Shown piece after piece: positions 1-64,000 of a DNA stretch of 64,000 nucleotides. Position numbers and translations under genes: made by a program. How positions within the stretch are numbered: position 1 is the first letter of the stretch; every line of letters starts with the position of its first letter. Below the pieces are notes generated by a model, which saw nothing but the letters and a program-made list of their open reading frames with translations, ran no database searches and was not told the origin of the DNA. This DNA comes from Dicyema japonicum. Taxonomy: Eukaryota; Dicyemida; Rhombozoa; Dicyemidae. The DNA lies in NCBI GenBank assembly GCA_011109175.1, contig RDEW01000038.1, positions 367,155 to 431,154 of the forward strand. Reading direction: 5' to 3'.

Positions 1-1299
1 AAATGTGAAGGTTTCTCTAATTTTTTCAAAGTAAGTAAAAGCACGCATTAATTGGATTAAAGAAAAAACACCTAGGTATTTAATTTTATTTTAATAAAAT
101 TTAAATACGTTTTTTGTTTATTTAAGGCATTTAAAAAAATTTATTTGCTCATTGTTCTTCAAAATTATTGATTTCATTTTTTCTAAGAGATAGCACTTAA
201 TTATAGCATTATAACATTTATAAACTACAAAAAATTGCATTTAAAAAATAAGCACTTAAAAATTTTGATTTTTTGAAAAAAGGAAAAAATAAGATTTGTA
301 GTGAAGATGCCAGAACTTTGATAGCACTGATTACTGCCGTTTCGAACCTTATCCAAAGTCGCTGCGAGGCTTCGAAGCAGCCTTCGTTCGACACTGGGAG
401 AAATGCATACGTCTTTATTAAAACAAAAATGTCAACTATTTGTTGAGCTCATTATAATATAGTTTTTGCACATTAGTGTCTATAAAATTTCTGTTTTTTC
501 TCATTAAAACTTTCGACTTTTTAATCCCCCACTCAACATAACATGTTGTTACAGAGTATCCGTTAAAATAGTAATAGTTGATTTTATATTTTGAATCTCC
601 CGTTCAGTTTTGAAATTTCATTATTTTCGAAATAGTATGTCACCAGAAAACTAACTACCCCATCCTGTGACACATGGTGAGGTGGTTATCCAAAAATTTT
701 TTCCTGGTTTTTATAACAGATACTTTATTCCCGATATTGATCAGTCGCCACCGAGATCTAGCCTTTAGGCACAATGGTACACGTGAAAGAGTTGTATATC
801 AGAATCAGTAATCAAGAGGACAAATGTGGACCTCAACCTTCTTAATGATTTCATATGGAGATGCAGTAAGGGAAGAATCAACAGCATTACAATACACAGA
901 TTGCTTCTGGAAAAGCAGTATTTCCCATCAATCTGTTCCCCCTTATCTGCAATTCGTGAATAATTACTGAAAAACCTAGAGTGGCCAACAATTTCATTTA
1001 TTTTTGTTAGAAATCTGTTTTACACTGGTCCTGCTGGTAAGTTTCCTCTTCGAATAAACGTAGCAAGGAGAGGTGCCTCGTAGAGAGGAATGTTTGCTTA
1101 ACAAATCTTTGAACTTTAATTGGCCAAGTTTATATACTTTATAGTTTTACGATATTTATAAGCAATTTTTATGACATTTAATTACAATCGTACAATTTGA
1201 ACAAATAGTGCCCAACAACTAACTCTGAATATTTCTTTGCTTTTTTTAAATCTGTTTCTTAAGACTCCCAATTAGTAAAAACTGAAAGTCCTTGATTTT
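1..1299. other. AT-rich intergenic DNA, no gene recognised
   Basis: A/T-rich sequence with homopolymer runs and no open frame that resembles a known protein. I see no transposon coding motif or terminal repeat here. Confidence 0.5.
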
Positions 1300-1439
1300 T
1301 TGCTAAATTTGTGTCCCATGAGACCATGGCAGATGCTTGGCGTAATGAAGTGGCTATATAGGGCACCTAGCGTCGAAGAAAAAGAGTTCCTTGTCAAAGG
1401 AGTGCCAAGAAAGGAGAACATCGATCACTTGTCCATGTT

Positions 1440-1560
1440 AGTTACCACAACCTCACTAACATGTAAGAGACCGGCTACCATTAATCGTCCAACTGAGAAT
1501 GCTGGATGCTCCCACAAGTCCCTTAAAGGTATTGGTGGTCCAGATCCGAAATTCTTGTTA
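1440..1560. repeat. Weak copy of a family B LINE 3' segment
   Basis: The stretch CCTCACTAACATGTAAGAGA followed by CCGGCTACCATTAA and, further on, GATGCTCCCACAAGT resembles the much clearer repeats at 28465-28680 and 58490-58735 (CCTCACTAACTTGTAGGAGG, CCAGCAGCTATTAAGTAG, TCGCTCCCATAAATC). A short frame runs through it but looks incidental. The similarity is partial, so this is tentative. Confidence 0.3.
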
Positions 1561-1614
1561 AATAAACAAATTAAAAAAATAATAATTTAAATAATTATAA
1601 CAAAAAAATCAAAA

Positions 1615-2058
1615 TCACATTCTTTTTAGTTTGACAATATAATCAAGAGAGAATCCCCGATCTCTGGCTCTCTCAAGCTCACATTTCATTTTCTCATTAA
1701 AGTCAACATTTTTGGCCTTCTCTAAGATCTCCTTTACTTGTTTGTTCAACATTTCTTGCAGTTTCACTTTTTTTGCCTCCTTTTTGAGGGCAATGTAGTA
1801 CTTGTTCTTTCTGAAGTATCTCTTCCTTCTGTGTTTCTTCATCTGCCGCCTTTTCATTGGGATACCCTTGTTCTTGTTCCGGCGGAATATACACAGAAAT
1901 TCCACAGGAAAGCAGAAGGGCTCATGGATTTCTGCTACTTTGGCCTCCGCGTAGTCAAGATCGAGGAATGTGTTATTTAGAACGGAATTAGTGGGGTAGA
2001 TTAACGGAATCTCGAGTTTTAGGGAACATACAAGCAAATTTGGTGTCATGAGACTCAC
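1615..2058 (-). CDS. Mitochondrial small-subunit ribosomal protein mS38-like (AURKAIP1/COX24 family)
   Basis: Open frame of 147 codons. Its second half is very basic and lysine/arginine rich: KRRQMKKHRRKRYFRKNKYY, then a charged helical stretch ending about 55 residues later. This matches the C-terminal mS38/COX24 signature (R/K-R-R-K-M-x-x-H-x-x-R-K, then a basic helix), which in the family inserts into the mitoribosomal small subunit. The N-terminal part is not conserved, as is usual in this family. A second in-frame start and an upstream frame beginning at 2185 suggest a 5' exon joined by a short intron. I could not find a GT/AG pair that preserves frame, so the true start is unresolved. 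It has no coding neighbours of related function. Alternative: another short basic nucleic-acid binding protein. Confidence 0.55.
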   Translation of the reverse strand: MSLMTPNLLVCSLKLEIPLIYPTNSVLNNTFLDLDYAEAKVAEIHEPFCFPVEFLCIFRRNKNKGIPMKRRQMKKHRRKRYFRKNKYYIALKKEAKKVKLQEMLNKQVKEILEKAKNVDFNEKMKCELERARDRGFSLDYIVKLKRM

Positions 2059-2189
2059 ACGTGGCCTGTATGTTGATGTAGTTATCGATCTTATGGTTTA
2101 TTTGAACATTGATGTTGTAAGCTGAGTTACTATCATTTTTATTAACAATCGTACTTTTATTTCTCGAAAATGAAATAAAGTTCATATCC

Positions 2190-4325
2190 TCACAAAGAGA
2201 TTATTATATTTTAAAATTTAAATTTTTATAAAAAAATTATTATTTATGTAAATAAAATAGAAAATTTAAGTAATTTTTTGGTTGAGGTGGTTGCGTGCCT
2301 CTCTTCCACAAATGTCTTTTCACGTTAGATATCTACTAGTCGTTCTTTCTTGGCACCTTAAAAAATACTCAATCCTATGTATAGCTGACAACGGAATATT
2401 GCAGATTGGAAATCCCTGTCTGATTACCCTCTAAACAACCTGCTCTCACAGTGGACTTGATTTGCAATCTGACAATAGGGGAACTTGGAAGAGGATATGT
2501 AGAAGGATACTGAAGAACAAGTAAACAATTAATTTATGATTTTCCTGGAGTACTTATTAAAAATGTAGAAAGTAACATAACAAAAGTAAATGGGGAAATT
2601 AATCCGATCTTTAGTTGAGGAGTTAATAGCACTCCCAAATTTTCAATAAGCATATGAATTCTTAGGGTTTTCTCTCGTGCCGTGCTTTTTACTATCCTTC
2701 CTACCAGTTTCTTTCATAAAATGTTATATGCACCTATATTGCTTTCACAGGTCCCAGCCGTTTTTCGGTGGACGACGTAATAGATAAGTGATTCTCACCC
2801 ATATGAGGATGGGATGGGCATCTATGAAGATTTCAGATAGATATTCGTTATTCTTCATCTGACATCTGTCGAGGAGTGCAGCATTATTTACGAGTTCTGT
2901 CTTTTATCCGTTTTTATGCCATAAAGCCCTACTGAAACGATCTTGTCATAAGTATTCTTTAAGTGACTTTGCTTGGAATGTAGTCGATTTTGTTTAATAT
3001 TTTTATTTTCTCTTCGCTCCTGATGAGTTTTGATAAACCCCTCCGAGTTTTAGATACAGATTTCGCTACTACGTTTAATTCCCGCTTTGAAATTACTGTC
3101 CCCTAAATAGAATTATCAACCTCATTTATTCCTGTGGGGAGCATACAAGAGATTGTTTTTTACACGATTAGGCCGTAACACTTGATGGCCGATTCAAAAT
3201 TGATCGGTGCACTGCACGGCGTCTGATGGGAGTAGCATTATCCGACAATTGCCATATTATGCATCCCCATCCATTTCACCCCCTGCAGGCTAATGTTCAA
3301 AAGCTGTAATGGAAAACTGAGTAGACAGACAGAGAGTACGAAAAACTGTCATTACAGAGGTGTCAACCACAATGCCTTACATAAATTATTTAATAGTTAC
3401 TCCATAATTGCAGGTTCTCTCCCCCTTTTACTTCGTTTAATTCTTGTGACGTCATATGATCCGCCACGGCATCAAAAGGATCATCCTTCGTCATTTGAAT
3501 GGATTATTCCCATGAGTTCCAGCCCTGTGGTTGTGGACGAGGAAATCCTTGGAAGGCTGATATAATTTGCGTCACGTTATTTGATCCTAATCCTATCAGT
3601 TTACAGAACATGTGAGAATATATTGAATGGAAATTAAATAGTTTGATAATGTTGCAGCGAAATGGCGCTCAGAACAAAACTAGCTACTCAATAAAACTTC
3701 ACAGTCCCCCAAGACTCCCATTTCCCTCACTTCCTCCAACCATTCCGCCCAAACTGGAAATCCCAAAAACTAGCCCTCCGTCGATAATGAGCATCCTTCA
3801 CAGGAATTCACTCTCTAAGTCTGAAGCCCACAAGTAAGCATATTCTCTCACTCTAGAAAAAGTTCTGCGAAAGATGAGAATTTAGGTTCGTTTAACCTTA
3901 TTATTAGCCTCTAAATATAATACAAGTAACTCAGTTCCAACGAGGAATAATAACTTTGGTTTGTTTGGGGGGTAATATTAGGCGCCAAACCTGACCTTAA
4001 GCATAGGAGAGACTTGAGCCCATTCAGAGATGAGAACACGGGTTCGTTCTGTTTTAATTTGAGATCCCAAATATTTGACGACAAGTGGGAAAGACTCGAT
4101 TCCTTACCAAGATACTATTTCTAGTCTCTTTGGTTGTAATATTAGACTCGAAATATACATTTACCCCCATTTCTGGTATTCCACTTCCCCCAGAATTTAC
4201 TAATGCATTCGGTCGTTCCGTGAATAATTAATAATTATTGATTATAATATTTCCTATTATTTTTGTCCCCAAAATCATTTGGATAGGAGTCCTCAACTAA
4301 GTGGTCTCAGTTTCCCGGTTGAGTG
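2190..4325. other. Intergenic, no gene recognised
   Basis: Mixed AT-rich DNA. Short frames at 3293-3565 and 3643-3837 have no recognisable domain, and the second is proline/serine rich without family features. No mobile element motif is visible. Confidence 0.4.
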
Positions 4326-4332
4326 AGACACG

Positions 4333-4545
4333 TCCATATCCCCTATTATGAGAACTCCTCCATTGGAGTAGAGAAGAGAAAGATCCTTTTTGGATGCTGA
4401 TCAGGTACTGGGCGTCTCCTGCGACAGGTGGATGATATATGCCCTCTTAGGATTCGAAGAAGACCAAGAGTAAAAAGGACTCCTGTGGTGTTAGAAGGAA
4501 TCAAACTATCTAAGCGGTCCCCTTTTCCATGGTCATGTGCGACCT
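4333..4545 (-). repeat. SINE-2 copy (tRNA-derived family)
   Basis: Shares with four other places the ordered blocks AACTCCTCCATTGGAGTAG, GAAGAGAAAGATCCTTTT, GGGCGTCTCCTG, AGGTGGATGA, CCTCTTAGGATTCGAAGAAG and GGAATCAAAC. The orientation is set by the better-preserved copy at 53395-53670, whose tRNA-like head lies at the right, so the element reads on the minus strand. The head is decayed in this copy. Confidence 0.6.
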
Positions 4546-4599
4546 CTCTCAAGTCCTCCTGATGTTCCCGCATCTCAGTTTACTCTGACTTACTTGAGA

Positions 4600-5445
4600 T
4601 CTAAATCAAGTATACAGGAAGTGCGACTCTTGGGCGTCCACAGAAACGTGGTCTAGTCTTACCAAAGTATTCCTCCGTCGCAATGTTTGTGGGTGTATCC
4701 ATTCTTAATATGTGTCCGAAGAGCCTCCACCTCAAATCAGTACTCTCGAGCTTTGACTTTTCTCACGTTCGGTGAATTGACGACAGAACTGGTTTAACAA
4801 AGGTTCCGGTCCTCCAAGACTCATACCTCCATCACTTCCTCTATCCTCAGCCGAAATGATATACTTGATCGTCTGTGGTCAATCCAGTTATTTTTGACTG
4901 TCTCCAAGTAAGGGCCCGAGCTTATTGGTCTTCCTCGATGGCTCATCCGATTTTCTTTGCATCCTTCTGATATCCACTGGTTCCGTTTTGGGAACATTCA
5001 CCTAAAGAACCTTTTGAAGTTCATTATGAACTTCTAATAGGCAAAGAAGAGCTATTTCTTGATAATGAAGTCGACGTGGAAAGCATAAATGGATTCATGC
5101 CATCTTCATAAAACTTTCGAAGGTCATGGAGCACCGTCTCCAAGTAAAGGTAGTCCCTTTGAGGAGTACCCACATTATATGCGAATATTATTGGTATAGC
5201 TCTGCCAATTCGAACTCAGAATCTTGCGGATAAAAGAACTCATCATCACATAGTCCAGAAATCCTACTGCCTTCCAAGGATTATATCTTTGGTTGACAGA
5301 GGCGCCATTTGTGACCTCAACCATATCCGTCCTTGATCTCCCAGTCCTGAATCCTCTATGACTTGATACCAGATAGTTGTCCACTTGATCTTTGATACGA
5401 TTCAATAGGACTAATGCCCAGACTTTCCATAGAATATTAAGCAAG
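4600..5445 (-). mobile_element. Family C non-LTR retrotransposon fragment (RT and C-terminus)
   Basis: Reading the minus strand, 5444-5175 encodes an RT-type segment (LLNRIKDQVDNYL, RGFRTGRSRTDMV). Around 4770-4630 it encodes LRWRLFGHILRMDTPTNIA followed by RFCGRPRVALP. The second motif is the C-terminal hallmark shared with the copies at 34255-34870, 47060-48395 and 61815-62741. Frames are broken, so this is an inactive remnant. Confidence 0.65.
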
Positions 5446-5449
5446 ATAA

Positions 5450-7140
5450 CCGATCGTAGAAAAGAATACCCCCGATTTACTTACGGAAAAGCAATCTGTC
5501 CAAAGCAAATGAGGGAATCAATAACTACGAATGCGAATCGATTAATTAATGCATTTGCTTTATTGGGGGTAACTCAAACCTTCATGAGCACAGTTATCCT
5601 CGCTAATTCTCCATAAATCAGAAATATGGTTGAAGGGATTTTATATCAGCTGTCATAGGGATTACCACAATTTAGACATCCAACATTAAAAAAAGACCAT
5701 ATCCACTAGCAAGCAAATTATTTGGATGTTACTCGTAAGGGAAAAAAGTTTGATCTCTTCGTTACATCGTAGGCTATTTTATCCACGATCAGGTGACTCA
5801 CATTGATGTTCCAAGAATATTGGTCCCTATTGTTGATAAGAACTCTCAATATATCCTGAGTACCTTTATATATAATGATTGATTATGAACTCAAAATACC
5901 CACGCAGTTGATTCTCCCATTGCTTCCAAATTACATGGAAGGGTTTCCCCAACTTTTGTGCATTTATATTTTATTAACTCCAGTTTCGCTAACATGTAGG
6001 AAACTGGCAACCGCAAGACAGAACGCAGTGCAAGCAAAGAGATCCTAAACTTCTATCCCAGCAAGAGAGATGATGTCCACATCGTAAACGAGAACGTTCC
6101 ACTCTGAAAGCCCTCGGAAGAAGCAGTTCTGAAGCGCTAATCTCAGGAGGTATACGCTCCACTATATTGTTCTCCTCGAGGGTTCGCATTTGGGGATGTC
6201 TACTTTCTTAGCTGCTTTTCAAAGTGGGAATTTATTTTTATTAAATTTAGTACAATTTATTGACTTATTTTCGCTACGTCCCATTTAGTATAATGGCTAT
6301 GTTCGAGGATGAATTGAGACGTAACTCTGGTGTTTATTGCTTAGTTCTAGTGCCATATGCTTAGAAGACATCGAATGCGCAAACTTTCGGAAACATAGAA
6401 GCACCAAATGCGTTTATGTCACTGTCAAATGGCTAAAATTGGAGGAACTTATAAGAATTGTCTCCCTTAGGGAGAACAAGGGACTTGGCTATTAATTCTC
6501 AAACGTTAGCCACGTCCAAAGTAAGTACTCTTTACTGAAAGTTCGCCCATAATTTGGGAGATTGACAGAGAAGGCATAATAAAGATTCACTGGCATAAAG
6601 TAAGCTACTCTTGTCTGACAGTTTGGTCCATAATTTGGGAGATGGGAATAGAAGGTGTACTACTTCCGTTTAATCCTTGTCATAAAGAGTAAAAATTAGC
6701 GTTTAAGGTCGGCACAACTAATCGAGTCGTATTTACGAGTATATCTTTTTGTGATAAAAGAAATTTGTACAGTAACTTCCAGTTGATCTCCCAGTCCGAT
6801 CGTACTAATCACCACCGAATACAAATAACGGCCGTCTACCACATAATCTACGCCTTCAGCCTTAATAAAGAAAACTTCCCTAAGAGTGCGTCATTCCAGG
6901 AAGAGAAATCAGTCAAACTAGCAAGAAATCAAAAGGTGTGAGTCCACATGAACTGATGTCGTGACCCCAATGTAAATTAAGCATAATTTAAATTATCGAT
7001 TCACTAACGATTAGTGAGTTTTCTGACAAAATATTAAAACCACATGTTTTGAAAGCCGCAGTCAATTTATAATCATATTAAACAAATCCACGGGACTCAG
7101 ACTCTTTGAGTACATCGATAATTCCTGGCACTTGCAGAGT
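5450..7140. other. Intergenic with LINE debris
   Basis: No gene recognised. About 5975-6190 carries GCTAACATGTAGGAAACTGGC and neighbouring sequence that faintly recalls the family B 3' repeat. The only clear structure is the direct duplication at 6518-6676, listed separately. Confidence 0.4.
6518..6676. repeat. Direct tandem duplication, about 79 bp unit
   Basis: Two adjacent units both begin AAAGTAAG. Both contain CTACTCTT/TACTCTTT, then CATAATTTGGGAGAT, then AGAAGG. Unit 1 is 6518-6596 and unit 2 starts at 6597. The copies differ by scattered substitutions. Confidence 0.65.
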
Positions 7141-7151
7141 CGACTGTCACT

Positions 7152-8158
7152 CTAATCTGTTAGGGAATCACCAACCGACCAGTACAAGTGGGAGCACTTG
7201 TAGCAGTATATCAGATAGACGGGATAGGTGTCTTCCAGTTTACTGAATAACTCAACATAGCTCAGTCTCCAGTTTATTTTCGAGTCTTCGACCACTTGGA
7301 TTTCTTCTAAGGAGTCATTCCTTATTTTTTCGTAGATCAGAAATCTCCAGATGACCTCCCCCGACAATATCCTATAGAATAACTTGCACGCGCGTCGAAT
7401 ATTGTCCAGATCGTCAGGATCTTCAACGTACTTTAATATGTTAAAGACAATATTCAAAGGGAGATCGTCAAAGAAACTGAAATGTCTTCTATCCCCCATG
7501 GCCACCTCAGAGTAATGTTATGAACAACTTTATCGACGAAAGAGCGCGTCGCCCTGCAGGCCAATTCATGTTGAGACCAAAGCATCGAGGACCCCACGCA
7601 CTCTTTGCGATTCTCGAGGACCAATTTGGCTGTCCTCAGGAGATCCCTGACAATCCGAACATTGTGTCTTAAATAAAGGACCAAATATAATCATCAAATA
7701 CTTCTTTTAGAAAAACTGGACAAAATCAGAAACAGTTTCTTCTGACTGTATCCCCCAAGTTGATTGCAGTTTTCAAGCAGAATTTTGATAATCTGAGTTT
7801 TAAAACCGAAAACCCTAGAAATGTAAAGCAGCATCTGAAAGTCGGCGCCAATGTAGCTTATTTCGATAAAGTTAATCAGGTCGTCTATATTTGTCCTGAT
7901 TTTGACTTCTGAGGAGAATTTACGCCTGTAAAATAAATTGGACATTTTTCTGAGTCCAATAGGAATGATATTTTCGTTTATAAATGATTTTTCGCAAATT
8001 CTGGTGGGTTTTAACACTTTTAACCTCTCAAATAATTTGCTCTCGAGGTCTTTAACGATTATACTTCTAATGTATTTTCTTTCGGTCCAACCATAATTTA
8101 ATTTGATATATGCGTCATCCTCAAAGAAGAACATTTTGTATTTGCTGTTAATTAACAT
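7152..8158 (-). CDS. FBXO25/FBXO32 (atrogin-1)-like F-box protein with short introns
   Basis: The product would be the substrate-recognition subunit of an SCF ubiquitin ligase. Starting at ATG 8158, three exon frames follow the order of FBXO25/32. First is a helical N-terminal region (LLENCNQLGGYSQKKLFLIL), then HNVRIVRDLLRTAKLVL (compare NIR-IRELLQTL in the family). An F-box follows near residues 200-250 (FDDLPLNIVFNILKYV ... RACKLFYRILSGEVIWR), and then a short C-terminus with INWRLSYVELFSKL and CYKCSHLYW, matching DWKKMYFKL and CKHCHILSW of the family. A 29-nt GT...AG intron at 7505-7477 fuses the middle frame directly onto the F-box. The first junction is less clear: two in-frame TGA codons near 7694 can be removed by a GT...AG intron of 54 nt (7721-7668), giving 307 codons overall. 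A 34-nt candidate there leaves the frame off by one. The family assignment is firm; the exact first intron is not. Confidence 0.75.
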
Positions 8159-10075
8159 TTTATTAATTTTTGGATTAACCGGATTAAATATTTAAAATTT
8201 TAATTTTTAATAAAATTTAAAATTAATTCAAATTTTATTATTTAAATAAAAATGTCGTTCAATATTGGTCTTCATTGTAAGCCATCAAGTTCCTTGATCT
8301 CGTCGTCTCTGTTTGTGATGTTTATAGACTTATGTGTGGTACAGAGTAAGCAAGGTGGACAAAATCTGAAATCCATAATTTCGGCATTCTGAAAGAAGTG
8401 ACGTCACCAGTATTGCTAATGGAATTTAGCACTACTTGCCAAACCAATTTATCAGTTGTTTTCACCATTTCATGACCCCGAGTGAGTAAAAATCATACAT
8501 TGAAGAATTTGTAGAATAACTCTACCTCATCATGGAAGGCCATCAATTGGCCACTACGAAGGAACATATCAATCATATTTCCATTTTAAACAATCGACAT
8601 ATCGCATCATTATTTTAGCCATCTATAAACCCAAAAACATTTGGAGCAGTAATCTAAATAATTTTATTTGCTCTAAATACTAAAGTTGGCTAATCAAGTG
8701 AGTTTTTATGTCCCTCATATTAGACTGGTGTATCTTCTCACCATAAAACCCCTCATCTTCCATGTCTACGTGTGACGCAATTAATGTACGATTGAACTTT
8801 TTGTCGATAATTTAAATTATGCAGAATATTTGTGCTTACTCTCACTTCCTAGTTACAGTAAAACATTTTATTTTAAGAGCAGACAACATCCCTGTCCCAG
8901 AGACGTCGACTTGCAAAGTTCGTCGACCGGCAGCCAACCGTAGCATTAGCCTCTGGTCATCATGGGAGAATAAAAAGCCCAACACCTCACTACTTGTCTT
9001 TGGACGAAATGCACTGAGAACAGCGGATGCTGACTCAGCCCACTACCAAGCGTGTAGACATTGCTGGACACATGTCCCCCATAGGTTTTGGTTTTCGTTC
9101 CGTGTTCTCTGTAACAACAGATACACTTAATGAAATCTGGGAGAGTCCGCTTTTGGTAGTTACTTTTCTGTTATTCACTGGTTTCGTTCACTTGAAAGGA
9201 CGGGGGGTAAATGAATAATAAAAAAGAGGTGGAAACGAGGGGTTCAGATAAGGTGATACTTACATAAAATACACAACACAAATTAATATGAGATATCGGG
9301 GATAAGGTCATGAATTGCAGAGCTTACTGGTTCCTTTGAAAAGTCGTGATTCTCGGAGACCAAATATCACTGTCAAAAATTTCCTTGTGATGCTATTAAG
9401 GGGAACATGTAAGACAGAGTTAGGGGAAATAATCATAAAACATTGCATAGAGCGGATAATGTTTCGAATTTGATACGAAAACTAATAAAAATAATATTTT
9501 TTTGCTAAAAGTTAAATCAGGGTCATCGTTTTTTTTCCTACGTTGATAGCAGATATGTGGAGGGCAAAAAAGAAAAGGCTGATTGAGCGCATTTTTATAC
9601 GAGGGAATCACAAAAGCTGTTTATTAAATTAAATAAAATTGAACATTTGATGATTATTGGGTACGAAGTGGTGACCCCAGAACTCTTCAAACAAGACAAT
9701 ACTCGTATGATCATGATGGGTAAATGTCAATGTAATAAGTGCATGCAACCTTAGTTAGTATGAGAAATGTGGCCATCGGTGATTCCAGCTTATACTAGTA
9801 TCGCCCCTTTCTATTCAACACGCTTTAGATATACGTGGAATTTTCAGAGCTATGAAGCGACACGCAATCTTCCAACAGGAACTACGAGATAGTTGTCTAG
9901 TCACAAAGCTTGTGTATTACTTAGCGACTTTTATTAAACATCAGGAATTTCAAGATAGGTTTCAGAAAAGTGGCAAACGAGAACCAAAATTAATGACTGA
10001 AACTTAATAAACATTCTTGTTTAAACACTAAAATAACATTTAAAAATTAAATAAATTAAAAATAAATAGCGGGCA
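8159..10075. other. Intergenic, no gene recognised
   Basis: AT-rich spacer upstream of both the F-box gene (-) and the BUB1-like gene (+), so it presumably holds both promoters. Frames at 8819-9130, 9027-9218 and 9420-9611 carry no motif I know. Confidence 0.4.
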
Positions 10076-11844
10076 ATGTCTTGTTTGTATTGTGATACAT
10101 TTGGTAATGATCCAAAATGTACTCATGACCAGTCAGAAGTTCTCATAAGAATAAAAAACGACTGGGAACTTCGTGAGGCAGTCCGAATAACCAAAAAATT
10201 GTACTTTTCCCAATAAACATAGAACTCTCAAAAAAGCCCTGGATAGATACTACGGCAATGATCCCCTCGCAATCTGGCTTAGGTTATCGATATACTTATT
10301 ATTAGTTACTTGGAAGAAGTTAAGGGTTTCCTCACTCCAAATGAAATCTTCGATGAGTTGAGAGATTGCATAACAGACTTCATGCGCTATTCTGAGTGGT
10401 TGAGGGACACTAGATTTATCGATTTGTGCATTTCCTACGTTTCTTGTTATTTCTATTTCAGGCCACCAGAGAGAGACACTTGTTTGTACTCAACAGACTC
10501 GGTGTAGGCACGGACAGCGGTAAGTTTTATATTTGTTGGGCCCGATTGTGCGAGGTTGAGAAAAAGACTGAAATGGCGGAGATTGTTTTCAGACAGGGCT
10601 TGAATTCCATGGATCGGCCAATAAAGGAATTAAAGGACGAATTTAACGAGTTTCTGGCTAGAAAAAGGGCTCAGAATGTGCACACCAAAACCGCAAAGCT
10701 ACAATTTGACCTGAAGTTGACCAAGAAATTCAACACCGATTGTTTTGAAGAATTGAATTACATAATGAACTTCAAATCTTCTGTCCCCCATAGTATAAGG
10801 CGCTTAAAGTCTGTTAAAATTCAGAAAAACTGTTTTGACGTCTTCCTTTTGCGTGATAATACCTCATTTGAAGAGAACGCATCAATGCATCACATCGATC
10901 AGAATTTTGATTATATTTTCGCGGTTTTTGTTTAAATTTGAATTTCAGGTTACCAAAGGAATGCGTCCGGCGACGTGGTGGCCTTTCAAAAACGGGAAAT
11001 ACCGGTTTGTGAAAACTATCATGCGTGATCCCCTTTTTTTCAAAGTGGAGTCTGCTAATGGTCACGTGGGGTCTGCTGTGGTGAGCTGTTGGTTGTATTG
11101 GCAGATTTTTTTTGAAAGGAGTTTGCTGAAGCAGTTTAGAATCACTCAGAAAATAAAGGCTGAGTTGGGGGAGAATAACCCCTTTCAGAGCTTCCACAGT
11201 GTCTTTGCCTTGAAGAACGCTTATTTTCTGGTGGGGGATGACGTGAAATATTTGGGAAGACTGTCGGTTTGGTATGTCTTCATTCCAGGACTTGGTGGTT
11301 AGACTGCAACTGGTTAATGAGCCCGCCATAAGCGTGTTTCTGGCTTCCCATCTGATCAGACTTATAGTGACATTGCATTCAATTGGGGTTGTTCACGGAA
11401 ATATCCACGTGGGATGTTTTTTGGTCTCTACCCTGTTAGGCTGATGTCTTATTAAAGGCCAGTGTCTGCTGACGGTTTCAACTTTGACTCCCAAATACTG
11501 AAACTGTGTGACTTTAGAGGGGCTGTGGACGACGGAAATGGGGATTTTAAGGTAGATGGGTTGTCTTATTATGGTGGGACTACCGAGGAGTGATGACTGT
11601 GATTAGGTCTCTGTTCGGGGCTGAGGATGGAAGATTTGCAGAGTTGTTGCTATTTGGTAGTTTAGTGTGGGCTGGAATCTTGGGTGGATTGATGATATTT
11701 TTGAGGAAATGGAATGGGGTTCCCGATGTGGTTGAGAAGACCTTGAAAGTATGGGAACGCAATTTTATGGTTTTATTCAGTGGCAAATACCGTTGTTCCC
11801 TCTTGTCTGAGATTGGGAAGATTGTAATGACCATTAATAATTAA
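10076..11844 (+). CDS. BUB1/BUBR1 (Mad3)-like spindle-checkpoint protein with eight very short introns
   Basis: Removing GT...AG segments at 10201-10222, 10283-10305, 10439-10461, 10924-10948, 11081-11104, 11267-11288, 11435-11457 and 11590-11606 (22, 23, 23, 25, 24, 22, 23, 17 nt) gives one frame of 529 codons. The N-terminal TPR-type BUB1/Mad3 domain spans about residues 29-175: DWELRE, YYGNDPLAIW near residue 51, LGVGTDSGKFYICWARL near 119, and the following helix IVFRQGLNSM. A kinase-like domain follows: FFKVES with a candidate ATP-site lysine near residue 292, ALKNAYFLVGDD, VVHGNIH near 394 and KLCDFRG near 425. The HxD aspartate is replaced by Asn and DFG reads DFR, so it looks like a pseudokinase, as in BUBR1. 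No KEN box is visible after WEL. It would act at kinetochores and in Cdc20 inhibition. The last (17-nt) intron is the least certain; a 44-nt alternative starting upstream also keeps frame. The protein is short compared with vertebrate homologues (about 1,000 residues). Confidence 0.8.
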
Positions 11845-12327
11845 TTTTGTTGTTGTATTTGAGGTTATTGTTGTGAGGTTAATGATTAAGCAAGGATTAA
11901 ATAGGTGCTGAATGTAAAATAAGGAAACATTTGTAATAATCCTATTTTATTTATGAATTGAATGTGGGTAGAGGAGAGAGGGAATAAGGACTGGCTGGAA
12001 GTTAACTTTTCTAAGAGGAGAATGGCTAACAGTTAGGATATTTGAATCTAGTTAATAATACTGCACTTTACGAAGGGACATATCATTATCTATCGTGATC
12101 CTAAGAGGAAGGATCAGCCACCAAAAAAATCAGAAGTAATCAGGATAACCCTGATTAATGCCCGCTCTCTTCTGAAGGGCTTCAGAGCTGACTGCATTAG
12201 TCAGCACAGTGCATATGGATGTTTTGATAGTAAATGAGACGAAGATCAAGAAGGGAAGTTCTTTTAAACTTAATGGATTTTCATCAATTGATATTCCTTG
12301 GAAGAAGGGTTCTATTTCTGGAACTGG

Positions 12328-12341
12328 AACTTCGATTTATT
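12328..12341 (+). repeat. Target-site duplication, left copy (14 bp)
   Basis: AACTTCGATTTATT lies immediately before the RLE element and is repeated exactly at 15488-15501. Joining the host at this point restores the family D endonuclease frame. Confidence 0.85.
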
Positions 12342-12349
12342 TTTTTTCG

Positions 12350-12505
12350 TTGTCGTTGTGTGTTGTTGTTTTCGCCTATTGTGATTATTTTCCTATTTTT
12401 GACTTTCTCTTATTGACTATTTTCGCCTATTGAGACTATTCTCCTATTCTTGATTTTCGCCTATTGAGATTATTCCCCTATTCTTGATTTTCGCCTATTG
12501 TTGAT
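12350..12505 (+). repeat. Minisatellite in the RLE element 5' region
   Basis: About four imperfect units of 34-35 bp built on TTTTCGCCTATTG followed by AGATTATTCCCCTATTCTTGA. It lies inside the insertion just before the first coding frame, where 5' UTR promoter repeats would sit. Confidence 0.7.
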
Positions 12506-12513
12506 TCAGTGGA

Positions 12514-15435
12514 ATGTTACTCGAAAAGTCATCGTCTAATTGCTCTGCCTGCAAGATGAGCAATTTGAGAAAGTTTGAAATTTCTTGTTCTGCCTGTGGA
12601 GTCTTCTTTCACCTCGGGTGTTTGAAGTTCTCTCAGGCCTCTATCCGTGCTCTTGGGGTATGGCACTGCCGCTCGTGCCTTGGAATTGGTTCGGGGTTTC
12701 CTAATGGTCACGCGAGTGCATGTACCTCCGGGGAAGACCTTTCCCATTTGGATCCAGATTCGCTGCTCAAAATTATCAATGAACGCCGGTCATCGAGGAG
12801 TATCCCGGTGAAGATCCCTAAAGCAGCCCGCCCCCTAGCTGTCGAAGGCTTAACCAAAGCAATCGACGATGCACTCCGCTCCGACTCTATAAACGACTGG
12901 ATACGTTTGTTTAATTTTGCTCCTTTCGCTCTTGGCTCCTCAGAGATCGCAATGGGAAGAGTCTCTCTCGATTGAGATGAAGAACAACATCCGCGCATTT
13001 ATGGATGGAACTCACTTTACGGACCTCACGTCCTTCTGCATCCGTTCAACTGAGACTCGGAGTTCAACTCGGGAAACGGAGATTCTTCGCCTAAGAAGAC
13101 CGTACGATCGAAGTTGCTTGAAGGAGGAACCCGATCCGCATTGAAGGCCCTCTCACTCTCAGATGGACCACGCAATCCAACCATTGATACTTACAAGACG
13201 CTATTGGGGAAACATCCACCCTCTCCGAATGACCTACGCCATTGCTCGCCCCCATCAGAAGCGACCCCTTTGACCACGTCGCCTGAGGATGTCATCACGG
13301 CGTTATGGAACTTTGCACCAAGTAGCTGTGGAGGTCTCGATGGCTTAAGGCCCGGCCATCTTAAAGACCTTATTTCACCGACTATTGGAGACCAAGCAAG
13401 TCGTCTTTCATACTCACTCACTTCTCTTATGAACAGGATATTATCTGGACATTTGCCTGATTTGATACGTCATATCTTGTTTTCGGCTAGTCTGATTGCC
13501 GTCGACAAAAGGGAGGTGGAATCCGCCCGATCGCGGTCGGATTCACTTTCAGAAGACTAGCAGCCAAGATTGCTTCCAGATTTTCTACGTCAATCTTGTC
13601 AAAATCCTTACTTCCCAGTCAAGTTGGAGTCGGAGTTCGTCTTGGATGTGAGGCAGCCGTTCACTCCGTCAGAAGATTCAGGAACAGCAGCATTCAAGAC
13701 TTTAAAAGGCACATTATGGTAAAACTGGACATCAAGAACGCTTTTAACAGCTTAAGAAGAGACTGCATTCTGGAGGCCTGCAAGGAAAGATGTCCGTACA
13801 TATTTGAACTGGTCAATTATTCATACGGAAAACCTTCATCACTATTGCACGGGGATTTCATAGTTCCATCGTCCTCAGGTGTTCAACAGGGCGACCCCCT
13901 CGGACCACTGCTGTTCTCCCTCGGCATTGAGAGGATCACGAAGCTCTCTAGATGCCCACTCAACATCTGGTACCTCGATGACGCTGTCTTAGGAGGTCCC
14001 CCGGAAACGGTCTTCCAGGACTTAGAAGTACTCATCCCGCGCTGTCCGAGGTGGGTCTTCAGTTGAATATAACGAAATGTGAAATAACAAACTGTGGTCT
14101 TGCTGACGATGACTTCTCTTCAATTGTTCAAAAATTTTACTCCTTGTTTCCGGTGGGATTTCGACCCCTGAAAATGAATTGATTTTTCTTGGATCCCCGA
14201 TCACTAGTAATGCGATGAAGCATGTCCTCCTTGACAAAAAACGACTCCTATGCGATTCGCTGGAAAGATTACAGCTGCTGGACTTGCACACAGCACTATT
14301 CCTATTGAAAAGAAGTCTCAACATCCAGAGAATCTCCTATCTACTAAGGACAGCTCCATATTATTCTCAACTGGAGCTGCTCGAGAATTTTGATTTGTCT
14401 CTCCTCAGCTCGACGGAGCAAATATTTAATGTCCGATTCGACGATGATACATGGATGCAGGCTACACTCCCAGTTAGATTCGGGGGTCTTGGAATCCGTC
14501 GAACTTTGGACGTCTCACTTCCCGCTCATTTATCATCACTCACGGCCTGCGAACCTTTGGTCAGGAGGATTCTACACTCCCCACCCGAATTCTCAACTGA
14601 CCAAGAGATAATCCACGCACGAGAAGCCTGGAATGCCACCAACCTCCCCCTGCCTCCTTCCCAAGATCGCCAGCGAAACCTGGACAACTTATTATGCTGG
14701 AAATCATTTGGACTCCTACTGGAATCTGCCAATCAGCACCGACGCGCTTGTTTGCTTTCGGGGGCTTCCCCTGAGAGCGGAGCTTGGCTAAACGCCATCC
14801 CCAATGGAGCTTTGGGCACTTTTCTGGATGATGAATGCGTTAGAACTGGTATCTCTCTGCGGCTGGGACTAAAAGTATGTGTACCTCACCCGTGCCGATG
14901 TGGCATCCTGATAGACTGCTATGGCCTGCACCCTCTCACCTGCAGGAGGAGCGCTGGCAGATCCCCAAGGCACAAGGCTCTGAATGAAATTGTCAGGCGA
15001 GCTATGGATGCTGCTGGATACTCGGCCATTCTTGAACCGGTCGGGTTATGCAGAAGTGACGGAAAACGACCGGACGGGATGACCATATTTCCATTTGAGG
15101 CCGGGAAACCACTGGTTTGGGATGTGACATGTACAGACACGTTCGCCCAGAAAAACCTTCACGAGAGTGCTACAAGGGCCTGCTCAGGATCCGTAAAGGC
15201 GGAGAAGACCAAACTCGTTAAATACGTCGACCTTCCCGATAATGTCAAATTTGTTCCCCTTGCTATGGAGACTTCCGGATCCTACTCCCCCTCTACACTC
15301 GAGTTTTTAGGACGTCTTGGAAACCGGATCACCTCATGCACTGGAGATCTCCGCGAACGCCGCTGGCTATTTGAGCGAATTTCGCTCGCAATTTTGAGAG
15401 GGAACAGCCACGCGGTGAGGGCGGCAACTACCTGA
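12514..15435 (+). pseudogene. RLE retrotransposon polyprotein: zinc finger, reverse transcriptase, zinc knuckle, endonuclease
   Basis: Four successive frames make up one protein split by frameshifts. 12514-12975 holds a PHD-like finger (CSACK ... ISCSACGVFFHLGC ... WHCRSC) and the IPVKIPKAARPLA motif. 13114-13560 starts the RT (SSCGGLDGLRPGHLKDL). 13596-14066 has the palm: GVGVRLGCEAAVHS, KLDIKNAFNSLRRDC, SSGVQQGDPLGPLLFSL and the catalytic box YLDDAVLGG. 14179-15435 (418 codons) is the thumb, then CRCG ... HPLTCRRSAGR, then the RLE: DGKRPDGMTIFPFEAGKPLV followed by WDVTCTDT, with the RPD ... WDVT catalytic pattern. It ends SLAILRGNSHAVRAATT, a tag that recurs in 3' stubs elsewhere. Frameshifts near 12960, 13520 and 14060 show decay. 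Confidence 0.85.
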
Positions 15436-15487
15436 CTTCTATTGTTTAAATTTTTTGATTTGTAAAAAAATTGATATTTTCAAAAAA

Positions 15488-15501
15488 AACTTCGATTTAT
15501 T
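15488..15501 (+). repeat. Target-site duplication, right copy (14 bp)
   Basis: Exact repeat of 12328-12341; after it the family D endonuclease frame continues. Confidence 0.85.
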
Positions 15502-17870
15502 ATAAATCTAATTTGAATACGAAGAGACCAAGAATTATTGAAGAAGATGTATGTGAACTAGTCAGTGTGCAAATACAAACAAATATTGGATGGATAACAG
15601 TTGGAGGAATTTATTCTAAAAGCTTACGTGAGTATCCTTGGATCATTGCGAAATTTTTTAACGAAAACGTGAATCCGATTTTGGTTGGGGACATGGACGC
15701 AAAGCATGTTGATTATGGATGTGTTACAACAAATCAGGATGGAAAATGTCTTATAAAGTGGATGGAATCAGGAGAATTAAAAATTTTGACGTCAGCAGAA
15801 ATAAATCACTATGCAACTTATAGTGGTGATAAACTTGGATTGTTCATAATGCCTCTGACGATGAGTGAAATGTGTGATCCTCCATATATCGAAAATGACA
15901 TAGGAAGTGATCACATCCCACAAACGATTGAATTAAAAACTGGTCCGGTTTACACACGACATTTATTCATTGGATATGATGTCAGCAAAATTGATTAGAA
16001 TCACTTCAATTTCTACATCAGGCTGAAAATTGGTAATGTTTGTGATTTGGGGATTTCGAATCCGGGAGATATCGACATTCTGGATAACAAAATAAGATCT
16101 TTGTTGTTAAGTTATCTGGAAAATTATGGAAAAAGAAAAAATCTGTTGCCGAAGGAGAATATGATAATAGGAGTAGAAGAACGCTCTTTGCGTCAGGAGA
16201 AGAATAAGTTTGAAAATAAATTAAAGAGGTGTTGGGATATCTTCGACTCTCAAGAACTTAAAATGCAGATTAAGTTAGTGAAGAAGAAAATAATGGATGT
16301 TGTAAAGAAGAATGAAGAAAAATTATGGAAAAGAGAATGTTCAAAGTTACGTCGACAGAACCCAAAATTTTGGAAATTATATGCAAGAATGAATTCTCCC
16401 AGTAATAAGAATGAAGAAATATCTCTCAAGTCAGATGATGGTCTCTCTATTCCAAAAGAAGAAATTCCAAATGTTTTACGTCGACAATTGTCCAAAATTC
16501 AAGAGATAGATCCGGCATTTTTTATTCCGATAGAAGTACAAGATACAAGAAGTAGTTATAAAGAAAAGTCGAAACTGAGTGGTCCCTTGTGTCATCCTAT
16601 AACGCTGGAAGAAATAAATGCTGAAATTAAGGGTTGCAAAAATAAAGCACCAGGGTGTGATTTTATCCCAATGAGTATTTTCAAGAACGCAGGCCCAATT
16701 TTAATTGAGTGCCTAAAAATATTATATAATTCTTCTTGGAGTTTTGGTCATGTTCCAGCTTATTTGAAACGAACAATTGTACGCATGGTTGTGAAAAAAG
16801 GAAAGCCAAGGTCAAAAGCAGATAGTTATAGGCCAATTAGCCTAGTCTGCTCAATATCGAAAGTTATGGAAAAAATTGTTTTCAATCGTCTATCAAAGCA
16901 TGCTGAGGATAATAATTTTCTCTCTGATAATCAACTGGGATTTCGGCATAAAAAAGGGACTGGAGATTGCTTTAAAGAGCTAAGATCTGCAATCGAAATT
17001 TCACGAAATAAAAAGGAATTTCTTACAATAGCATGTTTGGATATAACAAAAGCGTTTGACAGTGTTTGGCACGTGGACTTGTTGATACGTTGTCAAAAGC
17101 AGAAATTGGGAAAACTGCGTTATTATGGATAGAAAACTTTCTTTCAAAAAGAAAGTCATATATACGTGTTGGAAATTTAATTTCAAAGTAAATTGAATTG
17201 CGAAGAGGAGTTCCACAGGGTTCAATTCTCAGCCCGCTACTCTTCAATTGCGTAATGAGAGATTTGCCGAAAACAGAGAGCGTAAATAGTCAAATGATTA
17301 TTTATGCTGATGACATTCTTGTGCTTGATTCAAGCATGAATAAACAAATTTCATGGAAAAGGGTGGAATCCCATATTACTAAGATTGGAAAGTGGTGCCA
17401 AAACAATGGGTTGATTTTATCGAGGGAAAAAACAACAGTCACTTGGATTGCAAGTAAAAGAAAAAATATTAATCAATGTGTGAATACTGGGGATATAAAA
17501 ATCTCTGAAACATTGAAGTATCTCGGATTGTTGATAGACCGACGAGGATCTTTCAAGGAACATATTAAAACACGAAGAAAGAAAGCTACAGAAATGTTGA
17601 AATCTTTAATTCGATTTCATTTGGAGCCTAAAACTTTTCTTTTTGTGTATTCGGCGTGTGTTGAACCTTTCTTGATATATGGTTATCAAGGATGGTTTAG
17701 AACAAAAGAAAATGATGTCTTTGTCAAAAAATTGGAAAAGTCCAGAAGATTTGCGATTAAATTGGCATATGGACTGGACTTAAAATCTAATATCGAAAAG
17801 GATTACGACCTGAAAGTCAGAAAGATAGAAAAATTATTACATCACTTATGGAAAATGTGATATAATTTTT
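15488..17870 (+). pseudogene. Family D ORF2: endonuclease C-part and reverse transcriptase
   Basis: 15502-15998 completes the AP endonuclease (NPILVGDMDAKHVDYGC, ATYSGDKLGLF, NDIGSDHIPQTIE). After a break, 16047-17132 carries the linker and RT fingers/palm: NKAPGCDFIPMSIFKN, KADSYRPISLVCSISKVMEK, NQLGFRHKKGTGDC, ACLDITKAFDSVWH. After another break, 17198-17860 has RRGVPQGSILSPLLFNCVMRD, IIYADDILVLDSS, LKYLGLLIDRRGSFKEH and a C-terminal thumb. These are the standard RT blocks of Jockey/I-side elements. No RNase H is seen. Two or three frameshifts or stops disable it. Confidence 0.85.
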
Positions 17871-18130
17871 GGGGTCCAAACGAAGTAGAGACATGTGGTG
17901 TCTCATAAAATGACCCTACACGATGAATACAAACCCACTTAATTAGTTTTGGTTCAGGTTTTGGTTTCTTAACAGTAATTAGTTTTGGGGTTTGTTAGAA
18001 AATAAAATTTGTCTTGTCTTGTCTACTGAGTTCGACTTGTGAGTGTCATAGGACTAATCGTTTCATTTCGAGGAAAAAAAGTCGATATTGCAAGTAGCGC
18101 ATAGTTGCAGGTAGCGCTCGCGACATAATA

Positions 18131-18475
18131 CAGTAGGACCCCGCCCCAATCAAACCCCGGCCCTGGGGTACCCTCTGTATTTGGGGCGATTTTTTAAATA
18201 AATATAATTATAAATGATCTTTTACATTTTTTCACATTTTTCGTTCAATAAATTCAAAATAAAAACCCCGCTTTTTGGGGCACTTTCTCTATAGAAAATT
18301 TAAAAATCTATTATTTAGTTTTTATCTTTAATTTATTAATTTTCAAATAATTGTCAGCATGCCTGCGAAGCTTAGTCGTCATTTGAAACAACAGATTTTC
18401 GATTCTTTAATAAATCAAAATATGTCAGAAAGAAAAATTTGTCGATTATACAAGATTGGAAAGGAACTGTTTCTC
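18131..18475 (+). mobile_element. pogo/Tigger element, 5' end, cut by the assembly gap
   Basis: A TA dinucleotide is followed by CAGTAGGACCCCGCCCCAAT and then a GC-rich TIR (CCCTGGGGTACCC, GGGGCGATTTTTT). It closely matches, in inverse orientation, the end at 51171-51229. The frame from ATG 18359 encodes KLSRHLKQQIFDSLINQN, MSERKICRLYKIGK, a CENP-B/psq-type helix-turn-helix, before the N run. Confidence 0.8.
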
Positions 18476-19096
18476 NNNNNNNNNNNNNNNNNNNNNNNNN
18501 NNNNNNNNNNNNNNNNNNNNNNNNNNNNNNNNNNNNNNNNNNNNNNNNNNNNNNNNNNNNNNNNNNNNNNNNNNNNNNNNNNNNNNNNNNNNNNNNNNNN
18601 NNNNNNNNNNNNNNNNNNNNNNNNNNNNNNNNNNNNNNNNNNNNNNNNNNNNNNNNNNNNNNNNNNNNNNNNNNNNNNNNNNNNNNNNNNNNNNNNNNNN
18701 NNNNNNNNNNNNNNNNNNNNNNNNNNNNNNNNNNNNNNNNNNNNNNNNNNNNNNNNNNNNNNNNNNNNNNNNNNNNNNNNNNNNNNNNNNNNNNNNNNNN
18801 NNNNNNNNNNNNNNNNNNNNNNNNNNNNNNNNNNNNNNNNNNNNNNNNNNNNNNNNNNNNNNNNNNNNNNNNNNNNNNNNNNNNNNNNNNNNNNNNNNNN
18901 NNNNNNNNNNNNNNNNNNNNNNNNNNNNNNNNNNNNNNNNNNNNNNNNNNNNNNNNNNNNNNNNNNNNNNNNNNNNNNNNNNNNNNNNNNNNNNNNNNNN
19001 NNNNNNNNNNNNNNNNNNNNNNNNNNNNNNNNNNNNNNNNNNNNNNNNNNNNNNNNNNNNNNNNNNNNNNNNNNNNNNNNNNNNNNNNNNNNNNNN
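18476..19096. other. Assembly gap (621 N)
   Basis: Continuous N. Frames reported across it are meaningless. Left of it is a Tigger N-terminus; right of it is an unrelated RLE 3' stub, so the gap spans at least one element boundary. Confidence 0.99.
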
Positions 19097-19160
19097 TGCA
19101 TAAGCCCTGATTGCGTGGCTATTCCTTCTCAAATTTGCTAACAAACTCGCTCGAATAACC
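19097..19160 (-). mobile_element. RLE element 3' stub
   Basis: CCCTGATTGCGTGGCTATTC followed by CTTCTCAAATTTGC is the reverse complement of the RLE protein end encoding ...RGNSHA(V/I)RA.... It matches the stubs near 29806 and 55285. Confidence 0.6.
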
Positions 19161-19439
19161 AGCAAAAATCTGATTCCTCAACGTCCTTGTATTTATTTTA
19201 TTTATTCACCCCCGGTCTTTTATGTAAAAGAAACTGGTGGCTACAAGAAAGTAATATTCATAAGCGGACATCCTTAGAGTCCGATAAATCTTGGATGGCA
19301 AAAATTGAAGGCTGGTATTCAGTGAAAGAACGTGCGAAGATTAAAAATCGTTTGGCCGCCTCATATAGAGTAGTCAACGTTTCGGTGATAAATATGAATT
19401 TTTAATATCCCTGGATATATCTGAAACAGGTTTTATCCA

Positions 19440-19615
19440 GTTCCTTCCGTCTGAGTGGGAACACCCTTACTAATACCACTTACAGTCATATCCGCCATTG
19501 TGGAAACTTCTCCGCTAGACTAAAGAAGAGAGGGATCATTTTATGCTGCCGACATACACTGGGCGTCTCTTGAGTTGAGTGGATGACGTTTCATAGAAAT
19601 TATGGGATCTAGTTA
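19440..19615 (-). repeat. SINE-2 copy, partial
   Basis: Contains AACTTCTCCGCTAGACTAA, GAAGAGAGGGATCATTTTAT, ACACTGGGCGTCTCTTGAG and GTGGATGACG in the same order as the other SINE-2 copies. The tRNA-like head is missing. Confidence 0.55.
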
Positions 19616-19619
19616 CTGA

Positions 19620-20312
19620 AGAGTTTGTGGGACCGCTCTACTGTGTTATAAAACGTAAAATTTAAATCTTCAGATGCTAGTGGAGTCATCGGACTTAATT
19701 CCAAGCCTCTGTCTTAAAACACTTCCAAGATCCTAACGACAACAGAAAATCCTAATTGCAGCCAACCTACCAAGCAGTCCAGTATAAAATCCCTCTTAGA
19801 TACCTGAAGAACTCCCAAAATATGGGTTGATGCTATTCCTATGAGAGAGCATCACAGGACGTTTATCCCCGTCGAATTTTGCCTTCTTGTGGATCTGAGA
19901 TCATATAGTTATCTGAGGACATTTTTCTTTCAATCCATCAATCTTGGAGCTAAAAGGTCCATCAGTTCGTCCATGCTCAAGAGGAAGACATAAGTAGATA
20001 TTCAATGCAATAGAGCCACGTCATTAACTCAACCTTACGGCCAATTAACCATTCGACTGACTGATTATGAGATTTGTCATTGACTGGTTTTAACAGACGT
20101 GTTATGTAAATCAATGACAAAAATTGAACTGTTAGATTCGTAAAAGTAAACATTTCGTGGTTTTTGGAGTTGTGCAACAGAAATAACATGGACGTGTCGA
20201 TTCATGAAATTATTCGCTGAAAACTAGCGCACCTAATTACGATGGCAAAACTTCCAGCAGAGAAAATAAATAATGTTATTTTCCGCGTTTATTTAATTAA
20301 GGAAAATTCAGA
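19620..20312. other. Spacer upstream of the TGF-beta gene
   Basis: No gene or transposon motif recognised. The last 100 bp before ATG 20313 are AT-rich and presumably hold the promoter. Confidence 0.4.
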
Positions 20313-21104
20313 ATGATTGCTGTTCTCATAATTTTTTTGGTTTCCCTCCAACAAAACGACACAGAGTTTATCAGTCTTCAGAAACTACAAATTCTTAGCC
20401 AATTGGGACTTGCAGAACCACCAACAAACAATCATTTGTTCCTACAAGAACTCAAAAAGAGCTTTTCCACAAATCAAATCATCCACCAAAAATCAGTCAA
20501 TAGCACTGAATTTGGGAGAAGCTTTTTGTTTGAAATAATCAACCACCGTTTTGACAAACTCTTCATTGATTACACCGTTTTTGACAAATGCAGATATAAA
20601 AATATTATGGAAATTGACTTCAAAATGCTCAGACTGAAGAATTTTGTTAGACGGGACACGTGGAATTTGACTGTGCATATCAGAATGGAAGAGATATCCG
20701 AGATAATGATTCTGAATTTGACTTTTAGCAAGAAAATCGAGGTTTTATTATGAATTAAACTCCAGAACGTCTCTTTGAGATTTGCGGAGGGAAAAGAGAT
20801 CAGTAAAAGATCACCAAACTGCTTCGGGTGCTGCCTTAAAAGTCGCTTGGTTAAGTTTTCTGATATGGGCTGGGACTGGATTCTGTCACCAACCTCCTAC
20901 TGGGCTCAAGAGTGCAGCGGGAAATGTTCTGGAAGCAATGTTCAACAGCAGCCACCTCTTCACGTGTACCTGAGAATCCTAAATAACAACGCATGCTGTG
21001 TTCCCGTGGAGTTTGATGATGTAACGATCGTCTATTTGCAGTCAAATAAAATTCTAATGAAGGATTTAAAATACTTGAATGCCAAAAAATGTCAATGTGC
21101 TTAA
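20313..21104 (+). CDS. Secreted TGF-beta superfamily ligand (myostatin/activin-like)
   Basis: A 24-nt intron (20742-20765, GT...AG, containing an in-frame stop) separates two exons. Joined, they give 255 residues. Residues 1-15 form a hydrophobic signal peptide (MIAVLIIFLVSLQQ), then a short prodomain of about 140 residues. A dibasic KR at 157-158 (ISKRSPNCFGCC) is the likely processing site. The mature region has the cystine-knot pattern CFGCC ... FSDMGWDWILSPTSYWAQEC, SGKC, ... NNACCVPVEF ... IVYL ... KKCQCA. GWDWI-SP--Y-A--CSGKC is closest to the myostatin/GDF11/activin group. The ligand would signal through type I/II serine kinase receptors and SMADs. The prodomain and the loop between CSGKC and ACCVP are short for the family. 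Start chosen because the signal peptide begins there. Confidence 0.85.
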
Positions 21105-21299
21105 CTTTATATAATCTTGGTTGATCTTTTTAATGTTTATTTGTTATGACTTTCCCACAGCGAATTAATTAAACAATATTTTACAGGTTTTTGGCGCAAA
21201 CAAAGAATAATTGATAATTTTTAATTTTTTATACAAAAATTGTCAATTAAAGTTAGCCACCTGAAATTAATTGTTATTGAATATTTTTAATATTAAATT

Positions 21300-21490
21300 G
21301 CCAGGCCATGTTTATGCAAGGAAACCCATTCAGGGTCGCTCACGCAGAGGAATTCCGATCGACCGTAAAGAAGGTTACCTCGATAGAATCCCTCTGCAGA
21401 CACAAAACACTTCCGGAGATCAGTTGGGTCGTTGACGGAGTACTCAAAGAGGGTTTGGGAGCTGTTGGAAGTGGGATCACCTAATTAGTG
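21300..21490 (+). mobile_element. Non-LTR 3' end fragment with conserved terminal motif
   Basis: The 3' end reads GGGATCACCTAATTAGTGAG, the motif found at the ends of family A/B elements (23722, 45888, and inverted at 37240 and 40125). The preceding sequence has no intact frame. Confidence 0.5.
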
Positions 21491-21499
21491 AGTTTAATT

Positions 21500-22660
21500 T
21501 TTTTTCTTGGTGGTTTTGGGGTTCTATATATGGAGGTATGTCTAACTAAATGGATACTTATACGTTTTTTAACGTGAAAAACACAAAATTAGATAATTAC
21601 TGGGTCCTAGTCTTACTATTCCCTCGATCTGGGGGAAATATAACTAGTTAGTGAGTCCTGACCCTTACTATATCTCTCTCTACGCTTGAATAGCGTTCCC
21701 GGAGGTACCCTAGAAGGATGAGATAAGAATTGCATTTCCCAATATTTATTTTTTCCATCAAAAATAATCACATCCATTTTTGGTAGTAAATTGAAATTAA
21801 TTAAAATATAACGATTTTATCCTCTCATCCATCATTCAATATCATCATTTTACTACGAGAACTTTCTAGAAAACTTCACAATATTAGTCAATATCATTCC
21901 ACAGTTGAATATCTTAAGGAAAAAGACCCCTTAAGGTCCAACTGGATAGTCTGCTATGTAAAATCTATGGATTCTGTGATTTCTTCTATTTTTATCGGAT
22001 ATTCCTTTTTTGTGGGAATATGCCTTCCCAGTTCGATAGGTATTATTAAGCACTCTCCCCCTGCAATGGTAATGACAAAGCATGCGCAACTCGAGAAACT
22101 ATTAATAAAGTTGTCTTCCTCCACTTGCCTCTGTCATACGCAAGCTCACGTAGTCCATCCAGATCCTCTCTCTTAGACATCTCTCAAATTTTTGGAAGCC
22201 CCGCCGATGACCATAAGGAGTGTGGTTCTTGGTCGTACGCGGAATCTGGGAGCGCAGAGGCAAAAAAGTTTTCCATGACCACGTTAACTGGGGCATCTTG
22301 GTCCATTTTCAGAAAAGCGTGTTAACCACCCGAATTATTATTAAGAGACCTTTCAAAAATTAATAGCTGATATTCCTTATATTTATGCTAAGAGAAAGAT
22401 TCATTGGACGAGGTTAACCCTAAAAGTGTGTATCCAATGTCTCGCGATTCTGCGATTTGTTCCAGGAGCATTAGATCATGGGGATGATTGGTAACATCTC
22501 CCACGAGTCGTTTATGGTAATAGAGAGCGACTCTACCTTTCGACGATTTAACTGAGCCGAGATATTTTTCTCAAATTTCGGGCTAATTAATTTCAGGTGA
22601 AAGCGTAATTATGTCTTAATTGTTCTCGCAAGACAACAGTCGTCAAGCGACAGATTTTTA
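21500..22660. other. Intergenic, no gene recognised
   Basis: AT-rich and then mixed sequence. Frames at 21967-22176 and 22125-22325 have no recognisable motif. Confidence 0.35.
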
Positions 22661-22662
22661 CG

Positions 22663-22971
22663 TTGCTTTGGCATCTGAACATTCGAACCACTTTAAAATT
22701 TGCCATTAAAAATCTACACGTAACATTTAAACCCGGGGGACCTTTGATAATAGAATTTTCAATATCGGGAGACCGATGCATAATCTCTCATCCATTAAAC
22801 TGGAGAATCAATACATACTACGAGCCAATTGAAGACAAATCATTAAGATGTAGTACAAGTACCTTCATCACAGGATCTCTGCAGGATCAATACATCTCAT
22901 TTAGCCACGTTTTGGCTTATTTAAACAAACTAATAATCCCAACTTCAACACGTAAGAAGACGAGCCATTAG
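22663..22971 (+). CDS. Unrecognised open frame with faint RAD9-like stretch
   Basis: About 100 codons open from a TTG. The segment LKFAIKNLHVTFKPGGPLII resembles the RAD9/9-1-1 clamp pattern (L--FAE--NL-V-F--PG-P-I), and upstream around 22480-22550 a separate frame reads ISHESFMVIESDSTF, reminiscent of the same protein. I could not join them by a 20-30 nt intron and the rest does not match, so this may be chance or a decayed gene. No other support. Confidence 0.2.
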   Translation: MLWHLNIRTTLKFAIKNLHVTFKPGGPLIIEFSISGDRCIISHPLNWRINTYYEPIEDKSLRCSTSTFITGSLQDQYISFSHVLAYLNKLIIPTSTRKKTSH

Positions 22972-23306
22972 GATCCTCCAGATAGGTTAGGTCAATTCAC
23001 TGGCAACTAGGTTAGGTGATTCGAGACAAAAAAAGTGAGGGAGGGTCCATGTGTATCGTCCAATCCACGTGGTAGAACTCAGTTTAATTACCCTCCGTAT
23101 AACTCCTAATTTTTGTTTAGTAAATCTCGTCTTTTAGGGATATTAAGTCCTGATTCTTTGTTGGGCTTACAGAAAACGATAATGTCCCCACATTTACTGA
23201 ATATTTGAAGAAAAGATCAGAGGTGGATAATACTCTAAATAAGGCTAATTGAAGAAAATTGAAGTAAATTCTTTAATAAATAGAGAAAGCTTGAATATGA
23301 GCACAC

Positions 23307-23760
23307 GTGGTAGACAATATTAATCATCAACTACTTTACGCACTCCCCAATATCTTCCCGCCCATCATTAGAGCTTCTATGCAAACAATTTGTTCTACCG
23401 AGTATCGAAGACGCCTGTGCTACATGGATTCCATCGCTATCACGTCGGCACAGAACAAGCTGAAAGTTTTACAAAACCGATGTCTCAGAATATTATTGAG
23501 ATTGTCGAAAAAGACGTCCATTTTGTCACTACGGAGAGCACTAAACGTCTCCCCAATCATGGAATACCTTACTGAACCCCATCAATATGGCAAAGTCCCC
23601 TGACCATCCCCTCGGACTATATCTGGACGCTTTCCCGAGATACGAGAAGAAACCTTCCCCGTTGTGGAGATTAATCCAGAACTCCAAAACTAACCGCAGG
23701 AAAAGGACTGTTATGGACACCGGGATCACTTAATTAGACATAACTCTTATCCTCTTTCTC
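23307..23760 (+). mobile_element. Family A/B non-LTR retrotransposon, 3' fragment
   Basis: Encodes an RT-thumb fragment (AQNKLKVLQNRCLRILLRLS) and ends with ACCGGGATCACTTAATTAGA followed by CTCTTATCCTCTTTCTCGTG. The same 3' sequence occurs inverted at 37205-37270 and 40095-40310. Strongly 5' truncated. Confidence 0.7.
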
Positions 23761-24389
23761 GTGATGTCTTGGTTAATAAAGTAAATTAAAATCAAGTACA
23801 AACAAGGAAACACGCCTAAGGTGTGATCGTCACGTGACTCCAGGAGATACCAATTTTGGAATTGAGAATCATTTGTTGACAGTGGCGTCAGCTTTTGTAA
23901 ATTTCCGTCACACGTGACATAGCCACGTCACAGGTTGACAATCAGTCATTTCTGTCTGATTATCAATTTACAAATTCTCAGAAAATTCTGATTTCAAAAC
24001 CACAATGCCTATATAAGTTTTCAGTACTACTCACTATATCTCAAAACACGTGGGAAATGAATAAATTCTCATCAATTTTATATTGGAAATTCCCATTTTA
24101 ACGTGTTGATGGGAAAAACTAAATTGCTCTCTGCAGCCAAAATAAAATATTTCCGTTGTCGGGGGATAGTCTTGATTTTCTCCTTTGGATGCAAGGGTGA
24201 CTACTAATAGATATTCTGATTTTAAGCCTTGTCCTTCATTTAGTGGCTAAATATATTATCTGACCCTAATACCGTGAAACAAGGTCGCATGAATAAACTT
24301 AATCTGCTTGAAATTTTCTTAAAACGACTGAAACCCAGGCTAATATAGAGATACCCAACGTCAAAGGGAGGACCAAATTTAAGTAATTC

Positions 24390-24435
24390 AGGTGGATTTG
24401 GCATCTCAAAATGGCGGTTTTATGAATCGAACAGT
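24390..24435 (+). repeat. Dispersed short repeat, copy 1
   Basis: GTAATTCAGGTGGATTTGGC followed by ATCTCAAAATGGCGGTTTTA, repeated with few changes at 26060-26105. Confidence 0.6.
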
Positions 24436-24684
24436 CCCTACCCGACTCCCTAATCAAGTTTGGTAGTGGAATAGCCGCCATCCCCGAATACCGCCGTCAA
24501 ACGTCAAAGGAAGGGCCAAATTTGACATGAAGGCAGTACTAAATGTCAAGCCCAGTGAAAGCACAAAACCCTAACCGCAGGAAAATAGAGTTGTGTGAAT
24601 TATCACAAGACAGTTAGGATTAATGGTGACATTAAAAAAGCAACTAAGAAATAATTGTTAATGAAAGATGTCATTCAGCATCTT

Positions 24685-25435
24685 CTAAATAGAGGACTGG
24701 TTGGCGGAACTGTTGTTCATAATAGTCTGAGCTTTTCTGACTACACTCTGAGCCATCTGCCTAACACGTTGAATCTTCTTCTCCACTTCCTCCCGTTGAA
24801 ACTCAATAAACTCAGTGCTATCTCGAAGGATCTTCAACCTTGTGGCTTTTTCGACTTCTTTAGTACGTGGAACAGCCAATCTGAGTTTCTCCATAAGGTT
24901 TGTTATGGCCCTTCTTCGTTGCTGCTCCTTGACGTTGTGGTCTGAACGACGCTCAACTTCTGTGCTGTAAAAGTCGCCACAAACACCCAGATCGTCATAA
25001 AAGTTCATCTTAATGTCTGGTTGAGTCTCAAGAAGCATAGTCTTTCGACCAGAGGGTAGTTGACTGGACAGGGTAAGTTTCTCGGCGGCTAAACATAAGT
25101 CAAATTCAAATAAATTAAATGATAAATTGAGCATAAAATGTACCTGAGGGAGACATTTTGGTATTAATGTTCTTGGTGGGTATTATTATGGGTTTCAGGT
25201 CCTCACATTTGAACTTTTTAGAGGGCTGAAGGGTGAAATCATCATTGGACATAGTAGAGAAGCCGAATGGGGGACTGTACATATCGTCGAACAGACCATT
25301 AAATTCATTAAAGGAATAATTAGGCCACTCATATTCATAATTATTAAAGTCTAGAGTAGGCTCTGTCTTCAAAAAGTCTGGTTCCAACAATTGGCCGTGA
25401 ACATCCAAGGCACTATCGAAATCCCAGACTGACAT
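24685..25435 (-). CDS. Myc-like bHLH-leucine zipper transcription factor
   Basis: Two exons joined across a 55-nt GT...AG intron (25143-25089) give 231 residues from ATG 25435. The C-terminal bHLH occupies about residues 144-191: RRSDHNVKEQQRRR is the basic region, with His148, Glu152 and Arg156 in the H-E-R arrangement that reads CACGTG E-boxes. NLMEKLRLAVP is helix 1, and EKATRLKILRDSTEFI is helix 2 (compare EKAPKVVILKKATAYI in Myc). A weak coiled coil follows (EEVEKKIQRVRQMAQ). The acidic N-terminus (EPDFLKTEPTLDFNNYEYEW, FDDMYSPPFGF) resembles a transactivation domain with a Myc-box-like patch. Myc proteins dimerise with Max; no Max is seen in this window. At 231 residues it is about half vertebrate Myc length. 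It could instead be another E-box bHLHZip, but HNV-E--RR and EKA favour Myc. Confidence 0.7.
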
Positions 25436-26765
25436 ATGTAAATTGCAAACGCAAACCAGATAGCGCAAAAAACGCTTTAAATACGAAAATTTTCCGCTCT
25501 TCTGACGTCAACATATCAAACGGTGGTGATACCGTCTGCCAAAATCAGCAGATTGTTGGACAATCGATCTCCAAAGTGATTAGTTGTACTCCAGAATATC
25601 TGTCTAACCGCCAAGTTAGCTGTGGTTAGAACTTTAAGATTCGATGGAGTTCCCGCCAAAACATTCTTTGATGGTTGGATTATTTTAATCTTTTGGCTCA
25701 AAATTAATCTTTTTAATTACTTGTGTTTAATAGCAGTCGTTACTTGGCAATTGTGAGATTTTTATCAAAGCAATTAGTTTTAGCATTTAAAGTTATGTGC
25801 GGTTAAATTCTTTCACTCAGACTATTTAAATATTTCGGCACAAAACAATTATTATTTTTCTATAACCGAAAAATAATTTTTCAACCCTTAAATTATTAAT
25901 TTACCATGGGGATAATATTTCACTTTTTTGTTGATTAAAGGGCATGATGCTGTCATCCTTCGTGGATTGGCTTACGTCAAAGAGCCTTACAAACCGCACT
26001 TTTGTGTGTAAAGCCTTGAAGTTTCCGAAATGAAAGCCATTACCGACTCAATTCGACTTTGGTAATTCAAGTGGATTTGATGTCTCAAACTGGCGGTTTT
26101 TACCAACCTTGGTAGTTAAGGGTGATACATGGCTGACGTCCTGATCTTATATCAAACTGGAAGAGCAATAGAGTTTGATTATTCACTTTTTCCAATTTAT
26201 GCTAATCACTTCCTCAAGTTATGTAAGATCTTAATTAGCACTTTAAAATAATTCTGACGAGGCTTGAAATGAGATTGAATTATCACTAAATAATTATAAT
26301 TTATCAACTAAATGCTAATAACTAATGAAAATTTATTAATAATTTTAAGTGATTTTCTTGATTAAAATATTTTTCCATTTGTCTCAAAAGACCCATTTAC
26401 AATTTTGAAGACCAAAAGTATTATAAATTTATTAAAACATGGCGTGTCTAGAATTTGATAGCCTCTTGTTTGTTTCCTTTACTTACAATCACTGGGAACT
26501 TACCTTTTTTTCTTCTGCTAAGATCCCAAAAGAGTTCTAATCTCCTCAATCGGGTCGGTGTGAGCTGATTAGGCGACTGAATCTGAATTTTTGGTCAAAT
26601 TGGATCGTCTTAAAATAATTTCTGGTCATTCAATCGATCCCTTATGTTTGTAGCGGAAATTGTTGCTGTCATTGAGATCTTTAAAAAAGATCTGACAATA
26701 GGTCCCACTAGAGACAATAATTACTTTTGACAATTATTCATACTGTTGATTCAATTGCTCATCAA
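25436..26765. other. Intergenic upstream of the Myc-like gene
   Basis: A TATTTAAAG sequence on the minus strand about 40 bp upstream of ATG 25435 could be a core promoter element. An open frame at 25516-25701 (-) has no recognisable domain. 26060-26105 is the second copy of the short dispersed repeat at 24390-24435. Confidence 0.4.
26060..26105 (+). repeat. Dispersed short repeat, copy 2
   Basis: GTAATTCAAGTGGATTTGAT followed by GTCTCAAACTGGCGGTTTTT, matching 24390-24435 in direct orientation. Confidence 0.6.
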
Positions 26766-26770
26766 AATTT

Positions 26771-27075
26771 GTCTTACTCATAGCTTGAGACACCAGTCAT
26801 TTATATGCTTACAAAGTAATTATAGAGGGCCATTAAAATGGTCTCCCAATCACTTATGTGCTTACATGGGAATTATAGTGGGTCATTAAAACTAGTCTCC
26901 CCCATAGTTTGAAATAACAGTCATTTATGCACTTATATAGGAATTATAAGGGGTGATTAAACTGGTCTCTGTAATAGCTTAAGACAGTCAATTAATCATA
27001 AATGACTCTGAAGACTCGTCTTGTTCATGTAAGAATTATAGGGATCATTAAAGTCATTATCTTATCTCAAGCACC
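26771..27075 (+). repeat. Imperfect tandem repeat, 53-70 bp units
   Basis: Units begin near 26771, 26841, 26895, 26965 and 27018 with GTCTC/GTCTT. They carry AGCTTGAGACA, CAGTCATTTATGC, CTTACATAGGAATTATAG and GGTCATTAAAACT. The shorter units lack part of the first block. Noncoding. Confidence 0.7.
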
Positions 27076-27079
27076 CAAT

Positions 27080-28460
27080 CTATTAAACTCCTTAGGATAT
27101 TGAGTGTAGTTTACTGAGTGAAATATAAGAGGCAAAGAACAATAGTGTTATCACAATGAAAATAATACGTGTTAGTGATTGCTGTGATATTGATTAATCA
27201 GACTGAAATATAATTAATAATCACCGATCAAATGGTTGGTCTCTAACATAAATTACAATTAAATGACTCTTAGAACAATTGAGTTTCTCTTAACTGGATT
27301 TTCATACGACGCCTAGAAATTATGAGAATTTTTTACTTTTATTTATCAAAGTATCCCAATCCCGATATTATTGAACAATTAAACAGAAGTTTTATGAACA
27401 CTTCCTTCTCTGATTTCCTGGGGCTTGACCGCGGGGATCGGAAGAGACCTGATGGGAGACATGGAAAGGGTATGAGGTGTGTGGAAGATCTCTCTTGGCT
27501 TACTCATTCTGACTCACCAAATTCCCAGTCTGCCGAACGGAAAAAACTAAAGAAGTAATCACCACCAATCACTTCGAAAACTCTAGAACGATTGGAAGAA
27601 TTATTAAGGGGGTCATCAATTAAATTGGAAATACGACGCGACTCAGAGAGAGAACGGAGATGTTTTCATGACTCCTTGATGAAGAAAACAAAGAACGAGT
27701 CAAAATGGAAGACTCAGTTAACTGAAAAATATTTGGTCACTTCAGAGAGATAAACCCAGAGAGAACAAAAAGCTCGAAATCTCGGAGTCAAAGACAATAC
27801 TCTGCAGATAATTGAATTAAAGACTATTCTATCGAAGGCTTGATTCCTCTATGTGCATCACTCGTGTTGAAGACAGTGACGAGGGGGAGTGCTTGCGATA
27901 TTAATCCAATGGTGGAAAAAGACAATGCAAGGCATGTTAAAAGGGTCACTGGTGAAATTTCAGATGAATTCCTAGGATTTATTGATTCTCTCCCAAACTT
28001 TTCACTGTGTTAATGAACAGATCTCTCAATATGCTGAAGTGTTCCGGATTACCTCTAAGGACTTATATAAATTTTAGGTCAATCACACGCACTTCCCCAT
28101 ATCTGGGAGAATTCATTGACCATGCCAATTTTAAAGGCAGCATAACCGAATGATGACCCATCTTATCGCACTTTCGACATAACGCATGTTATCCTGTTCT
28201 AACGCGAATCTCCCTTGCTTTGGCAATCCCGCGTTCCAGTATGGTTTTAGAGCAGGTCATCTACCACGATTCAAATGACTCTCCAGATTTGACTATTTGT
28301 TCTGGTTGAATTTTTCGTGTCAAAGAAAACATTTTGGAAGGTGATATGATGGCAAAACTCTCAGTCCATTGAGGATTAAAAAGACGTTTTCTATCGGTTA
28401 CTTATTTTCTTATTTATAGACATAATTGAAGAGCTACAAACAGAATTTATGATTAAGCGA
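27080..28460. other. Intergenic, no gene recognised
   Basis: AT-rich to 27300, then a more balanced stretch. The frame at 27322-27558 starts with ATG but has no family features. Possibly decayed LINE, without a diagnostic motif. Confidence 0.35.
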
Positions 28461-28464
28461 GTTA

Positions 28465-28680
28465 GGTTAGTTAAGTAACCCCCTCACTAACTTGTAGGAT
28501 GCCAGCAGCTATTAAATAGGACGCAGCATATGTTGGTCACTCCCATAGATCGGTCAGTCCCGGAATTGTAGACAAACGTTGTGCTAATTTATGACATTCA
28601 AATAGGCATTTTGTTGTCAACACGTAGAGGTTGAAAGGGACAGAGGATATCGTATGTTGATAGATAGGGGTGGTGCCCAC
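28465..28680 (-). repeat. Family B LINE 3'-region copy
   Basis: TTAGTTAAGTAACCCCCTCA and the following 190 bp (ACTAACTTGTAGGATGCC, ATGTTGGTCACTCCCATAGA, TAGATAGGGGTGGTGCCCAC) match 58498-58720, which is the 3' part of the long minus-strand family B element. Same orientation as that copy. Confidence 0.75.
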
Positions 28681-28689
28681 CTTTTCAAC

Positions 28690-29207
28690 GATTAAGATTT
28701 TTAATAATAATAACACCAGAGACGAGGTGTCGTCACCACTTCTATTGCACTATGTCTTATTCGTATTCCTTACCGATTTCTCCGTTCACTCTGGGATCTT
28801 TCAATTGCAGAGGACTTGTTCAACCTTACAAGAAACACCAACTAGTATGCGATCTAACTAAATATGACGTCTCTGTCTGCTGTCTACAAGAGACAAAAAT
28901 GACCGTACAATGTACAGAACTGTTTGGAAAATTCTATCTTTTTATCCTCCCGTCGGCCTGCCAACATTATGGTCTCGGATTTGCAGTCCATCAGAACCTG
29001 ATTCACTACGTTACAAGGGGGTGGACAACATCTTATATTATAATGGAAATGGCGGACGACCTGGACTACCTAAGAGAACTAGTGCGCAACAGAAGATCAT
29101 GGTCGAAGCTAACAGAGAAGATGGTTTGGAATACGGCACAAGGGAAACTTAACTAATTTTATGTTTTCTCGGGAGTGCTTTTTAATAATAATAACACCAG
29201 AGACCAC
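28690..29207 (+). mobile_element. Family C internally deleted copy, flanked by a TAA-containing duplication
   Basis: TTTTTAATAATAATAACACC followed by AGAGAC occurs at both ends (about 28690-28715 and 29180-29206). Between them, 28752-29156 encodes an endonuclease N-terminus (LGSFNCRGLVQPY, DVSVCCLQETKMT) that jumps directly to ADDLDYLRELVRNRRSW, the extreme C-terminus of family C (compare GDDLDMLRNMATDR at 62600). The tail GTGCTTTTTAATAATAATA is the family C tail. The whole RT is therefore missing in one continuous frame. Confidence 0.65.
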
Positions 29208-29384
29208 GGTTACACGAACTGACTAATTACATGATCCTAGCATGCTTAGCAGGGACCTCACCTTGGCCTGATGCTCCTCCCTCGACCCCACACAAGCACG
29301 CATCGGTCGAGTGACTGGGTCTTCGCAGTCACGACGGTGCGTACCATGATTTATTCATATCAGGGCTTCAAGTCGAAATGGTGG

Positions 29385-31265
29385 CTAGAACTCTCCAGAA
29401 ATCCAGTGTTCCGTGATTTTGGAGGTTCTTTTCCGACTAGCCTCGATCTTCAAGATATTCGTCCAAGAAATAAATGGACCCCATATACCACATGCATAAG
29501 AGATGCATGATTCAATGAATTGTTTATAATAGTGCTCAAAACAGAATGCTTTTCGATCTTCCATAACCCTGTGAGGCATTTCAGAACATTAGTTTTCTTT
29601 TAGCGTTTTCAACATGGGGAGAGAATGACATATGCATGTCAAAAGTCACCCCAAGGATCCTTTGGGATTTTCTGAAAGGAATAGCTTCATCGTTTGCCTT
29701 CAGTTCAACAGTCTGTCATCCCAGTCTCTTGTCTGAACTAAATAGGGTTCTAAAACTTTTAGTAAGAAAGAAACTAGAGTAAACGGTTATATAGAGGCTG
29801 CCCTGACTGCGTGGCTATTCCCTCTCAGAATAGCGAGTGAGATTCCCTCAAATAGCCAGCAGCGCTCACAAGGGTCTCCTTTTCGTGCAGCAATTTGATT
29901 CCCTAGACGACTCAAGAATTCCAGGCGCAAAGGAACCAGAAGTCTCAACGGCGAGTAGAGCAAACAAAAAATCCTTGGGTAGGCAAGCTTCCATAAGGCT
30001 GGAATATAATTTTTGTTAATAGAGTAGTTGAACATTCTCGTTAATGCAGCGATTCTATAGTCGCCCAGATTCTTTAGTAGGATCATCGGGATCTTATCCG
30101 GTCCGTTATAATAGGTTGTTTTAATGGCTTTCAATGCATATCTCACGTCGTTTTCAGTGAAGTGAATCGTATCAGGGTCCTTTTTCGGTTTACTGAGATA
30201 TTTCGGGGATACATCCGACTTCTTATGGTCTTTATGGGATATTTTCACATAGTATTTTATTAGGTTGTTTAAGTCCTTTTGTCTGTGATCTACCGCAGAC
30301 GATCTTTTATCAGCTCTTGAGGCGTCTCAGATGGTCTTCCATATTTCAGTAGTGGGTCTATTTCTATTCAAAGAGGAGAACACATGCTTCCATCTTGATG
30401 TTTGTGCTTTTACCTCTCTGTTTTTTAGTTCATTGTTCAAAGCCTTCAGTAGTTAGTCCGTCAGACTTTTCAAGTTGGTTTCTTTCCTTGGTTAATGCCG
30501 ATTTGCCATATCCCCTGGTGTTTAGGTACAGATTGTAATCCAAGATAGTGCGGTTTACATAAGCGACTACTTTGTCCATGGAAGTAAAGCCTCCAGGTAC
30601 TGCAGTAGGTTGTCAGTAAGTGTACGATAAAGTCTCCAGTCTGCGCGTTTGTAGTTGAATTGTTCTGGGGACCTCCTCCTAGTTGACGTTTTTCTCTTGA
30701 TCTTCAAAAGGATGACATTTTGGTCACTTCTTGAGTTGTAAGTGACTGACCATGTCGATATTGCCGCCAGGCCGAAAGAACAAGAAGTTAGTTGGTATGA
30801 CTCCCTGAAGGGGGTTCTCGTATGTTTTGACGGGTCATTCATGACCGTGAAAGGTCCTGTCTGCGAAATTAGTACTTTTCCTCTCGAGTCGGACGGTTGA
30901 CTTGCCAGCCATCAAGGGTGTTTGGTGTTGATATCCCCGCCAATGATCACGTCGTTCAAGGAAGCCAAAGTAGATAAATTGGGCATATTGTAGTGCTTCG
31001 GGCAAGAACCAGGTGGGGGCACATAGACGTTCACAAATGTAATTTTTCCATTTGTTGTTTCAAGTGAGACTGCATTGACTTCAGTAACATCGTCGTCTCC
31101 AAAGATATTATCAACCATTGAAGTGATGTCCACACATTTAAGGTCTTTCCGATATAAAATGAGTAGACCACCATCCCTTCCTCTTCCGGTCAGTCCGTAT
31201 TGACTTGTATCCAGGGAACACCGGGGCACCACAATCCAAAGAATTACAGTACTTCTATGTTGCAA
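29385..31265 (-). mobile_element. Family A/B non-LTR retrotransposon, degenerate, with a nested RLE stub
   Basis: Minus-strand order: endonuclease at 31265-30912 (ITFVNVYVPPPGSC, NDVIIGGDINTKHP), then its end at 30842-30567 (SRSDQNVI in place of SDH). The start of the RT is at 30248-29930 (VRYALKAIKTTYYNGPDKIP), and an RT thumb follows (ILGVTFDMHMSF near 29650, YKQFIESCISYACGIWG near 29540). Several stops and frame breaks. The RT palm is missing where the RLE 3' stub sits at about 29806-29930. Confidence 0.7.
29806..29930 (-). mobile_element. RLE element 3' stub inside family A/B element
   Basis: Encodes LEFLSRLGNQIAARKGD, CERCWLFEGISLAILRGNSH on the minus strand, the C-terminus of the RLE protein of 12514-15435 (LEFLGRLGNRI ... 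RRWLFERISLAILRGNSH). It joins in frame to the RT fragment above, producing the 153-codon chimera at 29787-30248. Confidence 0.75.
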
Positions 31266-31367
31266 TTATGAGGGTGAAAAACTTGAACCCTTGATTATTG
31301 GGAAATATAATAAACCTCGCTGTTTCAAAAATTTCGATGTTGAAGATTCTGGTGTTTTATAAAAAAA

Positions 31368-31445
31368 GAAGTGAAGATCATTCCTTGGTTCTACGATTAG
31401 TTAATTTAACTGTTCTTTACTTAAATAAAGCCATTAGATATGGGG
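31368..31445 (+). repeat. SINE-1 3' tail fragment
   Basis: AAAAGAAGTGAAGATCATTC followed by CTTGGTTCTACGATTAGTTA and TTCTTTACTTAAATAAAG matches 47950-48020 within the full SINE-1. The tRNA-like head is absent. Confidence 0.75.
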
Positions 31446-32010
31446 ATCATAAAAATATTCAAAAACTATTACTCAAATTTTTATGTCTTCAGGACATCGA
31501 AAGTGATCTTAACGTCTTTCAAAACTAAACCTTCGAAATGCTGGTTTCAAAAAGTTGGAATGAAGTAATAGAAATTTCAATCACAGATTGTTGGAAACAA
31601 ATTGAAAAAAATCGTGATGTCTTAAATATTGATGATCGCCCAACTGATGAAATATTAACCGAAGCTGATGATGAAAAAACTATTGAATGCGACACTTTTA
31701 TCTATAATGGAGATATAGCTGAATACGAGGACGTGACAGAGAAACAAATTCTGGAAACTTTGAATACTCTAAAACAGAACATTTCCTGCATAACATTAAA
31801 GTCATTAAAAATACTACGAATACCGAATGACAGTAATGAGAATCCGAAATGGTTACAAAATTGGAGGGAAAATAACCGATTACTTTGTTAAAGAGCGACT
31901 TGATAGATATAAAATAAAATCTCTTATTTTTACATTTATATGGTTTAAAATAAAATATTTTAGAATAGAAAAAACAATAACCCCTGTTTTCGGGGCACCC
32001 CCGGTTACAC
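31446..32010 (+). mobile_element. pogo/Tigger C-terminal fragment
   Basis: Encodes IQKLLLKFLCLQDIESDLN, then SKSWNEVIEISITDCWKQIE and an acidic tail, matching the C-terminus of the Tigger at 49741-50051 (KKAWMEVKETTIINCWKKIE, acidic tail). A GC-rich stretch CCCCTGTTTTCGGGGCACCC at 31981 resembles the subterminal sequence of the other copies. Head and catalytic core are missing. Confidence 0.65.
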
Positions 32011-32040
32011 TCTACATGGATTTATGCAAAATATCATATA

Positions 32041-33960
32041 TACACTTCTCTCTCCTATTATCTATTCATGTCTGTTTTTTATGATGTACTACACCAAGAC
32101 ACCTCATGCAAAGGGTGCAGAGTATCCAATTCTCGCAAGTGCGGGATTCGATGTTCTGTATGTGTTGGTTACTACCACATAGGTTGTGAAAAACTATCCA
32201 AGAAAATTGCCCGATCACTTCCCTCGTGGTCGTGCCGGTCGTGCCGACTGGAACTCACTAAAATTGAACCTCATGATCATTTTGTGTCATCATCATCTGT
32301 ATCAGATCTTCTGGAAGCCATGTCTCCGGAGGATTTTCTGGTTTTATTATCAAACACGCGACAAAAGAAGATTATCCCTGTGAGGATCCCCAAGGCTTCC
32401 CGGATCTCAATTGCTTCTGCCTTTTTTTCTTGCATTGAGAAAGCTGTGTCCAATGGCTCGAAAAAAATTGGATGGTTCTTTTCTCTTTCCCTGTCCTGGC
32501 TATGGGGTTAGAGCGTAAGCCTGCCCCATCTTCTCGGAAACCCTCTCTATCCCATGTCCTGAAGAAGCGCGTGAGTGCCTTTATGGATTCATGGGAGTCC
32601 CTGGCTGAAGAATTATTTGTTTCCCCAGTTGATTACTTCCCAAAGTCCAATTCCAAACAATCCAGTATGGCTCCTGAGAGGCTTCGCTCTCGTGTCAGGA
32701 GGAAATTGATGGAGGGCGATCTTACTGCTGCAGTTCGAACTGTTTGTACGGATTCTGACCCAGTGAAAGCCACTCAGGAGACACTCTTTATATTGGGTCA
32801 GAAACATCCTCCATAACCAGAAGACTTTTGTAAACCTGTTCGTCCAGAACAATCTATGCATAATATTTCCACTTCAACCATTTACAACGCTCTTTGTTCT
32901 TTCCGAAGAAGTAGCAGTGGAGGAGTTGACGATCTCAAACCTGGCCATCTGTCAGACTTGGTGTTCCATTCTCTCGGCAGGCCTGGATCGCTATTCTTGG
33001 AGCGAACCCGGGATCTCGTAGCTCGCATGCTTTCCGGAAACGTTTCCGATTTTGGTCGGAATCTCCTCTTTTCGGCGAATCTAACGGGCCTTGGAAAGAA
33101 AGATGGTGGTATTCGCCCCATTGCAATTGGAAACGTATTTCGACGTTTATCCGCAAAAATGGCTTGTCGTATTGTTATCTCCCGAATTTCAGCCGAATTT
33201 TGTCCTTCGCAGCTTGGTGTCGGAATCCTGCCTCAAAACAGCCAGTTGTCACTCGACGGGGGCCTGGATGAACGCTTACCCATCTGCCGAAATTGGAAAC
33301 CTGTTGGATGATGAGGCTGTGAGAATAGCTACCTCGCTTCGTCTTGGTCTTAAATTGTGTGCCGAAAGAAAATGCCGCTGTGGACGTTGGATCGATCCTT
33401 TTGGTTATCATCCCTTGTCATGCAAGATGAGTGCGGGTCGTTTCCTCAGGCACTCCTGTCTTAACATGACATTAAAGAATTCCCTTGCCTCTGCTGGACA
33501 CCATTGCCTGTTAGAACCTGCTGGTCTTTCCCGAAACGATGGAAAACGCCCTGATGGGATGACGACTTTTCCATTCGCCAACGGACGAAACCTGATTTGG
33601 AACGCGACGTGTGTTGATACTTATTCCCCGTCTAATTTGGTTGCTTCTGCTTCAGACCCAGGACATGCTTAAAAGCAGGCCGAGGAACGAAAGAGGAGGA
33701 AGTACTAGAGAATTTCGGAGGAGTATCTTTTTGTTCCATTCGCGGTGGAAACGTCAGGAATCCTTGGCCCCCAAGCAGATGAGTTGGTTCGTAAGATCGG
33801 CTCCATGATTCAAGCTGTGACCAAGGATCCGCGAGAGACTGGTTGGTTCCGAGAACGTATCTCGTTGGCTATTGTTAGGGGAAATAGCATGGCCATTCAG
33901 ATGCCTTAATTTAATTTTTATTCATTTGATAATAAAATTTCTTCTAACTATAAAAAAAAA
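32041..33960 (+). mobile_element. RLE retrotransposon, copy 2, RT core deleted
   Basis: 32068-32511 encodes the N-terminal finger (CKGCRVS ... IRCSVCVGYYHIGC ... WSCRSC) and IPVRIPKASR. 32856-33230 begins the RT (SSSGGVDDLKPGHLSDL, GGIRPIAIGNVFRRLSAKMA, PSQLGVG). The sequence then jumps at about 33205-33250 to CHSTGAWMNAYPS, so the whole catalytic RT palm and thumb (about 1.3 kb relative to copy 1) are gone. The knuckle CRCGRWIDPFGYHPLSCKMS and RLE (NDGKRPDGMTTFPFANGR, WNATCVDT) follow. The catalytic WDVT aspartate reads Asn. It ends IVRGNSMAIQMP at 33909. Diverged clearly from copy 1, so it is a different subfamily. Confidence 0.8.
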
Positions 33961-34254
33961 TTTAAAAGAAGGTAATTAAACTTACATTAAACGTCAACAT
34001 CATTGACATCAAGGTCATTTAACCGATGAATATAATTTCATAGAGAACAGCTCCATATATCAATTAGATCTCTAATATATAACTTCACACTTTTTATGAA
34101 AATGAAATTTCGACCTCTTCTCGGGACAAGACCTTGTGATCTCTAACCTGCCCTTTAGGTATGTTTTAGTCAATTTAAATTTAATTGGACCGTTCTTTTA
34201 AATTTCCAAAGTCCCATGGGATACCTGTGTGGATAGCTTCTCTCTCAGACCTTG

Positions 34255-34870
34255 CTGTGACATTTATTATTATTAATAGCACTTTCGAAGAACCAAAAAT
34301 GTAATTTATTTAATTAAGGTTCCGCTTGTGCCGTATTTTTCTTTAGGTTATTTTTTTCCCACTATTCTCTTGACCAACTTCCTCCATCCTCCGCGGTTAC
34401 AGGCAGTTATTCCGAGCGTATCCAGATCATCTCCAGTTTTCAGCTTTCGTCCTACATTGGTCAGGTCCTTGTGTAGAATCTCTGGCAAAGTTATGCGAGG
34501 TCTTCCACGGAACGAGATATTCACTTCTGGGCAGAAATAGTTATCCATTGCTATTTTGGCAGGCGTCATCTGGCTCATTCGAAGGATGTGACCAAACAGA
34601 CGCCATCTTGATTCCAGGATATCCAGACTCGATGGTCTTGTATTACATACTTTGTATAGATTTTTGTTTGTAATTTTTTTCCGGCCAGTCGATGCCAAGC
34701 AACAGTCGGGGTTGCTTACGATGGAAGGCATCTAGTTTGTCCATTACCGCTTCTGAAACACCCCAGGTTGCAGCGTTGTACATTAGGACTGGTTTCACGA
34801 AGGCATTGTATAGTCTCACACGTAGTTGTGTGCTAATTTGTTTGCTGTGACATTTATTTATTTAATAACC
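34255..34870 (-). mobile_element. Family C non-LTR retrotransposon, 3' part
   Basis: 34731-34348 (-) encodes SSLDILESRWRLFGHILRMS, then TPAKIAMDNYF and SFRGRPRITLPEILHKDL, the family C C-terminus. The 3' tail, on the minus strand, ends GTGCTATTAATAATAATAAA. Upstream, around 34800, LVQPVLMYNAATWG-type RT thumb sequence is visible. Confidence 0.7.
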
Positions 34871-34909
34871 CCGAAAAGGGAACACCAAGAAAGAAGGAGT
34901 AAACCAACT

Positions 34910-35430
34910 AATTAAGTGATGTCGGTACGCCTCAACAGGACATTAACTAACCCAGACTTAGCCTCGGAAAAGACTGACCCTAAAAATAAATACGAATGTC
35001 TCGATGGACAGTTCATTTTTGAACCAGTGGCAAACATCAGGACTTATAAGAAACAGTTCACTGACCTTAACTTCGTGAAGGTGCTCGTCTCAAAATTTAA
35101 AGAATCCTCAAACCGGTCACTATCCACATTGTACATCCAATTCACAGAACCAACTATAAATTATGGATGTGTAGTTTGGGGAACAAAACTTGCCAGAAAA
35201 ACATGGATATGATCAACTCCGCTCAATCCAGTATGACCAACACAATCTATCGAATCACAGGACTACCAATAAAGGCAACCCCATTTGAGGTCCTTGTGAG
35301 GGAGTCGGGCGGGATATTTACCCGAAATGGTAAACCTCCAGAAGAACGGTGTTTTCGAGAATGCGTCGATTCCCGAAAGCAACGCCGGGAAAAGATGAGA
35401 ATATTGCTGAGAGAAGCCGGTATCACCTGA
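34910..35430 (+). mobile_element. RT 3' fragment, unclassified non-LTR
   Basis: Two frames read TDLNFVKVLVSKFKESSNRS, LYIQFTEPTINYGCVVWGTK (the thumb motif F--P-I-YGC--W) and a C-terminal region (NTIYRITGLPIKATPFEVL). GQFIFEPVA near 35010 also occurs at 57215 (GQFIFELVAVE). No intact ORF. Confidence 0.5.
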
Positions 35431-35434
35431 CGGC

Positions 35435-37200
35435 GTTTTTCCTTTTAATTAGTTTACATGGTGATTTTTGGCTTAATAATAATAACCTTGAGTATTTATA
35501 GTGTCCACAATAATCCCCCTATTACGAATTATTAATAATCAACTTTAACGTTGACGGTATCTCCCCAAATAGTATAAAATAGTTTGTGATTTCCAACAAC
35601 TGCAACTTCAAAATAAATAAGTTGAATGCAATCTAATTAACATAAAAACACAACCCTCCCGATAAGGAGTATTGCCTCAAACTTAGGCAGAACTCACACT
35701 TTATTTTAAGAAGTAAGAACAGTAATGCTAATTAATCCAGGCATTTCCAATAGACTTATCGTCCTTTTCTTTGTGTGTGAGTTCTAGAAGAAAATCCAGA
35801 TCCTCAGTGCTGAACGGTGTCACTCGTCAACCCCGGAGCATAACCTTCAACCGAATGGACAGCAGTAAGATTGGAACTATGGACTTCATGATTTTGGTCT
35901 GGAACTTATCACACTGAGCCATCAAATCGACAAGGGTAAAATAAAATTGGTAAACGTTGATTAGAACCGAGGGATGCACTCGTGCAATCATGAGAACTAT
36001 GTTCTATGGCCTAATACTTGATGTGTGGACTTGAGGGAGGAGCAACGGGCCAAGATAAGGTCAGCTTGTCATGATCACGTGATTAGTTTGGTTTCACAGT
36101 GGTCTGTAAATTGAATTCATTTATGTACTTTGAGATGTTAATGACATTATTAAAGGGAGGCCCGTTAGAGTTAAAATATTACAGACACCAGCATAAAGGG
36201 GGAAATAATGACTGCGAATCCGGGTCGTACCCTTCCACAATGTAACTCATAGACATTTATAATAATTATTCTGTCACTCATACACCACTTCGGTGTACTT
36301 CAGAAGGCAATTTAAGATGGAAAGCAAATCAGGGTCCATAATGGTTTGAATTGCTGAGTAAACATGTTAGGCGATATTTTCCATGGTTCTCATTGCGACT
36401 CCTGTAATCTTGGTTTCTTGTAGACCACCGATGGAGAATTTTATCTCTCACAATCTTCACAAAGCATTATCCTTGACCACAGTTTAGAGATTCCTCTAGA
36501 TATGAATGTAGTCAGGTCCTTTTCGAACATTGTGTTTTCCATAAAAAAACTACTCATTTATTACTCATTAGGTAAGCTCATGTTCTCGTACAAATATAGG
36601 CCTGTTCGGAGAAAAACTAAAAAAACTGGACTCTTTTCACCCCGCACAACAGAGACGAATGTTGTCCTCCATTTTGTGATAGAACCTGATTGACAGAAAA
36701 TCTAGATTCCAGATATTCCACATAAATCGTCACCAGTACAATTTCTGAATGTATTAAACGGCGTGAGTACCTTCTAACTTGTTAATTAATTGGTTCATCT
36801 CGATGGATTGATTCCAAGCATTTACTCTTCCATCAAGTCTCAATTATTTTTTACTTCAATGAACATTTTGCTATGATAATTTACAACTTGAAATCAGTTG
36901 TGAAAAAGTTGGCATAAATTTTATAAACTTTTTCAGTAATCTTAGAGAAACGGAAGATGATCTCCGACACCCACAAACAAGTCTTGTAAGTTTTTAGTGT
37001 TCAGCTTTTGAATTCAAACCTTAGTGACCTTATTGATGCTGGAGTTGGTAGATTGAATAATTTTTTTTAATTTATTGTACCAAATTAAGAAAATAAAGTA
37101 TTTTTACAGTGGCACCTGTGAAATAATAATAAAAATGGTACACCTGTTAGTTTGAGATGTTTATAGACGAGCCAAGTGAAACAATTTAATTTATTAACCC
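35435..37200. other. Intergenic, no gene recognised
   Basis: AT-rich sequence without a convincing coding frame. 36502-36693 is open but featureless. No terminal repeats seen. Confidence 0.4.
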
Positions 37201-38352
37201 AGAAATCACGAAAAAGAGGATAGAGTTATTGTCTAATTAAGTGATCCCGGAGTCCATACCAGTCCTTTTCCTGCGGTTTTTTTACCCCAAGATCACCGGA
37301 TTAGAAAAAGTTCTAGATAGTCAGATATAGAGTGAAAGCGGACAGCCGGTTTTTATTGCCCACTGTAGAAATGACTTCACTCTCCACCTTAGGTGTTCTT
37401 TAACATTCAATACGTTATCCACAGTTTTCTTATTTATTATTTTCAAGGCAGCAAGTTGTGCGGCTTCTAATTTTTGAGACGACGATTCAGAAATCATCGA
37501 GCTCCAGGAGGGACATGCGTATTCGATTACTGGCAGTATGTATTGTCTGTAAATTTTCTGTAGTAAGAAGGTGTTGTGCCCGATTGGTGATCGGGACAAA
37601 ATTTTCAATATGTTGGTCCTCCTCCTGACTTTGGTAATAACGTCATTGACATGTTGGCCGAATGTCAGGAGAGTATCCAACTTTAATCCTAGTATTGTTG
37701 GAGACTTATAGGAATTTCATATCCAAACAATTTGATTTTGGGAGAGTATAATGATCTTCTATATGTAGAGAAAATTGTTATAAACGACTTTCCTGTAGAA
37801 ACTTCCAGTCGATTTGATGTGAGCCAATGTTCCAGCATACTAATATAACTTTGAAGTTTTATCCCTGTCTTCTCATAGTTAGCGTCTCTCGTGAAAGAAC
37901 AATGTCATCTGCGTATGAGAGTATTAATGTATCGGGATCGTGTTGGTGGGAAGGTCATTGGTGTACAGGTTAAGAGCAGGGGAGAGAGAGGTGAACCTTG
38001 AGGGACACCATTCGGCAATAAACGGGATTTAGATTTTCTGTTGTCTGACATCACTTGTCCTCTTCTTCCACTTAAAAAGTTCGACAGCCATCTTTTAATG
38101 TTTGGATTTATAAGAGTGTTAGAAATTTTCTCTATAAGCAGCGTCCGGGAAACGGAGTCGAATGCTTTCTTCAAGTCTATTGAAGCCATTATGGTCCTTT
38201 TATGTGGTTTTGGATAAGAGAATCCATCAGATATATATTGATTTAATTTTGTTAAGTGAGTCGTAGTAGAATGATTTTCACCGAATCCATGCTGGAATAC
38301 TCGATTTGGTACAATATTTTTCATTCGTGTTAAAAATAATTCCGTGTTACAC

Positions 38353-38385
38353 ATTCTATCGTGTTACATTTTGACCTTGAAATTT
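38353..38385 (+). repeat. Ginger-type left terminal inverted repeat
   Basis: 33 bp starting ATTCTATCGTGTTACATTTT, an exact inverse of 40002-40034. Further inward, ACACCAATCAACCTTGATATT is again matched near 39970-39992 with one change, so the inverted repeat is at least 55 bp with a small gap. Confidence 0.85.
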
Positions 38386-38570
38386 GACACCAATCAACCT
38401 TGATATTAATCCTCTAAAATTAATCCACTTAACACAATTCACAGCTTGAAAAATTAAATCACCACTAGCTAAATAACTGTTGTTTTGTTAATATTATTAA
38501 TGTAATATTTAATTTTATAATTAAGTTATTATTTTATAAAAATAAATCTATTCAACCCTTAAAATTACAA

Positions 38571-38705
38571 TAGATACTAGATCCCTATGCGGCCTTCGGC
38601 CGCTGTTCTTCTAATAAATACTATATCCCTATTCAGCCTTCGGCCGCTGCTCTTCTTCTGATAGATACTAGATCCCTGCCTTTAGCCGCTGTTCTTTTGA
38701 TAGAC
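38571..38705 (+). repeat. Three tandem units of about 45 bp in the Ginger element
   Basis: Each unit contains TAGATACTAGATCCCT or a close variant and CGGCCTTCGGCCGCTGTTCT. The GGCC(TTC)GGCC core can form a small hairpin. Confidence 0.8.
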
Positions 38706-38749
38706 ACTAATATAAATAAACATAAGAAATTCAATTTTATTACAAAAGT

Positions 38750-39967
38750 TTAACGAATTACTCTAATTAGGGATTTTAGCACTTCTTTTTCTTGTTCATT
38801 TTTAATTCTAATTTTGTTTTCCGATATTATTTCCTCAACCGTAAAGGGTCCTATTGTGACCAAATTTAAAAAACCTTCATAAAATGAATTCAATTTCATT
38901 TTTTTATATTTTGGATCGTTATTAAAGTCTTTCGCTACTAAGACCGAATCTCCAATTTCCATTGATCCATTATTTAAATTTCGTTTTCTTTTCATTCTCT
39001 GATAATACTGTTCATTGTTAATTTCAACATCTAAAATAAAAATGTTTTCTATATACCTTCTTTGATTTTATTTCACAGTCATCCTCATTATTCAAACTTG
39101 ATAGTTCTTCCTCATTATCCTTATCCATATCTAAACATTATAAAGTCACTATAGACAATTGAATCGAGGCTCGTAGACCATTTGTGATTTCCTTTTACAA
39201 ATAGTCTTTTTTGTAACCAACGCGTTAACGTTTGGTTACACCTTTCAACTTGACCCTGTGATTGAGGGTGCCTTGGGCGACTAAACTTCTGTAAAACGTT
39301 GCATTCTTGGCATAATGAAGGAACTATTTCATTTTTGAATTCTTTTCCGTTGTCTGATTGTAATATTTGAGGAGGTCCAAAATTATAAAAAATGTTTATT
39401 TTTTAAATAGAAGCAATTAGAAATGCTTCTTTCGAATTAGTAGCTCGGGCAAAGCAAAATTTTGAATAAATATCAATTACGTTAAAAATATATTTGAGAC
39501 CATGATTTTCCTCAGACCATCGACTCAAATCTACCATATCCATTTGATAGCGCTCTCTTGGAGCTTTCGCTTTAATGTTTATTAAAAAAATATGTGCTTT
39601 TAGCGACTGACTTTGTGCACACGCCATTCAGCACAAACTTTTCGGATGATAGATCTCTTAATAGTAAAAAAATAGTTGTCAGAGTATTCTTTCATTTTGT
39701 TTACTCCATAATGCGTTTTCAAATGTAAATTCAGACTTCATAGTTTCCAAATCATCTTGAGCAATTACAATTTTTTGTTCCATCATTGGTTATTAGCCTA
39801 GAGTCTTCTAGTAAGAAACATTTTGTCTTATTTAGAAATCGGGACTTCTTCATTCCAGTTAAACTTCCATCAATCTTATTGTTTTCCAAATAAGCAACAA
39901 TATTTTTGTACTCTTCAATAGTTAGTACTAAATTTTTAAGTAGCATTTTTGATAAAAACGGCAACAT
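38750..39967 (-). pseudogene. Ginger-type integrase/transposase
   Basis: Minus strand. 39967-39752 is an N-terminal region (IEEYKNIVAYLENNKIDGSL). 39627-39403 starts the RNase-H-fold core with the first catalytic Asp in ERYQMDMVDLSRW and FNVIDIYSKFCFAR. After an in-frame TAA, the core continues FGPPQILQSDNGKEFKNE (second Asp) and HPQSQGQVERCNQTLTRWLQ (catalytic Glu). 38995-38750 is the C-terminal SH3-like tail (VGDSVLVAKDF-type, FYEGFLNLVTIGPFTVEEI). D, D and E are all present. One stop at about 39415 and another near 39125 break the frame; whether short introns account for them I cannot show. Confidence 0.75.
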
Positions 39968-40001
39968 CTGAATATCAAGGTTGATTCGTGTCGAAAAAAT
40001 A

Positions 40002-40034
40002 AAATTTCAAGGTCAAAATGTAACACGATAGAAT
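40002..40034 (-). repeat. Ginger-type right terminal inverted repeat
   Basis: 33 bp, exact inverse of 38353-38385. Confidence 0.85.
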
Positions 40035-40094
40035 TTGTAACGCGGATGGCGAGCCACATTAATTTTTCTAAAATTCGGGACATTGCACATAGTA

Positions 40095-40310
40095 TTGCAA
40101 AGAGGATAAGAGTTATTGTCTAATTAAGTGATCCCGGAGTCTATACCAGTCATTTTCCTGCTGTTAGTTTTGGAGTCCTGGATTAATTCTCAGAACGGGG
40201 TAGGTTCTTTTCTTATCTCGGGCAGGCGTCCAGATATAGTTCGATGTCAGGCCCGAGGAGATGGTCAGGGGACTTTGCCATCTTGAGAATCAATAAAAAC
40301 TGTTTTTACA
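40095..40310 (-). mobile_element. Family A/B LINE 3' end
   Basis: On the minus strand matches 23575-23760: GGCAAAGTCCCCTGACCATC, ATATCTGGACGC, then GGGATCACTTAATTAGACAA and CTCTTATCCTCTTTGC. Noncoding end of a truncated element. Confidence 0.75.
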
Positions 40311-40319
40311 GTTACAAGT

Positions 40320-41085
40320 GTCCCACGTAATTTACACACCAGATCCCCTTGTGAGTTGATAGAAAAGTAGCCAAGATATTTTCAACAACATACTTAACCT
40401 TTTCAATGTTTTTCTGATTGAACGCGGAACCAGAGTACTTAAAATAAAAATTGATAGTATTTTATTTAATTATTCGAAACAATTTAAAAATTTTGAAAAA
40501 TTTAAAAAAATCAATAAAAGTTTGGATACTAAATGCAATCAGGTTTCCAAATTTAAAAAATTAAAACATTTTTTTCTATCCGAGTGAGCATGAAAGTGGT
40601 GATGGATTTGTGAGATATTTAAAACTGCCAAATCGATGAATCAAGCCAAATATTTTGATTACCCACAGTTGGCCAGAATTATATTTGTCAAAATAATATA
40701 GTTAATCTATTTTATTTAGGATCGGTACAAAATCCACGTTCTTCCTCGTGTAATGAAATGAGATTGTATTGTTATAAATTCCACAAGAAGCACTTGAGAT
40801 AGTATTTTTATTTTCTTATTAACCCCAAGAACAAAAAGAAGGTAGCAATAACCGTCTAATTAAGTCACTTTGGGGTTATTATTATTAAAAATCAAGAATC
40901 ACCGAAACACCCGGTTTCTCAAAGTAGTCTCGTCATCCAGGTGTTTGTCCCTTGACCTGACGCACATAGGTGTCATTCGAGCTCCCGTTCTCCTCACGAA
41001 AACACCGAATGGTGTAAATAGCCAATTAGAGAACCTTTGTAGTGTCGTAGTGACTGTAGCTTAAAGTCGTCGATCTTCTTTAGAT
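40320..41085. other. AT-rich spacer with another LINE 3' motif
   Basis: No gene recognised. 40855-40890 reads CGTCTAATTAAGTCACTTTG followed by GGGTTATTATTATTAA, an inverted variant of the family A/B 3' motif with a short trinucleotide run. Confidence 0.4.
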
Positions 41086-41089
41086 TTGT

Positions 41090-41600
41090 TTGTGACTTGT
41101 TAGTACTCCATGTAGCACAGCCATGGTGATAATCAGTTTATGTATTATGAGTGAGCTGAACATCGACTGAAGCAGACTTTGTAGTTTCCATGGAAAGGTT
41201 TTTCAAAGTTTTGTTTTTGTTGAGACAGGGAGATGGTGCTGTCAACCTGTTTACTGAATGTCATGGGGGGGTCGTATATGACTTGTGGAGGGGATTAACT
41301 CTCTATTGAAGAGTTTGTTAGTCTCCTATTTGAGGTATCATTGTTAATGACTTTATAGGGCTCGTGCATAATAGGTTCCTCATAAGCCAACTGCTCAGAT
41401 GGTCTAATAAATCTTGTAAGCGATCAACCGCAGTATAAACACACCGGTCTCTTGATGATTACATCATCAACATATGCGAGAATCAGCGTATCATCGTTGA
41501 TACGAACCCCAAGGACTGAGTATATCTTCAGTTTTTTTCTGTTCAGGACTGTCTGTCAAAGCCCTTTAGTTTATTTCTCTTTCGTATGAAAGCCCATGTT
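41090..41600 (-). mobile_element. Degenerate RT fragment
   Basis: On the minus strand near 41515-41440 a frame reads VLGVRINDDTLILAYVDDVI, an RT YxDD catalytic box, surrounded by broken frames. Family not assignable. Confidence 0.5.
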
Positions 41601-41609
41601 TCTGTGTTA

Positions 41610-41950
41610 GGATTATTTATTGCCCAGAATCACAGTTAAAGATAGTCCTCGACTAACTCCCAGTTCCCGCAATCAATGAGAAGAATCATTTCCAAGCATC
41701 ACGACCATTCATATCCTCCATTTTTAGAACCTCTTCAGTGGAGTAGGGAAGAGCGGGATCATTTTACAGACTGGCCAGACATTAGGTGACACCTTTGTAA
41801 AATAGATCACATGACACCTCTTAGGAATTGAAGAAGGCTAGACAAGAAGGGAATCCTTCAATTGTGTATGTATCTGTGAAGGAATCGAACCCGCAGCAAA
41901 TCACGATACTGTTTTCTGTTTGGATGAAAGGCGAGTACACCAGAGTCGAT
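41610..41950 (-). repeat. SINE-2 copy
   Basis: Contains GAACCTCTTCAGTGGAGTAG, GAAGAGCGGGATCATTTTA, CCAGACATTAGGTG, ACATGACACCTCTTAGGAAT, TGAAGAAGGCTAGACAAG and GGAATCGAACCCGC. The last, reverse-complemented, resembles a tRNA B box. Its right end lies about 110 bp before the GH27 start codon. Confidence 0.65.
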
Positions 41951-42063
41951 TGAAGGGAAATCTTCAAAGATAAAATATGATTTTTTTTAAATTGTTTTTA
42001 TTTAATTTTTTTTCATTTAGGTCAATCAATTTAAAAACGTTAATTCTGAGTGAAACATCAAAA

Positions 42064-43394
42064 ATGAAAATTATTGCAATTCTTTGTTTCGGTCTCTTAG
42101 GCCTTTGTCTAGACAATGGACTCGCTCTCGTGCCTCCGAAGGGTTGGCTAAGTTGGCAATACATAAGATGTAATACAAACTGCACAGACAATCCCGACGG
42201 ATGCTTAAAGTATATGCTGTATATTTAGTTAAGCGAAAACCTGATAAAAAGAACAGCCGATTATATGGTCAGGACAGGATTGAGAGACTCGGGGTACGAA
42301 TATATCGTTATTGATGACTGCTGGATGAGCAAAACTCGGGACGCCAAGGGAATATTAGTACCCGATCCCGAACGATTCCCCAGCGGAATCAAAACCCTGA
42401 CAGACTACGTACTTGTGTTAAAAAATTCAGGTCCATAAAAAAGGACTCAAATTCGGTATCTACGCTGACATGGGATTGAAGACCTGCCAACAATATCCCG
42501 GATCTCTTTTATACCTACAAATAGACGCATCCACCTTTGCCAACTGGGGAGTGGATTACCTTAAAATGGACGGATGTTATGGAGGAACTAAACTATACGA
42601 TGTCGGTAGTGCCTTTTCATTACTGAAGGGTACCCCCTGATGAGTTTCTATCTCAACCAAACTGGAAGACCCATTCTGTTCTCCTGTAGTTGGCCAGACT
42701 ATGAGGGGAATGTAAGACTTGGTTTATATGTTAGCCAAATTACGTCAACGTGGCCAAATACTGCAATATTTGGAGGAATGCTGCGGACATTCAGGATTCA
42801 TGGACATCGTTGGTCGGCATAATTGAGGACTATGGGGAGAATAAGGGGGATTTCTTGAAAATGTCAGGACCGGGGCATTTCAATGACCCTGATATGGTAA
42901 ATAACTATTACTAACATTCATAGCTTCTCGTGGGAGCCTTTGGTCTCAGTTACGAAGCCCAGAGGACTCAGATGATTATGTGGGCCATGCTGGCGGCTCC
43001 CTTGATGATTTCCAATGATGTGGCTCTTCTGGACCCTAAATTGGTGGCTCTACTTAGGAACAGATACATCCTAAACTTGAATAATGACCCACTAGGCAAA
43101 TCAGCTGTTCTCTATGAGAAAGTACGAGTTTATGGTAATTGACAGAAAGGCACAACACGTGTCTGGTTCAGAGAATTGAGCAATGGAAGATTTGCTTTTT
43201 CCTTTTTAAGTTTTTCCACAGCTGCAAACTATTATCACTACACAACAAGACTAACCACCCCCAATAATGTTCGCTACGTTGTCCATGAATTAACCACCAA
43301 CATAAAATTCGCGGAAATTAATAACGGAGATTACTTCACAGCGACTCTCGCTCCATACGGCACGTGTGCCATAGTGTTAGTGCCGATAGAATAG
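42064..43394 (+). CDS. GH27 alpha-galactosidase / alpha-N-acetylgalactosaminidase, secreted or lysosomal
   Basis: Six GT...AG introns of 24, 22, 23, 23, 27 and 24 nt (42210-42233, 42409-42430, 42606-42628, 42712-42734, 42897-42923, 43122-43145) resolve every frame break and leave exactly 395 codons plus stop. Residues 1-21 are a signal peptide ([20 protein letters not shown]). Family motifs in order: [51 protein letters not shown] with nucleophile Asp154, [25 protein letters not shown] with acid/base Asp213, and [17 protein letters not shown]. It would remove terminal alpha-Gal or alpha-GalNAc from glycans. The specificity loop has Ser186 where human GLA has Glu and NAGA has Ser, and Asp189 where GLA has Leu and NAGA has Ala, so it leans to the NAGA side. 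All catalytic residues are intact, unlike the surrounding transposons. Start chosen for the signal peptide. Confidence 0.92.
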
Positions 43395-44085
43395 ACGGTC
43401 CCCTTTCTCGTGTTTTTACTTTCGCTTTACTAACAATTCTTTTTGGGCGGTTTAATTTGAGTGAAATAATTCCCAAGTAATTATAGGTGTGGCCCACCAC
43501 AATTAGCTCTTTGCTAGCCATATTTAAGGGGTGGTGAGGAGATACTGAGGGAGGGGAGGAACGTTAATGAGTTATAATCTCCCCTTCTGAATCAATCACT
43601 TCTCTTCACATGTCTAACTTATTTATTTAAATACCAAGAATCACAGTTAAATTAAGAAAAAACACATCACTCAGTGTTCCTCTCGAGATCTAACACACTT
43701 CATGTACTGGCAATCGTTCATGTGAAATGAACTGTGGACCCGTTTTCCTCACTAAGGTCTCTAAGGGATAGGGTCTACCATCCCAAGACCGGATACACTC
43801 ATTGATCTCTTAGGTTTGTCTATAAGGCCTCTTGAAGTAGTTTCTTTAATTAGTTTGATCGATCAAGTGTCTTCATGTGCTAGAGTTGGTCTTACATAAA
43901 AGTTGATTCTTGAACAAAATCGCGTGCTTTATGTTTAAATCTCCGCATGATAGAAATTTTGGAGTTCTATCAGGGAAAACTTGTAGTATTTAGCCAAGAG
44001 CAGGAAAAAGCATGTAAATGTTCATAATTGCCACTACTTAGAGTGGGAGTCAGTATGTTGTCATATTTGGTCTTCATGCTGTATG
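43395..44085. other. Spacer downstream of GH27
   Basis: No gene recognised. CCAAGAATCACAGTTAAATT at about 43632 resembles the left end of the SINE-2 copy near 41628. Confidence 0.4.
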
Positions 44086-44087
44086 GC

Positions 44088-44150
44088 AGAGGTCCTCAAC
44101 CGGTGGGTCACAGATAGATGTCGGTCCGTAGACCAATTGATGTTGGGAAA
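44088..44150 (+). mobile_element. Possible hAT-type transposon end
   Basis: CAGAGGTCCTCAACCGGTGG followed by GTC ... GGTCCGTAGACCAATTG has the CAGNGGTNCNCAACCGGTGG plus GGTCCG-(A/C)GACC layout typical of hAT terminal repeats. The matching opposite end was not found. Confidence 0.4.
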
Positions 44151-44339
44151 GAAATATAGTTTAAAATATAGTTCGTATGTATATGCACAGTTTTTAAAGT
44201 TTTATTATTTCAGTTTATCATAGTCATTCGTTGGTCGTAAGCTAAGTTTAGTGTGTTTGTGTGTCTTGTGATTGTTGGCACGAAATAGCATCATATTCTT
44301 TTTTATATTTAGCAATTTCAATTTAAATTTTTCATCAAA

Positions 44340-45945
44340 AGACCCTCCCCAGAGAGAAAAGTCGTAGTCTACATAAAACCAGACACTCTGATAAAATATT
44401 ACACATCTATATCCTACAGGAAGTTTTCAAAAGAACACCAAGTATTCCTGAAAAAGATTGAACCGAAACGCTCCGATGACTGGATCCTATTTATTAGTCA
44501 GATGTTCGCAGAGCCATATCTAAGGCCAACAACTCAGAGGCCAAAGGACCAGACAACATAACCACATGTGAACTGAAGCACCTAGGCCATCGAGCTCTGG
44601 AACTATTAGCCTATATCATCAACCTATCCATTAACACAAATACAATCCCTGAAATATGGAAGAAGTCTCTAATCAGACCTATCCGAAAACCCAACAAACC
44701 AATAGATGAACCATCTTCCTATCGCCCAATATCCATTCTAAGTCCGGTCTCAAGAATCCTTGAAAGGCTTGTTTTGGAAAAAATACAAGACTCAATCCCA
44801 ATACCTCCGACCCAGCACGGATTCCGGGACAACCATTCGACAACAACACACCTTACAACCCTCACACAATTCATTGCGGAAGGATTTAACTTTCCCAAAC
44901 CACATCAGAAGACAGTACTTATATCCGTGGACATCACAAAAGCGTTTGACTCAGTCCCAGGAAACTCCTAACAAAAAAAATATACGAAACCAACATCCAT
45001 CTGAACCTGAAACTTTGGCTTGGAAACTTCTTAAATGGAAGACGAGCACAAGTACTCTGCAACAACATCAAATCAAGATCTCGCTATTTCCCAAATGGAG
45101 TCCCTCAAGGCTCCCACTATCACCCCAACTCTTCAATCTCTACATAAACGACATGCCACAAACCTGTAATGAAAACTGTCTAACCCTCTCCTATGCCGAC
45201 GATATCATTCTTGCTCCAAGAACAGAAGCATTCAATCAGCGACTCAGTTGGCTCAACAAATGCTCGACAACTTGGAACTATGGCTCTCGAAGCGGAGACT
45301 TGACACATCAGCAGCAAAGTCCTTTGTCACACTGTTTACCACCTACAAGAGACAGCTCTGTATCGAACCAAAAGTCTTTATGAAGAACGAAGCTATCTCT
45401 ATTAACAAAACACGAAGATTCTGGGAGTAACCTTTGATCAGGGACTCACCTTTATCCGGCATGTTGAAAACAGAGTAACTTCTGCTGTGAAAAAATGAGA
45501 ATTTTAAAAGTGCTCTCAAAAACACTTAGAGATCAAACTGGGATCCTTGCCACGATTTACAAACAATTTATCCGACCAACGATGACGTATGCAAGTCCTT
45601 CATGGGCAATACAAATGTCACGATCTTCCACATTGAAATTTTCTGCAATCGAGGAGACAGCAATAAGGTTAATTGGACCAGATCACAATATCCAACCTAT
45701 TGAAAACTTTTTAATTGAACTACAACGGAAACTATTAAAGGAGGCTGTTCTACCAAGCTGCCCTCTATTCCAAATACTATCGAATTATCTACAATCATAC
45801 AGAAATTTGAGCCGATGCCATGTCCAATGAGAAGAGCTGTTTAGGATTCTCGACCTCGCCGGACTCGTCCTCACCTTTGTCGGTCTGGGATCACTTAGTT
45901 AGATGATAACTTTTATTTCTTTCTCTTTGACCCAGTGATCCTGGG
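44340..45945 (+). mobile_element. Family A non-LTR retrotransposon, 5'-truncated
   Basis: Frames in order: linker AEGPDNITTCELKHLGH-type sequence near 44540, SSYRPISILSPVSRILERL near 44715, HGFRDNHSTTTHLTTLTQF, LISVDITKAFDSVP, NGVPQGSHYHP-type region near 45100, SYADDIILAPRTEAF near 45190, and a thumb at 45495-45830 (IYKQFIRPTMTYASPSWAI). The 3' end reads CTGGGATCACTTAGTTAG, then ATCCTGGGGG and a (TAA)n run at 45948-45967. Multiple frame breaks. Confidence 0.75.
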
Positions 45946-45947
45946 GG

Positions 45948-46910
45948 TAATAATAATAATAATAATAACCATCCTCACCTGCCTGTTTACCAGCCTCCTC
46001 AGCCAGGTTCGATTCTGGTTGCTGAAACAACTTCGAGAGCGCCTTGTCCAATTGAACCTTCTGCCCATATGGCATCTCCGGGCTCTGCCTCCTATACTCC
46101 AGTGTCAAGCTCTCTAGGGTCCGCTTTAATACAGTGGACTGTAGATAGGCCTGGAGCTTCCTCTCTACCCCCAACTGCTTCAGATAACCCTTGTTGTACT
46201 TTGTTGCAATTCCTTCCCACATCATTACTATTGGAATAACGAGGACTTGCACCAAACATCTGCTCCATCTCGTTTGCAAGCAAGTCATACTTCCTTTTTT
46301 TCTCCACCTCCACAGTCTGCAAACAGTCTTGAGACGTGATGCCAACCTCTATGATAAGGACTTGGCCAGACTCCTTATCATGTACCACAATGTCCGGTTA
46401 ATTGTGCTTGACTAGCATCGAGGTACGGATAACACTGTCTACCTTAATTTGGACCCTGGTGTTCTCTACTACAGATTGCACCTTATGAATCCGCAACTTT
46501 CTGGTGTGGCGAATACTATACTTGCATAGTAGAAGATGAAGACTCCTTACTACCTCGTTGTGCCTCCACACATAGTCTGGCAGAGCATGGATCCACATCG
46601 AGTGGCTAAATGATCAAACCAACATGCTCCTTGACTTACAGTGGGGACATGTATTTGTTGATCGACCCCAAAAAATATTGTGGTCTTGCGTATACGTGTA
46701 CAGCGCCTTCGATCGAGGTGAGTTGTCACCGTATTTTAGCCATATTGTCGACGACTTAAGGTCGACATGTGGGTTGTCCAATGCTCTGAAGAGGACTTTA
46801 TGAAGTCTTTTTAAGTTGATCTTTTCCATCAAATTATTATATTGTAATTCGATCAACGCCTTCACATTTACTAGCCCACCATCATCAACACCATACTTAG
46901 CAGACAAAAA
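45948..46910 (-). mobile_element. Dong/R4-like RLE retrotransposon fragment at a (TAA)n run
   Basis: On the minus strand the frames assemble to a single RT-distal protein in pieces: thumb region 46907-46614 ending in CPHCKSRSMLV, then FDHLATRC (a CCHC knuckle), WRHNEVVRSLHLLLC, KLRIHKVQSVVE, VVHDKESGQVLIIEVGITSQ preceded by a decayed NRPDI-type position, and KRKYDLLANEM ... YLQSTVLKRTLESL. PD ... IEVG is the restriction-like endonuclease core. The 3' end runs into ATT repeats (45948-45967). Dong elements of silkworm insert into TAA repeats, and this position is consistent with that habit. Confidence 0.65.
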
Positions 46911-47749
46911 AGGTCTGATAGTGCCTAGGTGGGTTGCCCGTGATTTCTCGGTCGTATATATAGATTAACTTTTTTTTTATATTTAGTTATATTAACTTTT
47001 TTTCAAAATATTTTATCTATATTTTTTTATTTTTAACAATAAAATATTATTTATCAACTAGGATAACACAAGACTTGTCCGTTTCCTATTATCGAACACA
47101 ATTAACTGTACGAGTTGGGAACACAACATCGAAGCCTTTCGGGACAACAGTTGGAATACCTCAGGGAGACTCTCTATCTCCGGTTCTATTCGTCGTATAC
47201 CTGGAAGCGGCATTGAGAGCTCTTAGAACAAAATGTGAAGGATGCATGCCGATGGAGATTATATATGCAGATGACATAGATTTTGTGTCAGAAAATGATC
47301 TGGAACTTGGACTTGCTTTAGAGAAAATCCCTGGAGAATTTAAGAATTGGTCTCTGCGAGTTAATCAGGAAAAGACTGAACACATAAGAATCACAAGGGA
47401 ATTAAAATATATTGATGAAATTGGAGGAAAAAAAGGAAATTGGGATCCTTACTTGGTGATAGTGAGGACATGATGTATAGAAGAGTTCTAGCCACTGCCA
47501 TGTATAAGAAAATGCAGAAGATATGGAGTCGACGAAAACTAATAAAAACAAATCTAAGAATAAGACTATACAACGCATATATAAAACCGGTGCTTGTGTA
47601 CAACTCGGGTACATGGGGGGTCACAGAGCTAGAGCTCAAGAAAATGGATATATTTCATCGCAAGCAATTTAATGGGCCTAGGTTAGCCCAAGAAGATTTC
47701 AAATAAAAAATTATACTCTGTGGCACAATCGAGGCCAATAAGAATCGAC

Positions 47750-47764
47750 ATTATTGAATCAAGG
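47750..47764 (+). repeat. SINE-1 target-site duplication, left (15 bp)
   Basis: ATTATTGAATCAAGG, repeated exactly at 48092-48106. Removing the insertion plus one copy restores the RT reading IDIIESRWRLFGH. Confidence 0.85.
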
Positions 47765-48091
47765 GTGGCTTAGTGGTTAGGTGTCGGGCTTAAGTGGCTT
47801 AGGCTACGGGTTCGAATCTCGCTGCTGTTCACCTGGTGGAAGGTTCCACGCATCTACGATGCAGAAATGGTTTGACGAGTGACGCCGTCATCAGTGAATA
47901 CTCACTGCGGAACTGGATTTGTCTAGAAAGGACACTCACACAAGAAAAAGAAAAAAAAAGAAGTGAAGATCATTCCTTGGTTCTACGATTAGTTAAAATT
48001 AACTGTTCTTTACTTAAATAAAGTGTGTGTCCTGCCTATGCGGAGCTATAAAATACTATGGCTCTCGTGAAAAGGCTTTATTATTATTATT
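47765..48091 (+). mobile_element. SINE-1, tRNA-derived, complete (327 bp)
   Basis: The head resembles a tRNA, probably Leu-like: GTGGCTTAGTGGTTAGGTGT is an A-box region and GGGTTCGAATCTCGCT a B-box/T-arm, with TTAAG where an anticodon loop would fall. An unrelated body (GAAGTGAAGATCATTCC ... TTTACTTAAATAAAG) and a (TTA)n tail at about 48077-48097 follow. Exact 15-bp duplications flank it. Such elements are transcribed by RNA polymerase III and mobilised by a LINE with a matching tail. Family C or Dong-like elements here also border TAA/ATT runs and are candidate partners. Confidence 0.8.
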
Positions 48092-48106
48092 ATTATTGAA
48101 TCAAGG
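48092..48106 (+). repeat. SINE-1 target-site duplication, right (15 bp)
   Basis: Exact copy of 47750-47764. The (TTA)n tail makes the precise inner boundary uncertain by a few bases. Confidence 0.85.
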
Positions 48107-48399
48107 TGGAGACTGTTCGGTCACGTGCTCAGAATGGACATAAACGCCCCTGCAAATATAATAATGGACAATTACTTCAACAATGAGAACAAACCATCAT
48201 TCAGAGAAAGACCCAGAGTCACTTTACCCGTGGCTCTGAACAAAGATCTTAATGGGATTAGAAGAAATCTTAAATCTGCAGAAGACCTAGAAGATCTAAG
48301 GACAGATGCGCAAAGCAGATTGCGGAACGTGTGGCACAAACGGGACCTTAGTTAATATAACGTTCTTTGGTTTTGTGAAAGTGCTTTTTAATAATAGTA

Positions 48400-48860
48400 T
48401 TAATTATGGGGAAGAGCGGCTGCTGACATTACGGAGTTAGCGTTTCCGCGGAAAACTGCAATCCCAATTCGTTGCCTCAGGCAGACCGCTTCACGTACGT
48501 CTTTCTTACGGTGGGCCAATTTCCCCCGATTTCCGTCAGGAAAAAGGTTGTGATACTTCCCGAGGAACCAGACGTCTCGATTGCCACCGGTACAAAACGA
48601 AAGCAGTCTCCAATTTCGCCATATTTTTTAATCTTGATTTTCTTGGCTGCCGATCCAGCAGACTGCGCCGAACTGAGTATCATCGAGTTCGAGAAAGAAT
48701 CCACAACAGTGCAGTCCCATACGAGCGATTTTCCCTCAATGAAATGATAGTTAACGCATCCGGTCTTTTCCCGTCTCCGCGGTCCAATCCCACGGGTTCA
48801 GTACTGCCGGGAAGCCTGCAGCTTCAAAAGCACGCCAAATAATGGACAATTGTTTAATAG
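48400..48860 (-). mobile_element. RLE retrotransposon C-terminal fragment
   Basis: On the minus strand 48704-48477 encodes KKYGEIGDCFRFVPVAIETSG, matching KYVDLPDNVKFVPLAMETSG of the RLE protein in copy 1. Upstream, at about 48770-48740, GKRPDALTII recalls the catalytic RPDGMTIF. Frames are broken. Confidence 0.65.
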
Positions 48861-48869
48861 GTTCGCCAT

Positions 48870-49390
48870 ATTGTAAAACAATTTTTAAAAATAAATAAAA
48901 ATTAAATTAATCTTAATAAATAAAAATTTGTATTAAACAATCAACATGTCCCACTAGTCTTTAGCAAACTTGAACAGCTTGGTAAAATCTAAACCAAAGT
49001 GTCCTATTGCTCAAATGGGTCAGGAAATATGTCCAAAATTTGGAAATATCATACTACAGAGATGCTATAGAAGAGTTATATCGCCAAATTTGTCGAGTGA
49101 GGTTAATCCCTCCCATTGGTTGGAAACCCATGGAGAAGTTAGAGGTTTTAATTGCTATTCTTAGAAAGGAGGTTTTAATTGCTATTAACTAATGTCATTT
49201 CCACCAACAAATATAAGCAACATCACGGATATTGCTTATGGTGGACAGCGGGTTCTCTCACAACGTGCCGAAAGGACAGCGATTGGATCCACCATATGGA
49301 AGCAAACCCTATAAAACTAAAGAATAATCGTGAACAAATAATAGAGCTACTGGAATGAGAGGAAACCAATGATATGATGATGAAACAAGG
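48870..49390. other. Unassigned stretch
   Basis: No gene recognised. GGAGGTTTTAATTGCTATT occurs twice (49138-49160 and 49165-49190) as a short direct repeat. Open frames at 48970-49164 and 49007-49192 lack known motifs. Confidence 0.35.
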
Positions 49391-49394
49391 GACA

Positions 49395-49620
49395 TGTTTT
49401 GACAATACTATTATTATTACCCTCAGGATCACTGGGTCAAAGAAAAGAAATAAAAAGTTCTCATCTAACTAAGTGATCCAAGACCTACAAAGGAGAGGAC
49501 GAGTTCGGCAGGGTCGAGAATCTTGAACAGCTCTTCTCATTGGACATGGCTCAAAATTTCTGTATGATTGTAGATATTTCGATAGTGTGTGGAATAGAGG
49601 GCAGCTCGGTAAACTATTTT
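49395..49620 (-). mobile_element. Family A LINE 3' end
   Basis: On the minus strand matches 45720-45945: ATCTACAATCATACAGAAAT, GAGAAGAGCTGTTCAAGATT, then GATCACTTAGTTAGATGAGA and GACCCAGTGATCCTGAGGG with ATT/AAT repeats. Confidence 0.8.
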
Positions 49621-49740
49621 TTAAAATAATCAGTCAATTACAAATTTTTCTTATTTCTTAAATCTTTTTCAAATTGAAAAAATCTAATATTTTTGTAATG
49701 TCTCAAAAGATGTATTTTGAGCTACATTTTCTAACTTTCC

Positions 49741-51229
49741 ATTATTTCATAAGTTTCTGATATCGTTGTTTTGTCCTCTGTGTCAACTCCATTATAAAAC
49801 TCGCAACTCTTGACTAGATCTTCGTTTTCTTCAGATATTACTTCAGTTACTATTTCTTCCAGGAGTTCTTCCCCAAAATTTTTATCTTCAACTGATTCTT
49901 CTCTATTTTCCTCAATTTTCTTCCAACAATTAATTATTGTTGTTTCTTTAACTTCCATCCACGCTTTTTTAACAAGTACCATAATCTGTCGCATATTTTT
50001 CAAAGATTTAAGATTAATTGTTGTATCTTCCAAATTGAGCATAAAATCCATTAGGAAGTTTATGTACTTTAAAACACTTTATTATACCAATGTCTAAAGG
50101 TTGAATCAAAGATGTTGTTTTTTTCGAAAGAAAAAACAATTTAACATTTGAGTATTCCAATAAATAATGGCATTTAGCATTATCCATTATTAAAAGTATT
50201 TTTCTATCTTGTGAGAGAAAGTCGTCGTTAATCTTTGAAAGCCACATTTTGAAAATTTCTTTATTCATCCAGGAATTTTTTGACGCTGCATATAAAATAC
50301 CGAATTTTTCACAATCTATGTTAAAATATAATTAAGCAAACTTTTCATACAACTAAGTGATTTGTATTTTCCAATAACAAGGGGTCTTAATTTATTTCCT
50401 GATGCATTACAGCAAAGGAGAAATGTTACTCTTTACTGAATTTTGTACCATGACATGTTTCTATAGATTCGACATAAGATCTTGAAGGAAATTTTTATAC
50501 AAAGATGTTTCATCACAGTTAAAAATATTTTCATGACCATAAGTTTTCAACAAATTATCGAATTGAAAGAAAAAATTTGCCAAATTACTTTTATCTGCTG
50601 AATTTTTTTCACCACAAATGGTTTTAAAAACCAGATCATGTCTCTTCTTAAATCTGTCTAACCAACCGTTTGAGGCTTTAAAAGATGTTGAATAATTCAA
50701 TTTTGTGTTTTTTCGCGATGGCTTTGATTAAAGTACCCGAAATATAAGGAATCATCCCTCAAACGACGAAAAGCATTAAAAGTTAATTCGTCAAGTTTTT
50801 CAAATTGATTGACTTCATTAGAAACTGGTTCAACTTCATCTATTTGAACTAATCTTGAAATGACTGATCCGGTATTAATGAAAGAAGAAATGTTTTTTTT
50901 GATTCGGGAAATAGTGCCTTTGCTTATCTTGAATTTTTGGCAACTTCTCTTTCAGAAGAAGTTTGTAGACACTTTGCAAGTTTAATTTTTGTTTCAATAG
51001 AAATTTTGGAAGACATTACACAAAGACAATTATCACGTGTTCAAAAATAATATTATTCAAAATAATATTATGTAATAAAATATTAAAATATTTAGTAAAG
51101 TGCCCCATACTGGGGTTTTGATAATTTCCAAATTTGGAAATTATTGATGGAAAATGTACTAAAAAATAAAATCGCCCCAAAAAGTGAGGGTGCCCAAGAC
51201 GGGGGTTTTATTGGGGCGGGGTTCGACTG
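49741..51229 (-). mobile_element. pogo/Tigger DNA transposon, left end missing
   Basis: The right end is a TIR, reverse-complemented CAGTCGAACCCCGCCCCAAT, preceded by TA and inverse to 18131. From ATG 51016 (-), the product starts SSKISIETKIKLAKCLQTSS and KISKGTISRIKKN (psq/CENP-B HTH), continues SNGWLDRFKKRHDLVFKTIC (CENP-B DNA-binding) and FNCDETSLY, then KILLIMDNAKCHYLLEYSNV and TTSLIQPLDIGIIKCFK (DDE core), and ends in a C-terminal acidic tail. Frameshifts near 50930, 50700, 50340 and 50040 break it. No left TIR precedes the family A 3' end at 49620. Confidence 0.8.
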
Positions 51230-51333
51230 TAGTAATCTTCAGGGAGCTTCCAACTACAGTATGTTCCTAAGGGAATGTCTGCGAATGATAGCAGGTTCTT
51301 TATTAATATGCAATGACTGACATATTTCTGGTT

Positions 51334-51708
51334 TTATGCCCATACAGGATTGTAGGCAGAAGATCCCGATACAGCTCTTATTATTGAGTTTTTGAACATA
51401 GTCAACCCACTTTCACTAGTTACACTTGTATTTCCCCTCTCAGGCACAGCAGTCCCCCTTTTCAATGTGTAGTGGAAATCCATCAAACATCCGTCGACTG
51501 TGCTACGGCCAACGGTTATAGAATACCTTTCCTGAACAGTTTTATCTAATTTATCAAGAGTAATAGCCGTATCCTCATCTACCCAATACTTGCTGTTTCT
51601 GTTCCGTTTAGTGCTACTGTCACCACATCGAGTAGTTGTATCGAATTCACATTGTTTCAGAAATTTGGGAACAATTCCTAAAAAGATAGTTCGTGGAATA
51701 TTCAGCAT
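51334..51708 (-). pseudogene. Tc1/IS630-like transposase N-terminal fragment
   Basis: LNIPRTIFLGIVPKFLKQ is the first helix-turn-helix (compare LGIPR-TAY-IV). The second is DKTVQERYSITVGRSTVDGC, then LMDFHYTLKRGTAVPERGN. No DDE core follows in any frame before 51230, so only the DNA-binding half remains. Confidence 0.6.
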
Positions 51709-51849
51709 TCGTCGTACTGTATATAGTGATGCTATGATTAGGAAAGTGACGTTAATTGTCAGAAACTACGTCTCCGTACACGTTCTTCAGGACCGGGTCA
51801 TTATAAATCTTCCATGTCCCCTATAAACTTACTTTTCTGGCCGATCTCC

Positions 51850-52500
51850 CGACTCCGGAATCCGATAATGATGTTCTTCTCTCTTATGCAGATTATATAT
51901 TGCTGTGGCTTCGTGAGAGCGAGACATCCTGAAGGCCACCGAAAGGATACAAATTAACCAGGACCGGCTCAACGCCTAAATAATGGAGAACCGGCTCATG
52001 TGAATGCATAAAAGTAGACCACGTCCTTTTTTTACATCTGAAAAAAGATTGGGAAGGAAGACAGACACCTCAAAGTTAAACAAGGTCGACATCCCTTTCA
52101 ACAGATGTCAAAGGATCTTGAGTGTGACACTTGAAATGCATCTTTGTCTAACACCTACGTAGAAAATATTTTTGTGATGTTAAAAAAGAAACTGTATTAA
52201 AAAGCATATCTGGAATATGGAAGATCGGTACTCACTCGGTCCTGAGGAACTTTTAAGGACATTACATAGACCCATGTTTCTCGTATGAATGCTCCTCGGA
52301 CAAATATGAGGAAGATCGACGAAATGGAAAAGAGAGTTTTCAGATTTGTGGAGAACATCAAACCGGCTCCTCTGGAGTCCCTTATGCTACTGGACTTCAG
52401 AATGCGTGAATGCAGCCGGGTAAATTAAATTAGCTGCCAAGTATGGTCATCCGAGGAGGAAAGAACACCTGGCCAAGATGAGGTCTCTAATGGCCCACAT
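51850..52500 (+). mobile_element. Degenerate RT fragment, unclassified
   Basis: Near 51850 a frame reads NDVLLSYADYILLWLRES, a YADD box with Asp to Tyr at the fourth position. Further on come KVDHVLFLHLKKDWEG, MRKIDEMEKRVFRFVENIKP and APLESLMLLDFRMRECSR, typical of an RT thumb. Frames shift several times. Confidence 0.55.
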
Positions 52501-52504
52501 TTTT

Positions 52505-53390
52505 AAGCGTTGTAACTAGGGAAATTTTTTATGGCAACTAAAATTTATTAAAAAAGAAAGAGGCAACTATGAATTCTTAAAAGTAAAACATTAAAAAAAA
52601 GTGTTATATAATTAAAAAATGATCCTACCCTGGAAAATGGCATTTTTGGCAAAAAATTGCCCTAATTAAAACCTAAACGATCAAAATACATTCATTGTTT
52701 CTGTTCATACGATTAAAATACTTTCATACGTTTCATTTTTCTGGGTTTGAGGCTAATATGAGATGATAAGGTAATAAACTAATGAGGAAATGCTAGAACG
52801 CAATTAAAATGGAAATGGGGTACGTCAGAAGTGTCCAGGCCGCATAGGCGGACAAGTTGAAACCCTGACCTAACTCCTAATCCGGTTTTCTAATAAAGTT
52901 TCTAAGTTTCTAATGAGGAAAATTGATAGAATGTACTTACTCCCAGTAAGAGATAACTCCAGTGTGTGACATTGAAGCACCATGAAGCACATAAGTTCTA
53001 GTTCATTATGTAGACAAAAGAATTGTTTTTATTTATAGAAAGAATTTATTAGGTTGCCATAACAACAGAGAGTGAATATGCTTTACAGACTCTACTCAAT
53101 TTACGGACCACTACTCGTATGTTGAGTTACTCCTGTACTCACGGAAGCTACGACCCGTAGTCATGGTTACGGATTCCTTCGCGTCTGTAAGGAAGATGGA
53201 AACTTGCTTCGCCAGTCCATATCCAAGTCAAAAGAAAATCGATTGGTACAAAAGTTACAATCTCCAATCGAATTCCTCTAAAGGAATCTTTCGTACGGTA
53301 GTTGGGAAAATGCAAGACAACAAACGTTGGATGGTTGAGTGCGGAAACTGGGATCACATGACTGTTTAGTGATTTTTATGTCTTTCTTTC
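52505..53390. other. Intergenic, no gene recognised
   Basis: AT-rich. A short frame at 53163-53369 has no known motif. Confidence 0.35.
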
Positions 53391-53394
53391 CAGG

Positions 53395-53670
53395 TGATCC
53401 GTGATTCTAAATAGTTCCAATTCCAATGGCTCTAAATAGACGTGCCATTTCCAAACATCATGTCTATCCATATCCATCGTGTGGGAACTCCTCCACTAGG
53501 GTAGGGAAGAGAGTGATCCTTTCGGCCAAACATTCGGTGTCTCCTGAAAAAAGTGAATTACATGACGCCTTTTAACCCATTGACCAAGTAGGTAGCTGAA
53601 AGGGGATCGAACTCACAAATAATCAGGACTCGAGTGAAGGCACTAACCACTAAGCTATCTCGTCTCTTCA
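53395..53670 (-). repeat. SINE-2 copy with recognisable tRNA head
   Basis: On the minus strand the head reads AGATAGCTTAGTGGTTAGTG (A box) and, about 30 nt later, GTGAGTTCGATCCCCTTTC (B box), a tRNA-like promoter. The body has the shared blocks GGAACTCCTCCACTAGGGTA, GAGAGTGATCCTTT, CATTCGGTGTCTCCTG and ACATGACGCC. The 3' side ends near GGTGATCCGTGATTCTAAAT as read on the plus strand. Confidence 0.7.
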
Positions 53671-54264
53671 CTCTTTAAAAATGATGGGATTGATTCGTAG
53701 TTTACGATCTGGTGTAAAAATATATGAATATTTGATGATATAATTGAATAAAAATAAATTATTTATATTAAAAAATTAATTTTATTTCTTATCATATGGC
53801 AAACCTTATTTTAAATCGATAACGCCGCAAATAAATAGGTAGACGTTTCTGTTTGTTGCTACGCATGGTTGGATATGATAAAATCTGTAACCCTAAGTTC
53901 TCCCAGGTTGTACATGGTTGCTCATTTCCAAGACCACCGATTCTATTAAACAGTTAAAGAATAAAATTCTAAGCAACAAGATCAAGAAATTTACGGAATA
54001 TTTTGTAGTCATTGTTAATTTACGATTTTAGAGAAAAAGCAGTTATCAAAAAATAGACATAAAATCGTTAAATGGTTCCAAATATAGTTGGATTAATAGC
54101 TCCAGCTTTGATAACACAAATACTATTCTTCTATCCTCTGATTATTTCATAAATGAATAAAGTTCCTCTTAAGGTTATTTTATAACACGTTCTTGATCTC
54201 TTCTATCAAAATTGTGGTTACTTGTAATGTTTAATGGGGGTTATCTTAAATCATAAATGCTTAG
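53671..54264. other. AT-rich spacer
   Basis: Nothing recognised; long A/T-rich tracts. Confidence 0.4.
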
Positions 54265-54985
54265 TGGTTAAGAGTAGTTCTTGGGTAACGAAAGATCTTG
54301 GTAGCATAAGGGTAGTGTTAATGAAATGATCCTGGTGACTTGGGAGTAGTTTCTGTGTCAATAGGCGACCTTGGTAACTCGTGAGTGATTTATATGAAAG
54401 GATCTTAGTAATTTTGCTTATTCTAGAATAGAATCTTATCGGCCTAATAGTTTGTAAAATTAGCTAGACTTCTAAGAATAACTTTGATGAGATGATAATA
54501 CTACTTATCTTATAAGAGTCTTAAGTGTTTAGTTATTTTACATTAAAAGTGGTTCTGGACTCCTTAAGAGTGTAATGAAGAGATCTTGTACTGTTCGGGT
54601 TAACGGAAGGATCTCAGTGCCTTTAGAGTAGTGTATGATTTGAAAAAGGGTTTTGAGTGCTTTATTAACTGTTGGGGAAAATTTTCGTATTCCACAGGAT
54701 CCCTACTTTATGGAGTGACTTATCTAAAAAAGATGATCTTGACTGGTTAAGAGTAGTCCGCGTTAAAAGAACTTGAATGTTAAGACCTGTGAGATCGTAC
54801 TGGTTTGAGTATTTAAAAAATGATATAGGCATTCCCGTGACGTCTTCCACCGTGGATAGCCACCGAAAGAACGCCAATCTGTGTTTTACGATTCTTCCTT
54901 CTAGCGAAATGTCAGTCTCTAGGCCTTAATTAAGCTTTTTGAGAAGAAATCTGAAAATTAAGAGTAGTGACATTTTATGCGACAA
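54265..54985 (+). repeat. Degenerate tandem repeat, about 50-60 bp units
   Basis: Recurring phrases such as GGTTAAGAGTAGTTCTTGGG, GATCTTGGTAGCATAAGGGT, GATCCTGGTGACTTGGGAGT, GACCTTGGTAACTCGTGAGT, GATCTTAGTAA and AAATTAAGAGTAGTGAC follow one another with spacing near 50-60 bp. About 54790-54900 is interrupted by a LINE C-terminal fragment. Confidence 0.5.
54790..54900 (-). mobile_element. Short copy of a non-LTR C-terminal fragment
   Basis: GATATAGGCATTCCCGTGAC followed by GTCTTCCACCGTGGATAGCC and TGTGTTTTACGATTCTTCCT matches parts of 56555-56730. On the minus strand it encodes WLSTVEDVTGMPIS. An internal segment of the larger copy is deleted. Confidence 0.7.
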
Positions 54986-55284
54986 GAGTGGAGAATGTCT
55001 GTACTTAAAGCAAATTTCGCAGTTATCCAATGATTTTCATAACTTAAACCCACTGTTGAAGGAAATTAAGTTTATTTGGTTCATAATTTGACCTGTGTAA
55101 GCTTGTTGTCACGTGTATAATATCGGTGTCTCATTGATTGTTCTATTGTGTGACATAATTCGAGACAATCGATTTACAACATATCGATTTTCATGCATTA
55201 CTGCTTTATTTTTCTTATGAAACCTGAGAGTCTACGTGAGCAGATAAATTTGTCATAAAGACAAAAAACCGAGGGGCGTACAGT

Positions 55285-55345
55285 AGCCGCCCTGACTGCG
55301 TGGCTATTCCTCTACGGATGGAGAGTTAACTGCGAAATGGCCTTT
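55285..55345 (-). mobile_element. RLE element 3' stub
   Basis: GCCGCCCTGACTGCGTGGCT followed by ATTCCTCTACGG is the reverse complement of the RLE protein end, as at 29806 and 19097. Confidence 0.6.
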
Positions 55346-55349
55346 AAAA

Positions 55350-56460
55350 AAGTATCTCGGTCGAGACGGAGATGAAACTGAGATCTGACAGAGCTGTAAA
55401 GACTGAAAATAAAAAACTGGACAATCACTGAAACTCTGGATCTCTCAACCACCACAATAAATCAGAGATTAAGTTTAAATAATATTCTCAAGGATTAAGT
55501 TAGCTTAAGCTGATGCAACAACTCCAGGTTTACAATGGTAAGCCCAGCACAAACAGTCATAACTAACTAATCCAAGGAAGGAACCAAAAGGAGAACATCT
55601 GCTTGTGCCTACCAAATCCATCTTCCAATACTTCATTACAGGCTTCCACTTCTGAAGAGAGGTGGAGAAGTAGGTCCGCCCTCTTCCATTTTTGTCCCAC
55701 GTCCTACCGTCGCGGACATCGCTTTATTCTTTAGCGGAATAGTTTTCATAATGCAATCGTCATCAGAGGGTTTGGTCAGGGAGAAAGGTAGGAAGATACT
55801 TTTTAAACAGCTGTGTCGTGCCAGAAGGACTTGTCGCCTCACGAGTGGGATTTGTTTGACAAGAATTGACCTGTGTGAACCCTTCAAAAACGCTATGTTA
55901 AGACGAGATGCGTGTGGACTTGTGTAGTGGACATCCCAAATCTTTCACAATGACACGCAAAAAAAATTTAGTATAAAATTCATTATTGAAAATTAGGATT
56001 GCACAGAAAAAATTGACCTTATCGATTAACGGATCTGTGGGATCGTTCTTGTTAGCCAACAGTTATCTTCACTTAGAAGACTGGGGTAAATAAATGTCCC
56101 TTAATTATCTGAAAAAAGTTTACCTTGAAGACCAGTGTGTTTTTATTTTTATGTCAGAGTTGAGCTTTGATTTGAGTAAATCTGCAAACCTTGTCTTCCA
56201 ATTTGATGGGCATGTAACAGGATTGGCCCCTTCTAGATATCGGAGCAAGAAGGAAGAATGTTCTCCAAGCTCTTCTTTGTACTCGAGCATTGCGCCTGAG
56301 AAGGGAACCTTCCTCTCTATTTTCCGTGCAGTAATACTAACACTTGGATGCGAACCCTCATCTCATTACTTTTCGCTTCCATAGACTCATGAGCATTGAT
56401 TACATGGAGTTCAAGAACTAAAAAATTATCGGATAAACGAATACTGGAACAATTTGGACA
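55350..56460. other. Intergenic, no gene recognised
   Basis: No motif recognised. 56094-56384 is an open frame of 96 codons with no known domain. Confidence 0.35.
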
Positions 56461-56463
56461 TTG

Positions 56464-56784
56464 TTATGTTGTCCAATTAAATCGTGTCCGACCCTTGGAG
56501 ATCTCATGAACGAGTTTCCTCCACTCTCCCCGATCCGTCGCAATTTGGAGTAACCTTGATATAGGCATTCCCGTGACGTCTTCCACCGTGGATAGCCACT
56601 GAGTCCTCGGTCGGCCAGGTCTTCTCTTCCCAGTAATATTGCTCAGCATAATGGTTCTTTCTAGATAATCGAGCGGACAACATGCCCAAAGAACGCCAAT
56701 ATGTGTTTTACAATTCTTCCTTCTAGCAAAATGTGTGTCTCTACCCGTTTGAGTACATCGATGTTTGTTATTTTGGAAGTCCAA
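56464..56784 (-). mobile_element. Non-LTR retrotransposon C-terminal fragment
   Basis: Encodes DTHFARRKNCKTHIGVLWAC, LDYLERTIMLSNITGKRRPG, RPRTQWLSTVEDVTGMPISR and DRGEWRKLVHEIS. This is the RT-distal tail (RT-ML-I-G-RRPGRPR--WL) of a widespread non-LTR type. The upstream RT is absent. Confidence 0.65.
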
Positions 56785-56789
56785 GGGAT

Positions 56790-57429
56790 TCTTAGTAACC
56801 TCATAAACGAATACTGGAACAACTTGGACATTGACTACTTCAATTAAGCCCTGATTAAATAAATCAATGTTCGATTATCAAAGGCTTGTAAAGCTTAACA
56901 ATCCAAACAATCAATTATTTTCTTCATACTAAATGAAATAGTTTTTTATTTACCCCCCAATACCTGTGCTTGATTGCATAGTAATTCCGTTAGTTCATTT
57001 GGTGTGGAGCAGAAATCGAAGGCGAATCAGGACAAGAAAAAGAGTGGTTCGTCTTATGGTCTTCTAGAAGGCTAAATGGTTTTCTCGGTAGTAGCTACAG
57101 AATGAACGACAAACTATCCTTCGCAATCCAATAATTTTGTAGGTCAAAACGAGGTCACGGATGAAAGGACATTGTCCTAAGATGATTAATTACAGTCGTA
57201 TGTCCCGGTGGACAGTTCATTTTTGAACTAGTCGCCGTGGAAACGTCAGGAATCATAAGAAGGTGACGAGTCCTGCTAAAAAAATCGAATCGCTCATCGC
57301 GAAAAAGAAAAATGATAGGAAAGGGGCTGGCTCATTGAGCACAATAGATGGACGAGACTATCGAAGGCTCTCTGCAGGAACCCCCCAATGCAGAAAGTCT
57401 GGAAGTGGATCAAGAACATCAGAAGAACC
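56790..57429. other. Intergenic with repeat debris
   Basis: GGACAGTTCATTTTTGAACT at 57212 recurs from about 35010, and CGTGGAAACGTCAGGAATC recurs from about 33745. These are fragments of retroelement sequence without an intact frame. Confidence 0.35.
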
Positions 57430-58215
57430 TCCCCAGAACAAAAAGTGAAGTCTACATCTAACCCAGATAAAATATTATACGTCTATCTCCTACAAGGAGT
57501 TTTTAAAAGAACACCAAGTATTCTTGAAAATGATTGAAACGAAACGCTCCGATGACCGGATCCTCTTTACTAGCCATGATGTCCACAGAGCTATATCCAA
57601 GACCAACACCTCAGAGGCCAGAGGACCAGACAATATAACCACATGTGAACTGAAGCACCTAAGCCATCTAGCCCTATTAGCATATATTTTCAACCTATCA
57701 TTCTTGCCTCCAAGGACAGAGGCATTCAATCAGCGACTCAGTCCATTCAACAAATGCTTGATAAACTAAAACTATGGTTCTCGAAACGGAGGCTCGACAC
57801 ATCAGCAACAAAGTCCTCTGTTACGAACCAAAAATCCTTATGAAAAACGAGGCTGCTACTATCAACAAAACACGGAGGATTCTGGTGGTAACCTTTGATC
57901 AAAGACTCTTTTATCCTACATGCTAAAAACAGAGTATCTTCTGCTCTGAAGAAAATGAGAATTCTAAAAGTGATTTCAAAACACTTAGAGACCAAACTGA
58001 GAGCATTGCCACAATTTATGAACAATTTACCCGACCCACGATGACGTATGCAAGTCCATCGTGGGATATGCAGATTTCACGCTATACACTATCAAAGTAT
58101 CTAAATCATACAGAAAGTTTGAGCAGATGCCATACTCGATGAGAAGATCTGTACAAGATTCTTGACCCTACCGGACTTTTCTTTTCCTTGTTGGTCTGAG
58201 ATCACTTAGTTGAGA
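57430..58215 (+). mobile_element. Family A non-LTR retrotransposon, internally deleted copy
   Basis: Starts like 44360 (GAAGTCTACATCTAACCCAG, AGTATTCTTGAAAATGATTG), encodes SEARGPDNITTCELKHLSH, then jumps at about 57695 from LLAYIFNLS to LPPRTEAFNQRLS, skipping about 570 bp of RT palm present at 44630-45210. The 3' end has GGTCTGAGATCACTTAGTTG. Confidence 0.75.
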
Positions 58216-58295
58216 GCTATTACTTCTTTATCTTTAACCCAATAAAATAAAAAAAATAAATAAAATTATTTCCAAAGACCAAGGGTAACCAAACT

Positions 58296-58450
58296 AACTA
58301 ACTCCTTGATCGTGACTCGTTCCAGCATTGCCACCAGGTAACGACGTTGTCCCCGGGGAAGAATTTTTGGATCCTCTTGATGCCGGCCAGGCATTGGGCG
58401 CCTCCTCTGTAAGGTGGATCAAGTGACGCCATCGGAAAAAAAATAATTTT
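58296..58450 (-). repeat. SINE-2 related copy, partial
   Basis: Contains GGCCAGGCATTGGGCGCCTC, TCTGTAAGGTGGATCAAGTG and ACGCC in the order of the other copies. The left part (GGTAACGACGTTGTCCCCGG) differs, so it may be a subfamily. Confidence 0.5.
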
Positions 58451-58489
58451 GACAAACTATCCACGTAGCACCACATGGCGCCACGAGAA

Positions 58490-61411
58490 TTTAGTTAGTT
58501 AAGTAACCCCAGCCTCACTAACTTGTAGGAGGCCAGCAGCTATTAAGTAGTACGCAGCAGATGTTGGTCGCTCCCATAAATCAGTCAGTTCCGGCATTGT
58601 GGAGAAATGTTGCGCCAATTCATGACATTAAAATAGGTGATTTGTTGTCAGCACGTGGAAGTTGCAAAAGGGGCAGAGTACATCATATGCTGGTAGATAT
58701 GGGTGGTGCCCACATTGTAGACCAGCCAGGTTTACTCGTACGTCCCTTGAATGAGAGGATTCTGATTGATCTATTGGAGGAGAGGGTCGGTGTAGTATTT
58801 TATTATCTCCGAGTCTTCGGATGCTTCTCGTAGAAACAAAATCGTTTATCTGTTTCAGACGACTCCTGTCATTGGGGATGGAAGGAATGGATGATAACAT
58901 TCGAGAAAGGTCACTGGTTGTCATAATAATTTTCATTTTGTTTTGCGGCTTGCATAGGGAGTGGCAGGGATGTTCTAGACTGTAGGCTTGGGAGAGGAAC
59001 TGCAGGGCTCTCATTTCCAGATGGTCTCCAATTGGAAGGATCTTTGACTCCCAATGTAGATGATCGACAGGATCTGAGACATCCAGTAATTATCCTGAGC
59101 GCGATGTTTTGTACTTTTTGTAGCTTGTCAATAGAAGTAAGAGAAGCAGAGGTTGATCAGCAAGGGCTTGCATAGTTAATAGTTGTTCGAATGAATTGTT
59201 TATGATGGTTAGGGCTACTTTGTTTTGGCCAAAGGAATGGCCTGACACAGCTTTTTGTGATGTTTCGTAACGGTGAGTGGTTGTCCATTAATTGTTAAAA
59301 TTGGTTGAAAATTTAGTTGGCGTCGGTTGGACCTGAATACAGTGACGGTGGATTTCGATGGAGAGGGGGATAGGTGGTTTGCTCCAAGCCACTCTTCAAG
59401 AGTGTTCAAGTGGATCTGAACATCCTTCGTTGCTTCGTTAACGTCCATGTTTTAGAGGCTAACAATCATGTCATCCGATACAATAGAAGTGTCTTGGAAT
59501 TGATTGGAATGTCGATAGGTGTAAGTTGAATAAGGTGGGTTATAAACGGAGCCTTGAAGAACTCCACTTGGAAGAAGTCTGTAGTGATAGACATGACATA
59601 ATTTCAGATCGACCAATTCTTCCAGAGAGGAAATTTGTTAACCAATTCTGTAGACGTGGAGGAATTCCAGATACAAGAATTTTGTTACTTAGCACGCGCC
59701 TTGATGTTCGATCGAACGCCTTGGTAGGACGATCGATGCGAGGATAGTCCGTTTGGGAGGATTATAATTGTTAAAAACAGCAGCGATATATTGAGTTAGG
59801 TAAGAAAGATGTGTTAATGTTGAGTATTGTGGACGAAAGCCATGTTGAAAATCAGGAAAGGGAAGATACTTCGATATTAGTTTCAGTACAACACGTTCAA
59901 CAATTTTCGATACTACAGATGTAGTGAAATTGGTCTGAAAGATCCCGGATCCGAAGGATCATTCTTGGGCTTCAGGATTGGGATTATTTTGGATTTGTTC
60001 CATAGTGCAGGAATTCTGCAGGTGTTGATGAACACAAAAATTATGTCTGCTATTGCTTTGAGTCCTTGCGTTCCCAAATGCTTTAAGTGCAGATTCCATC
60101 AAGCCCTTTGGTACGAGAGTTTTTGGCGTTTTTGATGAGTTTTTCGACATCCGACGTACTGATTTCAATCGGTTTTCCTTGAGGAGTTTGAACGTTTTTC
60201 AATTTGCATGGACGAGAGCATTTGTTCATATCTATGTGACTCACTTTTGCGTAGTGGTCCATTATGACATTTGCCTGATGAGTGAAATCACGTGGTGTTT
60301 GATCCTTGTCAATACTGGTGGCGTGGATTGTCTCCATTCTATTTTGTTTAGACTGAATTCTACGTAAGGTGCCCCAAAAATCCTTTAGTTTTGTTCGGTG
60401 GTTAATTTTTGTGATGAAATTGTTCCAATGGTCCAATTTCATCTTGTTGATTAATTCTATCCAACCTTATAGTTGCCGTATAAATTCTTGATTTTTGAGT
60501 CGACGTCTTGTATGAATCTTTTCGATAATTTCCTTAGTAAATTGGGATTATAGTCTGCAATGAGTCCTTTGGAATGTATTTCTTGTCGGCACTGAGGATG
60601 ACCTCATTACAAAATTTAATTCCGGCTCAAGCGATTTGAAATTCTCAACGGAAAAGTCGGATAGAAATTTTTCTGTTTCTTCTCTGAATGAATCCCATTT
60701 TGCACGTTTGTAATTTGTTATAGTTTTCCAGTGCCTAACAATAGGCGAGAGTAGTTCGATTGACAGTGAATTGGATTATGGTCCGAGTGTAGGTCATATA
60801 CAATTCTCCAAGATATCGCCGAAGATAGTGATGAAGAACATAGTGTGAGGTCAAGTGATGTATTAGAGTCTCCAGGTCTGGAAACTGTTCCGAGTGTGTG
60901 ATTTCCTGTCATTGAAGATAACTAATTGTTCTAGTTGAGAGAGAACCTGAAACCCCTCTCATTACTCGTTTGGCCGATTGCAAGAGAGGATCTTTTGCAT
61001 TTAGATCTTCGCAGATTATCACATTTTCAATCTTTGCAATTCGGTTAGTTTTGGGGAGTAATGTTTCATACTGGGACTTGGTGGCGGGATGTGAATATTT
61101 ACAAATATATACCTTGTGTGGTTTATTTTCACCAAGACGGAAGTAAGTTCGATGTGATCGTCATCTTCAAACAGAGCTTGTGTCTGAGCGGAAATAACGG
61201 AGAATGGAATAGATTTTTGTATGAGAACACCGCCTCCTCTGTTTGAATTCGGTCGGTCACGGCGGACAATTGAGTAGTCTTTGTAGTGTGGAAGCGCTGA
61301 CTTTCTTGATAGTTTCGTTTCCTGTAGCATGGCAATATCAATTTTGTGGGAAGTTAGAAATGCAAAAAGTTCATTTGATTTGTGTGTGAGGCCGTTTATG
61401 TTGAATTGCAT
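58490..61411 (-). mobile_element. Family B AP-endonuclease non-LTR retrotransposon, near full-length but decayed
   Basis: Minus strand in order: endonuclease at 61411-61019 (MQFNINGLTHKSNELFAF, DIAMLQETKLS, YIFVNIHIPPPSP), then its end at 60912-60718 (DLHSDHNPI). The RT linker is at 60442-60083 (DVEKLIKNAKNSRTKGLDGI), and the palm and thumb follow in broken frames (LNTLEEWLGANHLSPSPSKS at 59400). A C-terminal region lies at 59014-58628 with CGHHPYLPAYDVLCPFCNFH, a His/Cys knuckle. The 3' region 58490-58735 is the dispersed segment found at 28465-28680. About eight frame breaks. Confidence 0.75.
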
Positions 61412-61801
61412 GATATTAAGGAATTTCCCGTTTTTATGGGGCCCGGGGTTCTGTTCGATGTCCCCAGCAAGGATTAGGAGTAGCCAATCCGATCTTGGGA
61501 GCGAAAGCTACGCGCCCGCTCAATAGCCGCCATCATCCAGTCCGACTTCCCAGAGGTCGCTGAAAAGGTTGACAGGTGAATAGTAGTGGTTCTTTTAGTT
61601 GCCAGTTTGATACCGGCATCCAATTTTCTCCACGTGAAGGTGAACCATATCGAAAATTTATTTTCACCAAGAAGGAAGTAAGATTTTTAAACTATTTGGT
61701 GTTACCGTGGTCTTTTCCAATGATCACGGGGGTAATAATAATGATAATTTAATTAAATTATTAAACAACAAAATTTAAAAAATAGTAATATAAAAAATTA
61801 C

Positions 61802-62754
61802 AAGTTTATGTTTTGAACTGTCATCAAAAGAAAATAAGAAAAGCTGCACGTCGGATATTAAAGAACGAAACAATAACAAAAATAGAGAAAATCCAAGGCC
61901 TTAAAGACAATGCGAAGTTTTATAAGCATATGCGGACGACGTGGACTTTATTTTGAATAACAAAGAGAGTTAATTGCACTTTTGGAGAAAATGCCTGATA
62001 AAATGGCTGAGTGGTCATTAAAAGTAAACACAAACAAAACCAAAATCACGGAGCAAAAAAGAAGTGAGGAAAGGACCGGGGAGCACTGATATAGATCAAA
62101 ATAACTAGGATCCCTTCTCGGTGACACCGAAGATACAGTACGAAGGAAGACACTAACTAATGTCGCTTTCAACAAAATGAAGAAGACCTGGCTTGTGCAC
62201 AAAAGGCTTGACCCTAAAACTTGAATAAGACTATACAATGTTTTAGTGAGGCCAATCCTATTATATAATGCCGGTACATGGGCATGTACAAGGCAGGAAC
62301 TCGAAAAGTTGAATTCTTTTCACAGAAATCATCTCCGGGTACTCCTTTCTTCCAGAAGCTTTTTCAAAACGCCGTCCGAAATCTTATACAGAGAACAGGA
62401 ACTGAGCCAATATCATGTGAAAGTTACTAATTACAAAATGGAGGCTCTTTGGACACATACTACGCCACGATATGGGGACCCCTGCCAACATAGCAATGGA
62501 GGAGTATTTTGTCTTAGAAGCTTCTCGTTTCCGCGGCCGGCCGAGGACAACACTGCCGGTTATTCTAGATGAAGATCTCAGGAGGATTGGAAAGTGCCTT
62601 AAAGATGGGGATGATCTAGATATGCTACGGAACATGGCAACGGATCGAATAAGATGGGGGACGTTAATTAGATTGTTAACTTTTCGTGTTGCACATGGTT
62701 TGTCATGATCTTGGCATCGAGTACGTGCCTATAATAATAATAAGTTTATGTTTT
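61802..62754 (+). mobile_element. Family C non-LTR retrotransposon, 5'-truncated, with 13-bp target duplication
   Basis: AAGTTTATGTTTT occurs at 61802-61814 and again at 62742-62754. Between them lie AYADDVDFILNN (about 61926), the thumb TRIRLYNVLVRPILLYNAGT (TRI read with one stop), and the C-terminal tail TPANIAMEEYF, SRFRGRPRTTLPVILDEDL, GDDLDMLRNMATDR. The end is a (TAA)n tail at 62731-62741. The RT before YADD is absent. Confidence 0.8.
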
Positions 62755-63338
62755 TTAACGTGAGTAGTTATTTTTGGTTTTACCGTGGTCTTTTGAAATT
62801 TTCATTTCAACACAGAATTGTGAGATTATTTAAGGGGATTAGCACCTCGCCGGTACGGAAAACGCCAAACATCGCGTTGACGATTGATTACTTCACAGTG
62901 AGACTTCCTCAAGGTGACCAAGTCACCTGAACATCTCCTTGGCCAGAAGTCAATTTATACCTGGAAGCCGGCCGAGAAGAAACTTTTCCTTTTGTGGAGG
63001 ATTCCAAGACCATCCACAGAGGAAGGTTGATATTACACCGAGATCACTTACTGTTACTTTTCTTGAATGTGTGCCATACAAGAGCAATAAAGAACACTTG
63101 AATCATTTTAACGAATCTTCGAAAATTGTAGACTACATTTTTTTATTGTCAACGCCCCACGATACTCCGAATAATCCGAACATAATCGCCTTTGGCTTGC
63201 TACTGCAGTAGTAAACCTTGTTTCTTTAACTGATCTGCTTCAAAAGACGAAAAATGTTGGGTCTCCCCCATTAAAATAATAGGTAAATGAAAGAAATAAT
63301 TATTCAAAAACTGCAAATTTCTTTATTTTTAATGTCGT
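62755..63338. other. Intergenic, no gene recognised
   Basis: GGTTTTACCGTGGTCTTTTG near 62780 resembles GGTGTTACCGTGGTCTTTTC near 61700, a short dispersed repeat. Nothing else identifiable. Confidence 0.35.
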
Positions 63339-63584
63339 TTACTTTCCATTATAATTTTTCTTAAATTTTAATTTTCTCTTTGACGGACGGTTGTAATTTG
63401 TTAGTTTTTTCCAAGTTTTCCATTGGACTTCACTACAAAATCCAATTAACTGATCAAAGAACATGTTCTTTCTACTCATTGCAAAGTATATAAAAATGGG
63501 GTACTTTGTGTGACCTAGGGGTTTGTCCCCAGTCAGAAATTGAAAATGTCTTAGTATCCTAAAAAAAATAAACCCTCTCTTCAT
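63339..63584 (-). CDS. Hypothetical basic small protein
   Basis: Open frame of 81 codons from an ATG, with a hydrophobic stretch (YPIFIYFAMS) and a strongly basic end (WKTWKKLTNYNRPSKRKLKF). It is not a recognised family. A 15-nt GT...TAG segment inside the first codons and a 30-33 nt GT...AG segment in the middle could be introns by the pattern of other genes here, but both keep frame either way. It could be the last exon of a longer gene. Confidence 0.3.
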   Translation of the reverse strand: MKRGFIFFRILRHFQFLTGDKPLGHTKYPIFIYFAMSRKNMFFDQLIGFCSEVQWKTWKKLTNYNRPSKRKLKFKKNYNGK

Positions 63585-63599
63585 TCAACAACAATTTGC

Positions 63600-64000
63600 A
63601 TTAAAGATCACTCCGACATTATACACGTGACGATTGTGCTGACATTAAACAGGGATGAGAGAACAAATACTATGGAACGAGATCTTTATAAGAGAAGAGG
63701 CGAAAAATCTGCAACTTTATTCATAACCAACGAAAGGGACAGGACACGTGCAGTATTTGCAGTTGTGGGGGAGAACAAATGATTCTTTTTAATTCCATCC
63801 CGGCACTGAGGGTTGGTGGATTACATGACGTCACTCTAGTAGAATGAGAGAAGGTGAGAAACAGAAAAGTCTCTGAAATGACATGGGATGACATTGTTAC
63901 TACGGTTCACAAGGGTACTTGAGACAGTTCGAAGTTGTAGATACATCTACTCTAACATGCATGCACTGTGCTCGAAAGGCCATAAGAATGTGTCCCTTGA
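63600..64000. other. Window end, no gene recognised
   Basis: No recognisable frame or repeat. It may contain 5' sequence of the minus-strand frame at 63339-63584. Confidence 0.4.

Follow-up and report, generated by a model that had tools for sequence, protein, structure and literature searches.

Six introns of 22-27 nt in a dicyemid GH27 gene at the intron sites of human GLA

The GH27 gene at positions 42064-43394 of the window (the whole stretch of 64,000 nucleotides analysed here) is interrupted by six segments of 24, 22, 23, 23, 27 and 24 nt, each of which (6/6) has GT...AG ends and lies at the position and in the phase of an intron of human GLA. The preliminary description had proposed that removal of these segments yields a 395-codon frame, and this is confirmed to the base: the gene without them is 1188 nt long, which makes 395 codons and a stop with a remainder of 0. 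We put the probability at about 0.93 that the segments are U2-type introns which come from an animal ancestor common to vertebrates, still occupy the GLA sites and have eroded to 22-27 nt. Dicyemid mini-introns have already been published (Ogino et al. reportedly described short introns in 2010) and the phenomenon is therefore not new. What the GH27 gene adds is a clean and checkable case of ancestral animal introns that have become as short as those of ciliates and yet stayed in place.

The GH27 gene and the intron sites of human GLA

Alignment of the 395-residue protein to GH27, a check that the preliminary description had proposed, gave a match to the Pfam Melibiase_2 profile over residues 24-302 (5.9e-115), which covers positions 2-284 of the 284 in the profile. 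The best relatives of solved structure are chicken NAGA (2.2e-115), human GLA and human NAGA, and the identity to the 120 best homologues listed is 37-60%. D154 and D211, which we take to be the two catalytic aspartates of the enzyme, fall in columns that are invariant in eight aligned sequences. The product is a predicted secreted or lysosomal alpha-galactosidase or alpha-N-acetylgalactosaminidase with both catalytic aspartates present. The likeness to human GLA and NAGA extends to the six junctions and their phases (GLA), the 162-nt exon 5 and both catalytic Asp residues. The gene has TAG as its stop, and the PRP8 gene of the same assembly aligns throughout under the standard code.

In the HMMER alignment to GLA, the first three junctions of the gene fall at GLA codons 65 (phase 2), 123|124 (phase 0) and 183 (phase 1), and the remaining three, all in phase 0, at 213|214, 267|268 and 333|334. 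For this numbering we assume that the mature GLA protein begins at residue 32. The register is consistent with the Gly183, Lys213|Pro214 and Met267|Leu268 given in papers on Fabry disease, which are also the source of the human junctions in Table 1; for the sixth of these the printed part is the start of the exon at c.1000 (PMC10432374, PMC11431720). Position and phase are equal to those of human GLA in 6/6 junctions, the sixth being compared by its c.1000 side only, and exon lengths of 175 (c.195-369), 162 and 198 nt (c.802-999) are identical in the two genes. The chance that six random junctions among 1187 positions would match six given sites is about 2.6e-16. This agreement of sites and phases indicates that the introns predate the split from the vertebrate lineage and are not insertions. 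In length, however, the human introns far exceed those of the window gene, the published values for GLA being 217 nt for intron 5 and more than 1222 nt for intron 1.

Table 1. Exons and introns of the GH27 gene and other features located in this study. Positions without a prefix are those of the window; prefixed positions are those of the assembly.
Feature	Location	Strand	Details
GH27 exon 1	42064..42209	+	146 nt; start codon; signal-peptide-like N-terminus (by eye)
GH27 intron 1	42210..42233	+	24 nt, phase 2; site of human GLA c.194/195
GH27 exon 2	42234..42408	+	175 nt
GH27 intron 2	42409..42430	+	22 nt, phase 0; site of GLA c.369/370
GH27 exon 3	42431..42605	+	175 nt; motif LKMDGCY (residues 151-157)
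GH27 intron 3	42606..42628	+	23 nt, phase 1; site of GLA c.547/548
GH27 exon 4	42629..42711	+	83 nt
GH27 intron 4	42712..42734	+	23 nt, phase 0; site of GLA c.639/640 (Lys213|Pro214)
GH27 exon 5	42735..42896	+	162 nt; motif NAADIQDSW (residues 208-216)
GH27 intron 5	42897..42923	+	27 nt, phase 0; site of GLA c.801/802 (Met267|Leu268); TACTAAC at 42909-42915
GH27 exon 6	42924..43121	+	198 nt
GH27 intron 6	43122..43145	+	24 nt, phase 0; site of GLA c.999/1000 (printed source: c.1000 side only)
GH27 exon 7	43146..43394	+	ends in stop codon TAG
TGF-beta family ligand gene	20301-21102	+	Pfam 1.1e-19; 24-nt intron at 20742-20765 by open-frame chaining
SMAP-type ArfGAP gene (L051)	G000:C137:645850-646200	-	candidate AT-AC intron of 48 or 57 nt
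Geranylgeranyl pyrophosphate synthase (GGPS) gene (L053)	C148:742900-743270	-	candidate AT-AC intron of 52 nt
Phospholipase C (PLC) gene (L050)	C126:181300-181650	+	candidate AT-AC intron of 58 nt
U12 snRNA (L047)	G000:C68:163471-163599	-	single match, 85.4 bits, cut-off 53

The same six introns were recovered by a spliced protein-to-DNA alignment script of our own, which admits GT-AG introns of 14-400 nt, charges the same penalty whatever their length and hence does not favour short ones. Guided by chicken NAGA, it yielded exactly these six introns with zero frameshift. When all 256 pairs of donor and acceptor dinucleotides were tried on the gene with introns of 14-120 nt, GT-AG came out on top with a score of 858, and the runner-up reached 822. 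This lead is real and not huge, and the decisive evidence is therefore the set of intron sites held in common with human GLA. The scores also bear on the reading of the segments as insertions into a gene that has decayed to a pseudogene, or as assembly errors, with GT and AG ends by chance: it gains from the fact that short pieces bounded by other dinucleotides regain much of the alignment score, and loses by the coincidence of 6/6 segments with human GLA junctions and phases.

A different reading is that the segments are cut from the DNA rather than from the RNA. The short internal eliminated sequences of ciliates are likewise tiny, AT-rich and about 25 nt long, and the segments of the GH27 gene recall them; the abundance of circular contigs that Zverkov et al. 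report for an assembly of Dicyema could point the same way. DNA elimination would, however, have to contend with GT-AG ends at ancestral intron positions and phases, and with the cloning of both genomic DNA and cDNA in Dicyema acuticephalum, which gave, for 7 genes, 16 introns of 26.2 +/- 1.9 nt within the coding sequence (PMC2222250). We judge it most improbable that the segments are of this kind, and take them in the following as spliceosomal introns.

Intron size in other genes of the assembly

Three further places in the assembly searched (64.67 Mb, 191 contigs) have scored GH27 matches. In one of them, the paralogue L011, guided spliced alignment found 6/6 introns, of 24, 23, 24, 22, 22 and 24 nt, with the phase order and residues of the window gene save that the alignment puts the fifth one residue away. 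The two proteins are identical at 126/369 aligned residues, and their intron sequences differ. The other two places carry frame breaks: L010 (C148:1702500-1705500) has introns of 23, 26, 22 and 26 nt, an apparent 36-nt third and 4 one-base frame skips, and L009 (C94:376500-379800) has introns of 26, 22 and 26 nt and 6 one-base frame skips. In neither copy did the guided alignment call an intron 6, and the introns that it did call are near-identical between the two.

With human PRP8 as guide, 25 introns were called in the PRP8 gene (L032), all of 20-26 nt with a median of 23 (one of 20, six of 22, six of 23, nine of 24, two of 25 and one of 26 nt). The protein is identical to human PRP8 at 1375/1597 aligned residues; the alignment contains 4 frame skips and passes over 11 residues. 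Across the window GH27 gene, L011 and PRP8, 37/37 counted introns measure 20-27 nt, with gene medians of 23-23.5, and an intron mode well above 30 nt, which the preliminary description had named as a refutation if seen genome-wide, is absent in the genes tested. Not in this count are the TGF-beta intron, every intron of L009 and L010, and the segments that chaining gave in the F-box and helix-loop-helix genes (see below). Also left out is a probable 26th intron of PRP8 (2713-2735 of the reversed locus), which open-frame chaining gave and guided alignment did not.

These genes bear further on the reading by pseudogene decay or assembly error. The frame breaks of L009 and L010 are what it would lead one to expect; yet L011 repeats all six sites with different intron sequence, and a gene as conserved as PRP8 has 25 introns of like size. 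We give that reading hardly any credence. Miniature spliceosomal introns in an animal of the dicyemid type, as first read from the letters, are thus upheld by the GLA sites (6/6), by their repetition in L011 and by PRP8 (25/25). An origin in some other lineage whose mini-introns arose by convergence seems unlikely: the GLA intron sites, the TGF-beta ligand, the standard code and the intron size suit a dicyemid, a combination not known from any other animal, although none of the named entries among the 120 best homologues listed belongs to one.

Comparable introns are on record. Those previously described in dicyemids (Aruga 2007; Lu 2019; Zverkov 2019) are alike in being short and in conserving animal positions (Zic, Pax6); they are described as having no branch signature, and no branch consensus emerges here. 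The median in Dicyema sp. is 27 bp, with about two thirds of the introns <30 bp (PMC6543705), and the mean in the Dicyema japonicum genome (67.5 Mb assembled, about 65 Mb estimated, 36.7% GC) is 38.2 bp (PMC6736024). Compared with these published introns, those of the three genes counted here are slightly shorter, and one gene has each of its six sites in common with human GLA. For the orthonectid Intoshia linei a median of 57 bp is given (PMC6543705). The introns of Paramecium are also alike in their median of 24-25 nt and their weak signals (PMC12862383, PMC2483917), Paramecium bursaria having a median of 24 nt (PMC12862383); Paramecium is, however, an unrelated ciliate and its mini-introns are convergent.

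Elsewhere in the window, open-frame chaining placed a 24-nt intron in a gene for a TGF-beta family ligand (Table 1), and suggested, for the F-box and helix-loop-helix genes, candidate segments that measure 17-54 nt. TGF-beta ligands are known only from animals. The helix-loop-helix gene lies at 24688-25507 on the minus strand, appears Myc-like by eye and matches Pfam HLH over 24688-25182; the F-box gene lies at 7155-7517 (minus), and a weak Mad3/BUB1 homology region below the Pfam cut-off at 10414-10932 (plus). The window further contains a DDE_1 transposase at 50017-50331 and an integrase core below the cut-off at 39124-39402 (both Pfam, minus), pieces that by eye resemble LINE-type reverse transcriptase in many frames (13491-14063, 37908-38363, 44498-45380 and others), and a run of N at 18476-19096, which is either a gap or masked sequence. 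A model-free scan for GT-AG segments between open frames, over 234 kb that included 22,874 N bases, detected no clear excess at 20-30 nt over control dinucleotides; hence, the intron size is claimed for the genes tested and not for the whole genome.

Splice signals and the proposed removal of mini-introns

The 37 introns carry little information at their donor sites beyond GT, namely about 1 bit at +3 and at most 0.6 bit at each of +4 to +8. Their G+C differs strongly by gene, being 12% in the PRP8 introns and 30-35% in the GH27 introns. An in-frame stop occurs in 14/15 introns of length 3n versus 13/22 of the others (Fisher p 0.028), an enrichment that is only suggestive because the alignment could miss stop-free introns of length 3n.

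No branch consensus emerged from the 37 introns of the window GH27 gene, L011 and PRP8. TACTAAC is found in 1/37, at 42909-42915 in GH27 intron 5 (p 0.027 in shuffles of that intron), CTAAY in 1/37 versus 0.60 expected in shuffled interiors, and the loose TRAY in 22/37 versus 16.6 in shuffles (p 0.049). The TACTAAC noticed in intron 5 at the outset is thus present, but its usual branch A, at 42914, is 9 nt and not 13 nt away from the 3' end. As a general feature of these introns the branch point is not supported, with TACTAAC seen once and CTAAY not above shuffles. The scarce branch signal agrees with Irimia and Roy (2008), who describe dicyemid introns as having no branch signature and the weakest donor score known (PMC2483917).

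Among the splicing components searched for, U2 snRNA gave 25 matches, 22 of them over the cut-off, and its branch-pairing GTAGTA is intact in 6/6 loci read. Pieces resembling U2AF65 lie in order at C114:219969-221071; all of them stay below the family cut-off, and the profile gives matches in 2/14 control genomes as well. The RED_N match scores 64.3 bits over positions 67-114 of the 234 in the profile, and the assembly has six G-patch matches. In humans, spliceosomes need about 46-50 nt from the 5' splice site to the branch (PMC11291888, PMC6692369), Smu1/RED ease the constraint on short introns in extracts (PMC6692369), and a subset of short introns is reported to use SPF45 in place of U2AF. 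Smu1 and RBM17 are reported to be retained in ciliates with short introns (PMC12862383).

We propose that the six U2-type introns were inherited from an animal ancestor common to vertebrates and kept at their GLA positions, that in the line leading to this genome each has worn down to 22-27 nt, and that the major spliceosome probably removes them from the pre-mRNA. The splice-site information available to it amounts to little beyond GT(A/T)...AG within AT-rich sequence, and U2 snRNA keeps its ordinary branch-pairing sequence although no branch consensus emerged from the introns. As the branch A would lie at most about 20 nt from the 5' splice site, against 46-50 nt in human, U1 and U2 could hardly be together on one intron in the human way. 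We think that assembly may be sequential, with transfer of the 5' splice site to U6 preceding or accompanying the docking of U2; alternatively, help may come across the short exons. RED, the partner of Smu1 needed for human short introns, might be retained as part of this assembly step. With the 5' splice site and the branch within about 20 nt, far below the human minimum, these introns constitute a natural experiment on what a spliceosome needs.

Candidate U12-type introns beside mini-introns

A minor spliceosome seems to have been kept in this genome of mini-introns, as judged from its sequence. The single U12 snRNA match (Table 1) has GTAAGGA in its 5' end, so that the branch-recognition sequence is intact. 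The consensus of U12-type introns consists of a ATATCCTT donor, a TTCCTTAAC branch site and an AC end. We searched for patterns with perfect consensus sites only, gaps being allowed down to zero, and examined all of the 19 distinct places that fit; three of the 19 join the frames of known proteins by a candidate AT-AC intron. These three resemble known U12-type introns in donor, branch and AC end alike, and the GTAAGGA of the U12 snRNA completes the likeness. The counts of the patterns versus a control read backwards were 9 vs 4, 12 vs 4, 7 vs 16 and 2 vs 8. Not being consistently above the control, they prove nothing, and the claim rests on the three places.

In the ArfGAP gene, the 48-nt version of the intron gives an alignment to SMAP1B that is gapless across the junction (36.8 bits) and the 57-nt version one with a three-residue gap (35.1 bits), slightly different pieces being aligned in the two cases; the Pfam ArfGap score is 21.8 bits for 48 nt versus 23.0 bits for 57 nt. 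The spliced GGPS frame is gapless to GGPS over 73 residues. Splicing of the PLC gene at 58 nt fits the PLC frame and gives a PI-PLC-Y match of 2.1e-22 across the junction, with single alignments patchy upstream of it; a junction at 50 nt, also tried, gave no family match. For 14 of the other 16 places, no joined frame was obtained from an AT or a GT donor. L052 (GT-AG, 51 nt) has a joined frame without a family match, its unspliced frame being open too, and L055 (AT-AC, 34 nt, with U12-type motifs; G000:C2:64200-64520, minus) has a frame that is open both spliced and unspliced and likewise no family match. A text search found no literature joining dicyemids with minor introns, and the U12 passages of PMC2483917, the only dicyemid paper among the matches listed, are not about dicyemids. 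A U12 snRNA together with three putative AT-AC U12-type introns in a genome of the dicyemid type is thus possibly new.

In these three introns the branch A lies at nt 41 (ArfGAP), 45 (GGPS) and 43 (PLC) from the 5' splice site, a spacing that by itself exceeds the whole of the U2-type introns here (20-27 nt). We tentatively suggest, at somewhat less than even odds, that the two spliceosomes have different floors, of 20-27 nt in total for U2-type introns and of about 50-58 nt, with a nearly constant 41-45 nt to the branch A, for U12-type introns, and that the cause lies in the grip of U11/U12 as a unit as against no simultaneous presence of U1 and U2. Donor and branch are bound jointly by the U11/U12 di-snRNP but separately by U1 and U2 (PMC3584512), which would explain a fixed floor of minor introns. 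L055, if a real intron, would speak against two such floors. Mini U2-type introns beside minor introns of about 50-58 nt allow one to ask, in the same cell and the same genome, which component of the machinery is limiting.

The distance from the branch A to the 3' end is 7 nt in GGPS, 7 or 16 nt in ArfGAP and 15 nt in PLC, and the branch A of the GGPS intron is thus closer to the 3' end than the optimum of 11-13 nt that the review gives for U12-type introns (PMC3584512).
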